The notes under the pieces: model-generated | What the model saw: only the letters and a program-made list of their open reading frames with translations | Databases searched by the model: none | What the model was told of the DNA's origin: nothing | Source: Clostridia bacterium | GTDB lineage: Bacteria > Bacillota > Clostridia > Oscillospirales > Acutalibacteraceae | NCBI GenBank assembly: GCA_017618135.1 | Contig: JAFZUV010000013.1 | Span: 30,708-94,707, forward strand | Direction of reading: 5' to 3' | Length of the DNA stretch: 64,000 bases | In this document: piece after piece, positions 1-64,000 of the stretch | Position numbering within the stretch: position 1 is the first letter of the stretch | How the letters are laid out: every line of letters begins with the position of its first letter | Position numbers and translations under genes: made by a program

Positions 1-692
1 ACCTCATTCTTTGTCTGAGTAAGGTCCTTTGAAATCTCATTATATACAGCCGCCGCCTCGTTTTCCTGCGACTTCAACTCATCCTGCTGTTTCTTTACAG
101 CACTTTTAAGCTCAACCTGCTTTTCGAGCAATACACGGTTTTCTTCGTTTATAGCGTTAAGCTCTTCAATTTCCGCGCTTAATGACTCCATAAACTTTTT
201 ATCCTTTGCGCTTATAGCTTCTGTAAGCTTTTGAAGCTGTAAAAACTCGGCAAAGCTGTTTGCGTCAAGCAAAACCTTAAGCTGGCTATCCCACTCGCTC
301 ATATAAATAGCTCTTATTCTCTTTTTATAATCGAGCTTATCCTGTTCAATATCGGCTTCCATTGAAGAGATTTTTGATTTATTATCGGTAATAATTCCGT
401 TAATGCGATTGATCTCGGCATTATATGTGTTGATAATGGCTTGAATATTACCGATTTTCTTTTGCAAAGCACCAAGAACAGCACTTTGTTGATTTTGTTC
501 TTTCTTAAGCTCTGCTATTTCACCGGCAAGTTTCTTGTTCTCCGCCTGATACTGAGCAATCTTTTGTTCTATTTGACTTTTGTTAAGTGATTGATATTTA
601 TTCTTCTTCGCCGCTAAAGCTCCGGACAAAGGCATAAGAGCCATAACCGCACATAAAATCACAGACAATATAATTCTTGAAGTTTTTTTCAT
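1..692 (-). CDS. EnvC-like secreted coiled-coil protein (murein hydrolase activator type), partial at the 3' end
   Basis: Partial: the gene runs off the left edge, so only about 230 N-terminal residues are visible. It begins MKKTSRIILSVILCAVMALM with a signal peptide ending near ALAAKK, then a long, highly charged coiled coil (QKIAQYQAENKKLAGEIAEL and similar heptads). Start chosen from GGAGG a few bases upstream. Position directly after ftsE-ftsX, with 13 bases between, is typical of EnvC/PcsB-like proteins, which FtsEX controls across the membrane to activate cell-wall hydrolysis at division. Whether it ends in an M23 peptidase, CHAP or SH3 domain cannot be seen. Secretion and coiled coil are sure; the exact family is inferred. 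Confidence 0.75.
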   Translation of the reverse strand, partial: MKKTSRIILSVILCAVMALMPLSGALAAKKNKYQSLNKSQIEQKIAQYQAENKKLAGEIAELKKEQNQQSAVLGALQKKIGNIQAIINTYNAEINRINGIITDNKSKISSMEADIEQDKLDYKKRIRAIYMSEWDSQLKVLLDANSFAEFLQLQKLTEAISAKDKKFMESLSAEIEELNAINEENRVLLEKQVELKSAVKKQQDELKSQENEAAAVYNEISKDLTQTKNE

Positions 693-705
693 ATTAACCT
701 CCAAA

Positions 706-1710
706 TCAAATAGCCGAAAACTCGCTGCCCTCACGGCGCAGATATTTGCCTATCATAATAAAGCTTCCTATAGCACCTGCGAAAATACCGATTACAAGGA
801 ACACCCCAAGTAGATAAAACACCATTTCACCGTATCTTACTATATCGGTAGTTCCGAGCGTTTGAGAAATGGTCTCGGTAGCAACACGATAGCAAAAATA
901 CAAAAGTCCCTCAGCTATACCGGCTGAAATAATGCCTATCAAAACTCCTTCAACCACAAAAGGTATTCGTACAAACGCGTCCGTAGCACCTACGGCCTTC
1001 ATTATACTTATTTCCAGCTTACGGCTGTACATTGTAATCCTTATGGTGTTTGAAACTACCACGAGAGAGATAATCATAAGTATTGAAATGATCCATATTC
1101 CTGCTATAAGAACGCCTTTTTTGAGCGAGGTTATTCGCTCAGCAAGGTCATTTTGAGCTTTTATACTATCAACCCCGTCAATACCCTTTATCTGCTCAAC
1201 GGTCTTTTCAAAACCGCTCATATCCCTCATTACAACCTTTGCGGCGGCAGGTAACGGGTTACCGTATTGTTCATCAAGAAATGAAAAATACTGTTCCTGA
1301 CCCTCTATCATATTCTTTTTAACACTTTCAAGGCCCGCTTCGCCTGAAATATATTCAACCGACTCAACATTATCAAGTTCGGCAATCTTATCACAGAGGG
1401 CTTTAGCCTCTTCTTCATTATGGATAACATAAGATTCGGGCAAAATGCCGTTCTCATCGCCGCCTTCCGGCACTTTTTCCACAGCATCACCGTAAAGCGC
1501 CCAGCTATAATCTTTCATATAAACCATTACAACATTTTGCTGTTCAAGCTTGCCGAGAGCTCTTGAAATATTTTGAGATATTAATAGTGCCAAGCCGATT
1601 ATTACCATACAGGCTACAAGCACACCTACTGACGCTAAAGACATAAGTCTGTTTGCCCAAGCACCTTTAAAGCCTTCGCCTATTAAATATCTGAAACTTC
1701 TTGCCTTCAC
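706..1710 (-). CDS. ftsX: Cell division ABC transporter permease FtsX
   Basis: Membrane subunit of FtsEX, which couples ATP hydrolysis in FtsE to extracellular peptidoglycan hydrolases. 334 residues with the FtsX layout: cytoplasmic N-terminus (RYLIGEGFKGAWANRLMSLA), TM1 near residues 22-45, an extracellular loop of about 150 residues, then three C-terminal TM segments; the motif SRKLEISIMKAVGATDAFVR precedes TM3 as in the family. The extracellular loop carries an acidic insertion (EKVPEGGDENGILPE). It overlaps ftsE by 4 bases (ATGA type), implying translational coupling. Confidence 0.95.
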   Translation of the reverse strand: MKARSFRYLIGEGFKGAWANRLMSLASVGVLVACMVIIGLALLISQNISRALGKLEQQNVVMVYMKDYSWALYGDAVEKVPEGGDENGILPESYVIHNEEEAKALCDKIAELDNVESVEYISGEAGLESVKKNMIEGQEQYFSFLDEQYGNPLPAAAKVVMRDMSGFEKTVEQIKGIDGVDSIKAQNDLAERITSLKKGVLIAGIWIISILMIISLVVVSNTIRITMYSRKLEISIMKAVGATDAFVRIPFVVEGVLIGIISAGIAEGLLYFCYRVATETISQTLGTTDIVRYGEMVFYLLGVFLVIGIFAGAIGSFIMIGKYLRREGSEFSAI

Positions 1711-2438
1711 TGCTCAGCACCCCCTATGTTATCCGCAACTATTCTGCCGGAATCAAGCATAATAACACGGTGCTTGAAATCACGGACAAGATTATGATCA
1801 TGCGTTACCATCAAAACGGTGGTGCCTCTTTTGTTAATTTCAGTAAGAAGCGATACTATCTCGTACGACATATTGGGGTCTACATTGCCGGTAGGCTCGT
1901 CCGCGATAATAAGATCGGGTGAATTAACGAGAGCACGGGCAAGACCTACGCGCTGCTGCTCACCGCCTGAAAGCTCTGTTGGCATTGAACGGGCTTTCTC
2001 ACCGAGTCCTACCTTTGAAAGGGCTTTGGCGACTTCTTTTCTTATTTCTTTTTTGTTCGCACCCACAACATGCATTGCAAAAGCAACATTATCAAAAACA
2101 TTCATTTTTGGGATAAGCCTGAAATCCTGAAAAACAATGCCCATAGTTCGCCTAAGCTTGGGTATACTCTTTCTTCGCATTTTGGTAAGGTTAAATCCGT
2201 TTACCATAATGGTTCCGGTATTTGCCTTTTCCTCACGCATAATAAGCTTCATGAATGTACTTTTTCCGGCGCCGGAAGAGCCGACAACAAAAGCAAATTC
2301 ACCCTTATTGATTCTTATATTTACATCGGCAAGCGCATGAGTGCCCGAAGGATAGGTTTTTGACACGCCTTTAAACTCAATAACGGGTTTTTCTTCCGCC
2401 ACCGCACTAAGACTAATATCCTTTTGATTTTCCTCCAT
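1707..2438 (-). CDS. ftsE: Cell division ATP-binding protein FtsE
   Basis: ABC ATPase partner of FtsX. 243 residues. Walker [10 protein letters not shown] at about 53-61, signature LSGGEQQR, Walker [15 protein letters not shown] and the switch histidine in VTHDH are all present, so it should be active. [12 protein letters not shown] and TGNVDP are typical of FtsE. About 20 extra N-terminal residues ([18 protein letters not shown]) precede the usual FtsE start; no better-placed start was seen. Second gene of a four-gene minus-strand run (regulator, ftsE, ftsX, EnvC-like). Confidence 0.96.
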
Positions 2439-2456
2439 CGGAAATTCACACCTTTT

Positions 2457-3533
2457 TTAGTATTTTACCGGATTACTCCGCAAGTATTTATCAACCATAA
2501 GCGCTATCTTGAAAACTATGGCATGGTCAAACTGCCTTAAATCAAGCCCTGTTATCTTCTTTATTTTCTCAAGCCTGTAAACCAGAGTGTTCCTATGAAC
2601 AAAAAGCTTTCTTGATGTTTCGGAAACATTGAGGTTGTTTTCAAAAAATCTCTGAATCGTAAAAAGTGTTTCCTGATCAAGATTATCAATCGAGCCGCGC
2701 TTGAAAACTTCGTGAAGGAATGTTTCACAAAGAGTGGTAGGCAGCTGATAAATCAGGCGGGCAATACCCAGATTGTCATACGAAACGATGGTTTTTTCGG
2801 TATCGAATACCTTGCCGACTTCAAGAGCGGTTTGTGCCTCTTTAAACGAACGCGCAAGATCCTTTATGTTTGACACCGTAGTACCGATACCGATAACCGA
2901 ATGTACATAGAACTCACCCGAAAGCGTATCGGCAATCGACAAAGCAAGATTATCGATATCACGCGGTCCGATATCCCTTCCTGTCTCTTTGACCAGCACT
3001 ACATCGGTTTCATTCATACTGATAACAAAGTCCTTGTTCTTGTCCGGAAAAAGATTTTGAAGAACATCATAAACCGAAAGATCATTATTATCAAGATTGC
3101 GAACGATTATAACGGTACGCGAAACATCACTGTTAAAATACAACTCGCGCGCCTTAAGATAAATATCGCCCGGAAGAATATTATCAAGAATGATATTCTT
3201 TATAAGACTGCTCTTATCGTACTTTTCATCATAATAGCTCTTGATATTTGAAAAGGATATTGCAAGTATTGCCGCAAATTTACCGGATAACGCGTCAACC
3301 CCTTCCACAAAAACAGCATAGCTCTCGCCCTGAGCCGCAGATATAAGCTTAAGAGTATATCCGCCATCGGTTACCGTATCGGCGGAAACAACCGCCTCAA
3401 TCCCCAATGATTCTCCTATTCTTCCAAGCTCACTGCAAGCAACTACAGTACCGGTGGAATCAATAACACCAAACGGTTTATTAACAACATCCTTCATTTG
3501 ATGAATAAAACTCTGAAACAGACGACTTGACAT
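2457..3533 (-). CDS. PucR/CdaR-family transcriptional regulator
   Basis: 358 residues. The C-terminus carries the PucR-type helix-turn-helix: NVSETSRKLFVHRNTLVYRL followed by EKIKKITGLDL, at about residues 300-335. The middle (VHSVIGIGTTVSNIKDLARSFKEAQTALEVG) matches the GGDEF-like CdaR linker region. The N-terminal third is a sensory domain of unknown ligand. The gene lies 18 bases upstream of ftsE on the same strand, so it is probably the first gene of the ftsEX operon; a role in controlling ftsEX is inferred from position only. AGAGGTG precedes the start. Confidence 0.85.
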   Translation of the reverse strand: MSSRLFQSFIHQMKDVVNKPFGVIDSTGTVVACSELGRIGESLGIEAVVSADTVTDGGYTLKLISAAQGESYAVFVEGVDALSGKFAAILAISFSNIKSYYDEKYDKSSLIKNIILDNILPGDIYLKARELYFNSDVSRTVIIVRNLDNNDLSVYDVLQNLFPDKNKDFVISMNETDVVLVKETGRDIGPRDIDNLALSIADTLSGEFYVHSVIGIGTTVSNIKDLARSFKEAQTALEVGKVFDTEKTIVSYDNLGIARLIYQLPTTLCETFLHEVFKRGSIDNLDQETLFTIQRFFENNLNVSETSRKLFVHRNTLVYRLEKIKKITGLDLRQFDHAIVFKIALMVDKYLRSNPVKY

Positions 3534-3654
3534 TAAACCACACCTCTCAAACGATTGTCAGAGTAAATATATATATAATATACTTCTTTACAATAATACA
3601 CAAAAAGTTACAAGATTGCAACAACTTTTAAAAAAATTTACAAATTATTTTGCG

Positions 3655-3689
3655 AAAAGCGGAAGTCGCGCTTTCGCTCCGACTTCCGC
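3655..3689 (-). terminator. Hairpin terminator after the PPIase lipoprotein gene
   Basis: Perfect 10-bp arms GCGGAAGTCG and CGACTTCCGC with TTTT after the stem on the minus strand, 14 bases past the lipoprotein stop. It would end the murC-to-lipoprotein operon. Confidence 0.7.
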
Positions 3690-3702
3690 CAATACATTAG
3701 CC

Positions 3703-4680
3703 TTATTTTGTTTTTGCATTTTTATAAACAAAATCTTTGACAGCTTTCTCCACCTTTTCAACTTCGTCCAAAACCTCTTGTCCGGTTGTTTCATCACTGT
3801 CCAAGTCATACTCGGCTTTAAGATTTTCTTTTTGAAGTATTGCATATGCCACAAACGAGTCATTCATCTGTGTTTCAGCCTCACTTGACATCTGCTTTTT
3901 AAAATCGTCAACTGTCATATTATTGCTTTTTAGTACATCCTTAAAATTTTTGCCGTAATTTTTCTTATAATAGCTGTCGTAATAATCATACAATGCGTCG
4001 ATGTAAATATTTATGTCCTTCTGAGGATAGTCCTCAACTTCACTCGTCTTTACAACATTATCAAACAAAAGGTCTTTTACCGTGCGCTTTTTAAGATCTG
4101 CTTCATAGTCCTTTACGCTTTTAAAGCCGAGCTCTGAATAAATGCTTTCAATATCGGGAGAATCGGCAGATTTAACATAATTGACTTTCACTGTAAACAC
4201 AACCGCGGCGCCGGCAAGCTCTTCTGACTGATAGTTTTCAGGGAAAGTGAGATCCAAATCAACAGTATTGCCGATATCCACGCCTATAAGTCCGTCCTCA
4301 AAACCGTCAATAAACGAATGGGAACCTATTGTAAGGTCATATCCGTTCGCAGTGCCGCCATCGAAGGCAACACCGTCTTTTTTGCCGACATAATCTATAT
4401 TTGCAATGTCCCCTTCCGCTACTTTACCCTCGTATTTTTTAGTGTAAAGGTCTTTGCTCTTTACATCGCTTTTTATATTCTCTTCGTATGTTGTTTTATA
4501 CTCTTGCGAAGCTGTGTCCACGGAAAGTGATTTATACTTTCCGAGTTTTACATATTTTGATAAATCGGTATCTCCGAAAATCAGCGTTTTTCCGCCTGAT
4601 TCTTTTTTGCCGCACGATGAAAGCGCAAAAACCATCAATAGCACCAGTAACAAAGCTGAAATTTTTATTGTTTTTTTCAT
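3703..4680 (-). CDS. Trigger-factor-like peptidyl-prolyl isomerase lipoprotein
   Basis: 325 residues. A lipoprotein signal ends in the lipobox ALSSC (Cys23). Residues about 85-175 form an FKBP/trigger-factor-type PPIase domain (VAEGDIANIDYVGKKDGVAF, then FIDGFEDGLIGVDIGNTVDL and ELAGAAVVFTVKVNYV). The C-terminal part resembles the trigger-factor helical domain; no ribosome-binding N-terminal domain is present. It probably helps fold secreted proteins outside the membrane. The start overlaps the prfB stop (ATGA), so translation is coupled to release factor 2, which is unusual company for a foldase. Confidence 0.85.
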   Translation of the reverse strand: MKKTIKISALLLVLLMVFALSSCGKKESGGKTLIFGDTDLSKYVKLGKYKSLSVDTASQEYKTTYEENIKSDVKSKDLYTKKYEGKVAEGDIANIDYVGKKDGVAFDGGTANGYDLTIGSHSFIDGFEDGLIGVDIGNTVDLDLTFPENYQSEELAGAAVVFTVKVNYVKSADSPDIESIYSELGFKSVKDYEADLKKRTVKDLLFDNVVKTSEVEDYPQKDINIYIDALYDYYDSYYKKNYGKNFKDVLKSNNMTVDDFKKQMSSEAETQMNDSFVAYAILQKENLKAEYDLDSDETTGQEVLDEVEKVEKAVKDFVYKNAKTK

Positions 4681-5792
4681 TTTTTATCATCCTTTGTGTT
4701 GTATTTTAAATATGCGTTTATAAATCCGTCAATCTCGCCGTCCATAACGGCGTTTATATTGCCGGTTTCAAACTCGGTTCTGTGGTCTTTCACCATTGTA
4801 TAAGGCATAAAAACATAAGACCTTATCTGCGAGCCCCAGGCGTTTTCCATCTGCACACCCTTAATATCCTCTATCTTTTCGAGATGCTCGCGCTCTTTTA
4901 TTTCAAGCAGCTTGGATTTAAGCATTTTCATAGCCTGTTCTTTGTTTTGAAACTGGCTTCGCTCATTTTGACACGCAACAACAATACCGGTGGGAATATG
5001 TGTAAGCCGCACAGCCGAAGATGTTTTGTTTATATGCTGACCGCCCGCGCCGGAAGCACGAAAAACATCCATTTTAACATCATCATCGCGTATTTCAATC
5101 TGGATATCGTCACTTATCTCAGGCATAACCTCTATAGCCGCAAAGGATGTATGCCTCCTTCCCGAAGCGTCAAACGGTGACACTCTGACAAGCCTGTGTA
5201 CCCCGGACTCGCTTTTTAAATAACCGTACGCGTTTTCACCCTCAATAAGCAAAGTAGCACTTTTAAGGCCCGCTTCGTCACCATCTAAAAAATCAGGCAT
5301 ACTGACACTGAATCCGTGCTTTTCCGCCCAGTGTGTATACATACGCACGAGCATTGCTACCCAATCCATGGCTTCGGTTCCGCCGGCTCCGGAATGAAAT
5401 GTCAATATCGCATTGTTTTTATCGTATTCGCCGGTCAGAAGGGTGGAAAGCGTTTGTGCCGACAGGTCATTTTCAAGTTGATCTATTGATTGGCTTATCT
5501 CTTCTATCAGCGATAAATCGCCCTCTTCGTCGCCCATATCAATAAGCACCTCAAGATCATCGAATGATGATCTCAATGTGTCATACCCCTCAATCTTGTT
5601 TTTAAGCCTTCCTGTTTTCTGCAAAACCGACTGCGAAGCATCGGGATCGTCCCAGAAGCCCGGAGCGGCCGACTTAAGCTCAAGTTCTTCTATTTCCCTT
5701 TTAATCCCATCATAACCGATGGCGTCTTTCAGCTCGATAATTTCCTGTTTATGAGATAAAAGCCGCAGCTTCAGTTGTTCAAATTCAAGCAT
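4677..5792 (-). CDS. prfB: Peptide chain release factor 2
   Basis: Class I release factor reading UAA and UGA. 371 residues: GGQ at about 250-252 ([20 protein letters not shown]) and the RF2 recognition tripeptide SPF at about 205-207 (RVSPFDASGRRHTSF). The whole protein is one uninterrupted frame from MLEFEQLKLRLL, so the programmed +1 frameshift near codon 25 found in many prfB genes is absent. AAGGAG precedes the start. It sits 12 bases after prmA and overlaps the lipoprotein gene by 4 bases. Confidence 0.97.
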   Translation of the reverse strand: MLEFEQLKLRLLSHKQEIIELKDAIGYDGIKREIEELELKSAAPGFWDDPDASQSVLQKTGRLKNKIEGYDTLRSSFDDLEVLIDMGDEEGDLSLIEEISQSIDQLENDLSAQTLSTLLTGEYDKNNAILTFHSGAGGTEAMDWVAMLVRMYTHWAEKHGFSVSMPDFLDGDEAGLKSATLLIEGENAYGYLKSESGVHRLVRVSPFDASGRRHTSFAAIEVMPEISDDIQIEIRDDDVKMDVFRASGAGGQHINKTSSAVRLTHIPTGIVVACQNERSQFQNKEQAMKMLKSKLLEIKEREHLEKIEDIKGVQMENAWGSQIRSYVFMPYTMVKDHRTEFETGNINAVMDGEIDGFINAYLKYNTKDDKK

Positions 5793-5804
5793 ATATCTAC
5801 TCCT

Positions 5805-6725
5805 TTATGCTTTTTTAAGCATATATGCGTGCCACTCCTCACGAGTGAACGCTTTTATTATTCTAAAGCCATGCTCTTCAGCAGACCTTTCAACTTCTTG
5901 TGCTCTGATATCAATTATACCCGACACGATAAGCAAACCGTCATCGGTCATAAAATCCCCGACACTGTCAAAAAGCCGAATGATAATATCGGCTACAATA
6001 TTAGCGCATACAATATCATATTTACCGCTTAACTTTTCTGCAAGGTCGCCCACCAAAAACTCTGTTTTTCCGTCTACATTATTGCGTTTCGCATTTTGCC
6101 TTGCTGTGTTTACGGCAAGCTCGTCGATATCTATGCCAACTGCACTGCGAGCGCCTAAAAGGCAGGAGGCTATCGCTAAAATACCGCTTCCTGTGCCTAT
6201 GTCAAGCAACCTCGTATTCTCGTTTACCGAATTTTCAAGAATATTAAGGCACAAGTAGGTTGTAGCGTGTGCACCTGTACCGAAAGCGGCTCCCGGGTCA
6301 AGAGATATTATCCTTCGGTCATTGCCTCCGTCATAGGTCTCCCAACTCGGACAAACGGCAAGCCTTTCTCCAACCTCAAAAGCCTTGAAATACTTTTTCC
6401 AGTTTTCGTTCCAGTTTTCATCGTCAACCGTCGTTTTGGTTATTTCATATTGTATACCCGCCGCCGACAAACGCTCTTTTAAATAGCTTAAAGCCTCAAC
6501 AGCGTTATCATCGCTTGAAATGTATATGTGAATTGTTGCGCTGTTTCGGTCTTTATTTACAAGGTTTTCATCGATCAAATCAATATGAGCTATGGTTAAA
6601 GCGTCATTTTCGAGATTGGTATAATCCTCAATATAGATACCGTACGGCACCGCCATATTAGCAATTGCCGCGGCTGTATCCACACACTCCGCCGGCACTT
6701 TTACGGATATTTCATTCCAATCCAT
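5805..6725 (-). CDS. prmA: Ribosomal protein L11 methyltransferase
   Basis: SAM-dependent methyltransferase that modifies ribosomal protein L11. 306 residues: a substrate-recognition N-terminal domain (MDWNEISVKVPAECVDTAAA), a linker containing DPGAAFGTGAHATT, motif I LLDIGTGSGILAIA, acidic motif VGIDIDELAV, and CANIVADIIIRL in place of the NPPY motif, as is usual in PrmA. It lies between the AlaX-like gene (3-base gap) and prfB, giving a small translation-related gene group. Confidence 0.94.
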   Translation of the reverse strand: MDWNEISVKVPAECVDTAAAIANMAVPYGIYIEDYTNLENDALTIAHIDLIDENLVNKDRNSATIHIYISSDDNAVEALSYLKERLSAAGIQYEITKTTVDDENWNENWKKYFKAFEVGERLAVCPSWETYDGGNDRRIISLDPGAAFGTGAHATTYLCLNILENSVNENTRLLDIGTGSGILAIASCLLGARSAVGIDIDELAVNTARQNAKRNNVDGKTEFLVGDLAEKLSGKYDIVCANIVADIIIRLFDSVGDFMTDDGLLIVSGIIDIRAQEVERSAEEHGFRIIKAFTREEWHAYMLKKA

Positions 6726-6728
6726 TAT

Positions 6729-7871
6729 CTACACCTCAAAATACTGCTTTATTTCCTCAACTTCGGCAATTATACTTCCTTGGCGAATTTTATCCCGGCC
6801 ACCGCCCCTTACGGCAAAAGCATCTTTGAGCTTTTTAAATTCCGTCTCTAATTCACCGGTGTCTCCGCACATCACGAAGGCGCAGCCGTTTTCGTTTTCA
6901 CATAGCGCGGTTTTTACCCCTCCGTACGCTTTATGTAAACCGTCTGCCGCCATCTGCAACTGCTTTATATCCGCGCCGTTTAAATAAATGGCATGTTTAG
7001 TTTTATCAAACAATTTGATTTTGTAGTTTATAAGTTCACTTCTTAAAGCTTTTGCCGCCGCTTTTTCGCTTTCAAGCCTTTTGCTTTGTGCGACAACCGC
7101 GTCTTTTAGATTTTCGGTTTTAGCGGACAACATCCCACAAATTGCCTTTATATCGGAATTCTTGCGCCTGTAATCATCAAGCGCGAAGGTACCGCATTTC
7201 ATAAAAATGCGGGTTCCGCCGTGTTGTTTTTCGGTATTCAAAAACTTAATAATCCCTATTTCTCCGGTGCTGTTTACATGAGGAGCGCAACAGGCGCAAA
7301 TATCCGTATCTTCTATCTTTACAAGTCTGATTTTGCCGTTTATACCTGATTTTGCACGGTAACTCGTCGTAACCGACTCATCGCTTGAAGGATAAAACGC
7401 AGTAACACTTAAGTTACGCCATACTCTCTTATTCGCCTCATATTCAAGTTTTTTTAACTGCTCTTCGGTAAAAAAGCCGTTAAAATCAAATGTAACTTCA
7501 CTTTCGTTCAAGTGAAACCCTATATTGTTATACCCGTATTCCTTGAAAACCAAGCCGGATACTATATGCTCAGCGGTATGATTTTGCATAAAGCTATAGC
7601 GCCTGTCAAAATCCAAATTGCACGACGCCGTAACCCCCGTTTCAAGGGGTTTTTCGGTATAATGAAAAATCTCATCATTCTCAATCTGAACATCAAAAAC
7701 ATTAACGCCCGAAATTGTACCTGTATCAGCAGGCTGACCGCCGCCTTCAGGGAAAAACGCCGTTTTATCGAGCTTTATTCTATACCCGTTTTCCGCCTTA
7801 TCGCAGGATAAAACCGCAGCGTTAAATTTACTGATATACGCGTCTTTTTCATACAATTTTTTGGTTATCAT
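6729..7871 (-). CDS. AlaX-type alanyl-tRNA editing protein with DHHA1 domain
   Basis: 380 residues. The N-terminal part is the AlaRS editing-like domain: FFPEGGGQPADTG, then the metal site NHTAEHIVSG (HxxxH) and CACCAPHVNSTGEIG (CxxxH). The C-terminal part after about residue 240 is a short coiled coil plus a DHHA1-like domain ending VRGGGRDKIRQGSI. Such AlaX proteins hydrolyse mischarged Ser- or Gly-tRNA(Ala) in trans. It starts inside the last codons of murC (4-base overlap) and is followed after 3 bases by prmA. Confidence 0.88.
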   Translation of the reverse strand: MITKKLYEKDAYISKFNAAVLSCDKAENGYRIKLDKTAFFPEGGGQPADTGTISGVNVFDVQIENDEIFHYTEKPLETGVTASCNLDFDRRYSFMQNHTAEHIVSGLVFKEYGYNNIGFHLNESEVTFDFNGFFTEEQLKKLEYEANKRVWRNLSVTAFYPSSDESVTTSYRAKSGINGKIRLVKIEDTDICACCAPHVNSTGEIGIIKFLNTEKQHGGTRIFMKCGTFALDDYRRKNSDIKAICGMLSAKTENLKDAVVAQSKRLESEKAAAKALRSELINYKIKLFDKTKHAIYLNGADIKQLQMAADGLHKAYGGVKTALCENENGCAFVMCGDTGELETEFKKLKDAFAVRGGGRDKIRQGSIIAEVEEIKQYFEV

Positions 7872-9241
7872 TTGAGCTTCTCCAGTATCATGGGAGCCAC
7901 CTTGAAAATATCGCCGGCACCCATAGTGATAACTATATCTCCGGCACTCGCCGACGCAGCCATTTCAGATGATAACTGTCCGTAATCGGATATTACCTTG
8001 CCGCCGGGCACACAATTTGCTATTTCCTCTGAGCTTACTCCGTAAATATTTTCTTCGCGCGAAGCCACAATTGGAGTCAAAAACACCTTGTCTGCTATCG
8101 ACAACGCTTTAATCATACCGTCCTTAAGCAGAGCTACGCGAGAATAAGTAAAGGGTTGAAATACAACAATAACATTTTTAAATCCTATCGACCTTGCCGC
8201 CGAAAGCGTGGCGGCTATTTCGGTGGGATGATGAGCATAATCGTCTATAACGGTAACACCAGCCTCTTCACCAATAAACTGAAATCGTCTGCCGGCACCC
8301 GTAAATTCTTTCAAAGCCTCATTTATTCCGCCGGCAGAGGCACCCATATCAAAGCAAACCGCAAAGCTCACAATGCCGTTATAAATGTTATGCTCTCCCG
8401 GTACATTCATATCGAGATGACCGACAGTTTTATTATTCCTTACAACATCAAAAGAAAAACCAAACCTGCCCGGCTTTATATTGGCGGGATGGTAAAAATT
8501 GTCCTCGCCCATACCGTAGCTGATTTTTACAGCGTCTATACCGCTTACAGCCTCTTCGCAAAGCTCGTCGTCACCGTTATAATAACAAGTCTTTGATTTA
8601 TTGCAGAATTTGGAAAATGACGCGACAAGGTTATCCATTGTCTTAAAGTAATCGAGATGGTCATTATCAATATTAAGCAGTACCGAAATATCGGGCGAAA
8701 ACTCTAAAAAGCTATCTACAAACTCGCAAGACTCACAAACCAGCGTATCCGACGAACCGGACACACATGCGCTGCCTGCAAGCGGAAGCTTTCCTCCTAT
8801 AACTGCGGAAGGGTCCCTCTTGTTAAGCAAAAGGATTTGTGTTATCATGGAAGAGACGGTTGTTTTACCGTGAGTCCCGGAAACTCCTATTGTATTATCA
8901 TAAAACCGGGTTATGGCGCCTAAAAGCTTAGAGCGTTCAAAGGTTGGAATGCCGCTTTCCCTCGCGGCTTTAAGCTCGGGATTATCAGTGTGTACCGCGG
9001 CGGAATAGCCTACAATGTCAGCACCCTGTATATTTCCGGCGCTCTGCCCTATAAATATTTTTGCGCCAAGCGATTTAAGCCGCTTAGTATTATCACTTTC
9101 TGTTTTGTCAGACCCGGATACGCTATAACCTTTAGATAAAAGCAACTCCGCTATAGGGCACATACCGCTTCCGCCTATCCCTACAAGATGTATACGCCGA
9201 GCGTTCTTTATTAAATTATCGTCTCCCGACAGATGTTTCAT
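7868..9241 (-). CDS. murC: UDP-N-acetylmuramate--L-alanine ligase
   Basis: Adds L-Ala to UDP-MurNAc in peptidoglycan synthesis. 457 residues: N-terminal Rossmann motif IHLVGIGGSGMCPIAELL, ATP loop GVSGTHGKTTVSSMI, FEPDISVLLNIDNDHLDYF-like substrate region and the C-terminal VFQPFTYSR. The ATG at 9241 is preferred to the one at 9247 because AGGTGA lies 6 bases before it. First gene of the murC-AlaX-prmA-prfB-PPIase operon. The intergenic gap to cca holds a 10-bp inverted repeat (9246-9255 and 9288-9297) that includes this ribosome site. Confidence 0.96.
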   Translation of the reverse strand: MKHLSGDDNLIKNARRIHLVGIGGSGMCPIAELLLSKGYSVSGSDKTESDNTKRLKSLGAKIFIGQSAGNIQGADIVGYSAAVHTDNPELKAARESGIPTFERSKLLGAITRFYDNTIGVSGTHGKTTVSSMITQILLLNKRDPSAVIGGKLPLAGSACVSGSSDTLVCESCEFVDSFLEFSPDISVLLNIDNDHLDYFKTMDNLVASFSKFCNKSKTCYYNGDDELCEEAVSGIDAVKISYGMGEDNFYHPANIKPGRFGFSFDVVRNNKTVGHLDMNVPGEHNIYNGIVSFAVCFDMGASAGGINEALKEFTGAGRRFQFIGEEAGVTVIDDYAHHPTEIAATLSAARSIGFKNVIVVFQPFTYSRVALLKDGMIKALSIADKVFLTPIVASREENIYGVSSEEIANCVPGGKVISDYGQLSSEMAASASAGDIVITMGAGDIFKVAPMILEKLK

Positions 9242-9331
9242 AACCATTCACCTGAAATAAAACTGTATTCTTAAGTATTATACTTCTTTCAGGTGAAAAA
9301 ATAAACCTTTTTTTGAGAGAGGTGGAAAAAA

Positions 9332-10477
9332 ATGCAAATGTCTTTACCGGAAAACATAACAAATACACTATCAACCATTGAAAATAACGGATTTTGCGCG
9401 TATGTTGTAGGAGGTTGTGTGCGAGATTGTCTTTTAGGAAATCCTCCCATTGATTTTGACATTTGTACAAACGCTTTACCTAGCGATATTATTCGTATTT
9501 TCGATAAAACCGCACCAACCGGCATAAAGCACGGTACCGTTACGGTAATTACTGAAAATTTTCCGATAGAGGTTACCACTTTCCGCACGGACGGTTCATA
9601 CGGGGACTTTCGTCACCCTGAAAATGTAGAGTTTGTAAACGATCTGAAAACCGATCTGTCCCGCCGCGATTTTACCGTAAATGCAATGTGCTACAGCAAA
9701 AAAGATGGATTGATTGATTATTTTGGCGGAATTGAAGATTTGAAAAACAAAACACTGCGCGCGGTTAGGGACCCGGACAAAAGATTCAAAGAGGATGCGC
9801 TTCGTATTTTAAGGCTTTTTCGGTTTTCCTCAACCCTCGGATTTAATATAGAAAACAAAACATATAATGCGGCGCTTAAAAATGCATCGCTTCTTAAAAA
9901 TATAAGTGCCGAGCGCATAAGAGCGGAGCTTGAAAAACTTTCGTGCGGAATTTGCCCGGAAGCAATATTACCACTGTTACAATCTGAAAATCTCAGTCCC
10001 CTTAAAGCGGATAAAAGAGTATCAAAAATACATTTGTTGCCGGAAAGTCCCTGTCTTAGATTTTTTTCCTTCTTGCGACTTACAAGTGATGACCTGAGTA
10101 CCGCCCTTAACTTTCTTAAATGTTCCAATTCCTTTAAAGATTACGCGCGAAAACTGGATACCGCGCTTGGATTACCGTATAAAACAAAGCCGGATATGAA
10201 AAGACTGCTTTCTTTGCTTGAGGACAACATTTTTGATATGTTTGATTATAAGTCTTGTGTTTGCGGATGCAATACTGACAGTGCAAAAGCAAAAACCGAA
10301 GAAATAATTAAACATCAAGAGCCTTACAAAATAAGTCAGCTTGATATATCAGGCGAAGACATAATCAAAAAAGGCTATTGCGGCAAAAATGTGGGGAAAA
10401 AGCTTGAAATGCTGCTTAGCGTGGTAATTGAACACCCGGATATAAACGATAGAGATAAACTTTTAAAGCTGATTTGA
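9332..10477 (+). CDS. cca: CCA tRNA nucleotidyltransferase
   Basis: Class II nucleotidyltransferase that builds or repairs the 3' CCA of tRNAs. 381 residues: nucleotidyltransferase motif YVVGGCVRDCLLGNPP with catalytic DFD (PIDFDICTNA), GTVTVI, then the flexible-loop motif RRDFTVNAM and the RNA/nucleotide motif ALRILRLFRFSSTLGF. The C-terminal half is divergent and cysteine-containing (SCVCGCNTDS). AGAGAGGTGG precedes the start. All three tRNAs in this window already encode CCA, so repair is its probable main duty. Transcribed divergently from murC. Confidence 0.93.
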   Translation: MQMSLPENITNTLSTIENNGFCAYVVGGCVRDCLLGNPPIDFDICTNALPSDIIRIFDKTAPTGIKHGTVTVITENFPIEVTTFRTDGSYGDFRHPENVEFVNDLKTDLSRRDFTVNAMCYSKKDGLIDYFGGIEDLKNKTLRAVRDPDKRFKEDALRILRLFRFSSTLGFNIENKTYNAALKNASLLKNISAERIRAELEKLSCGICPEAILPLLQSENLSPLKADKRVSKIHLLPESPCLRFFSFLRLTSDDLSTALNFLKCSNSFKDYARKLDTALGLPYKTKPDMKRLLSLLEDNIFDMFDYKSCVCGCNTDSAKAKTEEIIKHQEPYKISQLDISGEDIIKKGYCGKNVGKKLEMLLSVVIEHPDINDRDKLLKLI

Positions 10478-10479
10478 GT

Positions 10480-10508
10480 AACTAAATATGATAAGATGCC
10501 ATACTATG
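10480..10508 (+). promoter_or_regulatory. Candidate SigK-type promoter for dpaAB
   Basis: AACT, 16 bases, then CATACTATG; the known SigK pattern is mACm-16-CATAnnnTA, so each box has one mismatch. The spoVF (dpaAB) operon of Bacillus is SigK dependent. The -10 lies at the left arm and loop of the cca terminator hairpin, so a transcript starting here would lack the hairpin's left arm and escape termination. Confidence 0.4.
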
Positions 10509-10540
10509 TATTGAATTACATTTCGGCATCTTATTTTTTT
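10492..10540 (+). terminator. Terminator of cca
   Basis: TAAGATGCC pairs with GGCATCTTA over a 24-base loop, followed by seven T. It lies 15 bases after the cca stop and reaches almost to the dpaA ribosome site. Confidence 0.7.
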
Positions 10541-10552
10541 GCAGGTGAGTGT

Positions 10553-11332
10553 ATGAAAATCTTTATTGCAGGCGGAGACCGCCGTATGATTTTTGCTTTA
10601 CGCGAATTTAAAAGGCGTGGTATTGAGGCTGAAACAATAGGTCTTATTGATGGCGACAGCACCAAGCTGACCGCAACTGACGCAGTACTGTTACCAATAC
10701 CGGCAACAAGAGATTCAGTTAACATAAACTGCCCGATTACCAAAAGAATTATTCCGCTTGATATGTTTAAAGCATTGCCAAAATCCGTAAAAGTTTTCGG
10801 CGGCGGAAAGACAAATATAAATAACTATACCGACTTGCTCTCATTGGATGAATTTGCCCTTAAAAATTGCGTTTTAACGGCTGAAGGCGCTATCGCTTAT
10901 GCTATTGAAAATACCGAATTTTCTTTGTGGAAAAGCCGCGTCTTAATAATCGGATACGGCAGACTGGGTAAAATCTTAACAGATAGACTTAAATGCTTTA
11001 ATCCGGCTCTTACCGTCAGCGCACGCAGTAAAAAGGATTTTTCGATGCTTGATTCTCTCGGTATTAATCACATAAAAACAAACGAGATAAGCAATGCTTC
11101 AGGGCAATTTGATATAGTATTCAATACGGTTGACATAAGATTTGACAGCGGTGTTGCTCAATCGCTTTCGGAAGCATATTTTTTCGACCTTTCAAGTCGT
11201 GGCGGTTTTGTTTCCGAAACTGCGGAAAATTATGGTATAAAATATATCGCATTGCCATCTATCCCTGCGAAAACCGCGCCTGATACGGCAGGCAAAATAA
11301 TAGCCGAAACGGTAATCGAACTATTATACTGA
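10553..11332 (+). CDS. dpaA: Dipicolinate synthase subunit A
   Basis: With DpaB it converts dihydrodipicolinate to dipicolinic acid, the calcium chelator of the spore core. 259 residues: N-terminal DpaA domain (MKIFIAGGDRRMIFALREFK) and a Rossmann segment with SRVLIIGYGRLGKILTDRL. The start at 10553 is preferred to an upstream in-frame ATG at 10496 because that one lies inside the cca terminator and only 10553 has a good ribosome site (AGGTGAGT). Followed by dpaB after 33 bases. Marks the organism as spore-forming and is probably made in the mother cell. Confidence 0.93.
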   Translation: MKIFIAGGDRRMIFALREFKRRGIEAETIGLIDGDSTKLTATDAVLLPIPATRDSVNINCPITKRIIPLDMFKALPKSVKVFGGGKTNINNYTDLLSLDEFALKNCVLTAEGAIAYAIENTEFSLWKSRVLIIGYGRLGKILTDRLKCFNPALTVSARSKKDFSMLDSLGINHIKTNEISNASGQFDIVFNTVDIRFDSGVAQSLSEAYFFDLSSRGGFVSETAENYGIKYIALPSIPAKTAPDTAGKIIAETVIELLY

Positions 11333-11365
11333 TAAGTTCAGTATATAAAACAAAGGGAGAAAAGT

Positions 11366-11938
11366 ATGCGTGATATAACCCTGGGGTACGCTTTTTGCGG
11401 CTCCTTTTGCACAATTAGTCAGTCACTGAAAGAACTGGAAAAACTATCCAAACTTGATATTAAAATCAAGCCTATAATGTCCGAAATAGTGTATAATACC
11501 GATACGCGTTTCGGCAAAGCCCGTGATCTGGTAAAGCGTGTCGAGGAACTCTGCAACGAAAAGGTAATACACGATATACCCGCCGCGGAGCCCATCGGTC
11601 CTAAAGGTTTGCTGGATATACTGGTTGTTTCCCCCTGTACCGGCAATACTACGGCAAAAATCGCACTTGGCATTACCGATACACCCGTAACCATGGCGGT
11701 AAAGGCACACCTTAGAAACAACAGACCTGTGATTATAGGTCTGGCGACAAATGACGCTCTCGGAGCCTCGGCTAAAAATATAGGGCTTCTGCAAAACACT
11801 AAAAATATATACTTTATACCGTTTTGCCAGGATGACCCTGTAAATAAATCAACATCTTTAGTCTGCGATTTTTCAAAAACTGCAGACACAATCGAAAATG
11901 CGCTCATCGACAAACAGATTCAGCCAATAATATGCTGA
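11366..11938 (+). CDS. dpaB: Dipicolinate synthase subunit B
   Basis: Flavoprotein-like partner of DpaA. 190 residues: LGYAFCGSFCTISQSLKELE at the N-terminus, DILVVSPCTGNTTAKIALGI and VKAHLRNNRPVIIGLATNDA, all typical of SpoVFB. AAAGGGAG precedes the ATG. Same operon as dpaA. Confidence 0.95.
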   Translation: MRDITLGYAFCGSFCTISQSLKELEKLSKLDIKIKPIMSEIVYNTDTRFGKARDLVKRVEELCNEKVIHDIPAAEPIGPKGLLDILVVSPCTGNTTAKIALGITDTPVTMAVKAHLRNNRPVIIGLATNDALGASAKNIGLLQNTKNIYFIPFCQDDPVNKSTSLVCDFSKTADTIENALIDKQIQPIIC

Positions 11939-11963
11939 TGCGCTTTACCGTTTGGTGCATGTG

Positions 11964-12004
11964 AAAGCTCTCTCATTCAAAAAGAAAATGAGAGAGCTTT
12001 TGAC
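11964..12004 (+). terminator. Hairpin after dpaB
   Basis: A perfect 14-bp stem (AAAGCTCTCTCATT with AATGAGAGAGCTTT, arms 11964-11977 and 11987-12000) ending in TTTT lies 25 bases after the dpaB stop. The U-tract is short, so termination strength is uncertain. Confidence 0.6.
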
Positions 12005-12042
12005 TGACGCCCTTTTCGAATCCCTTCAAAATAATGCGAAAT

Positions 12043-12077
12043 GTGAGCGCCTCACCAAACGGTGTGGCACTCACTTT
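12043..12077 (-). terminator. Imperfect hairpin just after tRNA-Ser
   Basis: GTGAGcGCCtCACC pairs with GGTGtGGCaCTCAC around an AAAC loop, directly past the tRNA 3' end, with a T-rich stretch after it on the minus strand. The core CACCAAACGGT also has a perfect inverted copy at 11947-11957, so an alternative long-range pairing around the dpaB hairpin is possible. Confidence 0.45.
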
Positions 12078-12168
12078 TGGCGCAGAGTTAGGGATTCGAA
12101 CCCTAGGTCGGCTCGTCACCGACACAGCATTTCGAGTGCTGCACCTTCGACCACTCGGACAACTCTGC
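12078..12168 (-). tRNA. tRNA-Ser (anticodon CGA)
   Basis: 91-base class II tRNA read on the minus strand. The acceptor stem GCAGAGT pairs with ACTCTGC, discriminator G, and CCA is encoded. The anticodon stem CAGCA/TGCTG holds the loop CTCGAAA with anticodon CGA. A long variable arm (GTCGGTGACGAGCCGAC) and T arm TAGGGTTCGAATCCCTA are present. Confidence 0.97.
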
Positions 12169-12227
12169 ATAGATATTATTTGCCTATGTATTATATAAAA
12201 ACCACCCGCAAATGTCAAGATATAATT

Positions 12228-12265
12228 GCCTGCCTGAATATGTTTTCAGGCAGGCGGCTTTTTTT
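12228..12265. terminator. Hairpin at the end of the alcohol dehydrogenase gene
   Basis: Perfect 11-bp stem GCCTGCCTGAA/TTCAGGCAGGC with seven T on the plus strand; the dehydrogenase stop codon lies within that T-tract. On the minus strand the stem starts 8 bases past the stop but the following bases are only mildly U-rich. It probably insulates both sides. Confidence 0.6.
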
Positions 12266-13439
12266 ACAGACTTTCCGTGAGTATTTGTTTGATTTCTTCA
12301 ATATTCAGCACTTTATACCCGCCGTCTAAAATCTCGGTTGCATGAGCTATTCCGTCTATCATATCGGGTGTTGCGCCAAGCTCGCCGATATTAAGCGAAA
12401 GCCCGAGTTTTTTCATCCACTCTTCCATAGCGGCAAGACCGGCCTCAGCCACCTGCTCATCGGACTTTCCCTGCGGGCAAACTCCCCAGACTTCTTCAGC
12501 AAATCTTACAAACCTCGAAAGACCGTAAGGCATAATATAACGATAATAGGGAAGCGACACTGCCGCGAGAGTCATACCGTGCGTAGCGTCGGTATACGCG
12601 CTCACCGCATGACCTAACATATGGACCATCCAGTCGGTAGTCTTACCGCGTGAAATCAGTGTATTCAGCGCCCATGTAGCAGCCCACATAATATTTGAGC
12701 GCGCCTCATAATCTTGCGTATCATCAACAGCAACAAGTGAATTTCTGATTACAGACTTCATAAGTGCCTCGGCAATATAGTCGCTCACATTGTTGTCTTC
12801 TCCTGAAAAATACTGCTCGCAGATATGATTGAATATATCATATATACCGGCTACCATTTGCCGCTTGGGTAAGGACATTGTAAATCGCGGATTAAGAATA
12901 GAAAATTTAGGCATTACCTCTTCACCGAAAACATGGCCTATTTTAAGCTTTTCTTTATGATTTGTGATAACCGAGCCTCCGTTCATCTCGGAACCTGTAC
13001 CCGCCATGGTAAGAATACAGCCTACGGGTACAATTTTGCAATCGGGCTCCTCAAAGCGAATATAGTATTTATCCCATGGATCTTCGTCACAGTTTACCGA
13101 AACGGATACCGCCTTAGCATAATCACAGCAAGAGCCGCCGCCTACTGCGAGAAGCAGGTCAACCTTATTTTCTCTTGCTATCTTCACGCCCTCATAAAGC
13201 TTTTCTACGGTAGGATTAGGCATAACGCCGCCATCCTCCACCACTGTTTTCCCGTTTGCGCAAAGGATTTCCTTTACCGCGTCGTAAACCCCGTTTTTCT
13301 TTATGGAGCCGCCGCCGTAGATCAGTTGTACCGTATTACCGTATTTTGGGAGTTCATCGTTTAAAAACTTAAGAGAATCATCGCCGAAATACAGCTTAGT
13401 AGCGTTTTTGTAACTGAAATTGCCTAACACTGTTACCAC
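12264..13439 (-). CDS. Iron-containing alcohol dehydrogenase
   Basis: 391 residues of the YqhD/butanol-dehydrogenase type: MVTVLGNFSYKNATKLYFGD, the NAD(P) motif GGGSCCDYAKAVSV, and metal-binding residues in IYDIFNHICEQYF, MLGHAVSAY and DATHGMTLA. It reduces aldehydes such as butyraldehyde to alcohols in fermentation; the substrate cannot be told. Single-gene unit with its own promoter at 13511-13539. Confidence 0.93.
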   Translation of the reverse strand: MVTVLGNFSYKNATKLYFGDDSLKFLNDELPKYGNTVQLIYGGGSIKKNGVYDAVKEILCANGKTVVEDGGVMPNPTVEKLYEGVKIARENKVDLLLAVGGGSCCDYAKAVSVSVNCDEDPWDKYYIRFEEPDCKIVPVGCILTMAGTGSEMNGGSVITNHKEKLKIGHVFGEEVMPKFSILNPRFTMSLPKRQMVAGIYDIFNHICEQYFSGEDNNVSDYIAEALMKSVIRNSLVAVDDTQDYEARSNIMWAATWALNTLISRGKTTDWMVHMLGHAVSAYTDATHGMTLAAVSLPYYRYIMPYGLSRFVRFAEEVWGVCPQGKSDEQVAEAGLAAMEEWMKKLGLSLNIGELGATPDMIDGIAHATEILDGGYKVLNIEEIKQILTESL

Positions 13440-13510
13440 CTTAATCCTTTTGGCTTATCATTGTTCAATCCGGCGCACATAGCCGAATACGCCGTTACAT
13501 CCGCATAATT

Positions 13511-13539
13511 ATTATGTCATTTTATCTCCGTTATGTCAA
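13511..13539 (-). promoter_or_regulatory. SigA-type promoter of the alcohol dehydrogenase gene
   Basis: On the minus strand TTGACA (13534-13539), 17 bases, CATAAT (13511-13516). Back to back with the rpsU promoter. Confidence 0.75.
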
Positions 13540-13565
13540 TATTTTTATACTTGTCCAAAATATTC

Positions 13566-13595
13566 TTGACATTACTTATACCATTATAGTATAAT
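13566..13595 (+). promoter_or_regulatory. SigA-type promoter of rpsU
   Basis: TTGACA (13566-13571), 18 bases, TATAAT (13590-13595), giving a leader of about 45 bases before the rpsU start. Confidence 0.8.
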
Positions 13596-13646
13596 AACTT
13601 GTGTATCTATACATACATTCAATTTTTGCGGAGGGAGGGAATCTTA

Positions 13647-13823
13647 ATGAGTCAGGTAAAAGTGAAAGAAAATGAATCTCTTGACAATGCTTTGCGCCGT
13701 TTTAAAAGGCAGACCGCCAAAGACGGTGTTATTCAGGAAGTTCGCAAAAGAGAGCACTATGAAAAACCCTCTGTAAAACGCAAAAAGAAATCGGAGGCTG
13801 CTCGCAAGAGAAAGTTCCGTTAA
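13647..13823 (+). CDS. rpsU: 30S ribosomal protein S21
   Basis: 58 residues, [20 protein letters not shown] with a very basic tail ([13 protein letters not shown]), the full S21 pattern. GGAGGGAGG lies just upstream of the ATG at 13647; the longer frame starting at 13599 lies too close to the transcription start to be real. Has its own promoter and terminator. Confidence 0.97.
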
Positions 13824-13835
13824 TTACAGAAGGGC

Positions 13836-13867
13836 AGGCGGCCGCTCAGCGACCGCCTTATTTTTTT
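13836..13867 (+). terminator. Terminator of rpsU
   Basis: Stem AGGCGGcCGC/GCGaCCGCCT followed by TTATTTTTTT, 12 bases after the stop. The next gene starts 18 bases further on, so read-through into it is possible. Confidence 0.8.
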
Positions 13868-13884
13868 AACACTCGGTGATATTC

Positions 13885-14385
13885 ATGCTATTAAAGCCAC
13901 ATTTAAAACTAAATCAAATCACGGATATAAACGAAAAACACCTTAAAAGGCTGGGTGTTGATACTCTCCTTTTAGATGTTGATAATACTCTTTCAACCGA
14001 CCACGGCACCGAGCTTGCCGAAGGTCTTGATAATTGGATAGAAAAAATGAAAGAAAACAGCATAAAGCTGATTATTGTATCAAACGCGAAAAGCGACCGT
14101 GTAAAACCATTCGCCGATAAGTTAGAGCTTGATTTTATAGGGCTGGGTCTTAAACCGCTGCCGTTTGGATACTTCCGCGGCTGTAAGGTCGCCGGCTCAA
14201 AGCGCCGAAACACCGCTATCGTAGGTGATCAGATTTTTACCGATATTTTAGGCGGCAAGCTTTCAGGCGTTAAGACTATTCTGCTTACTCCCATCGAGCT
14301 TGAACAAAAACCCAGCTTTAAAATAAGAAGAAGGCTTGAAAGGCTCATTTTTAAAATTCACAAGATAAAAGATTTTAAGGAGTGA
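13885..14385 (+). CDS. YqeG-family HAD phosphatase
   Basis: 166 residues, HAD IIIA type. Motif I is LLLDVDNTLSTDHG (DxDxT), motif II VSNAKSDR, motif III within GSKRRNTAIVGDQIFTDILG. Members act on phosphorylated small molecules, several on phosphatidylglycerophosphate; the substrate here is not known. The ATG at 13885 is preferred to a GTG at 13876 because of GGTGAT upstream. Its stop overlaps the possible GTG start of the next gene. Confidence 0.88.
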   Translation: MLLKPHLKLNQITDINEKHLKRLGVDTLLLDVDNTLSTDHGTELAEGLDNWIEKMKENSIKLIIVSNAKSDRVKPFADKLELDFIGLGLKPLPFGYFRGCKVAGSKRRNTAIVGDQIFTDILGGKLSGVKTILLTPIELEQKPSFKIRRRLERLIFKIHKIKDFKE

Positions 14386-14390
14386 TACGG

Positions 14391-15242
14391 TTGGGAATAA
14401 AATTCGGACCGGCAGGAAACTCAAAGAGTTTTTTTGAAAAAGGATATAAGCACGCTATGGATGTGCCGCAATATCTGACCGAAATGGGACTTGATGCGTT
14501 TGAATACCAATGCGGCAGAGGAGTCAATATAGGCGATGACAAGGCAAAGCAATTCGGTATAGAGGCAAAAAAACGCAACATTACGCTGTCTCTCCACGCA
14601 CCGTATTATATTTCAATGTCATCAGTCGACGAACAAAAGCGTTTAAATTCAATAAACTATATTCTCTCAAGCGCGCGAGCGGCAAACGCCATGGGCGCCG
14701 ACCGTATAATTGTACATACAGGCTCCTGCGGCAAGATAAGCAGAGAAGAAGCTTTATTACTTGCAAAAGACACGATGAAATTATCGCTTGAAGCATTGGA
14801 TAGCGAGGGATTTTCGCACATTCACATATGTCCTGAAACTATGGGCAAAGTCAATCAGCTCGGAACATTAGATGAGGTTTTATCGCTTTGCGAGCTTGAC
14901 GAAAGGCTTATTCCCTGCATAGATTTTGGTCACCTAAACGCACGCGATTTGGGCTTTTTTAAAACCCTTGCAGATTATGAAAGCGTATTCAAAGCAATCG
15001 GTGACAGATTGGGTGAAGCCCGCCTTAAAAGCTTTCATTCGCACTTTTCAAAAATCGAATACACGGCGGGCGGTGAAAAAAAACACCTGACCTTTGCCGA
15101 TACAGTCTACGGTCCCGACTACGAACCGGTTATTGAGCTTGCATATAAATACTGCCAAAGCACAAGATTTATTTGCGAGTCGGACGGTACGCAGGCGGAG
15201 GACGCAGTGAGTATGAAAGAATACTATGAAAAAATCAAATGA
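14391..15242 (+). CDS. nfo: Endonuclease IV-like TIM-barrel protein (AP endonuclease family 2)
   Basis: 283 residues. Metal-site motifs of endonuclease IV are in order: SLHAPYYISM, IIVHTGS, ICPETMGKVNQLGTLDEV, CIDFGHLNAR, SFHSHFSKIEY and FICESDG. Endonuclease IV cuts DNA 5' of abasic sites. The family also includes sugar-phosphate isomerase-like relatives, but the ETMGK...GT pattern favours Nfo. Start: a TTG at 14391, 8 bases after AAGGAG, is preferred to a GTG at 14382 that overlaps the previous stop and has no ribosome site. Confidence 0.85.
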   Translation: MGIKFGPAGNSKSFFEKGYKHAMDVPQYLTEMGLDAFEYQCGRGVNIGDDKAKQFGIEAKKRNITLSLHAPYYISMSSVDEQKRLNSINYILSSARAANAMGADRIIVHTGSCGKISREEALLLAKDTMKLSLEALDSEGFSHIHICPETMGKVNQLGTLDEVLSLCELDERLIPCIDFGHLNARDLGFFKTLADYESVFKAIGDRLGEARLKSFHSHFSKIEYTAGGEKKHLTFADTVYGPDYEPVIELAYKYCQSTRFICESDGTQAEDAVSMKEYYEKIK

Positions 15243-15261
15243 ATAGTTCAGATAAAACTAT

Positions 15262-15292
15262 GCGCCCGGTCAGCTTTATGCTGACCGGGCGC
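15262..15292. terminator. Strong hairpin between convergent genes
   Basis: Perfect 13-bp GC-rich stem (GCGCCCGGTCAGC/GCTGACCGGGCGC) with a TTTAT loop, between the nfo-like gene and the end of the large surface-protein gene. Weak U-tracts on both sides; probably a bidirectional terminator. Confidence 0.6.
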
Positions 15293-15320
15293 TGTATTGA
15301 TTAAAAATGCAAAGCCTGTA

Positions 15321-18300
15321 TCAGAATACTTTAACATTCCAGCCGCTCAGGTACTGGAACAATCTTGCAATGTCCTGATTGTTTTCGTTTCCGTCACCGT
15401 TTACATCAAGCGCTTCCCCGTTCACGGTTACATTCCAGCCCGAAAGATACTGGAACAGCCTTGTCAAATCTTTGTTGTTAACTTTTCCGTCGCCGTTTAT
15501 ATCTCCGGGGATATGCGGCTGATATTCAATTGCCTCACTCGCGCCGGACTTGTGACCGCACATTGTGCAAATTTCCTCTTTAAGCCCCGGTTCGTTCTGT
15601 GTCGCTTCTTTTGTGATCACCCATTCGTAAATATGACCGAGAGCCGGTATGCTGTGACCTGTTTCTACAACATCGCCGCAAACGGAACATACCGTATCGC
15701 CCGTATAACCAACAGCGTCACAGGTTGCCGCTTTTGTGCCTTTAACCTCGGTCTTTTTGTGCTCACAAACAAACTTTTCAGCAACATAAGTGTAGTATAC
15801 TATATAATTTCTTCCCTGGTTTGCCCTGCCGAGAAAAGCGTTTTGGTCGTTCGTTATATCCTTACCGTTAATGCTGACAACAACTTTGTTGCCAAAAGTA
15901 CTCACAACCAACTTATCTTGCATATTTTGAGCAAGCTTTATATCAAGCTGATATTCCTTACCCTCAACGAATGTATCATTTTCATCCATTATTTCGCCCG
16001 TTTCGACATCATACCAGTAAAAGCCGCATTTGTTAACGCCGTAATTCGGATCAAAGCTGTAAAGCGCGGGGTTGCCGAGGGTTGCCGTGTAATCGGGTTT
16101 TCTGCCGGAAGCCGGAGCCGTGATGCCTAAAATCTTTACATTGTCTACGTTTACGGGTTCCCAGTAAAAAGTGTAGAAAAAGGTCAAGAAGCTTGTTCCT
16201 CCGACTATATGGTGATTTTCATTCGGCACGGAATTACCGTTTATATGAAGCACGGAAAGATTTGTACCGCTTATATCAAAGGAATATCCCGAATCGGGAG
16301 TCAGTTGAAACTCTACTGCGTAATTATGACCGGCTATGAATTTATCGGTAGGATAAACGGTGGTTCCGCCGTCTGTTCTATCAACCCATCTGAAAGGTGT
16401 AGAGGCATAAGTAACGCCCTCGGGATATGTGAGCCCGTAACCGCCGTTACCGAAGGAAAAGCTATAATCCGGATATTCGCCGGGGACAGGCGCTGTAATA
16501 TCATTTATATAAATCTGCTTAATTACCGACTCACTGCACTCGCCGAAGTTATATTTGACCAGGACGACTTCACGCGGGTCCTGTTCATACGCTTTCGTTA
16601 TATTTGCGTTATAACTGTTTACCGTGGCACTGACAAGCGGTTTCCAGCTTGAATTTACAGCAAATTCATAGCCGAGTTTCGCCTTTACGCCGATAATTAC
16701 ACTGTATTTGTGACCGGCGACAAATTTATCTGTGCTTTTCACTGTATTCTCGTCTGTCTCGTCATACCAATCAAACGAGTGAAAAGACAGCCCGTCGGCG
16801 CCATCACCTTCAAATCTGACGCCGCTCGCGTATGTAGGAGTTTTGCCTTCTTTAGGTGCAGTTACACCGGTAAGTTTTATTTTGCTTATCTCAATATAAG
16901 ACGGGTCTATAACTTTACCCTCTCTTATAAGTTCGCCGCAAATAAGACAATACAAATCCCCCGAATAGCCCTCGCGGTCGCTTGTGGCGATTTTCACATT
17001 TTTAAGCTTAGCGGTTCCCTCTTTCAATGTGCCGTGTTTTTTGGGCGTTTTTTTGCCCTTGATGTGCATACCGCATTCGGAGCATAAATAGTCGCCCTCG
17101 TAGCCTTTATGCTGGCAATCGCCTACAACGGCGGTGCCTTCAACATAAGTAAGCGTGCCGGTATGCGATGTGCCGCCGGGTATCGGTTCTCCATAGGTCG
17201 TCACGCTGCCGCAGTCACAGCAGACGGTATCGCCCGTATAGCCGTCCTTAACGCAAACCGGTGATCTCTGACCTTCTATCGTCTTTGCACCGGTGTGCTT
17301 ACACTCGGTATTGCTTATTATCGGTTCAAATATTATTATTCCGCCGCCGTGCCGCTGATAAAGAAACGGTACGGAGCAGTTCCAACGGTTAATGCCTGAA
17401 GCCTTGTTTATTGTTACATAGTCGGTAATATCATTTTCGCCCAGCGACGGATTATCTAAGTATTTATAATAAACTTTCCAGCCCGTACAAAGCGGTGACT
17501 GCTTTTCGATCGAATTGCTCTTATCATAGCCGGAGGGGCTGAAAACCAAAACGATCGGAATATCATTGCTTTGCTTAGGCAGTATATCAAGACTTGCCGT
17601 GCCGTACAGGACGGAAACGAGGTCGGTATCCTGAGTCCAATCCGCTTTCGCAATCTTCGGATCGGAATTTTTATCATAAGTGTAATACTGCTTTTCGTAG
17701 GTATATCCGCATACTCTGCACTCTTTATAAGCCGCGCCCTTGTTACTTCCTCCGTACGGTGAAGCCACTATCTGCCACGGACTCCACGAATGTGTTTCAA
17801 GCATTGTGGCGCCGCAGTCGTCAAAAAGACATTTAAGGCGATGTTGTGCTTTGTTTTTATAAGTTAAATCCACAGTACATTCGCCCGAATCATCGTAATA
17901 ATAGTGGTCGTGCTGTTTTGTATACTTATTGAATCCGCATTCTCTGCAAGTGCGTTTTGCAAATGAAATACCCGTCTTTGAATCGGTAATGTAACTTACG
18001 GGGCCGTAGATATGAACCGCCGCTGTTTTGCTCTTTTGATGTTCGCATTCTTCTCCTACGCAGTAATATTTATGTCCGGGCGAGGTTTGATACTTTACGG
18101 TTTTTCCGTTCACTGTAAGTGACCCGTGATCTTCAACAGACACGGCAACAGCCTTATTGTACGCGTGTTTACCGCGAAGAGCGACAATATTTGTTTCAGT
18201 ACTGTTTCCCTTAGCGTCGGTAACGACACATTTGTATGTGTAATTCACCGTACATGCATCAGCCGGAACACTGATTTGGAGAGTTCCGGTTTTAGCACCT

Positions 18301-19697
18301 TTTACATCAATATAATCCGGATATCCGTACCACGATTCTTTATTATCTTTAAGAGGTTTCCAAGTGCCTTCGTTCACTCTTTGATACCATTGATACGACA
18401 GCTTGCCCGAGCCCTTTGCCGCAGTGGTAAATACCGCGTAATTTTGTGCCGGGCTTAATTCGTCCTCATAACCGCTGTCGTGAACATCGGTAACAGGATA
18501 TGATTTACTTTTAGGCTGTTTTACTATTACAACGGCATTTTTGCTGTTGTATCTGCAAACTGTGCAAACACCGTAAACATTAAATGTATGAGCAGATTTA
18601 CCGGTAATATGGCTCTGCGAATCACAAAGTCGGCAATCATGCCAGTGATAATTAGCGTCGACCGACCATGCGGAATAAGGTTTTGCTGAATGTGGTCCGC
18701 CGACAGAGCCGGAATGGGCGGCGGCAATATGTGCTTCAAAATCATCATCGCTTATACAACGATCACCGCAATAACAACCTTCCGCTTGGACAAGCTCTCT
18801 GCAGCAGTCCTCACACCTTAAATTGCCGCTTTCCATACAAGTATCGCACACATCAACATCATGGAAACACTGACCGCAATCGGCGCAAAAATGTTCCTCA
18901 TAGTCGGGGTCTTCCACACACATACCCTCGCTGCAATCGGAATTTGACTGGCAGCATTCAAGGCAAAGTCCGCATATTTCGCACTGGTCTACCTGACAAA
19001 AAGGCGTAGCGCACTCCTCGCAGATATGCTCCATCCAATCGCCGCTTTCAATGCAGTATTCACCGCAGTCACAGCCCTCATTTTCAGCATTTGCGAGACA
19101 ACAGTCTGTGCAAAGTTCGCAAAACTCGCAAATTTCAAGGCCATCGTCAAAAAGACATCCGTCACATTGCGGACATATTACGCAGCAGTCAACGCAGTGG
19201 TCGCCGCCGTCTTGACAAGGTTCGCAAAATGTATAACAGTTGCCGCACTCTGCGCAGTGCATATTCTCACTCTCTATACAATCTTCGCACCAACCGCAAT
19301 CGGGGCAAACAAAAGCACAATCCGGGCATCTCCAACAGTTTCCGCAGAGTTCTTCATTGTTTTCACACCAGCAGGTGTATTCGCACTCAGGGCAATGAAA
19401 GCCATTGCTCAAGTAGCAATCCTCGCACAGGTGGCACTCATCACACCAAACAACATCTTGCAAACATGCGCCGCAGTATCTGCAATGAGTATCATAGTGG
19501 CAGGAGGCATTGGAACAGTCATCGCTGCACGCGCCGCACATACCGCACATATAATCGTCATAGTGCCAATGCCCGCAAAGCCAACACTCCTGTCCGTCCT
19601 GCCAGTCGGCAAATGCCGTTATCGAAAATACCGATAAGAGCAGTACGGCACACAGTAAAACACTGATGAGACTTCGCCATTTTCTATTTGCTTTCAT
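15321..19697 (-). CDS. Very cysteine-rich secreted protein with C-terminal dockerin
   Basis: 1458 residues. Signal peptide ending VFSITAFA. Residues about 32-335 hold roughly 66 Cys by hand count, mostly as CxxC pairs (CPDCGWCEDC, CEICGLCLECC) with a recurring unit like CGxC..DxC, resembling many small zinc-ribbon or disulfide knuckles. Then a spacer with Ig-like repeats (LSYQWYQRVNEG; TGVTAPKEGKTPTYA, NDITAPVPGEYPDYS and GITAPASGRKPDYT mark three similar modules), scattered zinc-ribbon-like HxxxC/GYTGDTVCSVCG elements, and finally a type I dockerin of two calcium loops (GDINGDGKVNNKDLTRLFQY and DVNGDGNENNQDIARLFQY). The ATG at 19697 follows GAGGAGG by 7 bases. Exported and probably attached through a cohesin. 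Function unknown. Confidence 0.85.
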   Translation of the reverse strand: MKANRKWRSLISVLLCAVLLLSVFSITAFADWQDGQECWLCGHWHYDDYMCGMCGACSDDCSNASCHYDTHCRYCGACLQDVVWCDECHLCEDCYLSNGFHCPECEYTCWCENNEELCGNCWRCPDCAFVCPDCGWCEDCIESENMHCAECGNCYTFCEPCQDGGDHCVDCCVICPQCDGCLFDDGLEICEFCELCTDCCLANAENEGCDCGEYCIESGDWMEHICEECATPFCQVDQCEICGLCLECCQSNSDCSEGMCVEDPDYEEHFCADCGQCFHDVDVCDTCMESGNLRCEDCCRELVQAEGCYCGDRCISDDDFEAHIAAAHSGSVGGPHSAKPYSAWSVDANYHWHDCRLCDSQSHITGKSAHTFNVYGVCTVCRYNSKNAVVIVKQPKSKSYPVTDVHDSGYEDELSPAQNYAVFTTAAKGSGKLSYQWYQRVNEGTWKPLKDNKESWYGYPDYIDVKGAKTGTLQISVPADACTVNYTYKCVVTDAKGNSTETNIVALRGKHAYNKAVAVSVEDHGSLTVNGKTVKYQTSPGHKYYCVGEECEHQKSKTAAVHIYGPVSYITDSKTGISFAKRTCRECGFNKYTKQHDHYYYDDSGECTVDLTYKNKAQHRLKCLFDDCGATMLETHSWSPWQIVASPYGGSNKGAAYKECRVCGYTYEKQYYTYDKNSDPKIAKADWTQDTDLVSVLYGTASLDILPKQSNDIPIVLVFSPSGYDKSNSIEKQSPLCTGWKVYYKYLDNPSLGENDITDYVTINKASGINRWNCSVPFLYQRHGGGIIIFEPIISNTECKHTGAKTIEGQRSPVCVKDGYTGDTVCCDCGSVTTYGEPIPGGTSHTGTLTYVEGTAVVGDCQHKGYEGDYLCSECGMHIKGKKTPKKHGTLKEGTAKLKNVKIATSDREGYSGDLYCLICGELIREGKVIDPSYIEISKIKLTGVTAPKEGKTPTYASGVRFEGDGADGLSFHSFDWYDETDENTVKSTDKFVAGHKYSVIIGVKAKLGYEFAVNSSWKPLVSATVNSYNANITKAYEQDPREVVLVKYNFGECSESVIKQIYINDITAPVPGEYPDYSFSFGNGGYGLTYPEGVTYASTPFRWVDRTDGGTTVYPTDKFIAGHNYAVEFQLTPDSGYSFDISGTNLSVLHINGNSVPNENHHIVGGTSFLTFFYTFYWEPVNVDNVKILGITAPASGRKPDYTATLGNPALYSFDPNYGVNKCGFYWYDVETGEIMDENDTFVEGKEYQLDIKLAQNMQDKLVVSTFGNKVVVSINGKDITNDQNAFLGRANQGRNYIVYYTYVAEKFVCEHKKTEVKGTKAATCDAVGYTGDTVCSVCGDVVETGHSIPALGHIYEWVITKEATQNEPGLKEEICTMCGHKSGASEAIEYQPHIPGDINGDGKVNNKDLTRLFQYLSGWNVTVNGEALDVNGDGNENNQDIARLFQYLSGWNVKVF

Positions 19698-19739
19698 CAA
19701 AAAACCTCCTCGTAATTCCGCTTCCTATATTACTTATTA

Positions 19740-19768
19740 ATTATAGATTATTTATATTTTTTTGTCAC
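19740..19768 (-). promoter_or_regulatory. Promoter of the Cys-rich dockerin gene
   Basis: On the minus strand GTGACA (19763-19768), 17 bases, TATAAT (19740-19745). The -35 is imperfect and is overlapped by a palindrome, which fits activated or repressed expression. Confidence 0.65.
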
Positions 19769-19784
19769 TGTCGTTTCCGACAGT
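19767..19784. promoter_or_regulatory. Candidate operator palindrome over the -35 of the Cys-rich gene
   Basis: ACTGTCG-TTTC-CGACAGT, a perfect 7-4-7 inverted repeat that overlaps the -35 by two bases and extends upstream. It sits between the response-regulator terminator and the promoter, so the neighbouring LuxR-type response regulator is the obvious candidate binder (inference). Confidence 0.5.
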
Positions 19785-19791
19785 AATATAA

Positions 19792-19822
19792 CAAAAAATC
19801 GTCCGGCTTCTCGCCGGACGAT
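19792..19822 (-). terminator. Terminator of the signalling operon
   Basis: Perfect 10-bp stem ATCGTCCGGC/GCCGGACGAT followed by six T on the minus strand, 13 bases after the response-regulator stop. Separates the sensory operon from the Cys-rich gene. Confidence 0.9.
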
Positions 19823-19835
19823 GAGCGTATTTCTT

Positions 19836-20468
19836 TTAAGAATCGAGTAAAGTTGTAACTATCAATTTATTTTGAAGAATCGCGGACAGCATTTCGTGAC
19901 GGTTTTTAAATCCGCCCTTTAGCAGAAGCTCGTTCATATACCAACGCACACCCCGCTCTGTAATACCCAGCTTTTCGGCAATTTCGTCATATGTATATCC
20001 CATAACAAAATAACGGAGCAATTGCATCTGCCTCGGAGTTATATCGCCTGAAAACATATCTCCGAGCGCAATGCTTGGCGCGTTATCCGGGAAAATATGC
20101 TCACCCGACATAGTGCGCCGTATTACATCCATAAGATCCGCGCCGCCGTGGTCTTTGTACCAAAGGCTATCCGCGGCGCCCTGCTTTGCCCGAGCCAGAA
20201 TTTCACCGTCTACAAGCGAAGTTACTATGACAACCTTTGTTCCGGTACTGCTTTGACGAATTCTTCTTCCGGCGGCAATACCTGAATGGTTACCTTCGGT
20301 CATTACATCCAAAACAGCCAAATCAATACCGCCCTCAAGGCATTTTTCCTCCGCTTTGAATGCGTCGCCGTATACTCCGGCAATATGAAATTCCTTGTCC
20401 GCACCGATTAAATTAGTCAAAAAGCTTTGTGCGATAAAGCTGTCTTCGGCAACAACGGTTTCAATCAT
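19836..20468 (-). CDS. Response regulator, NarL/LuxR type
   Basis: 210 residues. The receiver domain has phosphoacceptor Asp54 (LAVLDVMTEG), the acidic pair in VVAEDS, and TS/K switch residues (VIVTS, WYKD). The C-terminal LuxR-type helix-turn-helix is TPRQMQLLRYFVMGYTYDEI and AEKLGITERGVRWYM. The ATG at 20468 is preferred to 20486 because AAAGGA lies 9 bases before it; it then overlaps the histidine kinase stop by 8 bases. Last gene of the four-gene sensory operon. Confidence 0.92.
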   Translation of the reverse strand: MIETVVAEDSFIAQSFLTNLIGADKEFHIAGVYGDAFKAEEKCLEGGIDLAVLDVMTEGNHSGIAAGRRIRQSSTGTKVVIVTSLVDGEILARAKQGAADSLWYKDHGGADLMDVIRRTMSGEHIFPDNAPSIALGDMFSGDITPRQMQLLRYFVMGYTYDEIAEKLGITERGVRWYMNELLLKGGFKNRHEMLSAILQNKLIVTTLLDS

Positions 20469-21735
20469 TTGTATTTTTCCTTTCATATAGTTTCAGCAGC
20501 AGCGCGAATTCAGGCAGAGTCTTTATTTCCATTTTTCCTCCCGCCGCTTCGACCTTTTTACGCAGTGTGGACAGTCCCGTTCCTTCATTTATTTGAGACT
20601 TGGGCAAATCTCCGCTGTTTGTTATGACCGCTTCATATTTATCGCCGCTCTGTGACAATGCGACATTAACCGAATCGCCGCCGGCGTGACGAACGCAGTT
20701 AGTTATACACTCTCTTATTGCGGCAACTGTTAAACCTTTAATTTCCTCATTTTCCGGGTATTCGCCCTCAATCTTTAGCTCAACTCCCATTTTTTTCGCA
20801 AAAGCCACTATTTCTTCATCAATCGCACAAGAATCAAGCTTTGCACCGCTTAAATAGGACAGCGCCTCTTCAAGCGCACATATTTGAGCTTGTGCGTCAG
20901 CCTTGATTTCACCGTTTGCAAGCCGTGATAATGTAATAAGACTTGCTCCTATTTCATTGTGAACCCGCATTTTAAGATTGAGCGTTTCCTGCTCTCTGGC
21001 AAGATCGGACATTCGGTTTATCATATCGCCCATTTTCAAAATTGCCGCGCGTATTTCAATGTTTTCTTTCTCAAGCTTTCGATTAACATTGTGAAGCTCC
21101 GTAACATTCTGCGCGTTTATCTGCGTAAAACCATTAAGTCCGCTTTCTTGTATGGGTATTACTGAAAGCCTCCAAAACTGACCTGACGGCAGTTTATACA
21201 CCTTAACATTCTTGCCGGAGCCTAAATCCGAAATCTCTTCAGCATTCTTTCGAAAAGCGAAAAGGATGCTCTCAACCTTCCTTGGATACTGTTTAAGCAA
21301 CCCGAAAATCAGTTGATTCATTGTGCGGTTTATAAGTACAATCCCGCCCGACTCATCCGCGAAACATATGCCGGAGTCAAGTCCGTTCATCGTCTGCCTC
21401 ACCGAATCAGATGATAACCGTAAAGCATTCTCTTTGTATTCCAATATGAATGATGTTATTCCGTCAAACGCCACAACAAAGGATAGCAAAGGGAAAAATG
21501 CCCACGGGATATTTATGGCATATATCGGTTGACCGCCCGTTATCCTTGTGCTTACCGAAAACGATATAAGAATGATAAGCAAAATAAATACGATAAATTC
21601 CTTAACGCATTTTTTGATAATTCCGGTACAAATATATCGATAAAGGCAAACGGCAAATTGAGAGAGTGCCGATAAAAATAAAACGCCCGACAAAACAAGC
21701 TGAGTTTGAACGCTGAGTAAAGAATAGGTTGTCAT
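20461..21735 (-). CDS. Sensor histidine kinase
   Basis: 424 residues. Three or so N-terminal TM helices (to about residue 95), a PAS-like domain (NGLDSGICFADESGGIVLIN), a coiled-coil linker, the phosphoacceptor His in MRVHNEIGASLITLS, and an HATPase with N-box AIRECITNCVRHAGG and the G-box GTGLSTLRKKVEAAGG. All catalytic motifs are present. It pairs with the adjacent NarL-type regulator and overlaps the upstream sensor by 4 bases. Confidence 0.9.
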   Translation of the reverse strand: MTTYSLLSVQTQLVLSGVLFLSALSQFAVCLYRYICTGIIKKCVKEFIVFILLIILISFSVSTRITGGQPIYAINIPWAFFPLLSFVVAFDGITSFILEYKENALRLSSDSVRQTMNGLDSGICFADESGGIVLINRTMNQLIFGLLKQYPRKVESILFAFRKNAEEISDLGSGKNVKVYKLPSGQFWRLSVIPIQESGLNGFTQINAQNVTELHNVNRKLEKENIEIRAAILKMGDMINRMSDLAREQETLNLKMRVHNEIGASLITLSRLANGEIKADAQAQICALEEALSYLSGAKLDSCAIDEEIVAFAKKMGVELKIEGEYPENEEIKGLTVAAIRECITNCVRHAGGDSVNVALSQSGDKYEAVITNSGDLPKSQINEGTGLSTLRKKVEAAGGKMEIKTLPEFALLLKLYERKNTND

Positions 21736-23429
21736 TTGTCCGCACCCCCCTTTACAGTAAGGAGAAACTGCGCGCTGTCCGCCTCGTCAAAAGAAATTCT
21801 TGAACCCGGATATTTTTCATACAACAAATCGCGCTTCGACTTGTCCGGAAAAAAATCAGTAACAATCGAAACCCTTAATAAATCAGATAAAGAAGCTACC
21901 ACAACGCTTATAAATTTTACATCTTTTATGACACTTTCAAGACAATCCTCAAAAAAATCATATATTAAAGTCATCACATCGGCGCTTAACTCATTATCAT
22001 TTGTATGTACGGCATAGCCACCTGCGATTTTAAGTAGGCGCAGTGAGCGAAACGACTCATCCAAAGCGCTTTTAAGCTTGTCGGTGCTGAGCTTTGCCGC
22101 GCTCTGCATTGACAGCAAAAAATCTCGCCTGCGCTTTATATAGCTGCCTAAAACGACTATTTCGGATATTATTCTGCTCTTTTTTGCCTCGCCTTTCGAT
22201 TTAATATACTCATTGGAAAGCCACATCACTTTATCAAGTTGACTTTGCGTAACGCTCTGTATCAAATCATAAAGCCGATTTTGTTCCTCTATCTCCTTTT
22301 TCCTTTTTATGTCCTCATATTCAAGCCTTATGATTTCATTTCTGTCGCGAAGTTCGGCTTTCGCATTTTTTAATTCCTCAGTATAATGTAGAATCTCGGA
22401 AACATCCTGTACCCATATAGCGTGACCGCCGCTGATCGGCATATTATGAAGCATTTTACCATTCGGTATAATAATGGGAGCCGACTGAGCACTTATCAGA
22501 ATGTCTTTATCGAATTTTTCGGAATCGGCAGACAAATATCTCACTGTATAGCTGCGGTCTACAATCTGAAGTGACAGCTCTTTTGTCGCTTTGAATAAAT
22601 CAAAGTATCGGGTATTTGAAGAAATCATACGCAGTCTTATACATATTTCAAAAAAACTTATAAAAACAATTCCAAAGAATACGGCAATATCACCCTGTTC
22701 AGCTATTATCGGAACCCTGGAAGCGTATAAGATCACATACAATATGACAAGCACAACAGGAGCAAGCGGCAACCAGAAAAGACCCTTTAGTCTCACCGGC
22801 TTTGATTTGTATATCATAATAACCATTGCGGTAAGCGAACACAGGATCCCCCACGCCACAGCGGCATAGAAAACAATCCCGTAACTATAACTGCCGTGTT
22901 CACTCAAAACAACGGCGGTTGGTGAAAATCTGAATGCCAAGCCATGAAAATCATTGGTCAAAAACAGAAATATCAGAAAAACGGTTGGCACATAGAGCAG
23001 TTTATATCTTTCCGGAAGCCGATACGCCTCATTTTTACCAAGCAAAACCGAGACAAAAAGAGCCAAAAGCGGAGTAAGCAACAACGGAATATAATACGAA
23101 TACCACAAATATCGTTCCACATTCGTATCCAAAACAAATCGGAATTTATACTCCCTTAAGATTATCCACAAAACCATTAAAGCGGAAACGCAAACAAGAT
23201 ATTTTCGCACCTGTCCTTGAACCACCCTGCGATGCGCCGTAACGCCCCAAAACGAAAACAGTCCTATGTAAATACTTGTCCTTATAAAATTCAAAAAACG
23301 ACTTAGCGCAACAAAATCTGTCCTGCGCGCAATACTATGACAGGCAAAGGCGACAATAATAAACAGCGCCGCCGTGATAAAGCCGCGAAAAAATACAACT
23401 TTCTTATGCACAGCGCCGCCGCCTTTCAT
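21732..23429 (-). CDS. Multi-TM sensor protein with degenerate histidine-kinase module
   Basis: 565 residues. About eight TM helices fill residues 12-275, in the manner of 7TM histidine-kinase N-termini. A PAS-like segment follows (about 285-360), then a coiled coil, then a region laid out like a kinase core: EEQNRLYDLIQSVTQSQLDK lies where the His box should be but has no His, and DVMTLIYDFFEDCLESV lies where the ATPase N-box should be but has no Asn. No G-box is seen. It is probably a pseudo-kinase that passes a membrane signal to the next-gene kinase. The start is not certain. Confidence 0.7.
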   Translation of the reverse strand: MKGGGAVHKKVVFFRGFITAALFIIVAFACHSIARRTDFVALSRFLNFIRTSIYIGLFSFWGVTAHRRVVQGQVRKYLVCVSALMVLWIILREYKFRFVLDTNVERYLWYSYYIPLLLTPLLALFVSVLLGKNEAYRLPERYKLLYVPTVFLIFLFLTNDFHGLAFRFSPTAVVLSEHGSYSYGIVFYAAVAWGILCSLTAMVIMIYKSKPVRLKGLFWLPLAPVVLVILYVILYASRVPIIAEQGDIAVFFGIVFISFFEICIRLRMISSNTRYFDLFKATKELSLQIVDRSYTVRYLSADSEKFDKDILISAQSAPIIIPNGKMLHNMPISGGHAIWVQDVSEILHYTEELKNAKAELRDRNEIIRLEYEDIKRKKEIEEQNRLYDLIQSVTQSQLDKVMWLSNEYIKSKGEAKKSRIISEIVVLGSYIKRRRDFLLSMQSAAKLSTDKLKSALDESFRSLRLLKIAGGYAVHTNDNELSADVMTLIYDFFEDCLESVIKDVKFISVVVASLSDLLRVSIVTDFFPDKSKRDLLYEKYPGSRISFDEADSAQFLLTVKGGADK

Positions 23430-23444
23430 AAATCAGTAAGTTTG

Positions 23445-24878
23445 TTATTTTTTAACAATATAGGAAAAATCCAAATACCCGCCCGTTGCGTTCATATAAA
23501 CGCCTCTTATATCATCCGAATAGCCGACAGTCGTCTCCTCAAAGGCTATGGGAACAAGACTATAACCGTTATAATAATCTTCACCGAACTTGTATGTATA
23601 TTCTTCCAAGGTGCTGTCCGCTTTAACGGGAAAAACAGATAGTGGCAGAGAATGCTCTTTAAGCTCGCCCGTAAGTGTCTTATCGGTTGATTTTATATTT
23701 ATAAAAGTGCTTAAATTCTTCTGCCAATCCCCTACTATCCTGGTTATTACCGGGCGCATAGGCTCGCTTTCCGCGTATACGAGTGTAGTCTGAGGAAACT
23801 TTTTGTTCTTGAACTGCTTTACTTCCTCGGAAATTATCGCCCTCGCCTCCTCCGGATTGTATCGTACAAGCGATATATCAGCCGTATCTTGCCCGAGGCA
23901 ATCGGGGAAAAGGGATTGCGCTACGGAAAAACCCGGCGGCATATCTTTACCGTAAATATCGGTAGAAATGCAGCCGCAGAGAGCACGACGAATATTAACT
24001 CCTAACTCGCCTCCCAAAGACAGCACCCAACAAATATTTCCGACCGAAGTTGTTTTGACAGTTTTATTTTCGATAATATCCGGCAAATATTTTGAGGAGA
24101 TAAGTGCAATATCCGAATCTCCGCTTATAAGCTTTTCCGTTACTGTTTTTTCCTTGTCGCGTGATATGAAAACGCCGCTGTTTTTAGCTTTAAACTCACC
24201 TGTATATTCATCGTTGACATAAAGGCGAATGCCGAATTCCGCCCTGTTCCAGCGATAAAGATAATATGAGCCGCTGCAAACGATATTTTCCTTTTCAAGT
24301 CCGTATTTCCCCGTACTTTCATTAAAGAATTTTTCTCTGCAAGGCATTGAAACCGGCATTGACAGAGCCTTTAAAAACCCCTCGTCGTTATAAGACAGCG
24401 TGATTTTTACCGTTTTATCATCGGGCGCGGATATACCGAGAGTATCTATGCCTAACGCTCCGGAATGTACCTCGGGCGCACCGGTTACAGCGTACAAAAG
24501 CCGTGCAAACGGCGCCCGGGTTTCCGGCAACAAAGCCCGCTTAATGCCGAAAACAAAGTCATCGGCGATGACCGGTTCACCGTCAGACCATTTTAAATTG
24601 TCTCTGAGCGTAAATATGTATGTAAGCCCATCAAAGGAATAGTTTTCCGCGGCGGCGGGAACGATTTCACCCTTATTGTTTTGCCTTGTAAGTCCCTCAT
24701 AAATATTTCGGCAAATCATCAGCTCGCTATCGCTTGACGCCACCTGCGGATCAAGGGTATCCGGCATACTTTCAACGGATAAATATATGCGCGCGAAATT
24801 GCCCCTCTCGCAAGCGCAGAGGGTTACGGCAATGCATATAAGCAAAAAAACCGATACAATTCTATTTCGCAGATTCAT
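23445..24878 (-). CDS. OppA-like solute-binding lipoprotein (family 5)
   Basis: 477 residues. Lipobox VTLCAC near residue 22; family-5 motifs SMPDTLDPQVASSDSELMIC, NIYEGLTRQNNKGEIVPAAA, LRDNLKWSDGEPVIADDFVF and NIRRALCGCISTDIYG. Usually the oligopeptide-binding part of an ABC importer, but no permease or ATPase is nearby; it heads a sensory operon instead (15 bases to the multi-TM sensor), so it may present a peptide or other ligand to the sensor. The ATG at 24878 follows GGGG by 6 bases; 24890 is an alternative. Confidence 0.88.
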   Translation of the reverse strand: MNLRNRIVSVFLLICIAVTLCACERGNFARIYLSVESMPDTLDPQVASSDSELMICRNIYEGLTRQNNKGEIVPAAAENYSFDGLTYIFTLRDNLKWSDGEPVIADDFVFGIKRALLPETRAPFARLLYAVTGAPEVHSGALGIDTLGISAPDDKTVKITLSYNDEGFLKALSMPVSMPCREKFFNESTGKYGLEKENIVCSGSYYLYRWNRAEFGIRLYVNDEYTGEFKAKNSGVFISRDKEKTVTEKLISGDSDIALISSKYLPDIIENKTVKTTSVGNICWVLSLGGELGVNIRRALCGCISTDIYGKDMPPGFSVAQSLFPDCLGQDTADISLVRYNPEEARAIISEEVKQFKNKKFPQTTLVYAESEPMRPVITRIVGDWQKNLSTFINIKSTDKTLTGELKEHSLPLSVFPVKADSTLEEYTYKFGEDYYNGYSLVPIAFEETTVGYSDDIRGVYMNATGGYLDFSYIVKK

Positions 24879-24907
24879 AAAATACCCCATACAATTCTGT
24901 TACATTC

Positions 24908-24936
24908 ATTATACATTAGCGGCAGTTAATTTGCAA
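24908..24936 (-). promoter_or_regulatory. Promoter of the sensory operon
   Basis: On the minus strand TTGCAA (24931-24936), 17 bases, TATAAT (24908-24913), about 30 bases upstream of the solute-binding-protein start. Confidence 0.7.
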
Positions 24937-24963
24937 TAAGATTTACGATACAAATTGCCGCAC

Positions 24964-24995
24964 AAAAAATACGCGGCGGTGAAATTCACCGCCGC
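24964..24995 (-). terminator. Terminator of degV
   Basis: Near-perfect palindrome GCGGCGGTGAA-A-TTCACCGCCGC followed by ATTTTTT on the minus strand, 18 bases past the degV stop. Confidence 0.85.
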
Positions 24996-25013
24996 TGACA
25001 TTTTAAGTTTATA

Positions 25014-25913
25014 TCAATTAAGACCAACTCTCGGCTTGCCTACAAAGAACAGTGCTACCGTTCCGGGACCCGCGTGTGAGGCTATGATAGTTCCTATGTT
25101 TGAAAGCATAACATCTTTAAGCTTCGGAAAGGTTTGCTTAATAAGCTTAACGGTTTCCTCCGCCTCCTCAATGCAATTCGAGTGACACAATACGCATTTG
25201 CCGTTATACTCTGTTCCCTCTTCAACATCGGCAAGCATCGTATCAACCGTGGTTTTTATTGCCTTTCTCTTGCCCCTGACTTTATCATAAGCTATTATAT
25301 GACCCGTCGAGTTAAGATGCATTATCGGGCAGATACCGAGTATGGTGGCAACTGTTGCGGTAGTGCCCGAAACGCGACCGCTCCGCCTGAAATATTTAAG
25401 GTCGGTCGAGAAAAACTGGTGATGAATACGGCTCTTGTTATCCTCGAGCCAATTTACAGTATCCTCAAAGGACTTGCCCTCATCACGCAAATCGGCGGCA
25501 AGGTCAACAAGTATACCATATCCTCCGCAGGAGCAAAGCGAGTCTATCACCTTAATTGTCCTGTCCGGATATTTTTCTTTGAGCGCCGCCGCGGCGTCAA
25601 CTGCATTGTTTACAGACGGCGACATACCAGAGCCCATAGCAATATGGAGTATATCGCCGCTGTAAAGCCTCAAGAGAGATTCAAAGTAATCGGTATATTT
25701 ATAAATGTTTATCTGGGAAGTTGCAGGAAACTTGCCGTCTTTCATAAAACCGTAAAAGCGGTCAAGCGCCGCAGGGTCGCGCCCCATATCGTCGTCATAC
25801 TCTACACCGTCAACCGAATAGGTATAAAAAAGCACCTCTATATTTCTGCCGGATACATAGGAAAACGGCAAATCAACAGTTGACTCACAGGAAAGTAAAA
25901 AGTTGTTTTTCAT
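25014..25913 (-). CDS. DegV family fatty-acid-binding protein
   Basis: 299 residues. DegV/FakB fold: N-terminal SCESTVDLPFSYV, SVDGVEYDDDMG, the TSQINIYKY segment and IAMGSGMSPSVNNAVDAA in the lipid-binding pocket. FakB proteins hold fatty acids for phosphorylation by FakA; no fakA is nearby. The ATG at 25913 follows GAGGTG by 5 bases; an upstream ATG overlaps that ribosome site. Confidence 0.92.
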   Translation of the reverse strand: MKNNFLLSCESTVDLPFSYVSGRNIEVLFYTYSVDGVEYDDDMGRDPAALDRFYGFMKDGKFPATSQINIYKYTDYFESLLRLYSGDILHIAMGSGMSPSVNNAVDAAAALKEKYPDRTIKVIDSLCSCGGYGILVDLAADLRDEGKSFEDTVNWLEDNKSRIHHQFFSTDLKYFRRSGRVSGTTATVATILGICPIMHLNSTGHIIAYDKVRGKRKAIKTTVDTMLADVEEGTEYNGKCVLCHSNCIEEAEETVKLIKQTFPKLKDVMLSNIGTIIASHAGPGTVALFFVGKPRVGLN

Positions 25914-25998
25914 AAAACACCTCATAAAAACTTAGTACTATCGGGCTATCAGCCTAATAAATAATATCATTTAAAGCGCATATCGTCACCCTACCCAT

Positions 25999-26046
25999 AA
26001 AAAAACGGCTCTACCGGTAAGTTTTTACCGAATAGAGCCGTTTTTA
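25999..26046. terminator. Bidirectional terminator after the glycosyltransferase pair
   Basis: Long stem (AAAAACGGCTCTA.CGGTAA with TTACCG..TAGAGCCGTTTTT) with T-runs on both strands, 28 bases past the glycosyltransferase stop. Confidence 0.85.
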
Positions 26047-26074
26047 TTCACTCTACCAAGAGTAGAAAAGGCGT

Positions 26075-27133
26075 CTAGAAAATAAATCTTCTTTGAAAAT
26101 AATAACTTCCAAAAAACAATATTGTATCAACAACCATTTTAACAATAACATCAGGAACAAATGATATAATCTTTACTCCCACGGTAACAAAAAATGCACT
26201 GAGGCACATTTGAACCGCAACAAGAATGAAATACTTGAAAATAGCCCATGTTATTTTGTTTTTGCTTCTAAATACAAACCTATAGTTTACTAAGCAGTTG
26301 TATGTCGAAGAAATTAATCTGGCAAAGACCGTTGCTAAGGTGACATAAAGAAAAGGATAACTTGGCTTAAGTGTTTTTGAAAATAAAGTAAATAAAAACA
26401 AATCCAATAAGAAGGATGAGACCGACGATACAATATACTTTAAAAAGATGCCTGCAAATATTTTGTATATTCTTATTGAATCTTTTATAGGATTAAAATG
26501 TGTCTTGTGATTTTTTGGGGAATCATATATGGTATCTATTTTGACTTCGAAAATTTGATATCTTTCTTTCGTTTGTATAAGCATATATGTTTCAAATTCA
26601 AAACGCTCACCTTTCACATACAGAAGTTCAGCCATAAATTTAATCGGTATTCCTCTGAGTCCGGTCTGAGTATCAGATACTTTAACGCCACACAAAAAAG
26701 AACAAATTTTTTTGGTTAATTCATTACCGAATTTACTTTTTGCAGGCACATTATCACCTGAAAAATCCCTACAACCGAGAATGAGCGAATTTGGATTATT
26801 AGTAAGAGCATTCATACAATTCATAATGTCTTTTTGTGAATGCTGTCCATCCGAATCAGCCGTAATACATCCTATTGAATCAGGCATTTCTTTTAGTATG
26901 TATTCAAAAGCAGTTTTTAACGCCCTGCCTTTGCCTCTGTTTTCGGTATGAGTCAATACTACAACATCTAATCCTTCAACTGCATTAAAATATCTATCAT
27001 ATTCCGTGTTGCTGCCATCGTTAACAACAATTATATTTTTTATACCGGAAAGTATTAATGTCTCACAAGTGGACACAAGACAGTCATCAGGTTCATAAGA
27101 CGGTATTACTACTGGTATTTTACTATTTATCAT
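26075..27133 (-). CDS. Family 2 glycosyltransferase fused to a GtrA-like membrane domain
   Basis: 352 residues. The N-terminal GT2 domain (VVIPSYEPDDCLVSTCETL, nucleotide-sugar residues VVNDGSN, catalytic region TADSDGQH) is of the dolichyl-phosphate-mannose-synthase type. Four TM helices after about residue 225 form a GtrA-like domain (YIVSSVSSFLLDLFLFTLFS) ending SYYFQRRFIF. Probably transfers a sugar to a polyprenyl-phosphate carrier and helps flip it. Overlaps the upstream membrane-protein gene by 4 bases. AT-richer than its neighbours. Confidence 0.88.
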   Translation of the reverse strand: MINSKIPVVIPSYEPDDCLVSTCETLILSGIKNIIVVNDGSNTEYDRYFNAVEGLDVVVLTHTENRGKGRALKTAFEYILKEMPDSIGCITADSDGQHSQKDIMNCMNALTNNPNSLILGCRDFSGDNVPAKSKFGNELTKKICSFLCGVKVSDTQTGLRGIPIKFMAELLYVKGERFEFETYMLIQTKERYQIFEVKIDTIYDSPKNHKTHFNPIKDSIRIYKIFAGIFLKYIVSSVSSFLLDLFLFTLFSKTLKPSYPFLYVTLATVFARLISSTYNCLVNYRFVFRSKNKITWAIFKYFILVAVQMCLSAFFVTVGVKIISFVPDVIVKMVVDTILFFGSYYFQRRFIF

Positions 27134-29046
27134 CTGTCGACCCTCCTTAGTTTAAGAGTCTTTCTGTCGAACATAAATAATGAATTATTCTCTATTTCTT
27201 GAGTGTCTTCAAACAACGAGGCGTAAATACTGTTAAAACTTTCATTTGTAACAAAAACCGCTACATAATCATAGTTTTCTTTTACCAACTTGTTCTTTAA
27301 CTCGTCTGCGGTAATGATACTCGTCCAAATATCGCCGTCATAATACGGCTCGTTACCAATACTCCAATAGCCCGCATTGTTAATTATGAGTGGTCTTACT
27401 GAATATCTTACCACATGATAATTAATGCCTTGATCCGCTTGCGATATAAAGAATATTTTTGAATTCTTTTTACAATTTAGATTAATTTTATCCACAATAT
27501 CGGTGTATGAACTTCTAAATGCTATTGAATCCCTCACATTGTTTTTGTTAAAAAATCTTTCTACCTGACTAAAAGGTGTCGTAATTATTAAAAATGCAAT
27601 AAATATAACGAAGTCAGATTTCTTGAATTCGAATTTATAGAAATAATTTAACAAAACCGCCGTAATAACTATGAAAACTGACAAAAACACTGTATTCATA
27701 TATCTTGTGTAAGAAGCTAATCTGACGGCCTCATACTCAGAAAAATTAGAAACATATGTTGCTCCTAAAGAATATATATACAAAATCACCTGCATCATAA
27801 TTACAAAGCATATTAACTTAAAAACCCGCTGCTGTCTTTTAGAAACAACGACTCTTTTTATATGAAAGTATATTAAAACAAATGCAACTGCGATCATTAC
27901 AGTCAAATTAAAATAGGAAATTGATATGGATAAATCTCCAAAACTAAAATGATTTTCAAAAAAAGCATTTTTGAAGTTTTCAACAACCGTTTTCTTATAA
28001 GAATCATTGTTTCTTGTGAAAAATATTTTAGTATACTCAACCAGATCAATTTTCCCACCAAAAACAACTTCGGCTTTAGATGTGATTATTTCCCATTTCC
28101 AAAACAATTTTGCCGAGATCGTTGTAATCAGAGGAATAATACAAGTCAATCCTGATTTTAGATATCCAATTTTTGTCATATTAGAAAAACTTATATTTGA
28201 CAAGTAGCGAATCGCATAGCAAACGAAAACAAAAATAGCAAAATAAAGGCCTACATCTTTTGCCAAAACTAGTGTAAAACATGTAAGAGCAATATAAATA
28301 TGATAAATTTTGCCTGAACGATAATTTATAAACACTGAAGATAATGCACATCCTGAAAGAATTGCAACAAACGGATCTATATAAACCTCACACAAAAACT
28401 GTTTAAAGAAAAAAAGCGGTGTGCAAAAAAGCACAAATACAGATATAAAGTATTTACAAATTTTTTTGCTACTGAAATCTTTGATAAGCGGAAAGAAAAA
28501 AGACAGTGAAAAAATCTGATATGCAACATAAACCTTTTCTTCCAAAAAATTAGAATCATTATGAATAAATGAATTAAGTTTAGTAAAAAAGTATTGAAAA
28601 AGCGTCATTATAGGGGGATAAGATTTGAATATTGAAAAAGAATTTTTGTTAGTTACAAAATCATTAATCAGGTACATTGCCTTTATAGAATCTACCCAGT
28701 GAGAGAATTCATCCCAACTCGACGCCAATTTGCCTTTGTTGAAAAATGAAACCAATAACATTAAAATAGCAAATATAAAAAACGCGGGTGTAAAAAGGTT
28801 TTTAAGGAAATCAATAAATTTTCGGTAAACAAAGACATTTAGAATTGATATTATTAACAAAAGTACCACAGAAATTAAAATAATATAAAAGCCGATTGCC
28901 AATTTGCCTAAAAGTGAAAAAAGAAATAAAATCGTTGTGATACTCATGCAGGTTATTGGCAACATTTCCTCAAATCTCTTGTTAAAAAAAGATGTTGAAA
29001 AAACACTTCCTGATATAAGAATTAAAAATATTACAGCAGTAAACAT
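27130..29046 (-). CDS. Large multi-TM membrane protein, possible GT-C glycosyltransferase
   Basis: 638 residues with roughly 12-14 hydrophobic helices over residues 1-500 and a soluble C-terminal part of about 120 residues (SQADQGINYHVVRYSVRPLI). An early loop has SSWDEFSHWVDSIKAM, resembling the acidic first loop of GT-C sugar transferases, but no family could be named with certainty. Coupled to the GT2-GtrA gene, which would supply a polyprenyl-linked sugar; a role in surface-glycan modification is inferred. Visibly AT-rich and rich in Phe, Lys and Asn codons compared with flanking genes, suggesting transfer. Confidence 0.65.
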   Translation of the reverse strand: MFTAVIFLILISGSVFSTSFFNKRFEEMLPITCMSITTILFLFSLLGKLAIGFYIILISVVLLLIISILNVFVYRKFIDFLKNLFTPAFFIFAILMLLVSFFNKGKLASSWDEFSHWVDSIKAMYLINDFVTNKNSFSIFKSYPPIMTLFQYFFTKLNSFIHNDSNFLEEKVYVAYQIFSLSFFFPLIKDFSSKKICKYFISVFVLFCTPLFFFKQFLCEVYIDPFVAILSGCALSSVFINYRSGKIYHIYIALTCFTLVLAKDVGLYFAIFVFVCYAIRYLSNISFSNMTKIGYLKSGLTCIIPLITTISAKLFWKWEIITSKAEVVFGGKIDLVEYTKIFFTRNNDSYKKTVVENFKNAFFENHFSFGDLSISISYFNLTVMIAVAFVLIYFHIKRVVVSKRQQRVFKLICFVIMMQVILYIYSLGATYVSNFSEYEAVRLASYTRYMNTVFLSVFIVITAVLLNYFYKFEFKKSDFVIFIAFLIITTPFSQVERFFNKNNVRDSIAFRSSYTDIVDKINLNCKKNSKIFFISQADQGINYHVVRYSVRPLIINNAGYWSIGNEPYYDGDIWTSIITADELKNKLVKENYDYVAVFVTNESFNSIYASLFEDTQEIENNSLFMFDRKTLKLRRVDR

Positions 29047-29224
29047 TTATTCCCTCCTCTGTTTGTTGCTGATTAAAAAGCATAATTCTCAATCGTTTTC
29101 AAACATTTTGGCACATATTACTATAATTGTAGAGATATATTAAACATCTTGAATTTTTATACGGCAAGATAAAGCAAATCAGCACAATATAGGCATATAT
29201 TTAGTCAATATATTTTACAGGGCA

Positions 29225-29253
29225 ATTATATCATCATAGCAAAATCTTGTCAA
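29225..29253 (-). promoter_or_regulatory. Promoter of the glycosyltransferase operon with long leader
   Basis: On the minus strand TTGACA (29248-29253), 17 bases, TATAAT (29225-29230). The first ATG is about 170 bases downstream, leaving an AT-rich leader in which no clear structure was recognised. Confidence 0.75.
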
Positions 29254-29307
29254 TATTAATACTGGATAAAAGAATTTGATAAAAACCCCAACTAGAAATT
29301 ATATTGT

Positions 29308-30210
29308 TTATTTTTCCGTTGATACAGTTATTTCCTTTTCTGTTATATCGAAGGTAATATTGCCGGAGGTGTCCGTCCTCCAAAACTGAACTCCTGCCTC
29401 TTTAAGTCTTAGAAGAACCACATCATGAGGATGAGAATACCTGTTTCCTCTGCCGCAGGAAATCATTGCAAAGCTTGGAGATGAAGCCTTTAAAAACTCC
29501 TCACTTGTGCCGTACATACTACCGTGATGACCAAGCTTTAAAACATCGCACCGGACATCGGCACCGTCACCGATAAGTCGCCTTTCTGCCGGATCCTGCG
29601 CATCTCCCATGAACAGGAATTTCCACTTGCCTATTTTTGCTTTTGTTATTATACTGCGGTCGTTTTCATCTTTTTCGTCATAATAACAACCAATTACATC
29701 TATATCAAAATCACCTATTTTAAAACTCATACCGCGCTCTGCTACTGTACTTTGACCGCCGCCGCGTTTGACATTCGCCATTGCCGTTTGCATTTTGTCC
29801 GTACGCTCATCGGTTTTACTCAAGTCAGGTACTATAATTTTTTTTACCTTAATTCTTTCGGTGAGAGGAACTATACCGCCCATATGATCGTTATGGTTAT
29901 GAGTAATAAGGAGCAAATCAAGCGACTTGATTCCCTTGTCTTTAAGCTCGCGGATTATATCATCGGCATATGTTTTTATACCGGTATCAATGAGCGCCGC
30001 CTTTTTTCCGCTATAGATTAAAATGCTGTCACCCTGCCCGACATCAAACATTTCAACATATGAATTTTTATTTGTGATTTGTCCCGGAAAAAGTGCTTCT
30101 TTTAAATCACTTATTGCATCGGTTATATAACCTATTACGCTTAAAATCAATATGGCAGCCGCTACTGTTGCGACCACCATATTTTTATATTTACGAACCT
30201 GACTTCTCAT
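29308..30210 (-). CDS. ComEC/Rec2-like metallo-beta-lactamase-fold hydrolase
   Basis: 300 residues. One N-terminal TM helix, then the MBL domain: MFDVGQGDSILI, ALIDTG, metal motif THNHNDHMGG, FLFMGDAQ, KLGHHGSMYGTS and SCGRGNRYSHPH, as in the C-terminal domain of ComEC. No competence pore domain is attached, so it is a free-standing, membrane-anchored, outward-facing hydrolase; the substrate is unknown. Overlaps ftsK by 4 bases. Confidence 0.88.
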   Translation of the reverse strand: MRSQVRKYKNMVVATVAAAILILSVIGYITDAISDLKEALFPGQITNKNSYVEMFDVGQGDSILIYSGKKAALIDTGIKTYADDIIRELKDKGIKSLDLLLITHNHNDHMGGIVPLTERIKVKKIIVPDLSKTDERTDKMQTAMANVKRGGGQSTVAERGMSFKIGDFDIDVIGCYYDEKDENDRSIITKAKIGKWKFLFMGDAQDPAERRLIGDGADVRCDVLKLGHHGSMYGTSEEFLKASSPSFAMISCGRGNRYSHPHDVVLLRLKEAGVQFWRTDTSGNITFDITEKEITVSTEK

Positions 30211-32600
30211 TCACTTCTTGCTTCCTGTTCCATAAGCTGTTCTTTGGTTATCAGAACCTTACGCGGTTTTGAGCCTTCATACGGGCCTACTACGCCGCGT
30301 TCCTCCATTTGGTCAATTATTCTTGCCGCGCGCGAATAACCAAGCTTAAGCCGTCGTTGCAACAGAGAGGTAGACGCCTGCCCCGCTTCAACTACTACTC
30401 TTATAGCGTCGTCAAGCATCGCGTCAGCATCAGACTCTTCCTCGCCCTGCATACCCTGCGGCTGTGCACCCTTTTGCTTACCAAGCACCGCCTGACGCTC
30501 AATTTCATCCATAACATCATCGTCATAATCGGCTTTGGCGCTCTTTTTAACAAACTGAACTACACGCTCGACCTCTTCGTCCGATACGAAACAGCCTTGA
30601 AGCCTACGCGGTTTGCTGGCGCCTACCGGGTTAAACAGCATATCACCGCGACCGAGCAATTTTTCCGCACCGGCACTATCTAAAATAGTGCGGCTGTCTA
30701 TCTGTGAAGATACCGAAAACGCTATACGCGTGGGAATATTAGCCTTAATAACGCCGGTTACAACATCAACAGAAGGGCGCTGAGTTGCTATCAACAAATG
30801 CATTCCCGCCGCTCGTGCTTTGGCGGCGATACGGTTTATAGAATCCTCAACCTCTTTAGGCGCCGTCATCATAAGGTCGGCAAGCTCGTCTACAATTATT
30901 ACTATCTGAGGAAGCTTACTGACTTCCGGTTCATCCTTTAATGTTTCAACAAGTTTATTATAGCCGGCAATATCACGAACACCTCTATCCGCAAACATAC
31001 GATAGCGTTTTTCCATTTCGCTTACCGCCCAGCCGAGTGCGCCTGCGGCTTTACGAGGGTCTGTGACTACCGGAACCAACAAATGCGGTATGCCGTTATA
31101 CACATTAAGCTCAACTACCTTAGGATCTATCATCAAAAGCTTAACATCATCAGGTGAAGCCTTATAAAGAACGCTTATAATGAATGAGTTTATGCAAACC
31201 GATTTACCGGAACCCGTAGCGCCCGCTATAAGTCCGTGAGGCATCTTTGCAATATCCGTTACAACCACATTGCCGCCTATATCCCTGCCGAGTGATACCG
31301 TAAGACTGCTTTTTGAAGCCGAAAACGCGGTTGACTCTATAATCTCACGCACACCGACAACTGCGGATTGCCTGTTCGGCACTTCAATACCCACAGCCGC
31401 CTTATTAGGTATAGGCGCTTCAATTCTTACACCCGCCGTTGCAAGATTAAGAGCTATATCATCCGCAAGGCTTGTTATCTTACTTATTTTGACGCCCGCC
31501 TTAGGTTGAAGCTCATATCTTGTTACGGTAGGTCCGTGGTTTACATCGACAACCCTCGTTTCCACGCCAAACGAACGCAAGGTTTCAACAAGACGCTCTG
31601 AAACGCTTGTCTGTTCGGCGGCTGTCGCGCGTACATCACCGCTGCTATACTCATTAAGCAATGTGAGCGGAGGTGGAATATAGCCTACATTTTTTATGTA
31701 ATTCTCGCTTATTTTATCGGTCATTTCCTCAGTTTCTTTATCAAAATCAACCTTTATGCGCTCCGGCTTATCGGCAGTGTTTGCATCAGCGATTTCATCC
31801 TTTGCACTGTCAAGAGCCTCCTGTACATTCGCACTGGTTTTATCCTCCGGCAATTCTTCGCCGTTATAGGAAGCAACCAGCTTCTTTTGTTTGTCCTCAA
31901 GACTATCCTTTTTAGATTTTTTACCTCTTTTTTCCGACTCATCAACCGGAATATCAACATTAAAACCCTTTATTACCTTCAGTTCGTTTTGCTTTTCCGC
32001 TCGGTCCGCAAAGGTATTCTGAGTATGGTCGCTGACCACTTTTGCAGATGAGCCGAGAGCTTTAAACAACATAATAAGCGTAGTACCGGTCATAATCATA
32101 AGCAAGACAAAAATCACGATTATCAGGGTTATTGCCGCTCCGGTTTTACCAAAAGCCGCGCAAACAGGATGACCTATAAGCGTGCCCAAAACGCCGCCGC
32201 CCTTTATTGCCAAAGATATGCTTTTCCCCGCCGCCCAGATTGCGGATATGTGTTCGGCAAAAGTCATCCCGTCAGTAAAATTGGCAAAAACATCTATTGC
32301 CGCACCTATAAATGCAAGGATTACGGCGGTTTCTGTCGTTCGTATTTTTACCGCCCGGGTCATTTTACCAAGAGCAACCATAACCGCCGCAAAACCCAGC
32401 AATAACGGAAAAACATAAGCCGTAATACCTAAAAGCGAAAACATAAACCCATGCAGCCATGTCCATATATTCTTACCGGGTATAAGCACTATGCACGCCC
32501 ACAGCACTGATACCGCAAGCCATATTATCGCCGTAACCTGACTTGACGCAGCTGATTTCGCCGCGCTTCGTGATGACCTTTTGTTTTTCGTATTAGCCAT
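30207..32600 (-). CDS. ftsK: DNA translocase FtsK/SpoIIIE
   Basis: 797 residues. Four N-terminal TM helices (to about residue 185), an acidic/charged linker, then the motor: alpha-domain (TVTRYELQPKAGVKISKITS), Walker A GATGSGKS, Walker B IVIIVDELADLMM, ATQRPSVDVVTG, and the C-terminal gamma winged helix (LLQRRLKLGYSRAARIIDQM). Pumps chromosomal DNA through the division or sporulation septum. In a spore former it may be SpoIIIE; the tepA-like gene just upstream mirrors the spoIIIE neighbourhood in Bacillus. Confidence 0.96.
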   Translation of the reverse strand: MANTKNKRSSRSAAKSAASSQVTAIIWLAVSVLWACIVLIPGKNIWTWLHGFMFSLLGITAYVFPLLLGFAAVMVALGKMTRAVKIRTTETAVILAFIGAAIDVFANFTDGMTFAEHISAIWAAGKSISLAIKGGGVLGTLIGHPVCAAFGKTGAAITLIIVIFVLLMIMTGTTLIMLFKALGSSAKVVSDHTQNTFADRAEKQNELKVIKGFNVDIPVDESEKRGKKSKKDSLEDKQKKLVASYNGEELPEDKTSANVQEALDSAKDEIADANTADKPERIKVDFDKETEEMTDKISENYIKNVGYIPPPLTLLNEYSSGDVRATAAEQTSVSERLVETLRSFGVETRVVDVNHGPTVTRYELQPKAGVKISKITSLADDIALNLATAGVRIEAPIPNKAAVGIEVPNRQSAVVGVREIIESTAFSASKSSLTVSLGRDIGGNVVVTDIAKMPHGLIAGATGSGKSVCINSFIISVLYKASPDDVKLLMIDPKVVELNVYNGIPHLLVPVVTDPRKAAGALGWAVSEMEKRYRMFADRGVRDIAGYNKLVETLKDEPEVSKLPQIVIIVDELADLMMTAPKEVEDSINRIAAKARAAGMHLLIATQRPSVDVVTGVIKANIPTRIAFSVSSQIDSRTILDSAGAEKLLGRGDMLFNPVGASKPRRLQGCFVSDEEVERVVQFVKKSAKADYDDDVMDEIERQAVLGKQKGAQPQGMQGEEESDADAMLDDAIRVVVEAGQASTSLLQRRLKLGYSRAARIIDQMEERGVVGPYEGSKPRKVLITKEQLMEQEARSE

Positions 32601-32639
32601 AATTCAACTCCATAATTGCGGCAATAAAGCCGCTGAAAA

Positions 32640-33314
32640 TCAATTTTCTTCTATCATATTATAAAGACAGTCGATTACATCCGAAAGCGAACCCAAACTG
32701 TCAATAAGTCCCGTTTCCACCGCCGAAGCGCCGCTCAGTACCGAGCCGACATCGGTAACAAGCTCTCCGGTATTCATAAGCAGTTCGCTGAATTTTTCTT
32801 TATGAATTTTAGAATTTTTAACTACAAAATCGGTAATTCTCTCCTGCATACGGGTAAAATGATTCATCATCTGCGGAACACCTATTACAAGCCCGTTAGT
32901 CCTCACAGGATGAATTGTCATGGTAGCGGAAGGTGCAATAAAAGAATGCTTTGCGGACACCGCAAGCGGCACGCCTATCGAGTGACCGCCGCCGAGAACA
33001 TAACTGACGCTCGGCTTTTTCATTCCGGAAATAAGCTCCGCAATGGCAAGACCCGCCTCAACATCTCCGCCTATAGTGTTAAGAATTATGAGTAAACCCT
33101 CTATCTCATTACTTTCCTCAACCGCAACAAGCTGAGGTAAAATATGCTCGTACTTGGTGGTTTTGCTCTGCTCCGGCAAAATACTGTGCCCCTCTATCTC
33201 GCCTATGATAGTAAGACAAAAAATCCTGTGCTTGCCGCCGAAGGTTTCAACGGCGCCCATTTCCTTAATACTGTCTTCCCGCTTTTTATCTTCGGTTTTT
33301 TCTTTTTCACACAT
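32640..33314 (-). CDS. ClpP-class serine protease, TepA-like
   Basis: 224 residues. ClpP/crotonase fold: LLIILNTIGGDVEAGLAIAE, nucleophile Ser in GGGHSIGVPLAVSA, catalytic His in TMTIHPVRTNG, and a C-terminal SGASAVETGLIDSLGSL. This is the translocation-enhancing-protein (TepA/YmfB) subgroup rather than ClpP itself. It lies 39 bases upstream of ftsK, as tepA lies near spoIIIE in Bacillus. Cytoplasmic; substrates unknown. Confidence 0.85.
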   Translation of the reverse strand: MCEKEKTEDKKREDSIKEMGAVETFGGKHRIFCLTIIGEIEGHSILPEQSKTTKYEHILPQLVAVEESNEIEGLLIILNTIGGDVEAGLAIAELISGMKKPSVSYVLGGGHSIGVPLAVSAKHSFIAPSATMTIHPVRTNGLVIGVPQMMNHFTRMQERITDFVVKNSKIHKEKFSELLMNTGELVTDVGSVLSGASAVETGLIDSLGSLSDVIDCLYNMIEEN

Positions 33315-33363
33315 AATATCTCCTCCCGTTATATTATCGGAAGAAAATACTATTAAATACGCG

Positions 33364-33777
33364 CTATTTTTTAATCGAGCGCAAATAGTCTTCTAAAATC
33401 ACCGTTGCCGCAACCGCGTCAACCCTCTCCTTGCGCTTTCTGCCCCTTACATTATTCATACTAAGATAGGTATGCGCCGTAACGGTGGTACAGCGTTCAT
33501 CATAAAGTACGGTTTCAATACCGGAAATCTCAGATATACTCTTGGCTATTCGCTCACAAGCAAGAGCGCGTTCTCCTGATGTTCCGTCCATATTGCGAGG
33601 CAAACCTACAACTATCCGCCCGGCGCCGTACTCCCGCGCCGCGGCAGATACCTTGCTAATCAGTTTATTCTCATCCTTTTCGGTTATGACCTCTTTCGGA
33701 AAGGCAAACCCCCCGCCTTCATCCGACACGGCAATTCCGGTTCTGACAAGTCCCAAATCAACCGCCATTATTATCAA
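33364..33777 (-). CDS. ruvX: Holliday junction resolvase-like RuvX/YqgF
   Basis: 137 residues: MAVDLGLVRTGIAVSD, GRIVVGLPRNMDGTSGERA, LYDERCTTVTAHTYL and the catalytic Asp in RVDAVAATVILEDYL. Family members act in rRNA 5'-end maturation and possibly junction resolution. Start: a TTG at 33777 (10 bases after GGAGG, overlapping the previous stop) fits homologous N-termini; the ATG at 33768 is the alternative. Confidence 0.92.
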   Translation of the reverse strand: MIIMAVDLGLVRTGIAVSDEGGGFAFPKEVITEKDENKLISKVSAAAREYGAGRIVVGLPRNMDGTSGERALACERIAKSISEISGIETVLYDERCTTVTAHTYLSMNNVRGRKRKERVDAVAATVILEDYLRSIKK

Positions 33778-34433
33778 TCTTTACTGACCTCCGCTATTCT
33801 GCTGCGCTTTGGCAACAATTCTTCAGGAATGTGGGAATGATCGTTCATATATACAAGCTGTGCATTCAAATCATCATCAAATCTTATAAGAGATACCGCC
33901 GTGTTTTCACACCACTCTACATCCTTAAGGCGATCGATTGAACCGTACATCAGCCTACACATAAGACATCTTGTGACGCCACCGTGAGTAGCTATCGCCA
34001 CCGTTTTACCCTTGTTTTCATTTGTTATATTTATTACCGCCCGGCATATTCGCTCGTACGCATGCCGCATAGCTTCTCCGCCTTCAGGTTCAAAATCCTG
34101 CGGGTTATCATTCCATATACGACCCAATTCCGGCGTACGCTTAAACATTTCCAAAAACGGTTTGCCTTCTAAAACTCCTCCGTGAACCTCGGTAAGACCT
34201 TCAACCGGTATTATCTCTATGTCACGCTCTCCCCTTATGGCTTCAGCGGTTTTCTTAGCCCGTATAAGCGGACTTGTATATATTCTATCAAGGCGCACAC
34301 TTTTAAATCTTTCTCTTAAAAACTCCAGTTGACGCTCACCCAGTTCGGTAATATCACAATCAGTTGAGCCCTGAAAAAGCCGCTTATGATTTCCTTTGGC
34401 CTCACAGTGCCTTACAATATATATTTCAGTCAT
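33774..34433 (-). CDS. Histidine phosphatase family protein
   Basis: 219 residues. Phosphohistidine motif IVRHCEAKGNHKRLFQGSTD, then SPLIRAKKTAEAI, acid residue region LTEVHGGVLEGKPF and the second His in VAIATHGGVTRCLM: phosphoglycerate-mutase/CobC-like fold. Substrate not clear. The start codon abuts a dispersed repeat: upstream is not a normal ribosome site but the repeat, whose own short frame stops in TGA overlapping this ATG. Confidence 0.9.
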   Translation of the reverse strand: MTEIYIVRHCEAKGNHKRLFQGSTDCDITELGERQLEFLRERFKSVRLDRIYTSPLIRAKKTAEAIRGERDIEIIPVEGLTEVHGGVLEGKPFLEMFKRTPELGRIWNDNPQDFEPEGGEAMRHAYERICRAVINITNENKGKTVAIATHGGVTRCLMCRLMYGSIDRLKDVEWCENTAVSLIRFDDDLNAQLVYMNDHSHIPEELLPKRSRIAEVSKD

Positions 34434-34435
34434 AT

Positions 34436-34512
34436 AAGATGACGGGAGTCCAACTCGTTACGGTTTGGCTCGCCGCCTTTTCCCACCTTTCTTGCGATTA
34501 TTTTTGTAAGGC
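34436..34512 (-). repeat. Dispersed repeat, copy A
   Basis: 77 bases about 95 percent identical by eye to 40421-40497 (four mismatches). On the minus strand it contains a short frame from a GTG (MGKGGEPNRNELDSRHLI) whose TGA overlaps the ATG of the histidine phosphatase gene. Its end, GACTCCCGTCATCTT, is the half-palindrome seen complete in copy C. Confidence 0.85.
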
Positions 34513-34516
34513 TATT

Positions 34517-34558
34517 GCCCGGTAAGGACGACAAGTGACAGTATGCCGAAAACACGCC
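34517..34558. repeat. 42-bp inverted partner of the repeat at 36.5 kb
   Basis: The reverse complement matches 36512-36553 with one mismatch in 42 (core GACGACAAGTGACAG). The two copies flank the EIIC and nth genes in opposite orientation. Confidence 0.85.
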
Positions 34559-34618
34559 ATTTAAGGTGGGTTCAACTCTCGCCGGATTATATACACCCGA
34601 TAGTATTTTAACACAATA

Positions 34619-34645
34619 TGTATGTTATTGCAAGAATAACATACA
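34619..34645. promoter_or_regulatory. Palindrome upstream of the EIIC promoter
   Basis: TGTATGTTATT-GCAAG-AATAACATACA, perfect 11-bp arms centred about 35 bases upstream of the -35 box. Could be an operator for the permease gene or a hairpin; nothing else in the window shares it. Confidence 0.4.
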
Positions 34646-34664
34646 ATATTTATGCCTTTTTTGC

Positions 34665-34692
34665 TTGACTTGAACACATTTTGTGATATAAT
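34665..34692 (+). promoter_or_regulatory. Promoter of the EIIC-like gene
   Basis: TTGACT (34665-34670), 16 bases, TATAAT (34687-34692). It excludes the upstream in-frame ATG at 34652 as the start. Confidence 0.75.
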
Positions 34693-34732
34693 TCATAGTG
34701 TTATCAAGCACTTTAAGGGGGATATGTCACAA

Positions 34733-35803
34733 ATGATTAAAAAGTATCTCAACCGTCTTTTTATCGACGGGCTCTCGGGTATGGCATACGGTCTGTTTTC
34801 CACACTTATTATCGGAACAATTATTTGCCAGATCGGATCTCTTACGGGTCAGATACCCGGCGGTTTCTGGAATGGTTTTTCCTCATATTTAAATATAATG
34901 GGCAACACCGCCAAAACGATAACCGGCGCCGGTATCGGCGTTGGTGTTGCGGTTAAGCTTAAGGCTTCGCCGCTCACGACGGTTTCCGCCGCGGTAGCCG
35001 GTATGGTAGGCGCTTTCCCTAAAGCACTCGAAAGCTTTGCCGTAGGCGCTCCCGGCGAACCGCTCGGCGCTTTTATCGCCGCATATGTAGCAATAGAGAT
35101 AGGTTCTCTTATTTCAGGCAAAACCAAGCTTGAAATCATACTTACGCCGCTTTGTTGTATAATCGCCGGCTGTGCGGCGGGATTGCTTGTAGGACCATAT
35201 ATTTCAGCCGCTATGAAGTTTATCGGGGGTCTGGTTAATATCAACGTTGAAAAAAGTCCGATTTTAGGCGGTATGGCGGTATCGGTTATTATGGGTATAC
35301 TGTTAACTCTCCCGATTTCTTCCGCCGCCATAGGTATTTCAATGGGGCTTGCGGGTCTCGCGTCCGGCGCCGCCACTATAGGTTGTTGCTGTAATATGGT
35401 GGGGTTTGCGGTTATCAGTTACAGAGAAAACAAGCTCGGAGGACTTATAGCTCAGGGCGTTGGCACATCTATGCTTCAAATGCCCAATATTGTAAAAAAA
35501 CCTATTATCTGGATACCGTCAATACTATCGAGCGCAATTTTAGGCCCAGTATCCTCCGCCGCTCTTAAAATGGTAAGCAATCCGATAGGCTCGGGTATGG
35601 GCTCTGCGGGATTTGTAGGTCAGTTTATGAGCTATTCCGCTATGACCGAAGCCGGCTGCGCGCCTGTTGTGGCAATAATAGAAATAATTGTTATGCACTT
35701 TATATTGCCCGCGGCAGTGGCTCTCGGAATATCCGAAGCTATGCGCAAGCTTGGTCTTATCAAAAAGGGAGATATGAAGCTTGAGGATATTTCTCATGCG
35801 TAA
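34733..35803 (+). CDS. PTS EIIC-like membrane permease
   Basis: 356 residues, about 9-10 TM helices, very Gly/Ala/Ile rich. Motifs FIDGLSGMAYGLFSTLIIGT, GAGIGVGVAVKLKA, VGAFPKALESFAVGAPGEPL and AGLASGAATIGCCCNMVGFA match the stand-alone PTS EIIC group that lacks EIIA/EIIB. No phosphotransfer partners are adjacent, so transport may not be PTS-driven; the substrate is unknown. Start: 34733 (MIKKYLNRLFIDG) chosen, 34724 possible; AAGGGGG lies upstream of both. Confidence 0.8.
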   Translation: MIKKYLNRLFIDGLSGMAYGLFSTLIIGTIICQIGSLTGQIPGGFWNGFSSYLNIMGNTAKTITGAGIGVGVAVKLKASPLTTVSAAVAGMVGAFPKALESFAVGAPGEPLGAFIAAYVAIEIGSLISGKTKLEIILTPLCCIIAGCAAGLLVGPYISAAMKFIGGLVNINVEKSPILGGMAVSVIMGILLTLPISSAAIGISMGLAGLASGAATIGCCCNMVGFAVISYRENKLGGLIAQGVGTSMLQMPNIVKKPIIWIPSILSSAILGPVSSAALKMVSNPIGSGMGSAGFVGQFMSYSAMTEAGCAPVVAIIEIIVMHFILPAAVALGISEAMRKLGLIKKGDMKLEDISHA

Positions 35804-36440
35804 GCGCGAAATTACGCTTGCCGCGGTAAAGGCGCTCGAGGAGCTGTATCCCGAGGCTGTATGCTCGCTTACATACACCGACGCGTTTCAGTTGCTTATC
35901 GCCACGCGGCTTTCGGCACAATGTACCGACGCGCGGGTGAATATGGTAACTCCCGCGCTTTTTGAGCGTTTTCCCGATGCTAAAAGCATGTCTGACGCTG
36001 ATATAGTTGAGGTTGAAAATCTTATAAAAAGCTGCGGTCTGTATAAAACAAAAGCACGCGATCTTATAAATATAGCAAAAAGAATTACCTCCGATTTCGG
36101 AGGTAAGGTGCCCGATAATATTGATGATCTTACAACCCTCGCGGGCGTTGGCAGAAAAACCGCAAATCTCGTTTGCGGCGACATCTACGGAAAACCGGCG
36201 GTAGTTTGCGACACGCATTTTATCCGCCTTGTAAACAGACTCGGTCTTGTAAACACAAAAGACCCTATAAAGGTTGAAAGAGAAATGATAAAACTACTGC
36301 CGCCGGATAAATCGAGCGATTTCTGTCACAGAACGGTACTTTTCGGCAGGAATATTTGCACAGCACGAAAGACAAATTGCGAAAAATGCCCTATGAAAAA
36401 ATTTTGTCTGTACGGTAATCAGACGACAGATAACGGATAA
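35796..36440 (+). CDS. nth: Endonuclease III
   Basis: 214 residues. Bifunctional DNA glycosylase/AP lyase of base-excision repair. Helix-hairpin-helix LTTLAGVGRKTANLVCGDIY, catalytic Asp in VVCDTHFIRLVNRLG, and the 4Fe-4S loop CTARKTNCEKCPMKKFC (C-x6-C-x2-C-x5-C). The ATG at 35796 has GAGG 9 bases upstream and overlaps the EIIC stop by 8 bases; a TTG at 35781 is less likely. Confidence 0.95.
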   Translation: MRKREITLAAVKALEELYPEAVCSLTYTDAFQLLIATRLSAQCTDARVNMVTPALFERFPDAKSMSDADIVEVENLIKSCGLYKTKARDLINIAKRITSDFGGKVPDNIDDLTTLAGVGRKTANLVCGDIYGKPAVVCDTHFIRLVNRLGLVNTKDPIKVEREMIKLLPPDKSSDFCHRTVLFGRNICTARKTNCEKCPMKKFCLYGNQTTDNG

Positions 36441-36455
36441 CAGACAGCAGACGAT

Positions 36456-36592
36456 AGATATCAGACGCCCGGCAAGGATAACCTTGCCGGGTTCAACTAT
36501 CGCCGAAAACGGCGTGTTTTCGGCACACTGTCACTTGTCGTCCTTACCGGGCGTCAGGCAAATAGGTGCGGCTACGCCGCGTCTGATATCTA
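36456..36592. repeat. 137-bp MITE-like element D with 12-bp terminal inverted repeats
   Basis: Perfect ends AGATATCAGACG (36456-36467) and CGTCTGATATCT (36581-36592). Inside are hairpins GCCCGGCAAG/CTTGCCGGG and CGCCGAAAACGGCG, and the 42-bp segment 36512-36553 shared with 34517-34558. Flanked on the left by degenerate CAGAC/ATAAC repeats (36420-36455). No coding capacity. Confidence 0.7.
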
Positions 36593-36614
36593 AAGTCTAA
36601 TGTCTAACATAGCA

Positions 36615-36642
36615 AAAACTCCCGCCGGTTGGCGGGAGTTTT
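36615..36642 (-). terminator. Terminator of the cohesin-like surface-protein gene
   Basis: AAAACTCCCGCC-GGTT-GGCGGGAGTTTT, perfect 12-bp arms with five T after the stem on the minus strand, 18 bases past the gene. Confidence 0.85.
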
Positions 36643-36659
36643 AAGCTTAATGAGCTTTA

Positions 36660-38075
36660 TTATTTATTGTATCTCTTTTTGCGATAGGTAACACCTGCAA
36701 AAACGCTTGAACCCATTATAGCAAGAAGAGCAACTATAAGGAATGCTATATCGGAATCTGACATCTGAGGAGATGTTACGCTGGCGTCGTTAGCCGCAGC
36801 GGCATCCGCTGAAGCGTTGCCTGTTGTACCAGTGCCGGCATTGTTAGCAGGAGCTACAGCGGCTTCGGGAACCTTAACATTAAATGTAGATTCAACACCT
36901 TCACCTGTCAGCTTAAACTCATAAGTGCCGGGCTTAATGTCGAGTGCGGCAAGAGCAGCTGCGTCAACTACAACCGTAGCGTCGCCGGTAGCAGGATCGG
37001 TTGTTATTGTATAAGCACTCTCGGGAACCGCAATCTCTTTACCGTCAACTATTACTACAGCCTTCTTAAAGCCGGAAAGCTTGCTGCCCGCGCCTGCGAT
37101 AGTAGCGGAAGTCTTGCTGTCAGACGACTCAACGCCTGTAGCCTCAGCCTTTTCAAGCTTCGGAAGAGTCTTGGTTTCCTTATAACCGCAAACGGTGCAA
37201 GCTCTCTCTGCCTCGCCCTCAGCGTCTTCCGTGGCAGCCTTAGTTTCTGTATAAGCGCCAAAGCTATGCTCCTCAGAGCCGGCTTCGCCATTAGAGCCTA
37301 TAGCTAATAAGCATTTCTTACAGGTCTTCCAGTGAGCGCCGGAATCATATTCCCATTCAACACCTTCTACATCGTGGCCAAGAGCCGCAACATCTCTGGT
37401 TTCCTCAACTTTGCAAGCAGAGCATACGCGTTTCTCGGAACCGGCTTTTGTGCAATCCGCCGGGGATACTTCAGTCCAATCGCCCCAGCTGTGACCTGTA
37501 GCGTCAACATAAGTATCTGTTGTTTCATAACCGCAAGCTGTGCAGGTGTGAACAGTATAACCCTTCTCTGTGCAGGTAGGCGGAACTACATTATCACTGT
37601 AGCTGTGAGTATCGCATTTAATGTTAACTGTTGCAGAAGCAGCCGCACAATCAATAGCTGTGCTACCGTTTTTAAAAGCAGGTGTTACAGAGATAGTTGT
37701 AGGACCAACCGGAGCGTCGCTCTTAACATTTAGCTTAAGTGTAAAGATTGTACCGTTTATATCGGTCGCACTCATATAAGCAATAGCCGCTGTGTTTTTT
37801 GTGTTATCAAAATCGGCAAGCATAGCGCCGGTTAACACCCAACTACCGTCAGCCTTTGCAGGATCAGCGAAAACGGCCGAATCATAAGCAAAAGTCAAAC
37901 CGCCCGATTTAGCAACATCCGCACCGGCAAGAGACAATGTAAGAGTAACATTGCCGCCCTTAGCAACATCAGTGCTTGAAGGCGTAACAGTAAGCGTAGC
38001 ACCGTCAGCAAAAGCAACACAAGTAAGCGAAAATGCTAAAACAAGTGCCAAAAGTAAACCAATAACCTTTTTCAT
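36660..38075 (-). CDS. Secreted cohesin-like protein with C-terminal membrane anchor
   Basis: 471 residues. Signal peptide to FADG; a cohesin-like domain at about 25-150 (LTVTPSSTDVAKGGNVTLTL, GLTFAYDSAVFADP, TIFTLKLNVKSDAPVG); then zinc-ribbon-like repeats (GYTVHTCTACGYETTDTYV, GSEKRVCSACKVEETRDV, AERACTVCGYKETKTLP); an Ala/Asn-rich spacer; and a C-terminal hydrophobic helix followed by RKKRYNK. Before the helix is SPQMSDSD, which looks like a variant sortase-type signal (compare NPQTGD). Probably the cell-bound partner of the two cohesin-dockerin proteins encoded upstream. Last gene of the group. Confidence 0.8.
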   Translation of the reverse strand: MKKVIGLLLALVLAFSLTCVAFADGATLTVTPSSTDVAKGGNVTLTLSLAGADVAKSGGLTFAYDSAVFADPAKADGSWVLTGAMLADFDNTKNTAAIAYMSATDINGTIFTLKLNVKSDAPVGPTTISVTPAFKNGSTAIDCAAASATVNIKCDTHSYSDNVVPPTCTEKGYTVHTCTACGYETTDTYVDATGHSWGDWTEVSPADCTKAGSEKRVCSACKVEETRDVAALGHDVEGVEWEYDSGAHWKTCKKCLLAIGSNGEAGSEEHSFGAYTETKAATEDAEGEAERACTVCGYKETKTLPKLEKAEATGVESSDSKTSATIAGAGSKLSGFKKAVVIVDGKEIAVPESAYTITTDPATGDATVVVDAAALAALDIKPGTYEFKLTGEGVESTFNVKVPEAAVAPANNAGTGTTGNASADAAAANDASVTSPQMSDSDIAFLIVALLAIMGSSVFAGVTYRKKRYNK

Positions 38076-38094
38076 TTTTTATACCTCCAATTTA

Positions 38095-38913
38095 TTAAAG
38101 CGGATAAAGATCCGGCATTAGGGTGTAATAAAGCAAATAAATTGCATCGTCACTTGTAACCTCACTATCGGCATTAAAATCAACAGATTGATTAACCGGA
38201 TAAAGGTCGGGCATTAAAGTGTAATAGAGCAAATAAATCGCATCATCACTTGTAACCTCACCGTCGCCGTTAACATCGCCCTTTAAAACATCTGTTACGG
38301 TGACTTTACCGTTTTCAATGGCAAAGGTAACTAACTCGGGCTTAGTAAGCTGACCCGCGCCGTCATCGGTGAGCTTGAAAACATCTTCGTACGCACCGTT
38401 ACCGTCCTCATCGACAAAGCTTACGGATACAGGTTTTTCACCAAGCTCTACGCCCTCTTTTACCTTAAATTTTAAGGTAGCAAACTTGAAGTCGCCTTCA
38501 ATATTATTAAAGGGGCTTACCCAGTTGAGTCTCAACGAGGTCGCTGTAAGAGAAGCGGTACCGGCCTTCGGCTGGAGAGCAAAGCCGCCCTTTTCTTTTA
38601 CATCATACTTAACCCACTGGTCAAGTTCCTCAGCATCAACATTACCCTTACCGTCAATATAATTACCGTCATAGGACTCTTTGCCGAAGGAAACCAACTC
38701 AAGATCGCCGGAAAAAGCTACATCTAACTTAAGAGAAGCAATGCCGGGATTATCTTTCAGGCTGATTGTTACTTCCGCGGTGCTTCCGGCGGTTGCCGAA
38801 GCAGATGAAACAACAATGGTCGGCGTTCCATCAGCAGAAACCAACATCGACACGCCAAAAGAAAGCGTTACGACGAGAACTACCGACAAAATTACCGATA
38901 AAATCTTTTTCAT
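38095..38913 (-). CDS. Secreted cohesin-like plus dockerin protein
   Basis: 272 residues. Signal peptide ending SMLVSADG; cohesin-like domain about 30-195 (TIVVSSASATAGSTAEVTIS, KDNPGIASLKLDVAFSGDLE, FKFATLKFKVKEGVELG); C-terminal dockerin of two nearly identical copies of VTSDDAIYLLYYTLMPDLYP, the first after calcium loop GDVNGDGE and the second after DFNADSE. The duplication is also visible in DNA. The ATG at 38913 follows GGAGG by 8 bases; an earlier TTG overlaps that site. 19 bases before the anchored cohesin-like gene. Confidence 0.85.
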   Translation of the reverse strand: MKKILSVILSVVLVVTLSFGVSMLVSADGTPTIVVSSASATAGSTAEVTISLKDNPGIASLKLDVAFSGDLELVSFGKESYDGNYIDGKGNVDAEELDQWVKYDVKEKGGFALQPKAGTASLTATSLRLNWVSPFNNIEGDFKFATLKFKVKEGVELGEKPVSVSFVDEDGNGAYEDVFKLTDDGAGQLTKPELVTFAIENGKVTVTDVLKGDVNGDGEVTSDDAIYLLYYTLMPDLYPVNQSVDFNADSEVTSDDAIYLLYYTLMPDLYPL

Positions 38914-39054
38914 TTTCTCGTCCTCCAAAAAAAATTAGTAATACGGGCAAAAGCCCTTATATACATTTTGTATTATAGCAAACAAGATGTGCAGTGTCAA
39001 TCTTTTTTTTAACAAAAGAGTGAGGAAATTTTATGAAAAAACGACAAAAAAGCA

Positions 39055-39846
39055 CTAACTCGCATTTATATCCAATCCGAGTATTATTTTGCGGAGACAA
39101 GCACAATCGTCCGAGTCAACAATTTTACTGTCATCAACATCGGCATAATCGCTTATTTCGATAGTGTTATCCCTTATATATCCCGCTAATCTTACATAAT
39201 CCTTAATGTTCACCAAACCGTCGGTATTTGCGTCGCCCATACAAAAAACCGTTTCACCATCGGCTAATTTTTCACCGCAGTCCACACAATAGACATCGCC
39301 GGTATATCCGGGCTCTGTAAGACTTGGCGTTTTTGCGTTTCTCAACTCGGTATTATCATGCGCGCAGGGCATGGTCACACAAACAATCCCGGGTTCCGCA
39401 GAAAAATCGACGCTGTTCTCATCAATGTCGCAAACATCATCAGGGTCAAAATTTATTTCAACATACTTTTCACCGGAAGAAGCGCCCTCGGCAACCGTAA
39501 AGCGCAGGGTTGCAAAAAGCTTGTCGCCGCTTACCGCTGTTACCGACATCCAATTAAGTATAACCGGAGAAGAAAGGCTTGCCGGTTCCTGAGTAATACC
39601 GCCGAGCTCACCATTGTATGTGACCGACTCAAGTATAAGGTCTCCGTCATAATACACATACAGCTTTGCAGAGCAAATACCGGGACTGTTTTTTATGCTT
39701 AAATCCATATCCACCGTTTCGCTGACGGAAGCATTATGAGATTGCAAATAAAAAACAGGCCCGCCTTCGGCAATCGCAGAAAAAGGAGCACAAAACAGTA
39801 AAAATACAATCGCTGCCGATACAGCGAAAGAAACCGTTTTTCTCAT
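39055..39846 (-). CDS. Secreted cohesin-like plus dockerin-like protein
   Basis: 263 residues. Signal peptide ending FSAIAEG; cohesin-like domain about 28-150 (SVSETVDMDLSIKNSPGICS, KLFATLRFTVAEGASSGEKY); a short CxxC ribbon (GYTGDVYCVDCGEKL); C-terminal dockerin-like pair GDANTDGLVNIKDYVRLAGY and DVDDSKIVDSDDCACLRKII. The dockerin differs in recognition positions from those at 38.1 and 15.4 kb, suggesting a different partner. First of three adjacent cohesin-like genes; 126 bases separate it from the next one. Confidence 0.82.
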   Translation of the reverse strand: MRKTVSFAVSAAIVFLLFCAPFSAIAEGGPVFYLQSHNASVSETVDMDLSIKNSPGICSAKLYVYYDGDLILESVTYNGELGGITQEPASLSSPVILNWMSVTAVSGDKLFATLRFTVAEGASSGEKYVEINFDPDDVCDIDENSVDFSAEPGIVCVTMPCAHDNTELRNAKTPSLTEPGYTGDVYCVDCGEKLADGETVFCMGDANTDGLVNIKDYVRLAGYIRDNTIEISDYADVDDSKIVDSDDCACLRKIILGLDINAS

Positions 39847-39985
39847 AGCACACCCCCCTATCAGACATTATATATGTAACATATATGCACCTGTTTTGTC
39901 AAGGCAGACTAAATACCAAGAGGCAAAAAAAGCATAAAAGCAAATAGCTTCAGTCAAAACACCGTAATCACTTAAATACCTATAA

Positions 39986-40414
39986 CTAATCCCGCTTAAT
40001 CTGCTTTTCGCCGCTTTTAAGCAACAGATCGCTTAAACGCTTACTGTAAAAAAAGTCATGCGTAAGCTTATCATATTCTATCCAAAGCGGAAGAGTTTCG
40101 CACACAGACGCTCTCGGGCAAGGGGCGGCGCCGTCCGCAAGGCAGGCAACCGAAGAGAGGGTGCCCTCCATAAGTTCTATTATTTCGCCCACAGTATATT
40201 CTTCCGGCTTACGGATAAGACTGTACCCTCCGCCTTTTCCGCTTGCTCCGGTAATCAGTCCGCCGGCAACCATATCTTTGACGATAATTTCAAGGTATTT
40301 TTTTGAAAGCTGCTGTCTCTGTGCAATATCTTTAAGCGGTACGCATCCGTCCTTGCCGTTTTCCGCAAGGTCAATCATAACCCGTATGGCATATCTGCCT
40401 TTTGTTGAAATCAT
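39986..40414 (-). CDS. Rrf2-family regulator, IscR-like
   Basis: 142 residues. Winged helix MISTKGRYAIRVMIDLAENG and QQLSKKYLEIIVKDMVAGGL, then three cysteines (ACLADGAAPCPRASVC; C-x7-C-x5-C), the position of Fe-S ligands in IscR. Divergent from iscS-iscU, so probably their Fe-S-sensing regulator. The usual family start is the ATG at 40414 (40420 also possible); no Shine-Dalgarno precedes either because repeat B begins at 40421. The frame stays open through the repeat to a GTG at 40471 (MGKGGEPNRNEFDSRHL), so a longer product is possible. Confidence 0.88.
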   Translation of the reverse strand: MISTKGRYAIRVMIDLAENGKDGCVPLKDIAQRQQLSKKYLEIIVKDMVAGGLITGASGKGGGYSLIRKPEEYTVGEIIELMEGTLSSVACLADGAAPCPRASVCETLPLWIEYDKLTHDFFYSKRLSDLLLKSGEKQIKRD

Positions 40415-40420
40415 TTGCAT

Positions 40421-40695
40421 AAGGTGACGGGAGTCAAACTCGTTACGGTTTGGCTCGCCGCCCTTTCCCACCTTTCTTGCGTTTATTTTTGTAAGGCGGA
40501 CGCCTTACTGCAAATTGCACGCCGCGCCCTTTTGAAAAAGGTGGCGGCACAAACTTTAAAAACTTAAAACGAGCAAAATTTTTGTTGCGTCAAAGTCGAA
40601 GAGCGCCGATATACCGGCGTATTCGGAGCGATGAGACAAAGCCGGACGAAAATTTTGTCGTTTTTAGCGTGACGGGGTTCGACTCCCGTCACCTT
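40421..40695. repeat. 275-bp palindromic element B with terminal inverted repeats
   Basis: Ends: 40421-40439 (AAGGTGACGGGAGTCAAAC) and 40677-40695 (reverse complement with one mismatch). Internal inverted pairs include AAAACGAGCAAAATTTT (40566-40582) with AAAATTTTGTCGTTTT (40649-40664). The left 77 bases equal copy A at 34436-34512. No transposase and no convincing gene. It fills most of the 490 bases between the Rrf2 gene and iscS. Confidence 0.8.
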
Positions 40696-40839
40696 AAGCA
40701 TAGCGCAATAATCCGAACCCGATTTTAGCGGGCGAATTTCGCGCCCTCCTTTGTTAAAATACTCGGAAATCATAAGCTGATTTCAAAAGTTGATACTATT
40801 ATACAGTAGGTTGATAGGTAAATCAAGTATTTTTGTGCA

Positions 40840-40864
40840 TTTGCCTATTGACATAGTAGGCAAA
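40840..40864. promoter_or_regulatory. Candidate Rrf2/IscR operator at iscS
   Basis: TTTGCCTA (40840-40847) and TAGGCAAA (40857-40864) form a perfect 8-bp inverted repeat flanking and covering the -35 box. Position fits repression by the divergent Rrf2-type regulator (inference). Confidence 0.6.
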
Positions 40865-40876
40865 TAGGAGTATAAT
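40848..40876 (+). promoter_or_regulatory. SigA promoter of iscS-iscU
   Basis: Consensus TTGACA (40848-40853), 17 bases, TATAAT (40871-40876). The perfect match suggests strong expression held down by a repressor. Confidence 0.88.
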
Positions 40877-40907
40877 ATATAAACAATCCATATAAGGAGC
40901 TGAATTT

Positions 40908-42092
40908 ATGATCTATGCGGACAATGCCGCGACAACAAAAATGAGCGAAGCGGCCTTTAATACAATGACATCCGTGATGAACGAAATATGGGGAAATCCG
41001 TCAAGCTTATATGCGCACGGGCAAAAGGCAAAAGATGTACTTGAAAACTCAAGAGAAGAAATTGCCCGCCTTATAGGCGCAGACCCGCGCGAGATAGTTT
41101 TCACTTCCGGCGGAAGCGAGGCGGATAACCAGGCTATACTCTCTGCCGCAGAAACCGGCAGAAAAAAAGGGAAAACACATATTGTATCATCCGCTTTTGA
41201 GCACCACGCCGTACTTCACACACTACAAAGGCTTGAAAAAGAAGGCTTCAGTGTTACGCTGCTTGATGTCCACGAAAACGGCATTGTGCTCCCTGAAGAG
41301 GTTGAAGCCGCAGTAAGAGAAGATACCTGCCTTGTAACTATAATGTATGCAAACAACGAAATCGGCACAATACAGCCGATAAAAGAAATAGGTGAAATCT
41401 GCCGTAAGAAAAGCGTTATTTTCCATACGGACGCAGTACAGGCGATAGGTCATATTCCGGTTAATGTTAAGGATGACAATATAGATATGCTCTCCGCTTC
41501 AGCGCATAAATTTCACGGGCCTAAGGGCGTAGGCTTTTTATATGTAAGAAAAGGTATTTCGCTGACAAATCTGATTGAGGGCGGCGCCCAGGAACGAGGG
41601 TACCGTGCCGGAACGGAAAATGTGCCAGGCATAGCGGCTATGGCGACGGCGCTTAAAGAATCAATATCAAAAACGGACGAAAACAGATGCCGCCTTGCCG
41701 CCGCGCGGGACAGGCTTATTGAGGGCTTAAGGCAAATTCCCCATTCCGCGCTCAACGGCGACGCTGAAAACCGGTTGCCGGGTAATGTGAATTTTTGTTT
41801 TGAGGGAATAGAGGGTGAATCACTGCTTTTACTGCTTGATGATAAAGGTATATGCGCTTCATCCGGCAGCGCCTGTACATCCGGCTCTCTTGATCCGAGT
41901 CATGTCCTTCTGGCGATAGGCAGAGTCCACGATGTGGCGCACGGCTCGATGCGGCTGAGCCTCGGCGAAGATATTACAGAGGAACAAGTCGACTATATCA
42001 TTAAATCCGTAAAAGAGGTTGTAGATCATCTGCGCGGCTTCTCCCCTATCTGGCGCGATTTAATTTCCGGGAAAAGAAAATTTATACTGTAA
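40908..42092 (+). CDS. iscS: Cysteine desulfurase, IscS/NifS type
   Basis: 394 residues. PLP enzyme that moves sulfur from cysteine to Fe-S scaffolds. MIYADNAATTKMSEAAF; PLP lysine in SASAHKFHGPKGVGFLY; active-site Cys loop CASSGSACTSGSLDPSHVL. AAGGAG precedes the ATG. Followed by iscU after 13 bases. Confidence 0.96.
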   Translation: MIYADNAATTKMSEAAFNTMTSVMNEIWGNPSSLYAHGQKAKDVLENSREEIARLIGADPREIVFTSGGSEADNQAILSAAETGRKKGKTHIVSSAFEHHAVLHTLQRLEKEGFSVTLLDVHENGIVLPEEVEAAVREDTCLVTIMYANNEIGTIQPIKEIGEICRKKSVIFHTDAVQAIGHIPVNVKDDNIDMLSASAHKFHGPKGVGFLYVRKGISLTNLIEGGAQERGYRAGTENVPGIAAMATALKESISKTDENRCRLAAARDRLIEGLRQIPHSALNGDAENRLPGNVNFCFEGIEGESLLLLLDDKGICASSGSACTSGSLDPSHVLLAIGRVHDVAHGSMRLSLGEDITEEQVDYIIKSVKEVVDHLRGFSPIWRDLISGKRKFIL

Positions 42093-42105
42093 GGAGGAAA
42101 GTACA

Positions 42106-42489
42106 ATGGCACTGTATAGTGAAAAAGTAATGGAGCACTTCCGTAATCCCCGCAATGTGGGCGTGATAGACGACGCTAACGGAATAGGCGAAGTCGGGAA
42201 CGCCAAATGCGGCGACATAATGAAAATGTATCTTAAAATTGAAGACGGTATCGTAAAAGATGTTAAATTCGAAACATTCGGCTGCGGAAGCGCGATAGCC
42301 TCCAGTTCAATGGCTACGGAGCTGATAAAGGGGAAACCGGTAAAAGAAGTAAAGGAAATCACGAACAAATCCGTAGCGGAAGCTCTTGACGGACTGCCCG
42401 CCCACAAGATGCACTGCAGCGTTCTTGCGGAAGAAGCAATCGCCGCCGCTTTAGAGGATTACGAGAAAAGAACCGGAAATAAGACATAA
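42106..42489 (+). CDS. iscU: Fe-S cluster assembly scaffold IscU/NifU-like
   Basis: 127 residues. The three ligand cysteines are in NAKCGDIMKM, TFGCGSAIASSS and HKMHCSVLAEEA; opening MALYSEKVMEHFRNPRNVG is typical. Accepts sulfur from IscS to build Fe-S clusters. AAGGAGG precedes the start. Confidence 0.96.
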   Translation: MALYSEKVMEHFRNPRNVGVIDDANGIGEVGNAKCGDIMKMYLKIEDGIVKDVKFETFGCGSAIASSSMATELIKGKPVKEVKEITNKSVAEALDGLPAHKMHCSVLAEEAIAAALEDYEKRTGNKT

Positions 42490-42510
42490 ACAAAAAGCAA
42501 GAGGTTTTAT

Positions 42511-43416
42511 ATGAATATAACGCAGCTTAAATATGTTCTCCGGATAGCCGCTTCATCATCTATGCGCGAAGCGTCCACCAAGCTATACATTTCACAACCC
42601 GCCTTGTCTTCAAGCATACGCGAGCTTGAGGATGAACTCGGCATTCTTATTTTTGAGAGAACGAACAAAGGAATATCTCTGACAGACGACGGACGCGAGT
42701 TTTTGACTTACGCGAAAAAAGCAGTCGGACAATATGATATACTCGAGGACCGATACTTATCACACAACGGCGGCAAAGAAAAGTTTTCGGTGTCTACTCA
42801 ACACTACAATTTCGCTATAAAGGCCTTTACATCTGTAATAAAGAAAATGAAACCGGAAAAATATGTTTTTTCGGTTCACGAAACAAAAACCAAAGATGTG
42901 CTTGACGATGTGGGAACACTTAAAAGCGAAGTGGGTATAATATCCTTTTCCGGTTCAAACGAATCCCTTATAAAAAAGCTTTTCCGCGATTATCAGCTGA
43001 ATTTTACGCCTCTAATGAAGAGAGACACCTATGTATATGTGTGGAAAAATCATAAATTCGCCAAAAGAAAAGAAATATCCATAGATGAAATGCGCGAGTA
43101 TCCGTGTGTTTCTTTCGACCAAAGCAATAACGACAGCTTTTATCTCACTGAAGAAGCGATGGCTGACTATTCATTCGATAAAATGATAAAGTCGGACGAC
43201 AGAGCGACCACAATGGAAATAATAGCCGAGCTTGGCGGGTATTCGGTAGGCTCGGGAATGCTGTCGCAAAAAGATTCTATTCTTCAAGGTCTTGTTGCGA
43301 TTAAAATGAAAGAGGAAGACCCGCTTACAATCGGCTGTATAACCAGAAACGGAAGTTCTCTTTCAAGCTACGGAAAAGAATACATAAAAGAACTGCTTAA
43401 ATATAAAGAGCTGTAA
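42511..43416 (+). CDS. LysR-family regulator of probable sulfur metabolism
   Basis: 301 residues. N-terminal winged helix MNITQLKYVLRIAASSSMRE and LYISQPALSSSIRELEDELG; C-terminal LysR substrate-binding domain. It lies between iscU (21 bases) and the Cys/Met leader of metY-cysK, so it may respond to a sulfur compound such as O-acetylserine or homocysteine (inference from place). AAGAGGTT precedes the start. Confidence 0.9.
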   Translation: MNITQLKYVLRIAASSSMREASTKLYISQPALSSSIRELEDELGILIFERTNKGISLTDDGREFLTYAKKAVGQYDILEDRYLSHNGGKEKFSVSTQHYNFAIKAFTSVIKKMKPEKYVFSVHETKTKDVLDDVGTLKSEVGIISFSGSNESLIKKLFRDYQLNFTPLMKRDTYVYVWKNHKFAKRKEISIDEMREYPCVSFDQSNNDSFYLTEEAMADYSFDKMIKSDDRATTMEIIAELGGYSVGSGMLSQKDSILQGLVAIKMKEEDPLTIGCITRNGSSLSSYGKEYIKELLKYKEL

Positions 43417-43470
43417 AATAGTATTTTCAGCGATAAGCAGTGGTTATCACCGATAATAAATTCAAACGAA

Positions 43471-43499
43471 TTTACAAATATTTCCGCTTGCAGTATAAT
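43471..43499 (+). promoter_or_regulatory. Promoter of the leader-metY-cysK operon
   Basis: TTTACA (43471-43476), 17 bases, TATAAT (43494-43499), with the leader-peptide start about 25 bases past the likely transcription start. Confidence 0.8.
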
Positions 43500-43529
43500 G
43501 TGAGTAGAAAAATTAAGGAGGCGCAAGCA

Positions 43530-43679
43530 ATGTCAAAACGAAAAATGAGAAAACAGTATTGCAAAATGTGTTGTCGAATGCTTAAGGCGACGGAGTTCGA
43601 CTCCCGTCACCTTAACTACCGGGCATGTTGTATGGCGGAGGCGTTCTACTGCTTTTGTATGCGCCTTGAAAGTTGTTGA
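43530..43679 (+). CDS. Cys/Met-rich leader peptide of metY-cysK
   Basis: 49 residues from an ATG 8 bases after AAGGAGG (43515-43521). Cys occurs at positions 11, 14, 15, 33, 34, 41, 43 and 49 and Met at 1, 6, 13, 17, 35 and 44. It has its own promoter and is followed by a terminator hairpin and then metY, the layout of an amino-acid attenuator. Codons 18-29 (KATEFDSRHLN region) come from palindromic repeat C, read in frame. The peptide itself probably has no function; its translation reports Cys (or Met) charging. Confidence 0.7.
   Translation: MSKRKMRKQYCKMCCRMLKATEFDSRHLNYRACCMAEAFYCFCMRLESC
43582..43615 (+). repeat. Palindromic repeat, copy C (34 bp, inside the leader peptide)
   Basis: TTAAGGcGACGG-AG and CTCCCGTCaCCTTAA fold around TTCGA. 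The right half equals the right end of element B (GTTCGACTCCCGTCACCTTAA) and the left half its left end. Inserted without breaking the leader reading frame. Confidence 0.75.
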
Positions 43680-43712
43680 CATATTTAAAATGTCAATTCC
43701 GCCCTTGCCCGG
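43619..43712 (+). promoter_or_regulatory. Candidate antiterminator of the metY-cysK attenuator
   Basis: CCGGGCA (43619-43625) is fully complementary to TGCCCGG (43706-43712), and GGCGGA (43634-43639) to TCCGCC (43698-43703); the two helices can stack. Forming them uses bases of the terminator's left arm (from 43709), so the structures exclude each other. The upstream strand covers Cys codons 33-34. A further hairpin, TTGACAT-ATTTAAA-ATGTCAA (43676-43696), spans the leader stop. Confidence 0.6.
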
Positions 43713-43739
43713 GAGCCAAGAAAAGGTCCCCGGTTTTTT
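43709..43739 (+). terminator. Attenuator terminator upstream of metY
   Basis: CCGGGAGCC/GGTCCCCGG with one mismatch and one wobble, loop AAGAAAA, then six T. It lies 59 bases before the metY start and after the leader peptide, so it must be by-passed for metY expression. Confidence 0.8.
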
Positions 43740-43797
43740 ACTGAACCGAAACAAATTATAAGTAACAGCTAACTTAAACAGAAAAGGAGAAATAATC

Positions 43798-45081
43798 ATG
43801 AGTGAATATAAATTTGAAACTTTACAATTACATGTAGGTCAAGAACACGCAGACCGCGAATCGGATTCACGCGCGGTACCGATTTATCAAACGGCAAGTT
43901 ATGTATTTCACGATTCGGCCCATGCGGCGGCGCGTTTCGGGCTTGCAGACGCCGGAAACATCTACGGCAGGCTCACAAACACGACGCAAGGTGTTTTGGA
44001 ACAAAGGGTTGCGGCGCTTGAGGGCGGTACGGCGGCGCTCGCCGTTGCCTCGGGTGCGGCGGCTATTGCCTACACAATAGAGGCGCTCGCGCAAAAGGGC
44101 GATAATATTGTTTCAGCACGGGATATTTACGGCGGCAGCTACAATCTGCTTTCCCATACCCTGCCTCTTTACGGTGTTGATACCACATTTGTAGACATCA
44201 GTAATATTGATGAAGTCCGTGCGGCAATCACACCGGGTACCAAGGCGATTTTTGCCGAAGTTCTTTCGAACCCCGGCAGTGAAGTCGCAGACATTGAGGC
44301 TTTAGCTGAAATTGCCCACGAAAACGGTATACCGCTTGTAATTGACAACACATTCGGAACGCCGTATTTGATTCGTCCTATTGAATACGGCGCAGATATA
44401 GTTGTACATTCCGCCACCAAATTCATAGGCGGTCACGGAACTACGCTCGGAGGTATAATTGTTGAATCGGGTAAATTCAACTGGAAAGCAAGCAAAAAGT
44501 ATCCGAACATAGCAGAGCCCAATCCAAGCTATCACGGTGTTTCATTTTATGACGCGGTAGGTCCGGCGGCGTTTGTGACCTACATAAGAGCAATTCTCTT
44601 GCGCGATACCGGCGCGGCGATTTCTCCGTTTAACGCTTTTCTGCTTTTGCAGGGAGTTGAAACATTGTCGCTCAGACTTGAAAGGCACGCCGAAAACACC
44701 AAAAAGGTTGTTGAGTATCTCGCAAATCATCCTCTGGTGGAAAAGGTAAACCACCCCGCGTTATCCTCCCATCCACAACACGCGCTTTACAATAAGTATT
44801 TCCCAAACGGCGGAGGCTCTATATTCACATTTGATATCAAAGGAGGCAAAGATGAGGCGTGGAAGTTTACCGACGCCCTTGAAATCTTCTCATTGCTTGC
44901 AAATGTCGCCGATGTCAAAAGTCTCATTATCCACCCGGCAACAACCACGCATTCTCAGTTGTCCAAAGAAGAACTGGAAGCTCAGGACATCCACGATAAC
45001 ACTTTGCGGCTCTCAATAGGCACAGAGCATATTGACGATATTATTGCCGACCTCGAAAGAGGATTTGAAGCAATTAAGTAA
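43798..45081 (+). CDS. metY: O-acetylhomoserine sulfhydrylase
   Basis: 427 residues of the Cys/Met PLP family. FETLQLHVGQ, YQTASYVF, substrate motif NIYGRLTNTTQGVLEQRVAA, PLP lysine in VVHSATKFIGGHGTTLGG, and the insertion with PNIAEPNPSYHG typical of MetY rather than cystathionine gamma-synthase. Makes homocysteine from O-acetylhomoserine and sulfide; related enzymes also accept O-acetylserine. AAAGGAG precedes the start. First enzyme gene after the attenuator. Confidence 0.92.
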   Translation: MSEYKFETLQLHVGQEHADRESDSRAVPIYQTASYVFHDSAHAAARFGLADAGNIYGRLTNTTQGVLEQRVAALEGGTAALAVASGAAAIAYTIEALAQKGDNIVSARDIYGGSYNLLSHTLPLYGVDTTFVDISNIDEVRAAITPGTKAIFAEVLSNPGSEVADIEALAEIAHENGIPLVIDNTFGTPYLIRPIEYGADIVVHSATKFIGGHGTTLGGIIVESGKFNWKASKKYPNIAEPNPSYHGVSFYDAVGPAAFVTYIRAILLRDTGAAISPFNAFLLLQGVETLSLRLERHAENTKKVVEYLANHPLVEKVNHPALSSHPQHALYNKYFPNGGGSIFTFDIKGGKDEAWKFTDALEIFSLLANVADVKSLIIHPATTTHSQLSKEELEAQDIHDNTLRLSIGTEHIDDIIADLERGFEAIK

Positions 45082-45155
45082 AGTATTATTTCCGGTTTTT
45101 CGATGTAAGCACTTAACTATATAAAAATCAAAACACATTGTAAAGGAGAATTGTT

Positions 45156-46085
45156 ATGTCAATTTATACATCAGCCGATCAACTTATAGGAAAAACTCCA
45201 CTTCTTGAACTCACACACAGTGAGAAAAAATATAAGCTCAAAGCAAAAATCATCGCCAAGCTTGAATATTTTAATCCGGCAGGTTCGGTTAAAGACAGAA
45301 TAGCCAAGTCGATGATAGACGAGGCAGAAGCTTCAGGGAAGCTTAAAGAGGGTTCTGTCATTATTGAACCGACCTCCGGCAACACCGGTATCGGTCTCGC
45401 TTCGGTTGCCGCGGCAAGAGGCTACCGCCTGATACTTACGATGCCGGAAACCATGTCGGTCGAGCGCCGCCAGCTTATCAAGGCATACGGTGCTGAAATT
45501 GTACTGACAGACGGCACAAAGGGTATGAAAGGCGCTATAGCAAAAGCAAATGAGCTTGCCGCTGAAACGCCGAACAGCTTTATACCGGGTCAGTTTGTAA
45601 ATCCTGCCAATCCTACGGCACACCGCGAGCATACCGGACCTGAAATATGGGAAGATACCGACGGAGAAGTTGATATTTTCGTAGCCGGAGTAGGCACCGG
45701 CGGAACCGTTACGGGCGTAGGCGAATATCTTAAATCAAAAAATCCCGATGTTAAGATTGTAGCTGTTGAACCTGAGACGAGCGCCGTACTTTCGACAGGT
45801 GTTGCGGGTTCGCATAAAATTCAGGGAATTGGCGCCGGTTTTGTCCCCGATGTTCTTAACACCAAGATTTATGACGAAATTATCCCCGTTTCAAACGAAG
45901 ACGCATTCGCCACCGGCAAAGCTATAGGAAACAGCGAGGGTGTTCTCGTTGGAATATCGTCGGGGGCGGCGGTATTTGCGGCAATAAAACTTGCAAAGCG
46001 CCCCGAAAATGAAGGGAAAACCATTGTAGTTCTTCTTCCCGATACAGGAGACAGATATCTCTCAACACCACTTTTTGCCGACTAA
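45156..46085 (+). CDS. cysK: Cysteine synthase A (O-acetylserine sulfhydrylase)
   Basis: 309 residues. PLP lysine in [17 protein letters not shown], phosphate loop [36 protein letters not shown] and [11 protein letters not shown]. Makes cysteine from O-acetylserine and sulfide, which feeds IscS encoded 4 kb upstream. TAAAGGAG precedes the ATG. Co-transcribed with metY (74-base gap without a terminator). Confidence 0.96.
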
Positions 46086-46097
46086 AAAATCAATGTA

Positions 46098-46130
46098 CCG
46101 GCGTCCGTAACTCGGATGCCGGATTTTTAT
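46098..46130 (+). terminator. Terminator of cysK
   Basis: CCGGCGTCCG-TAACT-CGGATGCCGG (10 pairs, one wobble) then ATTTTTAT, 12 bases after the stop. It partly separates the following transporter gene. Confidence 0.75.
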
Positions 46131-46145
46131 AAAAAAGGAATGTTT

Positions 46146-46694
46146 ATGAAAAGCAGTAATTATATCTTTAAAATAAATTTGACTGCCGTCATGGTAGCAC
46201 TCACTTGCATACTTACGATGGCAGTGAGAATCCCGTCTCCAACAAAAGGATATTTAAATCTCGGAGATTGTGCCGTACTCTTCGGAGGTTGGCTATTAGG
46301 ACCGGTCTGGGGCGCAATTGCAGGCGGCGTCGGTTCTTCCCTTGCCGATTTTTTGTCGGGATATCCGGTTTACATACCTGCAACGATGATTATCAAGGCG
46401 CTCATGGCACTTATTATTTCACTTGTCCCATATTTCTTCAATCCCCGCAAAAAAAGCCATTCGCGCGTTGGCTTCTTAGTATGCTCCATAATTGCGGAAA
46501 TCCTGATGGTAGCCGGCTACTACCTTTTTGAAGCAGTTTTTATCGGAGAGGGATTTGTACCTGCGCTTGCAGGCGTTTCCGGTAATACCGTTCAGGGAAC
46601 CGCAGGAATAATCGCTTCATATTTCCTGGTTGAAATTTTCAGCCGAACTGGTATTATTAAGAAGGTACAACAAACGGATTTTGAAAGGAAATGA
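46146..46694 (+). CDS. ECF transporter substrate-binding (S) component
   Basis: 182 residues, about six TM helices: LTAVMVALTCILTMAVRIPS, LNLGDCAVLFGGWLLGPVWG, GGVGSSLADFLSGYPVYIPA. S-components bind a vitamin or similar micronutrient and share an energising EcfAA'T module encoded elsewhere. The substrate is not clear; the place after cysK hints at a sulfur-related or PLP-related vitamin (inference). The ATG at 46146 lies 7 bases after AAGGA. Confidence 0.85.
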   Translation: MKSSNYIFKINLTAVMVALTCILTMAVRIPSPTKGYLNLGDCAVLFGGWLLGPVWGAIAGGVGSSLADFLSGYPVYIPATMIIKALMALIISLVPYFFNPRKKSHSRVGFLVCSIIAEILMVAGYYLFEAVFIGEGFVPALAGVSGNTVQGTAGIIASYFLVEIFSRTGIIKKVQQTDFERK

Positions 46695-46698
46695 AGAA

Positions 46699-47253
46699 AT
46701 GAGCAACAAAACAATTTATGAGCAAACATATAGTGCAGTAAATGAACTTCTGGATAAGGCAAATCTCCGGTCGGGCGATCTTCTTGTTGTGGGATGCTCT
46801 TCAAGTGAAGTTACCGGTTCAAAAATCGGAACGAATTCAACGCCGGAAACCGCAAAAGAAATTTTTTCTGCAATTTATGACGCAATTAAGGAAAAAGGGA
46901 TTTTTCTCGCTGCACAATGCTGTGAACATCTTAACCGTGCTCTTGTTATCGAAAAATCAGTTGCCAAAGAGCACAACCTTGAAATTGTAAACGCCATACC
47001 GCAACCGAAAGCCGGCGGTTCCTTTGCAACCGCCGCTTACAATAATTTTGAACATCCCGTTCTTGTCGAAAGGGTTATGGCGGACGCGGGATTGGATATA
47101 GGCGGAACTCTTATCGGAATGCACTTAAAAAGAGTTGCAATTCCGGTAAGGCTTTCAGTAGATCACATAGGAAACGCAATATTAATTGCCGCAAGAACAA
47201 GACCTATCTATATCGGAGGGCAAAGGGCGGTGTATGACGAACATCTTGCGTAA
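46699..47253 (+). CDS. DUF436 / YwlG-type conserved protein
   Basis: 184 residues: LLVVGCSSSEVTGSKIGTNS, FLAAQCCEHLNRALVIEKSV, GGTLIGMHLKRVAIPVRLSV and RPIYIGGQRAVYDEHL are the family's hallmarks (TIGR01440/DUF436). Function unknown. The start at 46699, after GAAAGGA, lies 4 bases past the ECF gene, so the two are coupled. Confidence 0.9.
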   Translation: MSNKTIYEQTYSAVNELLDKANLRSGDLLVVGCSSSEVTGSKIGTNSTPETAKEIFSAIYDAIKEKGIFLAAQCCEHLNRALVIEKSVAKEHNLEIVNAIPQPKAGGSFATAAYNNFEHPVLVERVMADAGLDIGGTLIGMHLKRVAIPVRLSVDHIGNAILIAARTRPIYIGGQRAVYDEHLA

Positions 47254-47285
47254 TAATACTCGGCGGTCTAAATTTCATAATACAA

Positions 47286-47327
47286 ACAAAACTCCCGGCT
47301 CGGTGCTAATGCACCAAGCCGGGAGTT
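47286..47327 (-). terminator. Terminator of tRNA-Pro
   Basis: AACTCCCGGCT (47290-47300) pairs with AGCCGGGAGTT (47317-47327), continued by GGTGC/GCACC around a TAAT loop, with TTTTGTTTG after it on the minus strand. Starts within the tRNA CCA end. Confidence 0.85.
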
Positions 47328-47402
47328 GGTCCGAGTGACAAGACTTGAACTTGCGGCCTCTTGACCCCCAGTCAAGCGCGCTACCAGCTGCGCCACACCC
47401 GG
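47327..47402 (-). tRNA. tRNA-Pro (anticodon GGG)
   Basis: 76 bases. The acceptor CCGGGTG pairs with CACTCGG (one wobble), discriminator A, CCA encoded. The anticodon stem CTTGA/TCAAG holds loop CTGGGGG with anticodon GGG. T arm GCAAGTTCAAGTCTTGT. Confidence 0.95.
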
Positions 47403-47446
47403 ATATTTATCCCCCGATAAAACACGAGGCGATAATTCTTTGTTGA

Positions 47447-47710
47447 TTATTCAACAAACCCTGACTCTACCAACGCAACCAGACCGTCAAGCGCCTGCTC
47501 AGCGTCTATACCGTCCGCAATAATCTTTATTGTGGTACCGCCTACTATGCCAAGCGACAAAACGCCCAAAAGGCTTTTTGCGTTCACCTTACGCTCATCC
47601 TTTTCAACCCATATAGAAGACTTATACTCATTTGCCTTCTGTATAAAAAAGGTCGCGGGGCGGGCATGAAGACCTACCTGATTATGTATAACAACATCTC
47701 TGACACACAT
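47447..47710 (-). CDS. ptsH: HPr family phosphocarrier protein
   Basis: 87 residues. Active His in NQVGLHARPATFFIQKA and the regulatory Ser in KSLLGVLSLGI, so both PEP-dependent and HPr-kinase phosphorylation are possible. Carries phosphate from Enzyme I to PTS EIIA proteins and takes part in carbon catabolite control. The ATG at 47710 follows GGGAG by 8 bases. Confidence 0.92.
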   Translation of the reverse strand: MCVRDVVIHNQVGLHARPATFFIQKANEYKSSIWVEKDERKVNAKSLLGVLSLGIVGGTTIKIIADGIDAEQALDGLVALVESGFVE

Positions 47711-47768
47711 ACAGCACACTCCCTTTTAAGCTCAAGAATGCCAAAACAATACTCTACTTTTCGAGTTC

Positions 47769-47796
47769 ATTATACTATATTAAATGTGTTTGTCAA
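47769..47796 (-). promoter_or_regulatory. SigA promoter of the HPr gene
   Basis: On the minus strand TTGACA (47791-47796), 16 bases, TATAAT (47769-47774). Confidence 0.8.
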
Positions 47797-47889
47797 TGAA
47801 TTGTTAAAAAGTTCTAAATTTAATCCAATTTTTTAAGCAAAAACACTGTCGCTTTTGGTAAAAATGATAGGGTAAAATTTACCACTCTT

Positions 47890-48624
47890 CTACTTTTCAA
47901 GATCATCCAACAGCTTTTCATCCTGTTTTGACAACTCAAAACGCTCAAACATATCCTTCCGGCGCTGCCTTGTGATAATCAGCGATTGCTTTCTCCGCCA
48001 TTTTTCTATTTCGGCGTGATTACCTGAAAGCAAAACTTCCGGCACCCCTTTACCGTGCCACTCGGAAGGTCTTGTATATTGGGGATATTCAAGGAGTCCT
48101 GCAAAATGACTTTCATCCTGAAAGCAGCTGTCATCGGAAAGAACTCCCGGAAGCATACGACATACAGCGTCTGTCAAGGCAAGTGCCGGCAATTCTCCTC
48201 CGGTAAGCACATAATCGCCTATTGATATTTCCTCATCGACTATTTCATCAATAACCCTTTGGTCCACTCCCTCATAGTGACCGCAAAGAATCACAAACCT
48301 GTCAAGCTTTGAAAGCTCTGCAACCTTTGACTGATTAAGCGTACCACCCTTTGGCGACATATAAATAAGATGCGGCTTTGGCTCGTCCTTCGCATACAAG
48401 CTCTTATAGCAATCGTATACAGGCGAAGCCGACATTACCATACCCATTCCACCGCCATACGGCATATCATCTACCTTGTTATGCTTGTTACCTGCAAAAT
48501 CCCTTATATCAGTAACAACAATTTCAACCTTGCCGGACTTTTGCGCTCTGCCAATTATACTCTCGCCAAGCACTCTCCCGCACATTTCCGGGAAGAGGGT
48601 CATTATATCAATTCTCATCATCAA
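47890..48624 (-). CDS. trmD: tRNA (guanine-N1)-methyltransferase
   Basis: 244 residues. Methylates G37 of tRNAs reading CNN codons, such as the tRNA-Pro and tRNA-Leu genes in this window. IDIMTLFPEM, DDMPYGGGMGMVM, LCGHYEGVDQRVIDEIVDEE, SIGDYVLTGGELPALAL and the C-terminal YTRPSEWHGKGVPEVL. Overlaps rimM by 17 bases. The usual rplS partner is not downstream; the operon ends here. Confidence 0.96.
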   Translation of the reverse strand: MMMRIDIMTLFPEMCGRVLGESIIGRAQKSGKVEIVVTDIRDFAGNKHNKVDDMPYGGGMGMVMSASPVYDCYKSLYAKDEPKPHLIYMSPKGGTLNQSKVAELSKLDRFVILCGHYEGVDQRVIDEIVDEEISIGDYVLTGGELPALALTDAVCRMLPGVLSDDSCFQDESHFAGLLEYPQYTRPSEWHGKGVPEVLLSGNHAEIEKWRRKQSLIITRQRRKDMFERFELSKQDEKLLDDLEK

Positions 48625-49120
48625 ATATCCCCTTTATCGGGCAGATTTCGATTATCTCACCATCTGTATCAACTCTTTTGACCACATCTTTTATCGCGGG
48701 CAAAAGATATTCTTTTTCTCCGTTTTTTATATGCCATACATCGTTGGCACCGGTGGCTGAAACATCCGTCACCAAACCATATTCCCTGCCGGTATCAAAA
48801 TCCAAAACCCTACAGCCTATAAGTTCATCTATAAAATAACGATTTTCGGGTATGTCGACATCGCTTCTTTTTATAAAAATCATACGGTTTCTGAGTGTTT
48901 CCGCTTTTTCTATTGAATCAATACCGTCTATTTCAGCTATTACAATATTCCCGTGAGGTTTAATCTTATTAACCATAATGAGCGCCTTATCATCACCGAG
49001 ATAAAACATATTAAAACCGCACAGAAAACTGACGCTGTCCGCCCAGGGTTGTATACGAACCATACCGCGAACTCCGTGCGTACCCACTATTTTACCCGCT
49101 TCAATAAACTCTTTTTTCAT
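48608..49120 (-). CDS. rimM: Ribosome maturation factor RimM
   Basis: 170 residues. N-terminal RimM barrel (IEAGKIVGTHGVRGMVRIQP) and PRC-barrel-like domain (RYFIDELIGCRVLDFDTGRE, LPAIKDVVKRVDTDG). Helps 30S assembly. Lies 54 bases after khpA and overlaps trmD. Confidence 0.94.
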   Translation of the reverse strand: MKKEFIEAGKIVGTHGVRGMVRIQPWADSVSFLCGFNMFYLGDDKALIMVNKIKPHGNIVIAEIDGIDSIEKAETLRNRMIFIKRSDVDIPENRYFIDELIGCRVLDFDTGREYGLVTDVSATGANDVWHIKNGEKEYLLPAIKDVVKRVDTDGEIIEICPIKGIFDDEN

Positions 49121-49174
49121 AAAGGCACCTCAAAAAAGCAAATACCCCCTCTAAAGCGAGGGGGATATTCAGTA

Positions 49175-49411
49175 TTATTCGTCAATGTCAACTGCGATTT
49201 TTTGATCATTACGGTTAGCAGCGGCGCGCATAACTGTACGAATAGCCTTAGCTATTCTGCCCTGCTTACCTATAACTCTTCCCATATCATCGGGAGCCAC
49301 ACGCAGATGATAAACAATTATGCCCTCTTCATTGGGCTCGTCAACCGTAACATTTACTGCCTCAGGATTTTCAACAAGACCTGAAGCGATTGCAATAAGA
49401 AGTTCATTCAT
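49175..49411 (-). CDS. khpA: KH-domain RNA-binding protein KhpA
   Basis: 78 residues. A single KH domain with GxxG in DDMGRVIGKQGRIAKAIRTV. Works with KhpB in RNA binding affecting cell division and envelope growth in other Firmicutes. The ATG at 49411 follows GGAGAG by 8 bases. In the standard rpsP-khpA-rimM-trmD order. Confidence 0.94.
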   Translation of the reverse strand: MNELLIAIASGLVENPEAVNVTVDEPNEEGIIVYHLRVAPDDMGRVIGKQGRIAKAIRTVMRAAANRNDQKIAVDIDE

Positions 49412-49443
49412 AATCAATTCTCTCCAATTTAAAAAATTTGTTA

Positions 49444-49686
49444 TTAAAGAACGCCGTTCTTCTTAAGGAGCGCTTTTACCGTATCGGTAGGTTGAGCGCC
49501 GTTTTTAATCCACTTTTGCGCCTTTTCAGCATCTATTTGAACACTTGCCGGCTCCTTAGTGGGATCGTAATAACCGATTTCTTCGATAAAGCGACCGTCT
49601 CGCGGATATCTTGAATCGGCGACCACAACGCGATAAAAAGGAGCTTTTTTAGCACCCATTCTGCGTAGTCTGATTTTAACCGCCAT
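49444..49686 (-). CDS. rpsP: 30S ribosomal protein S16
   Basis: 80 residues: [40 protein letters not shown], the full S16 pattern. GGAGG upstream. Between ffh and khpA, as in most Firmicutes. Confidence 0.98.
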
Positions 49687-49734
49687 TTTTTACACCTCCA
49701 ATAGTAAAAATATATATGTTCAAAGGTTTTTACC

Positions 49735-51075
49735 TTAAAAACCGAAACTGCTCGGGTCAAATCCACGCATCATACGCCTCTTTGAACCTTTTTTATTCAT
49801 TTGCCTGAACATCTTTTTCATCTGCTCATACTGGCGCATAAGTCGGTTTACATCCTCGACGGTCTGCCCACACCCGGACGCTATTCTCCGACGGCGCGAA
49901 GCGTTTATTATATCGGGATGCTCACGCTCTTTTTTAGTCATAGACTTAATGACAGCCTCTACTCTGTACATCTGGCGGTCATCAATATCCGCGTCACGCA
50001 GTTGCCTGTCCATACCCGGAAGCATTGAAAGTATATTTTTAAGACTGCCCATTTTCTTAATTTGCGAGAACTGTTCAAGCAAGTCATTTAAATCAAATTT
50101 ATTTGCCTGCAGTTTTCTTGCCGCTTCCTCGGCTTTCTTCTCATCAACCTCATTTTCTACCTTTTCAATAAGCGAGAGCATATCGCCCATACCAAGTATA
50201 CGCGACGCCATACGGTCAGGATGAAATTCCTCAAGCCCGTCAAGCTTTTCACCTACACCGGCAAACATAATAGGTTTGCCCGTGACCGCGCGGACAGACA
50301 ACGCCGCACCGCCTCTTGTATCACCGTCAAGCTTAGTGAGAATTACACCGTCTATCTCAAGCAAATCGTTAAATTCTTTTGCTATATTTACGGCGTCCTG
50401 ACCGATCATCGCGTCCACCACAAGCAATATATCGGTGACTTCTACCGCCTTAGTTATCCGTACAAGCTCTTCCATAAGCTCGGTATCTATATGAAGCCTT
50501 CCCGCGGTATCTAAAATTACATAATCATAGCCGTAATCTCTGGCGTAAGCTATAGCCTCTTTGGCGGTTTTCTCCGGAGCCTGCGTGCCCTTTTCGAAAA
50601 CAAAGGCGTCCGCCGCGGCACCTACGACCTTTAACTGCTCGATAGCCGCCGGCCGGTATATATCGCAGGCTACAAGCATGGGTCTGTTTCCTTTGGATTT
50701 TAAATATTTGGCAAGCTTGGCACTATGAGTAGTCTTACCGGAACCCTGGAGACCGCACATCATAACTACGGTAGGTATCCTCGGCGCCACTTTCAGTCTG
50801 GCGTTTTCACCGCCCATTAGACTGGTCAATTCATCGCGCACTATCTTAATAACGCTTTGCGCAGCTGTAAGGCTTTCAAACACATTTTCGCCAGTGCATT
50901 TTTCGGTAACAGCATTTGTAAAATTCTTTGCTACCTTATAGTTTACATCGGCTTCAAGAAGGCTAAGTCTGACCTCGCGCATAGCTTCCTTAACATCGCT
51001 CTCGGTAAGCCTGCCCTTATTTCTGAGCTTCTTAAAAACATTTCCCAGCTTATCTGACAAATTTGAAAACGCCAT
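49735..51075 (-). CDS. ffh: Signal recognition particle GTPase Ffh
   Basis: 446 residues. Targets nascent membrane and secreted proteins to FtsY/SecYEG. N domain, G domain with P-loop GLQGSGKTTHSAKLAKYL, DTAGRL, TKLDGDTRGGAALS, and the methionine-rich M domain with RRRRIASGCGQTVEDVNRLM and QMKKMFRQMNKKG. Downstream of ylxM. Confidence 0.97.
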   Translation of the reverse strand: MAFSNLSDKLGNVFKKLRNKGRLTESDVKEAMREVRLSLLEADVNYKVAKNFTNAVTEKCTGENVFESLTAAQSVIKIVRDELTSLMGGENARLKVAPRIPTVVMMCGLQGSGKTTHSAKLAKYLKSKGNRPMLVACDIYRPAAIEQLKVVGAAADAFVFEKGTQAPEKTAKEAIAYARDYGYDYVILDTAGRLHIDTELMEELVRITKAVEVTDILLVVDAMIGQDAVNIAKEFNDLLEIDGVILTKLDGDTRGGAALSVRAVTGKPIMFAGVGEKLDGLEEFHPDRMASRILGMGDMLSLIEKVENEVDEKKAEEAARKLQANKFDLNDLLEQFSQIKKMGSLKNILSMLPGMDRQLRDADIDDRQMYRVEAVIKSMTKKEREHPDIINASRRRRIASGCGQTVEDVNRLMRQYEQMKKMFRQMNKKGSKRRMMRGFDPSSFGF

Positions 51076-51112
51076 TTGAGGTCACCTCCGGTACAAACAT
51101 TTTTTCATTCTG

Positions 51113-51418
51113 TTAGAAATCATCTATGACAGCCGAAATCCTCTTTATTTTTTGATCATCAGATATTTCCGATTTGCAAATCGATTTAAGGTCGGATATT
51201 TTGGCTTTATATCCGCATTCAAGCTCATATCTCTTAATCTGAGCTTCGCCGCGACGAATTATATCACTTACCGCCTGTCGCGTTGTGCCCTCGTTTTCGG
51301 CAATTTCCGCAAGGGAGAGATCCTCATTATAATAATGTATCATCATTTCCCTTTGCTTGCCGCTTAAAAATGCACCGTAAACATCAAGAAGAGCGCTGAC
51401 AGATAAATCCTTCGCCAT
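51113..51418 (-). CDS. ylxM: YlxM-family helix-turn-helix protein
   Basis: 101 residues. Sigma-70 region 4-like HTH: YYNEDLSLAEIAENEGTTRQ, AVSDIIRRGEAQIKRYE. Conserved partner of ffh in Firmicutes, stimulating SRP GTPase in some species. The ATG at 51418 follows GGTGGGG. First gene of the ylxM-ffh-rpsP-khpA-rimM-trmD operon. Confidence 0.92.
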   Translation of the reverse strand: MAKDLSVSALLDVYGAFLSGKQREMMIHYYNEDLSLAEIAENEGTTRQAVSDIIRRGEAQIKRYELECGYKAKISDLKSICKSEISDDQKIKRISAVIDDF

Positions 51419-51460
51419 AAACGCCCCACCGCCTGTCAATGTTTTTTCTTTACAAACGAC

Positions 51461-51489
51461 ATTATAACACCCTCAGCCGTATATGTCAA
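51461..51489 (-). promoter_or_regulatory. SigA promoter of the ylxM-ffh operon
   Basis: On the minus strand TTGACA (51484-51489), 17 bases, TATAAT (51461-51466). The -35 lies in a perfect 14-bp inverted repeat (CCGTATATGTCAAG at 51477-51490 and its complement at 51498-51511) around seven A, which could be an operator. Confidence 0.85.
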
Positions 51490-51511
51490 GAAAAAAACTT
51501 GACATATACGG

Positions 51512-51658
51512 TTTTGCTGTTCACCGGGTATAATAAAAAACCCTCAATTTACGGTTTGGTTTGACCGACAGGTCTCTGCTGTTCTATCACAAACGCAGGA
51601 TTTCTTCTTCGTTTAACCTTCTTTGAGCCACGCGATAGTCGCGTGGCTCTTGTTATAC
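51512..51658. other. Intergenic stretch with TATAAT and a strong hairpin, possible small RNA
   Basis: Between the ffh-operon promoter and the racemase terminator. On the plus strand a TATAAT (51529-51534, no good -35) is followed after about 90 bases by GAGCCACGCGA-TAG-TCGCGTGGCTC (51625-51649) and TTGTT. On the minus strand a frame of 49 codons is open (ending VGQTKP) but has no start. No known RNA family was recognised. Could be a small RNA or a decayed gene end. Confidence 0.3.
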
Positions 51659-51702
51659 GAAAATATGCACCCCAAAAATCATCTGCCTTTTGGGGTGCAT
51701 AT
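51659..51702 (-). terminator. Terminator of the racemase operon
   Basis: Perfect 15-bp arms ATATGCACCCCAAAA and TTTTGGGGTGCATAT (51663-51677, 51688-51702), with TTTT after the stem on the minus strand. Confidence 0.75.
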
Positions 51703-51749
51703 TATTAAAATTTGAAAATCACAACACAATCGTGCTGTTATGTTTTCTG

Positions 51750-52490
51750 TTATTCAACTACCGAATTGATAAAATCCAAAAGCGTTGTAATATCAAACAC
51801 AGGAAGATTGGTAGCTCTTTGAATAGCAGCGGCATGCGGAGGCATATCCGTACATTCCAAAACAATTGCAGCAACATCCGGATTTTCCTTTTGCAAGCGA
51901 AGAGCGGTTGCAACAATTTCCTCTCCGGCTGTTTCAACGCTGTAGTGACCTTGACACTTTCGAATATCCGAAAACGAAGGCTCATTGCACATTCCCTTGA
52001 TTACGCAACGATTTACATCACTGTCAGAAAGACCGCAGGACTCTAAAATAGGGCGAACAAGAAGGGAATCATCATAGCATAGAACGATGATTTTCTTATC
52101 CTCCGAAAGTCCGGATAAAACCCAAGGGATTTGACAGATAGAAGAAATATATACCGGAGCATCCAATTCATCCGCCACAGCCTTTTGAAATCTGCCGAAA
52201 TATCCGCACGACGAGGTAATGCACTTACAGCCGGACGCCTGCAATTCCTTTGCCGCGTCGACAATCGTAGGCAACAATGTCATATCGCCGCCCAATATTC
52301 TCTGGAAGTTGGAACCTTCTACCAAATACGGCAAAATCGGATAATTATAAGTGTTTAATTGGGAAACATGGCCAAGCGGCTTTGGAACCCAAGACCGCAT
52401 AATCAATACGCCGATGCTGTAGCCATCATAGGCGTTACCGTTTTTGTTCTGCCCGAACTTAACGGAAACAGGAGCTTTTAATTCTTTCAT
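51750..52490 (-). CDS. Aspartate/glutamate racemase-family protein
   Basis: 246 residues. Two catalytic cysteines stand in the expected places: CITSSCGYFGRFQ and IVLECTDMPPH, so a two-base racemase reaction is possible. Substrate unknown; the family includes Asp, Glu and hydantoin racemases and maleate isomerases. Paralogue of the next upstream gene (62-base gap) and part of the run from the ornithine-cyclodeaminase-like gene. Confidence 0.82.
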   Translation of the reverse strand: MKELKAPVSVKFGQNKNGNAYDGYSIGVLIMRSWVPKPLGHVSQLNTYNYPILPYLVEGSNFQRILGGDMTLLPTIVDAAKELQASGCKCITSSCGYFGRFQKAVADELDAPVYISSICQIPWVLSGLSEDKKIIVLCYDDSLLVRPILESCGLSDSDVNRCVIKGMCNEPSFSDIRKCQGHYSVETAGEEIVATALRLQKENPDVAAIVLECTDMPPHAAAIQRATNLPVFDITTLLDFINSVVE

Positions 52491-52553
52491 AGCAACTTAA
52501 AAGTATAATCGCCTTGCGTTATACTCATTTCCTTTCTGCAAATTTGTTCGTAA

Positions 52554-53291
52554 TCAAATAAACCCTGTGCGCGGATGCTGGCAAACAGCACGGGAAACAT
52601 ATCCCATAAGCTTGTGAATGTCCCACACATTCAAGTCAAGATAGCTCTTTACACTTGTGGGAAGCGCACTGAAAAGCTCTGTATCAAGCAAAACCGCTTT
52701 AACCGAATTCTGCTCAATAACATCATCTTTCAGATACTTAAGAACTTCTTGCGGATCCATAACGGCAGGATCTGTCTGCACAAAAACACAGTCATTATAA
52801 ACCTCTTTATCAATACCGCAAATCTCAAACACCTCAATTGCCTTCTCTTGCGGGAGATCAGACAAAATCAAAACATTTTCAGAGCTTTTCAGACCGATTT
52901 TTATCCATCTAAGCTGCTGTAGCGCGGTCAAGTAAACCGGCAGATCTACCGCCGCTGACGCAACCTTTTGATACTTTCCGAACGCTCCGCCTGAAGAAGT
53001 AATGAAGCGACACCCTTCAAGCTCAAGTTGCTCAGCTTTTTCGGTAATTTCCTTTACAATTTCATTTTCCGCGGCATTTGGGTTTCCTATTGATTTCACA
53101 ACTGCATATCGAACCGGAAAAGGAAATGAGCGTGCGTTTGCTATATTGCCGATTCTCTTCTCGGTTTTATCATCGGGCACGAGAATACCCGCTATAAAAC
53201 CGGCAAAGCACTGTCCTTCGGTAATATGAAGATCTCCGTATTTATCTGTGGGTCCTACATATCCCCAATTTCGTACAATATTTTTCTTCAT
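52554..53291 (-). CDS. Racemase-family paralogue lacking both catalytic cysteines
   Basis: 245 residues, same fold and length as its neighbour. The aligned segments read FITSSGGAFGKYQ (Cys to Gly) and VLLDTELFSALP (Cys to Thr or Asp), so acid-base racemisation by cysteines is impossible. The rest (VDLPVYLTALQQLRWIKIGL) keeps the family pattern, and the frame is intact with GGAGGTT before the ATG. It could be a regulatory or heterodimer partner, or have another activity. Confidence 0.78.
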   Translation of the reverse strand: MKKNIVRNWGYVGPTDKYGDLHITEGQCFAGFIAGILVPDDKTEKRIGNIANARSFPFPVRYAVVKSIGNPNAAENEIVKEITEKAEQLELEGCRFITSSGGAFGKYQKVASAAVDLPVYLTALQQLRWIKIGLKSSENVLILSDLPQEKAIEVFEICGIDKEVYNDCVFVQTDPAVMDPQEVLKYLKDDVIEQNSVKAVLLDTELFSALPTSVKSYLDLNVWDIHKLMGYVSRAVCQHPRTGFI

Positions 53292-53351
53292 TTAATAACC
53301 TCCAACTCTAAGAAACGGCTCTATGCTCCTCTCCTTAAATCACCCGACAAA

Positions 53352-54359
53352 TTATTCGAGAGATAAAGTCTGTCCAAGTCCCTGCTCAACGGCGCGCTCA
53401 TACAACTTGGTACCGAGCGAAATATCCTGAAGCGCTATACCCATATTGGCGGCGATAATGATTTCATCATCGCTCTCGCGGCCGGTCTTATTACCTAAGA
53501 GCACTTCGCCTATTTGCGCGTGAGGCTCGAATTTTGCAAAGCCCTGTCTGCCGAAATAACCGGTATTTGGATTAAACATATCGCTGGAATACTGATTCCA
53601 GTCATCAACAATAAACTTGTTGTTGGCAAACAACTCATAATCCCATCCCTTGGAGTGAACAGGAAGAATCAGCGCACCCGGCTTTACCCACTCTTTTTTA
53701 TACACAGGCTCGGGGAAAACGGTAATAGGAGCGGCGGCAACAAAAATATCACTGTCACGCAAAGCGGCTTCAAAGCTATCAACCACATGAGCGTTAACTC
53801 CCAGGTCTGCACTCAGTTCATCACAAAGCTTCTGCGCGTACTCCGGATAACGGTCAAAAATCTTTATCTCTTCGATTCCGGGAATAAGGTATTTAATCAA
53901 ACGCATATTGTATTCGCCCTGTTCGCCGGCGCCAACCAAACCTACAACCTTAGAGCCCTTGCGAGCTAAATACTTTGCGGAAACACCTGAAGATGTAGCT
54001 GTACGGATAGCGGTAATAATACCGGCCTCCATAACAGCCAGCGGGTAACCTGTTTCAACATCATTTAAAATCATCAGGGAGGACAAAGCCTTTATACCGT
54101 ACTTAGGTCTGTTATGACCGAAAACGCCAACCCATTTAAGCCCACAGATATTAGATTCCTTCAAATATCCGGGCATAGCGTGCAAGAAAGCGCCGGGACA
54201 GGTATCAGGATGAACACCCGGTTTAGGAGGCATCTCATACATACCCTTGCTATGCTCCTTATATGTTGCCTCTGCAACATCCATAGCCAGATCCCAGTCA
54301 CGCAGACCGCACTTTTCCAAATCAGACAGACTAAGATAGATAAATTTTCCATACTCCAT
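53352..54359 (-). CDS. Ornithine cyclodeaminase / mu-crystallin family protein
   Basis: 335 residues. LKWVGVFGHN (substrate-binding Lys region), MEAGIITAIRTATSSGVSAK, NAD motif VGLVGAGEQGEYNM, and the C-terminal acid FIVDDWNQ. Members either deaminate ornithine to proline or reduce cyclic imines or N-substituted amino acids with NAD(P)H. With racemase-like genes downstream and a divergent amino-acid permease, a role in using or making an unusual or D-amino acid is likely (inference). Has its own promoter. Confidence 0.88.
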   Translation of the reverse strand: MEYGKFIYLSLSDLEKCGLRDWDLAMDVAEATYKEHSKGMYEMPPKPGVHPDTCPGAFLHAMPGYLKESNICGLKWVGVFGHNRPKYGIKALSSLMILNDVETGYPLAVMEAGIITAIRTATSSGVSAKYLARKGSKVVGLVGAGEQGEYNMRLIKYLIPGIEEIKIFDRYPEYAQKLCDELSADLGVNAHVVDSFEAALRDSDIFVAAAPITVFPEPVYKKEWVKPGALILPVHSKGWDYELFANNKFIVDDWNQYSSDMFNPNTGYFGRQGFAKFEPHAQIGEVLLGNKTGRESDDEIIIAANMGIALQDISLGTKLYERAVEQGLGQTLSLE

Positions 54360-54414
54360 TTTAAAATGGCACCTCTTTTAAAAATAATTTGGCTCTGTTG
54401 AAGCCTCTTCGGTA

Positions 54415-54443
54415 ATTATATCACTCTGCAAGATTATCGTCAA
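54415..54443 (-). promoter_or_regulatory. Promoter of the cyclodeaminase-racemase operon
   Basis: On the minus strand TTGACG (54438-54443), 17 bases, TATAAT (54415-54420). About 50 bases from the divergent permease promoter. Confidence 0.8.
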
Positions 54444-54495
54444 CTGTTTTATGCTAAATTTTTCCTGTTTTTGGGGTATTTTTAGTGTTGCGCTG

Positions 54496-54524
54496 TTGAC
54501 TTCAATTAGCTTTTGTGATAATAT
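54496..54524 (+). promoter_or_regulatory. Promoter of the amino-acid permease gene
   Basis: TTGACT (54496-54501), 17 bases, TAATAT (54519-54524). Confidence 0.7.
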
Positions 54525-54557
54525 AACTTTTATATTAACGAACGAGGGGTGTTTTCT

Positions 54558-56015
54558 TTGGAGAAAAAAGAAACGGAATTGAAACGGCAGTTAAACCCGA
54601 TGAGCGTTTGGGCAATTGCCTTTGGATGCATTATCGGCTGGGGTTCTTTTATCAATCCCGGCAAGAAGTTTTTGCCTAATTCGGGAGTTGCCGGAACCGC
54701 TATATCAATGGTGCTTGGCGCTGTAGTAATGATAATCATAGCGTTTTCTTACGCTTATATGGTGCCTAAGTTCCCGAAAGCCGGCGGTGAATTTAATTTT
54801 ACCAAGAACTGCTTCGGTAAGACCGCGGCGTTTTTCTGCGGTTGGTTTTTAGTTGCGGCATACCTTACAAATGTTCCCATGAATTCTACCGCAATCGGTC
54901 TTATTGTTGACGGACTTGACGGTGACGCTAACATACTCAGGTTCAACTATCTTTACGAAATAGCCGGATTTAAGGTGTATTTGGGCGAAATGTTGTTTGC
55001 CGGCTTTATCCTCATACTTTTCGGTATATTCAATATCATCGGGGTTCAGAAGGCCGGATTTATACAGACCATTCTTGCGGCTTTACTTGCAATTTCAGCA
55101 TTTACCCTCTTTGCCGCGGGATTGATTTCTTCTAAAGCAAAGGGTATAAATATGGAGCCGGTTTGGGGCTTTGATTTGGCGGCTGCTAAGGCAAACAACG
55201 CAGTTACCGAAAACATAGGCCAGTTTGCACACAGCGGTAAGGCGGGTATTATGTCGGCAATTCTTGCTACATTCGCCATAACACCCTGGGCATATGTGGG
55301 CTTCGGGACTATACCTCAAGCGGCAGAAGAATTTAAATTCTCATATAAAAAAGTAATGTTTATTATGACTGTTGCTATCCTTTTCGGCGGCTTTGTTTAC
55401 ATATCCAACAATACCGTTGCCGCTGCAGCTTTAGCAAACTGGCCCGATAGGGTTATTGCCGGTGATTGGGTTGTGCTCATAGCAGCTGAGGAATTGCTGG
55501 GCACATTTGGAAAAGTACTGATAGGCACCGGTGTTTCCTGCGCCGTGCTTTCGGGTATTATGGGCTTCTATCTTGCTTCAAGCCGTCTTATATACTCAAT
55601 GAGCAGAGACGGTTATCTGCCAAAATGGTTTGGGAAAATTGATAAAAGATTTGCAACACCTAAAAACGCTATGCTTTTCTGCGTTTTGATATCACTTTCA
55701 GGACCTGTCCTCGGCAGAGAGGCTCTCGGTTGGTTTGTTGATATGAGCTCTATAGGCGCGAGTATCGGCTATTTCTTCACCTGCGCTTCTACTCTTAAAA
55801 CACTCCGCAAGACCGGCGAGCATAAACCCGGCGTCAGAATTATTGCCACATTGGGAATGATATTCGCCGCAATCTTTATGCTCTTACAGTTGGTTCCCAT
55901 TCCCGGACTTAACGGCGTTCATTTCTGCAAAGAAAGCTACATAATGCTCATAGTCTGGATTGCTATCGGATTTGCGTTTTATTTGTTCCAGCGCAGAAAG
56001 TTCAACGCGGAGTAA
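54558..56015 (+). CDS. APC-family amino-acid permease
   Basis: 485 residues, about 12 TM helices. SVWAIAFGCIIGWGSFINPG matches the APC TM1 glycine motif; GGEFNFTKNCFGKTAAFFCG and ATFAITPWAYVGFGTIPQAA are further family segments. Imports an amino acid by ion symport or exchange. Divergent from the cyclodeaminase/racemase operon, so probably supplies its substrate. Start: a TTG at 54558, 7 bases after GAGGGG; the GTG at 54549 overlaps the ribosome site. Confidence 0.9.
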   Translation: MEKKETELKRQLNPMSVWAIAFGCIIGWGSFINPGKKFLPNSGVAGTAISMVLGAVVMIIIAFSYAYMVPKFPKAGGEFNFTKNCFGKTAAFFCGWFLVAAYLTNVPMNSTAIGLIVDGLDGDANILRFNYLYEIAGFKVYLGEMLFAGFILILFGIFNIIGVQKAGFIQTILAALLAISAFTLFAAGLISSKAKGINMEPVWGFDLAAAKANNAVTENIGQFAHSGKAGIMSAILATFAITPWAYVGFGTIPQAAEEFKFSYKKVMFIMTVAILFGGFVYISNNTVAAAALANWPDRVIAGDWVVLIAAEELLGTFGKVLIGTGVSCAVLSGIMGFYLASSRLIYSMSRDGYLPKWFGKIDKRFATPKNAMLFCVLISLSGPVLGREALGWFVDMSSIGASIGYFFTCASTLKTLRKTGEHKPGVRIIATLGMIFAAIFMLLQLVPIPGLNGVHFCKESYIMLIVWIAIGFAFYLFQRRKFNAE

Positions 56016-56486
56016 AAAGCGCAGGTATAAAATATATCCGGTAAAATCTCCGCAAATTCGGGCCACAGATTATGTGATGAATTTTGTTAAGGTCAGTAAG
56101 AAGAATGTTAAAAACCTCCTGTATTTTAGTAATTCGGTTGCCAAACCTTTACTATTATACAAGAGGTTATTCTTTTATTGCAGCCTTTCGGGCTTAAGGT
56201 CAGGGGAAGTGTTCCCTGTAAAATTCCAAAATATGACAAAACCTAAATATCCGCTATTGCTACTCCTTAAAACAGAATGCAAATTGTATGTGGCTTTTCA
56301 TGCTTTTTCTGCTGTTTTCAACTGCGAGTACCCGGATAGTACCCGGTTTTTAAATTGAATTTTTGGCAAGGGAAGTCCTGCCGAAAAGACGGAACACAGA
56401 GTTTCTTGGAACATAATAAAATACCGCAAATCCTTTTTATCACGGAAATTGCGGTTGATTTTTTACAAGGGAAATGCTCCTGAAAA
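56016..56486. other. Intergenic region next to tRNA-Leu
   Basis: About 470 bases without a supported gene. It holds a 9-bp direct repeat (AGTACCCGG twice, 56329-56348) and a possible terminator (56424-56464). One plus-strand frame reads LSGLRSGEV, like part of a tyrosine recombinase, but without the rest of the domain. May be a decayed end of an element that used tRNA-Leu. Confidence 0.35.
56424..56464 (+). terminator. Possible terminator downstream of the permease
   Basis: CCGCAA-A-TCC pairs with GGA-AA-TTGCGG, followed by TTGATTTTTT. More than 400 bases after the permease stop. Confidence 0.45.
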
Positions 56487-56516
56487 GAAAAATTCCGGGG
56501 ACAAAAATCCCCGGAA
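56487..56516 (-). terminator. Terminator of tRNA-Leu
   Basis: TTCCGGGGA/TCCCCGGAA (9 bp) with TTTTT after it on the minus strand, 3 bases past the tRNA. Confidence 0.85.
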
Positions 56517-56519
56517 AAA

Positions 56520-56603
56520 TGGTGCGAGTGACGGGACTTGAACCCGTACGTCTATGACACACGCCCCTCAAACGTGCCTGTCTGCCAGTTCCAGCACACT
56601 CGC
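56520..56603 (-). tRNA. tRNA-Leu (anticodon GAG)
   Basis: 84-base class II tRNA. The acceptor GCGAGTG pairs with CACTCGC, discriminator A, CCA encoded. The anticodon stem CACGT/GCGTG (one wobble) holds loop TTGAGGG with anticodon GAG. Long variable arm and T arm ACGGGTTCAAGTCCCGT. Confidence 0.96.
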
Positions 56604-56700
56604 ATTACGGGCGCCCGATTATTATATCATTTGAGTAGTGCGTTGTCAATAAAAAAATTCGCTTTTTATTTACTTTTTTATTTACTTTTCTGCCCGACAC

Positions 56701-56729
56701 TTGCCAATCGGCAGAAAATGGTATATAAT
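56701..56729 (+). promoter_or_regulatory. Promoter of the DUF951-prfA operon
   Basis: TTGCCA (56701-56706), 17 bases, TATAAT (56724-56729), then CAGGAGGG before the first ATG. Confidence 0.75.
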
Positions 56730-56753
56730 TGTTTTTTATACAGGAGGGATATT

Positions 56754-56951
56754 ATGCAGATAGATGTAGGAACTGTTGTAAAAATGAAAAAAAAACACCC
56801 CTGCGGCTGTGACACATTTAAGATATCCCGTATAGGTATGGATTTTAAGCTTGTTTGTACGGGCTGCGGCAGAGAAGTTATGATGCCGAGAAAGTCTGCC
56901 GAAAAATCTATCAAAAAAATAATAACTGACAGTGGAGAGGCAAATGTTTGA
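56754..56951 (+). CDS. DUF951 family small zinc-ribbon-like protein
   Basis: 65 residues: [40 protein letters not shown]. The HPCG and CTGC cysteines form the conserved, probably metal-binding or nucleic-acid-binding core. Function unknown. The ATG at 56754 follows CAGGAGGG; the longer open frame upstream runs through the promoter and tRNA-Leu and is not real. Its stop overlaps the prfA start by 8 bases. Confidence 0.9.
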
Positions 56952-58020
56952 ACAATTGGCGGCGGTCGAAAACCGTTTTGAACAAATATCGGTGGAGCTA
57001 ACGCGCCCTGAAGTCATATCGGACAATGAACAGTTTACAAAGCTGATTAAAGAGCATAGCGAGTTAAACCCAATTGTAGAAAAATACCGTGAATATACTT
57101 CCGCCGAAAAGGCGCTTGCGGAGGCGGAGGAAATAATTTCGTCCGCCGGAGCGGACAAGGATTTGAAAGAGCTTGCAGAGGAGGAGATTAAAGGGGCAAA
57201 AGAAACTATTGCCTCTGTTTCCGAAGAACTTAAGCTTTTACTTCTGCCTAAAGACCCGAATGACGATAAAAATGTTATCGTGGAAATACGCGGCGGTGCC
57301 GGAGGCGAAGAAGCGGCGCTGTTTGCCGGAAGTCTTTTCAGGATGTACACTATGTATGCTGAAAGCCACCATTATAACATAGAAATAACCAACGCCAACG
57401 AAACCGAGCTTGGCGGTTACAAAGAAATAAGCTTTATGATAGAAGGCGCCGGTGCGTATTCGCGCTTTAAATACGAAAGCGGCGTACATCGCGTTCAGCG
57501 CGTACCCGATACCGAAACACAGGGCCGTGTTCACACCTCAACCGTCACGGTGGCGGTGCTTCCGGAGGCGGACGAAGTTGAATTCGAGCTTAACCCTGCC
57601 GATCTTAAAATTGACACATTTCGCGCATCAGGCGCCGGAGGTCAGCACATAAACAAAACCTCTTCGGCTATAAGGGTGACGCATATACCGACCGGAACGG
57701 TTGTAGAATGTCAGGATGAACGGAGTCAGTTTAAAAACAGAGACAAGGCGCTTAAGGTTTTACGCGCAAGGCTTTACGACGCAGAAAAGGCGAAAGCGGA
57801 CGCGGCTGTTGCCAGTGACCGCAAGGCTCAGGTGGGAACGGGCGACCGCAGCGAGAGAATCAGAACATACAACTTTCCTCAGGGCAGAGTCACTGATCAC
57901 CGCATAGGACTTACTCTTTACAAGCTTGACAGTATACTGGACGGTAACATCGACGAAATAGTTGACGCGCTGTGCGCATATTACCGCGCCGAGGCGCTTA
58001 AATCTCAGGAGAATATGTAA
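56944..58020 (+). CDS. prfA: Peptide chain release factor 1
   Basis: 358 residues. Reads UAA and UAG. GGQ at about 232-234 ([20 protein letters not shown]). The codon-recognition tripeptide is PDT at about 188-190 ([14 protein letters not shown]), a P-x-T variant of the usual PAT/PVT. The ATG at 56944 follows GGAGAGG; overlaps the DUF951 gene. prmC, which methylates this Gln, is not adjacent. Confidence 0.97.
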
Positions 58021-59043
58021 ATGAACACCGAAAGAATAGATATCGTTTCGGGCGACAGGGAAAAAGGTATACGCCGCGCCGGCGAGATATTAAAACAAGG
58101 CGGTATTGTGGCGATACCTACCGAAACGGTTTACGGTCTTGCCGCGAGTGCATTTGACGACGAGGCGATTAAAAAGGTATTTATTGCTAAAGGCAGACCG
58201 CAAAACAACCCTCTTATAGTTCACATAAGCGATATGGACATGATAATAAGCGTGGCGGAGGATATACCTGAGCTTGCAATTAAGCTTGCAGAAGAGTTTT
58301 GGCCCGGTCCGTTTACTATGGTCTTAAAGAAAAAAAACACTATTGCAGACAGAATATCGGCAGGGCTTGACACTGTGGCTGTCCGTATGCCCTCCTCAAA
58401 TGCGGCGAGAGATATTATAAGGTCGAGCGGGCTTCCGCTTGCGGCGCCGAGCGCAAATATTTCCGGTGCTCCAAGCCCTACAACCGCGCTTCATGCCCTA
58501 TCCGACCTTGACGGCAAGGTTGACGCGGTAGTTTTGGGTGAGGACTGCACAGTTGGCGTTGAATCGACTGTTTTGGCGCTGTTTACAGATCCCCCGAGAT
58601 TACTCCGCCCGGGTGCCGTAACGGCTGAGGAGCTTTATAGATTTATTCCCGATTTGGTTATTGACAGGGCGATCTTATTTGAGCCGGAAATCGGAAAGAC
58701 GGTAGCCTCGCCCGGTATGCTGTATCGACATTACGCTCCTAAAACCCAAACCTTTTTAGTGAACTGCACCGACGAACAGTTTGTAAAACTGGTAAACTCA
58801 AAAGAGAACTGCGCGGCAATATGCTTTAGCGACGAGGCGGCAGATATCAGCGGCAAAAAAATAGTATACGGCGATAAAGACGATAAAGAGTCACTCGCGC
58901 ACAATCTTTTTTCGGCGCTTCGTGATGTTGACTCGCTCCGGGCAGAATGTGTATATGTTCACGCGCCGAACAAAGCCGGTATTGGTTTGGCAATTTACAA
59001 CCGACTGCTTCGTGCGGCAGCTTTTAAGGTGATAAATTTATGA
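58021..59043 (+). CDS. tsaC: L-threonylcarbamoyladenylate synthase (Sua5/YwlC type)
   Basis: 340 residues. YrdC domain (GGIVAIPTETVYGLAASAFD, KGRPQNNPLIVHISD, LAAPSANISGAPSPT, VESTVLAL) plus the C-terminal Sua5 domain after about residue 215 (SPGMLYRHYAPKTQTFLVNC). Makes threonylcarbamoyl-AMP for t6A37 in tRNAs. Begins at the base after the prfA stop; overlaps coaE by 4 bases. Confidence 0.95.
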   Translation: MNTERIDIVSGDREKGIRRAGEILKQGGIVAIPTETVYGLAASAFDDEAIKKVFIAKGRPQNNPLIVHISDMDMIISVAEDIPELAIKLAEEFWPGPFTMVLKKKNTIADRISAGLDTVAVRMPSSNAARDIIRSSGLPLAAPSANISGAPSPTTALHALSDLDGKVDAVVLGEDCTVGVESTVLALFTDPPRLLRPGAVTAEELYRFIPDLVIDRAILFEPEIGKTVASPGMLYRHYAPKTQTFLVNCTDEQFVKLVNSKENCAAICFSDEAADISGKKIVYGDKDDKESLAHNLFSALRDVDSLRAECVYVHAPNKAGIGLAIYNRLLRAAAFKVINL

Positions 59044-59633
59044 GTTATATTATAGGACTTACAGGACCCACCGGCGCCGGAAAAAGTATTTTTGCAAGTT
59101 GCGCGAAAGAGCTTGGCTTTACGGTTGTTGATTGTGATTTATGCGCCCGTGAAGCGGTAGGTAAAGGTATGCCGGCGCTATCGGCGCTCACGGCGGTTTT
59201 CGGAAACGAAATACTCTCATCTGACGGTGAGCTGAACAGAAAAAAGCTTTCCGAAAAAGCCTTTTCAAGTCGTGAAAACACAGAGCTTTTAAACAAAGCG
59301 GTATTCCCGTTTATAAGAGAGATAGTAATTAACAAAATAAAGGGTGAGTATGTACTGTTAGACGCGCCCACATTATTCGAAAGCGGCATTAACGAAATCT
59401 GCAATACCACCGCCGCGGTACTTGCTCCGGCCAAGACGAGGCTTGCGCGCATTAAACAGCGCGACTGTTTAAACGATACCGCCGCAAAAATGCGTATGCG
59501 TGCCGGAAAACCTGATAAATTTTACAGGGAAAAAGCTCACAGAATATTTATAAACAGCGGCAATATTGACACTTTTAAAAAAACGGTTACAATATATCTT
59601 AAGAGTATAATCGGAGGTGCTCGTGATGAGTGA
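59040..59633 (+). CDS. coaE: Dephospho-CoA kinase
   Basis: 197 residues. P-loop GLTGPTGAGKSIFASCAKEL, VVDCDLCAREAV, VLLDAPTLFESG. Last step of CoA synthesis. Overlaps tsaC (4 bases) and the M18 peptidase gene (8 bases). Confidence 0.92.
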   Translation: MSYIIGLTGPTGAGKSIFASCAKELGFTVVDCDLCAREAVGKGMPALSALTAVFGNEILSSDGELNRKKLSEKAFSSRENTELLNKAVFPFIREIVINKIKGEYVLLDAPTLFESGINEICNTTAAVLAPAKTRLARIKQRDCLNDTAAKMRMRAGKPDKFYREKAHRIFINSGNIDTFKKTVTIYLKSIIGGARDE

Positions 59634-61014
59634 TTATAAAAAGATTAAAGAAAAGCTTTTTTACGACAGGAAAAACGGTTTTCTAAGGCTTAGCGACGAA
59701 ACCATAAAGGAGGCTTTTGATTTTTGCGAGGGTTACAAACAGTTTTTAAACATCGCAAAGACGGAAAGAGAGGCCGCCGCCGCTGCCATGGTGCTTGCAG
59801 ACCAAAAAGGCTTCGAACCGTTTTCGAGGGATAAGAAATATAAACACGGTGACAAGGTTTACTTTAATAACCGTGGCAAATCTGTTGCCTTTGTTGTATT
59901 TGGAAAGGAAAAGGCGGAGTGCGGCGTAAATATTACAGCGGCGCATATTGATTCGCCCCGTCTTGATTTGAAGCCCAACCCGCTTTATGAGGACATTGAA
60001 TTCGCACTTTTCAAGACGCACTATTACGGTGGCATCAGAAAATATCAGTGGCCTACGGTGCCGTTGGCGCTTCACGGCGTATTTGCTAAAAAGGATGGAA
60101 GCGTGCAAACAGTATCAATAGGCGAAAGACCGGATGAACCGCAGTTTGTCGTGAACGATCTTCTTCCCCACCTTGCAGACGAACAGAGCAAGCGCAAACT
60201 CTCTGACGGTATCCGCGGCGAAGAGCTCAACATTCTAATCGGCAGCCGTCCGTTTAAAGACGATGAGGGCAGTGAGCTTGTAAAGCTGAACATCTTAAAG
60301 CTTTTAAATGAAAAATACGGCATAACCGAAGAGGACTTCTTATCCGCCGAGCTTGAAATGGTACCTGCGGCAAAGGCCTCGGATATTGGCTTTGACAGGT
60401 CTATGGTAGGCTCCTACGGCCAGGATGACCGCGTTTGCGCTTACAGCGAGCTTGCCGCAATTTTAGAAGTTGAATCTCCCAAAAAGACCGCTGTTGCAAT
60501 TCTTGCCGACAAGGAGGAAATTGGTTCCGACGGAAATACCGGTCTTAATTCAAAATTCCTGTCCTATGTAATTCACGATATATGCCTTAATGACGGTTCG
60601 GATGAAACTGTTGCACTCAGAAATTCAAGCTGTCTCTCCGCTGATGTGAACGCAGGTATGGACCCAACCTTCCAGGATGTTATGGAGAAGCGCAACGCAA
60701 GCTTTTTAAATCACGGCGTTGTTGTAACGAAATACACCGGCTCACGCGGCAAATACGGCACAAGCGACGCTTCAGCCGAGTATGTTGCGAGAATTCGCGC
60801 TATGCTCGATAAAGCGGGAATTATCTGGCAAACAGGAGAACTCGGCAAGGTTGACGGAGGCGGAGGCGGCACGGTCGCCATGTATATTGCCAACTTAGGC
60901 GTTGATGTAGTTGACTTAGGCGTTCCTGTTCTTTCAATGCACGCTCCCTTTGAGGTTACAGCTAAGCTTGATGTATATATGTGCAACAAAGCTATGTACG
61001 AATTTATGAAATAA
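59626..61014 (+). CDS. M18 family aminopeptidase
   Basis: 462 residues. Zinc-site motifs in order: AAHIDSPRLDLKP, GQDDRVCAYSELAAIL, DKEEIGSDGNTGLNSKF, SADVNAGMDPTF, and the C-terminal SMHAPFEVTAKLDVYM. Removes N-terminal, often acidic, residues from peptides in the cytosol. The ATG at 59626 follows GGAGG by 8 bases; a GTG at 59617 overlaps that site. Confidence 0.93.
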   Translation: MSDYKKIKEKLFYDRKNGFLRLSDETIKEAFDFCEGYKQFLNIAKTEREAAAAAMVLADQKGFEPFSRDKKYKHGDKVYFNNRGKSVAFVVFGKEKAECGVNITAAHIDSPRLDLKPNPLYEDIEFALFKTHYYGGIRKYQWPTVPLALHGVFAKKDGSVQTVSIGERPDEPQFVVNDLLPHLADEQSKRKLSDGIRGEELNILIGSRPFKDDEGSELVKLNILKLLNEKYGITEEDFLSAELEMVPAAKASDIGFDRSMVGSYGQDDRVCAYSELAAILEVESPKKTAVAILADKEEIGSDGNTGLNSKFLSYVIHDICLNDGSDETVALRNSSCLSADVNAGMDPTFQDVMEKRNASFLNHGVVVTKYTGSRGKYGTSDASAEYVARIRAMLDKAGIIWQTGELGKVDGGGGGTVAMYIANLGVDVVDLGVPVLSMHAPFEVTAKLDVYMCNKAMYEFMK

Positions 61015-61028
61015 TATCTAATTATGTA

Positions 61029-61058
61029 TTGACAATTATATAGTTTGATATGTAAAAT
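61029..61058 (+). promoter_or_regulatory. Possible promoter of the MBOAT gene
   Basis: TTGACA (61029-61034), 18 bases, TAAAAT (61053-61058). The M18 terminator hairpin follows directly, so transcripts from here would pass through it. Confidence 0.5.
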
Positions 61059-61061
61059 GAT

Positions 61062-61095
61062 AAGTGCGGCGAAAAACCGCACTTATTGTATTTTT
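61062..61095 (+). terminator. Terminator of the M18 peptidase operon
   Basis: AAGTGCGG-CGAAAAA-CCGCACTT followed by ATTGTATTTTT, 47 bases after the stop. Confidence 0.7.
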
Positions 61096-61108
61096 AGGGG
61101 ATAGAAAA

Positions 61109-62536
61109 ATGGTTTTTTCAAGCTTATTTTTCCTTTATTTTTTTCTGCCGCTTAATCTGATTGTTTACAGGCTTGTTCCGAGTATTAAAGCGAAGAATAT
61201 CACTATGCTTGTATTTTCGCTTGTTTTCTACGCTTGGGGTGAGCCGGTTTATGTTTTACTGCTTGTCTTAATGACGGTGGCAGACTACTTTTTATCCCTT
61301 TGCATAGACAAATGCGAACCGCGCTCAAAGCGAGCCAAGCTGTTTTTAGCACTTACGCTAACAGTAAATCTCGGTATGCTCGCAGTATTCAAGTACGGCT
61401 CATTTTTTCTGTCGAACTTAAAGCTTTTAACGGGCTTTCCAACGAGTGTACCGTCTGTTGCCCTACCGATAGGCATATCATTTTACACTTTTCAGCTGAT
61501 ATCCTATGTTGCAGATGTTTACCGCAGGCGGGTACCTGCGCAAAAAAGCTTTTATATGCTGCTTTTATATGTCAGTATGTTTCACCAGTGTATTGCGGGG
61601 CCGATAGTAAGATACAAGGATGTGTATCCTCAGCTTGTCGAGCGCAGAGCAACCTTTGGCGATATATCGGACGGCGTTTGGAGGTTTTCCTTCGGCCTCG
61701 CCAAAAAAGCAATTCTCGCCAATACCTGCGGCAGTGTTGTGGATAATTTATTAAATCAAAAAACGCTTGCCACCGCACCGGCACTATCCATCTGGGTTGG
61801 TGTTTTTGCCTTTTCGCTTCAGGTTTATCTTGATTTCTCCGCATACTCGGATATGGCTATAGGTATGGGAAGGATGATAGGAATACACTATAACGAGAAT
61901 TTCGATTACCCGTATATATCCAAGTCGGTTACGGAATTCTGGAGGCGCTGGCACATATCTCTCGGCAGTTTCTTCAGAGATTATGTATACATACCGCTCG
62001 GCGGCAACCGAAAAGGCAAACCTCGCACCTTTTTAAATCTGTTCATTGTTTGGACTCTTACCGGTCTTTGGCACGGTGCATCGTGGAATTTTGTGCTATG
62101 GGGTCTTTACTTCTTTTTGTTCATTTGCCTTGAAAAGCTGTTTTTTTCTAAGATTTTCGGCAAAAACAAATATGCGCCGCATATATATCTTTGCGTGGTT
62201 GTATTCTTCGGATGGATACTCTTTAAATTCACTTCGGTATCAGATGTATTAACGGTTCTTAAAGGTATGATAGGACTTAATTCAAACAAGTTCATAAACT
62301 TTGAAAGCGGCGCAGTTATTGAATCCAACATATTTATTCTCCTTTTCAGCGCCGTAGCCTCAACTCCGATAATCAAAAAGGCAGGAGAGCTTATAACATT
62401 TACATTTATTGATAGATGGTGGGCTAAAACCGCTTATGCGGTCGGCAAAATTGCTTTACCTTTATTACTGCTTTTATTGTCAACAGCCGCATTGATAGGG
62501 GAAAGCTACAATCCGTTTTTGTATTTTAAATTCTGA
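61109..62536 (+). CDS. MBOAT family O-acyltransferase (AlgI/DltB type)
   Basis: 475 residues, about 11 TM helices. SVTEFWRRWHISLGSFFRDYVYIPLGG-type region (61927-62005) and TGLWHGASWNFVLWG with the catalytic His; PIGISFYTFQLISYVADVYR is the AlgI/DltB signature. Moves acetyl groups across the membrane for O-acetylation of a surface polymer. The ATG at 61109 follows AGGGG by 8 bases. Paired with the DHHW/AlgX-like gene 42 bases downstream. Confidence 0.93.
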   Translation: MVFSSLFFLYFFLPLNLIVYRLVPSIKAKNITMLVFSLVFYAWGEPVYVLLLVLMTVADYFLSLCIDKCEPRSKRAKLFLALTLTVNLGMLAVFKYGSFFLSNLKLLTGFPTSVPSVALPIGISFYTFQLISYVADVYRRRVPAQKSFYMLLLYVSMFHQCIAGPIVRYKDVYPQLVERRATFGDISDGVWRFSFGLAKKAILANTCGSVVDNLLNQKTLATAPALSIWVGVFAFSLQVYLDFSAYSDMAIGMGRMIGIHYNENFDYPYISKSVTEFWRRWHISLGSFFRDYVYIPLGGNRKGKPRTFLNLFIVWTLTGLWHGASWNFVLWGLYFFLFICLEKLFFSKIFGKNKYAPHIYLCVVVFFGWILFKFTSVSDVLTVLKGMIGLNSNKFINFESGAVIESNIFILLFSAVASTPIIKKAGELITFTFIDRWWAKTAYAVGKIALPLLLLLLSTAALIGESYNPFLYFKF

Positions 62537-62578
62537 AAAAAGCTTAATCACCATATTAAAGGAAGGCAGGTGAAACGG

Positions 62579-63973
62579 ATGAAAAATGAGGTCATAAGCG
62601 ATAATATAGAATTGGAAAGCAGCGGAGAAGCTGAACCGTCGCCCGAAGAACAGATTTTGTTTAAAGGACTGCACTTTCAAAGATGGATAAATATAAATAT
62701 GGTTCGTATATTCTTTGTCCTTTGGATTTCCGTTTCGCTTGTCGCATTGGTTCCGCTTTTACGCCCCGCGGTTTCCGTTACCGAAAAGAGAGAGCTTCAC
62801 AAATTCCCGTCGTTTTCATTTTCTGCGCTGTTTTCAGGAAATTATTTCAGCGATATAGGGCTTTGGTACTCCGATACCTTTCCGCTTCGTGACACATTGA
62901 CAGAACTAAACGGTAGAATGAAATACATACTGGGTGCGGGCGGAGAGGAAATCCACGGAGAGGTTATTTCGGCAGAAAGCGGCGCTGAACAGTTGCCCGA
63001 CACACAAATTCGCGCGGAGCAAGGGCCTGAAATTCAATCAGAACCCGAACCGGAAGTCGTTGTGGAACAACTCGGAGCGATAGCTATAATAGATAACGCC
63101 GGATATGAGTACTATAATTTCAATAAAGAAGCCGCTGATATTTACATATCAGCCGTAAACCGGGCGGCAGATTTGCTGGTAGGTAAAGCCCGTGTTTTCA
63201 ATACGGTTATCCCAACAAGTATTGCGGTAACACTCGATCAAAGAACAGCGTCAAGGCTAAACTCATCCGATCAAAAAGCGGCAATGGATTACATAAACTC
63301 AAATCTTTCACAAAATGCCGTTTCTGTTGATAGTTACGGTATATTATCTCAGCACAAAGATGAATATATATATTTTCGTACCGACCATCACTGGACCGCG
63401 CTCGGCGCCTATTACAGCTACACAAAGCTTATGAATGCGGCAGGCCTTGTGCCGGCAGACCTCTCCCTGTTTAAAGAGTATATTTTCGGGGGATTTTTAG
63501 GCACTTTTTATGCCACATCAAAGATGAGCCCGAAACTCGGTAATACTCCCGATACGGTTTACGCCTATGAACCGCCGGGGCTCAAATATATACACACCTA
63601 CGAAAGCGGATATGAAAAAGATTACCGTATAGTATCAAACGGCGATGATCTGACATCAAGTGAAAAGTATCTTACCTTTGTATGCGGAGATCATCCGTTG
63701 GGCGTAGTGGTGAACGAGCAAATTGCAGACAATTCATCCTGCCTTATAATCAAGGAATCCTTCGGTAATCCCATGATTTCATATTTTACCCAGAATTATC
63801 ACACGACTTTTGTCATTGATTATCGGAAAATACGAAGCGTTTACGGTGGTAACCTTATCACATTTGTTGAAGAACACGCTGTGAATGATGTTTATTTCAT
63901 CAATAATATTTCGGCAACAAGAAGTCCTAAGCTCACAGGTAAAATTTCGGATTTTGTCCCGCAGATTCAATAA
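62579..63973 (+). CDS. DHHW / AlgX-like membrane-anchored SGNH-type protein
   Basis: 464 residues. One TM helix near residues 37-60 (FFVLWISVSLVALVPLL) after an acidic cytoplasmic start, then an outward-facing domain: FRTDHHWTALGAYYSYTKLM is the DHHW motif, and IIKESFGNPMISYF carries the Ser-like nucleophile region. Partners of MBOAT proteins such as AlgX/AlgJ complete polymer O-acetylation outside the membrane. A Glu/Pro/Gln-rich linker (EQGPEIQSEPEPEVVVEQ) lies near 145-165. The ATG at 62579 is preferred to a GTG at 62570. The last 27 bases of the window hold nothing recognisable. Confidence 0.88.
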   Translation: MKNEVISDNIELESSGEAEPSPEEQILFKGLHFQRWININMVRIFFVLWISVSLVALVPLLRPAVSVTEKRELHKFPSFSFSALFSGNYFSDIGLWYSDTFPLRDTLTELNGRMKYILGAGGEEIHGEVISAESGAEQLPDTQIRAEQGPEIQSEPEPEVVVEQLGAIAIIDNAGYEYYNFNKEAADIYISAVNRAADLLVGKARVFNTVIPTSIAVTLDQRTASRLNSSDQKAAMDYINSNLSQNAVSVDSYGILSQHKDEYIYFRTDHHWTALGAYYSYTKLMNAAGLVPADLSLFKEYIFGGFLGTFYATSKMSPKLGNTPDTVYAYEPPGLKYIHTYESGYEKDYRIVSNGDDLTSSEKYLTFVCGDHPLGVVVNEQIADNSSCLIIKESFGNPMISYFTQNYHTTFVIDYRKIRSVYGGNLITFVEEHAVNDVYFINNISATRSPKLTGKISDFVPQIQ

Positions 63974-64000
63974 AGATAAAGCAGTAAAAGCAAACCGCGG

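Follow-up and report, generated by a model that had tools for sequence, protein, structure and literature searches.

A conserved cysteine-codon leader ahead of metY-cysK in Clostridia as a putative transcription attenuator

Directly ahead of the metY and cysK genes of a Clostridia bacterium of the family Acutalibacteraceae lies a short, cysteine-rich open reading frame that is probably the leader of a ribosome-mediated transcription attenuator, one that would sense cysteine through charged tRNA-Cys. The frame and its ribosome-binding site are conserved, together with tandem cysteine codons, a covarying antiterminator, a terminator that overlaps it and sulfur genes downstream, and computed folds suggest that the position of a ribosome would affect which of the two structures forms. 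Judging from sequence, we regard this as a conserved family of putative cysteine attenuators of Clostridia, undescribed as far as we searched. The window referred to below is the whole stretch of DNA that was analyzed, 64,000 nucleotides of contig JAFZUV010000013.1, and all coordinates without a locus name are positions within it.

The leader and its locus

The features of the locus, with their strands, are as follows.

42511..43416, + strand, LysR-family regulator gene directly upstream of the leader (Pfam HTH_1 1.5e-16, LysR_substrate 2.7e-8)
43432..43448, no strand assigned, dyad GATAAGCAGTGGTTATC, read from the sequence, a candidate LysR-type operator
43471-43499, + strand, promoter TTTACA-17-TATAAT with 11/12 matches, aligning with metY locus L011
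43516-43522, + strand, Shine-Dalgarno sequence AAGGAGG, read from the sequence; a Shine-Dalgarno sequence is kept in members
43530-43679, + strand, leader peptide ORF of 49 codons, from the ORF list, relatives and the frame test
43569..43574, + strand, tandem Cys codons 14-15 (TGT TGT), the proposed stall site, with Cys at 14 and 15 across members
43575..43580, + strand, CGA ATG (Arg-Met), nearly invariant, CGA being a rare Arg codon
43582..43615, no strand assigned, palindromic repeat TTAA-GGCGACGG..CCGTCACC-TTAA, 30 bp net with the frame kept, from alignment
43616..43639, + strand, antiterminator 5' arm inside the ORF, from alignment, covariation and folding
43637..43667, + strand, inner hairpin GGAGGCGTT / TGCGCCTT (helix 3), with 88.7% of cells paired in alignment A1 and 86.6% in A3
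43698..43715, + strand, antiterminator 3' arm, covarying in A1 and A3
43709..43739, + strand, intrinsic terminator with six T, its left arm shared with the antiterminator
43798..45081, + strand, metY, O-acetylhomoserine/O-acetylserine sulfhydrylase (TIGR01326, 607 bits, cut-off 495)
45156..46085, + strand, cysK, cysteine synthase A (TIGR01139, 461 bits, cut-off 351)
46116..46694, + strand, ECF transporter S component downstream of cysK (PF07155; best NCBIfam model TIGR04002, below cut-off)

A sequence-only reading of this DNA had described a promoter, AAGGAGG and a 49-codon frame with 8 Cys and 6 Met codons, and all of them lie where it placed them; its assignment of the downstream genes to metY and cysK is likewise supported by TIGR01326 and TIGR01139 scores above the cut-offs. 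Downstream of the leader the order is metY, cysK, the ECF S component and a TIGR01440 protein, while nifU-like, nifS-like and Rrf2 genes lie further upstream besides the LysR-family gene, which is likely a second control layer. Alignment shows the GATAA-N7-TTATC of the dyad to be retained in L011. A promoter scan of the window found 1 site where 1.4 were expected in shuffles, so the promoter match alone proves little; promoter and terminator scans of the window performed no better than on shuffles, and a simple terminator scan did not report the window's terminator on the leader strand. At the gathering threshold an Rfam scan of the window returned tRNAs only.

From these features we infer that the frame is translated, that the ribosome stalls on it, that cysteine is the signal and that its scarcity raises expression. 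RNA polymerase would start at the promoter (43471-43499) and a ribosome at 43530. With Cys-tRNA scarce, the tandem Cys pair at codons 14-15 would hold the ribosome, and its footprint would stop short of the antiterminator 5' arm; the free 5' arm would pair with the 3' arm, the left half of the terminator would be taken up, and metY-cysK would be transcribed. With ample Cys-tRNA the ribosome would proceed over the 5' arm and on to the stop codon, where it would mask the inner hairpin's CGCC strand and perhaps promote formation of a local hairpin within the 5' arm, so that the 3' arm would be left to form the terminator and transcription would end.

Conservation of the reading frame and its codons

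Homologues of metY were collected at 110 loci (L006-L035 from whole genomes and L060-L139 from named contigs). Dropping three duplicates and two loci with less than 250 nt upstream left 105 distinct upstream regions, all 250 nt or longer. A codon-level pattern (Cys/Trp-Arg-Met, then Ser-Arg) matched 38 of the 105 regions, and a covariance model, R1, added L097 and L105. A second, slightly different regular expression returned 38 rows; the frame test used 35 of these, after removal of the false match L139 and the aberrant L080 and L083. Alignment A1 and the folding test additionally lack L109, and L132, missed by the second expression, is in neither set. The element common to these regions reads ATG TGT TGT CGA ATG CTn nnC TCC CGG GCA ..ATGGCnGGGGCGTTCGG.. 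TGCGCCTC.. stop.. GCCATTTGCCCGGGAGCTTT..AAAGC(C/T)CCCGG, with a T-rich stretch.

The window's own frame (43530-43679) translates to MSKRKMRKQYCKMCCRMLKATEFDSRHLNYRACCMAEAFYCFCMRLESC, with Cys at codons 11, 14, 15, 33, 34, 41, 43 and 49 and six Met codons, the start included. A Shine-Dalgarno sequence and start occur in the frame of the Cys codons in 34/35 members, against 1/35 and 0/35 in the other two frames. In 19/35 the distance from the start to the second Cys codon is exactly 42 nt (14 codons); it is 27-54 nt in the remainder, apart from one member that has no start. Across the 35 members the stop codon comes 21-35 codons further on and 22-42 nt ahead of the antiterminator 3' arm, and in 24 of them it falls 11-20 nt past the CGCC-type strand, no such strand being recognised in three.

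At position 14 these 35 leaders have Cys (27), Trp (4), Tyr (2), Phe (1) or Met (1), and at position 15 Cys (31) or Trp (4); position 16 is CGA in 34 and CGG in one (L109, which also has a CGA site), and position 17 is ATG throughout. Because the regular expression specified TG[TCG], Arg and ATG for positions 15, 16 and 17, conservation there is built in; it placed no constraint on position 14, on the start, stop or frame, or on which Arg codon is used. Trp, Tyr or Phe replaces one of the two Cys in 11/35 leaders. Overall, 141 of 1400 leader residues are Cys where composition predicts 51.7, in a set partly selected for Cys. The sequence-only reading had the ribosome stalling at Cys codons 11-15; codons 14-15 are indeed conserved, but Cys 11 lies outside the shared core. 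Beyond that core (MCCRM..SRA..MAGA), much of which overlies the RNA arms, the leader peptides differ, and the window's peptide has no match in Pfam or NCBIfam. The strictest nucleotide conservation in the leader is that of TGTCGAATG.

A3 is a model-made alignment of 60 members that leans to the structure of the model, and in it at least one Cys codon lies within three codons ahead of the Arg-Met site in 54 of 60 rows. The other six comprise L156-L158 and L083:1373, which have CCC or CC and lack the Arg-Met site, and L152 and L164, which have no Cys there. Runs of three or four Cys are present in L196 and L198, both found by a model trained on Cys-bearing members. Against the attenuator reading, the high-scoring leader L169, a minus-strand match, has an ORF that stops directly after Cys-Cys-Arg-Met-Arg, ahead of the antiterminator arm.

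A covarying antiterminator overlaps the terminator

The antiterminator proposed in the earlier reading, CCGGGCA/TGCCCGG with GGCGGA/TCCGCC drawing on the terminator's left arm, was recovered by folding and covaries in relatives. In the window CCGGGCA (43619-43625) pairs with TGCCCGG (43706-43712) and GGCGGA (43634-43639) with TCCGCC (43698-43703); the strands named pair, but the antiterminator is longer than had been stated. The folded transcript 43506-43740 contains both pairings at a minimum free energy of -69 kcal/mol, a stability reached by 3/200 shuffles (z -2.13). Among the 34 sequences of A1 (730 antiterminator cells), 92.2% of cells pair and 11 of 22 pairs show double changes, either value being reached by 0/500 shuffles, while the count of further pair types was reached by 8/500; shifting the partner by 1-3 columns lowers pairing to 28-53%. 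The corresponding figures in A3 are 92.5% paired and 72 double-change cells against 18.5 in shuffles (0/500), and over both alignments such shifts leave 27-53% paired.

A local hairpin that would close the 5' arm (CGAATGC/GCGTTCG) has 81.9% of its cells paired (5/500 shuffles), with two double-change pairs that 288/500 shuffles reach and a number of double-change cells that 11/500 reach. A short CTCC/GGGG alternative is 93.8% paired without covariation, and the GGGGCG strand is absent from L073 and L076. We rejected a pairing, noted by eye, between CGAATG and the CATTTG of the 3' arm, because it is broken in members whose 3' arm is changed (CATAAG in L078 and L129). In the consensus structure the helices are nested, and the model has 0 branch points and no aptamer-like junction.

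The terminator hairpin with six T that the sequence-only reading had placed just before metY-cysK is present, and its helix is 86.8% paired over the 34 sequences, with the usual A.C mismatch and T-rich stretches after it. Covariation in this helix is slight, with one double-change pair that 344/500 shuffles reach. The window's hairpin, at -13.4 kcal/mol, was equalled by 31/200 shuffles and is by itself not beyond chance. What places the element as a whole above chance is conservation, in the form of antiterminator covariation among relatives and retention of the frame.

We modelled the ribosome as a 28-nt mask on the 34 sequences, with equilibrium and not co-transcriptional folds and with a terminator score that is normalised to 8 pairs and may exceed 1. 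Median antiterminator/terminator scores were 0.77/0.15 with Cys 15 in the A site (stalled), 0/1.0 with the ribosome on the 5' arm, 0.14/0.57 at the stop codon and 0.32/0.68 without a ribosome; the means lie closer together (stalled 0.57/0.42, arm 0/0.88, stop 0.38/0.57, no ribosome 0.48/0.50). The stalled state folds the terminator at equilibrium in 9/34 sequences (antiterminator <0.1), and before the terminator is complete the stalled antiterminator is <0.5 in just 2/34. These masked folds suggest that a ribosome at the Cys codons would leave the antiterminator free and that one on the arm would remove it. For the window's own copy the scores were 0.73/0.19 stalled, 0/0.63 on the arm, 0.69/0.20 at the stop and 0.69/0.20 without a ribosome; the stop and no-ribosome states thus fold like the stalled one, and only a ribosome on the arm would switch this copy.

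The window's copy also carries the TTAA-flanked palindromic repeat, which the sequence-only reading had not noted. It sits between CTTAA and CTACCGGGCA, downstream of the Cys codons and ahead of the antiterminator arm, and is absent from every other A1 row. The repeat pattern has two matches in the window's own genome, at 43582-43615 and 40664-40697, and TTAA at the repeat ends was noted for the leader copy. The repeat GGYGACGGRAGTTCGACTCCCGTCACC was seen at both of these places as well as at 40420-40441 on the minus strand and, as a weaker copy, at C12:4490-4526 of the same genome.

Distribution of the leader and the genes behind it

The putative switch is conserved and occurs in many bacteria of gut and rumen. 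R1 scores the window at 97.1 bits, the window being one of its 34 training sequences, and it found 27 genomes with one match each among 394 genomes of the order. A second model, R2, matched 13 of 391 genomes of the class (19 matches), 5 in 398 genomes of the phylum, of which three are outside the class and two of those have three- or four-Cys runs, and, under strict filters and with varied genome completeness, 5 of 70 genomes of the genus, counting that of the window. These draws overlap and each includes the window's genome, and the strict filters applied to searches of more than 40 genomes miss weak matches. One R1 match at 25.7 bits (L165), with an mraZ-like gene downstream by eye, was taken as chance. 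A search of 60 relatives with the leader DNA returned, outside its own genome, only 25- and 39-nt pieces at the metY start, and for this reason we consider the leader too divergent for blastn; the best other match of the 49-residue peptide in the genus had an E value of 0.003. Nine pattern matches in viral contigs yielded none that was confirmed.

Alignment across relatives for Cys codons and compensatory changes was the check that the sequence-only reading had called for, and it found the frame, the tandem Cys codons, the antiterminator and the terminator conserved. Against the reading, L007, L008 and L011, the closest metY relatives that were examined, have no leader and only 5/70 genomes of the genus were matched, so that it is largely Clostridia at a greater distance that provide the support. 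In L007 and L008, whose metY is 90% identical to the window's, metY stands directly after a nifU-like gene and no leader was seen by eye, and L011 keeps the 3' end of the LysR gene, the dyad and the promoter with no leader between promoter and metY. Given close relatives without it, one of them with the flanks kept, the leader behaves like a module subject to gain or loss. At fifteen metY loci that lack it there is no Rfam match, and nothing known was seen there as a replacement. At one locus we observed two divergent leader copies (L083:1373-1516 and L083:3802-3954), before a cysK-like gene and metY.

The genes that the leader would control are those of sulfur amino-acid uptake and synthesis. 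By eye, the first long ORF after the 27 R1 matches is metY in 13 (the window included, and L159 in a shifted frame), a His/Glu-type amino-acid ABC permease in 8, a MetN-type ATPase in 3, and in one each a dicarboxylate-type symporter, an amidohydrolase-like gene and an unrelated gene behind a weak match. The symporter resembles TcyP. When representatives were compared with models, the L140 permease scored above the cut-off of TIGR01726 and below those of the cystine permease PRK15100, GlnP and Ehu models, and the second leader copy of L083 precedes a gene that reads as cysK. Below cut-off were the L154 MetN (TIGR02314 best), the GltP-type L160 symporter and the L155 amidohydrolase, the last with no Pfam match at 1e-10. 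Family f67, found with R2 in the class, has up to three leader copies per genome, which precede NlpA/MetQ-type lipoproteins, metY and cystathionine lyase-type enzymes (L168, L170, L177, L178 and L182 were tested). For the MetN-type and MetQ-type identities the best NCBIfam models score below their cut-offs. Within the genus, L191-L193 have hybrid-like leaders before MetN-type genes (L192 was tested), and L190 has a leader before an ECF S component (L190:1708-2220). TIGR04002 is the best NCBIfam model for the ECF genes of both L190 and the window, below cut-off in each, and the substrate of this S component is probably sulfur-related.

A second uORF before metY shares the CGA codon

In 19 of the 105 upstream regions metY is preceded by a different short frame, type B, which ends in FE.LVRANFRFGRM and is often followed by Cys-Arg-Cys and a stop (L013, L015-L017, L019-L022, L026, L029-L032, L035, L066, L068, L082, L092 and L138). 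A codon-degenerate NFRFGRM pattern matched 7/148 genomes of the class, with six matches ahead of metY-like genes and the seventh within an unrelated gene, and the reversed control matched none. For codon usage we tabulated 23 type B frames, leaving out L021 and L187, which nearly duplicate L015 and L138, and L184, which lies within an unrelated gene. The last Arg codon is CGA in 23/23, the Arg at -8 is never CGA and the Arg at -4 is CGA in 2, and CGA makes up 30/1461 Arg codons (2.1%) in the 110 metY genes. Conservation of NFRFGRM is built in by the search, and that of Arg -8, Leu -10, Phe -13 and the choice of CGA is not; Arg -8 is kept in 23/23 and Leu -10 and Phe -13 in 20/23 each, with synonymous codons. 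By eye these frames have no long antiterminator or terminator, and in 8/25 listed examples neither the motif nor the sequence after it contains Cys. Hybrids with FRCGRML.S and a terminator (L154, L155, L159, L161-L163, L191 and L193), and L166 with FRFGRM, link type B to the leader described above, type A. The type B uORF may be an arrest peptide, and we would guess, as the simplest account of CGA in both types, that a slow CGA codon fixes the pause.

Two further observations concern type B regions. A loose regular expression for CGAATGTG pairing with a CACATT-like sequence ahead of the metY Shine-Dalgarno sequence matched 6/18, with no control. Near the metY promoter, upstream of the type B uORF, an ACCTAC-n-GTAGGT-like palindrome was seen by eye in L016, L019, L030, L033, L066 and others, perhaps an Rrf2/CymR-type operator.

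Alternative readings

The preference for CGA leads to an alternative that we consider unlikely yet worth stating, namely that the same RNA switch is set by a stall from the nascent peptide with a slow CGA before ATG, or by methionine shortage at Met 17. CGA stands in 34/35 type A and 23/23 type B uORFs while the other Arg codons of type B vary; type B residues outside the search pattern are kept with synonymous codons; some controlled genes are of methionine type (metY, MetN-type and MetQ-type); and L152, L164, L166 and L192 retain Arg-Met with no Cys codon immediately ahead. Against this, the Cys run stays where Arg-Met is lost (L156-L158 and L083:1373), runs of 3-4 Cys exist, and the controlled genes include a cystine-permease-like amino-acid ABC permease and a cysK-like gene. 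An extension that we would put forward only with considerable doubt makes types A, hybrid and B one Clostridia family of sulfur-responsive stalling uORFs, built around the slow CGA-ATG pair and the nascent peptide NFR[FC]GRM/MCCRM and arresting on cysteine, methionine or a derivative, with the stall wired to a terminator (A, hybrid) or to the metY start (B).

That the family is a working attenuator of which the window's copy has been damaged by the 30-bp repeat and stuck open is also improbable in our estimate. In its favour, the insertion lies between the stall site and the arm, the arm's first pairs are altered (CTACC in place of CTCCC) and the folds are alike for three of four ribosome states; however, the insertion preserves the frame, GGCGGA/TCCGCC still pairs, and a ribosome on the arm takes the antiterminator to 0 and the terminator to 0.63. 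Conservation of TGTCGAATG and CTCCCGGGCA nucleotides beyond coding needs would fit a plain RNA element, a riboswitch or protein-binding site in which the reading frame is incidental, but the Shine-Dalgarno sequence and start are retained in one frame only, the stop position is kept in most, and the leader has no Rfam match and only nested helices with 0 branch points, which makes this reading very improbable. Equally hard to credit, and if anything harder, is the idea that the product is a small Cys-rich protein with a function of its own, binding metal or thiols, and that the terminator just separates genes: eight Cys in 49 residues would suit such a product, but the peptides differ outside the core, match no Pfam or NCBIfam family, and would render the antiterminator pointless.

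Comparison with known systems

Accounts of how Firmicutes control sulfur amino acids usually centre on CymR, S-boxes and T-boxes. If true, our reading would add to these a cysteine peptide attenuator with its own regulon, covering synthesis (metY, cysK-like and cystathionine lyase-type genes) and uptake (a cystine-permease-like ABC transporter, MetN-/MetQ-type genes and an ECF S component). The covariance model is able to annotate the leader family, the leader association offers a clue to the substrate of the ECF S component, and the near-obligatory CGA-ATG, common to the second uORF with no terminator by eye, raises the question of what stalls the ribosome. A T-box was not matched in the window at the gathering threshold, nor, with E values of up to 1 allowed, at the leader of six relatives, and SAM riboswitch models gave no match in the window or at the leader of these relatives. 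No description of the leader element was found in Rfam, NCBIfam or open-licence PMC papers, and a literature search of the latter with peptide and DNA motifs gave nothing relevant among the best 15 of 22 matches. One paper (PMC13236596) reportedly treats attenuation in Mycobacterium tuberculosis.

One likeness by description is the uORFC-8-2 motif upstream of cysS in Rhodobacterales, which, according to PMC8632094, has tandem Cys usually at uORF positions 14 and 15, a terminator and a proposed sensing of Cys-tRNA. It differs in belonging to alphaproteobacteria, in preceding cysS only, unlike the downstream genes found here, and in having its Cys codons in the first stem. The candidate cysteine leaders of Actinobacteria, as the accessible part of PMC1262725 presents them, likewise place a Cys-codon leader upstream of cys genes, but without conserved terminator hairpins and with Cys runs near the stop codon. 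Peptide attenuators for other amino acids are reported from Firmicutes in the available portions of the sources: a leucine-rich ilv leader in Staphylococcus aureus (PMC5794164) and His leaders (PMC9413887, PMC2965389), the his attenuator being described in PMC9413887. The available parts of PMC8632094, PMC1262725, PMC2965389, PMC11109978, PMC6429828, PMC9413887 and PMC5794164 describe no cysteine leader in Firmicutes.

Type B shares with type A the CGA-ATG and the position before metY, with hybrids between them, and differs in its strongly conserved peptide and in having no antiterminator or terminator by eye. The classical attenuators of enterobacteria (trp, his, leu) combine a short ORF carrying tandem codons for the amino acid under control, an antiterminator overlapping an intrinsic terminator and biosynthetic genes downstream, all of which the Clostridia leader has in common with them. 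It differs in its amino acid, cysteine, in an antiterminator 5' arm that lies inside the ORF just past the stall codons, in the nearly strict CGA-ATG after the Cys codons and in the presence of transporter genes among those downstream. The putative cysteine attenuator of Clostridia follows the classical principle, with a signal that is new for Firmicutes as far as we searched, a new anatomy and a new regulon.
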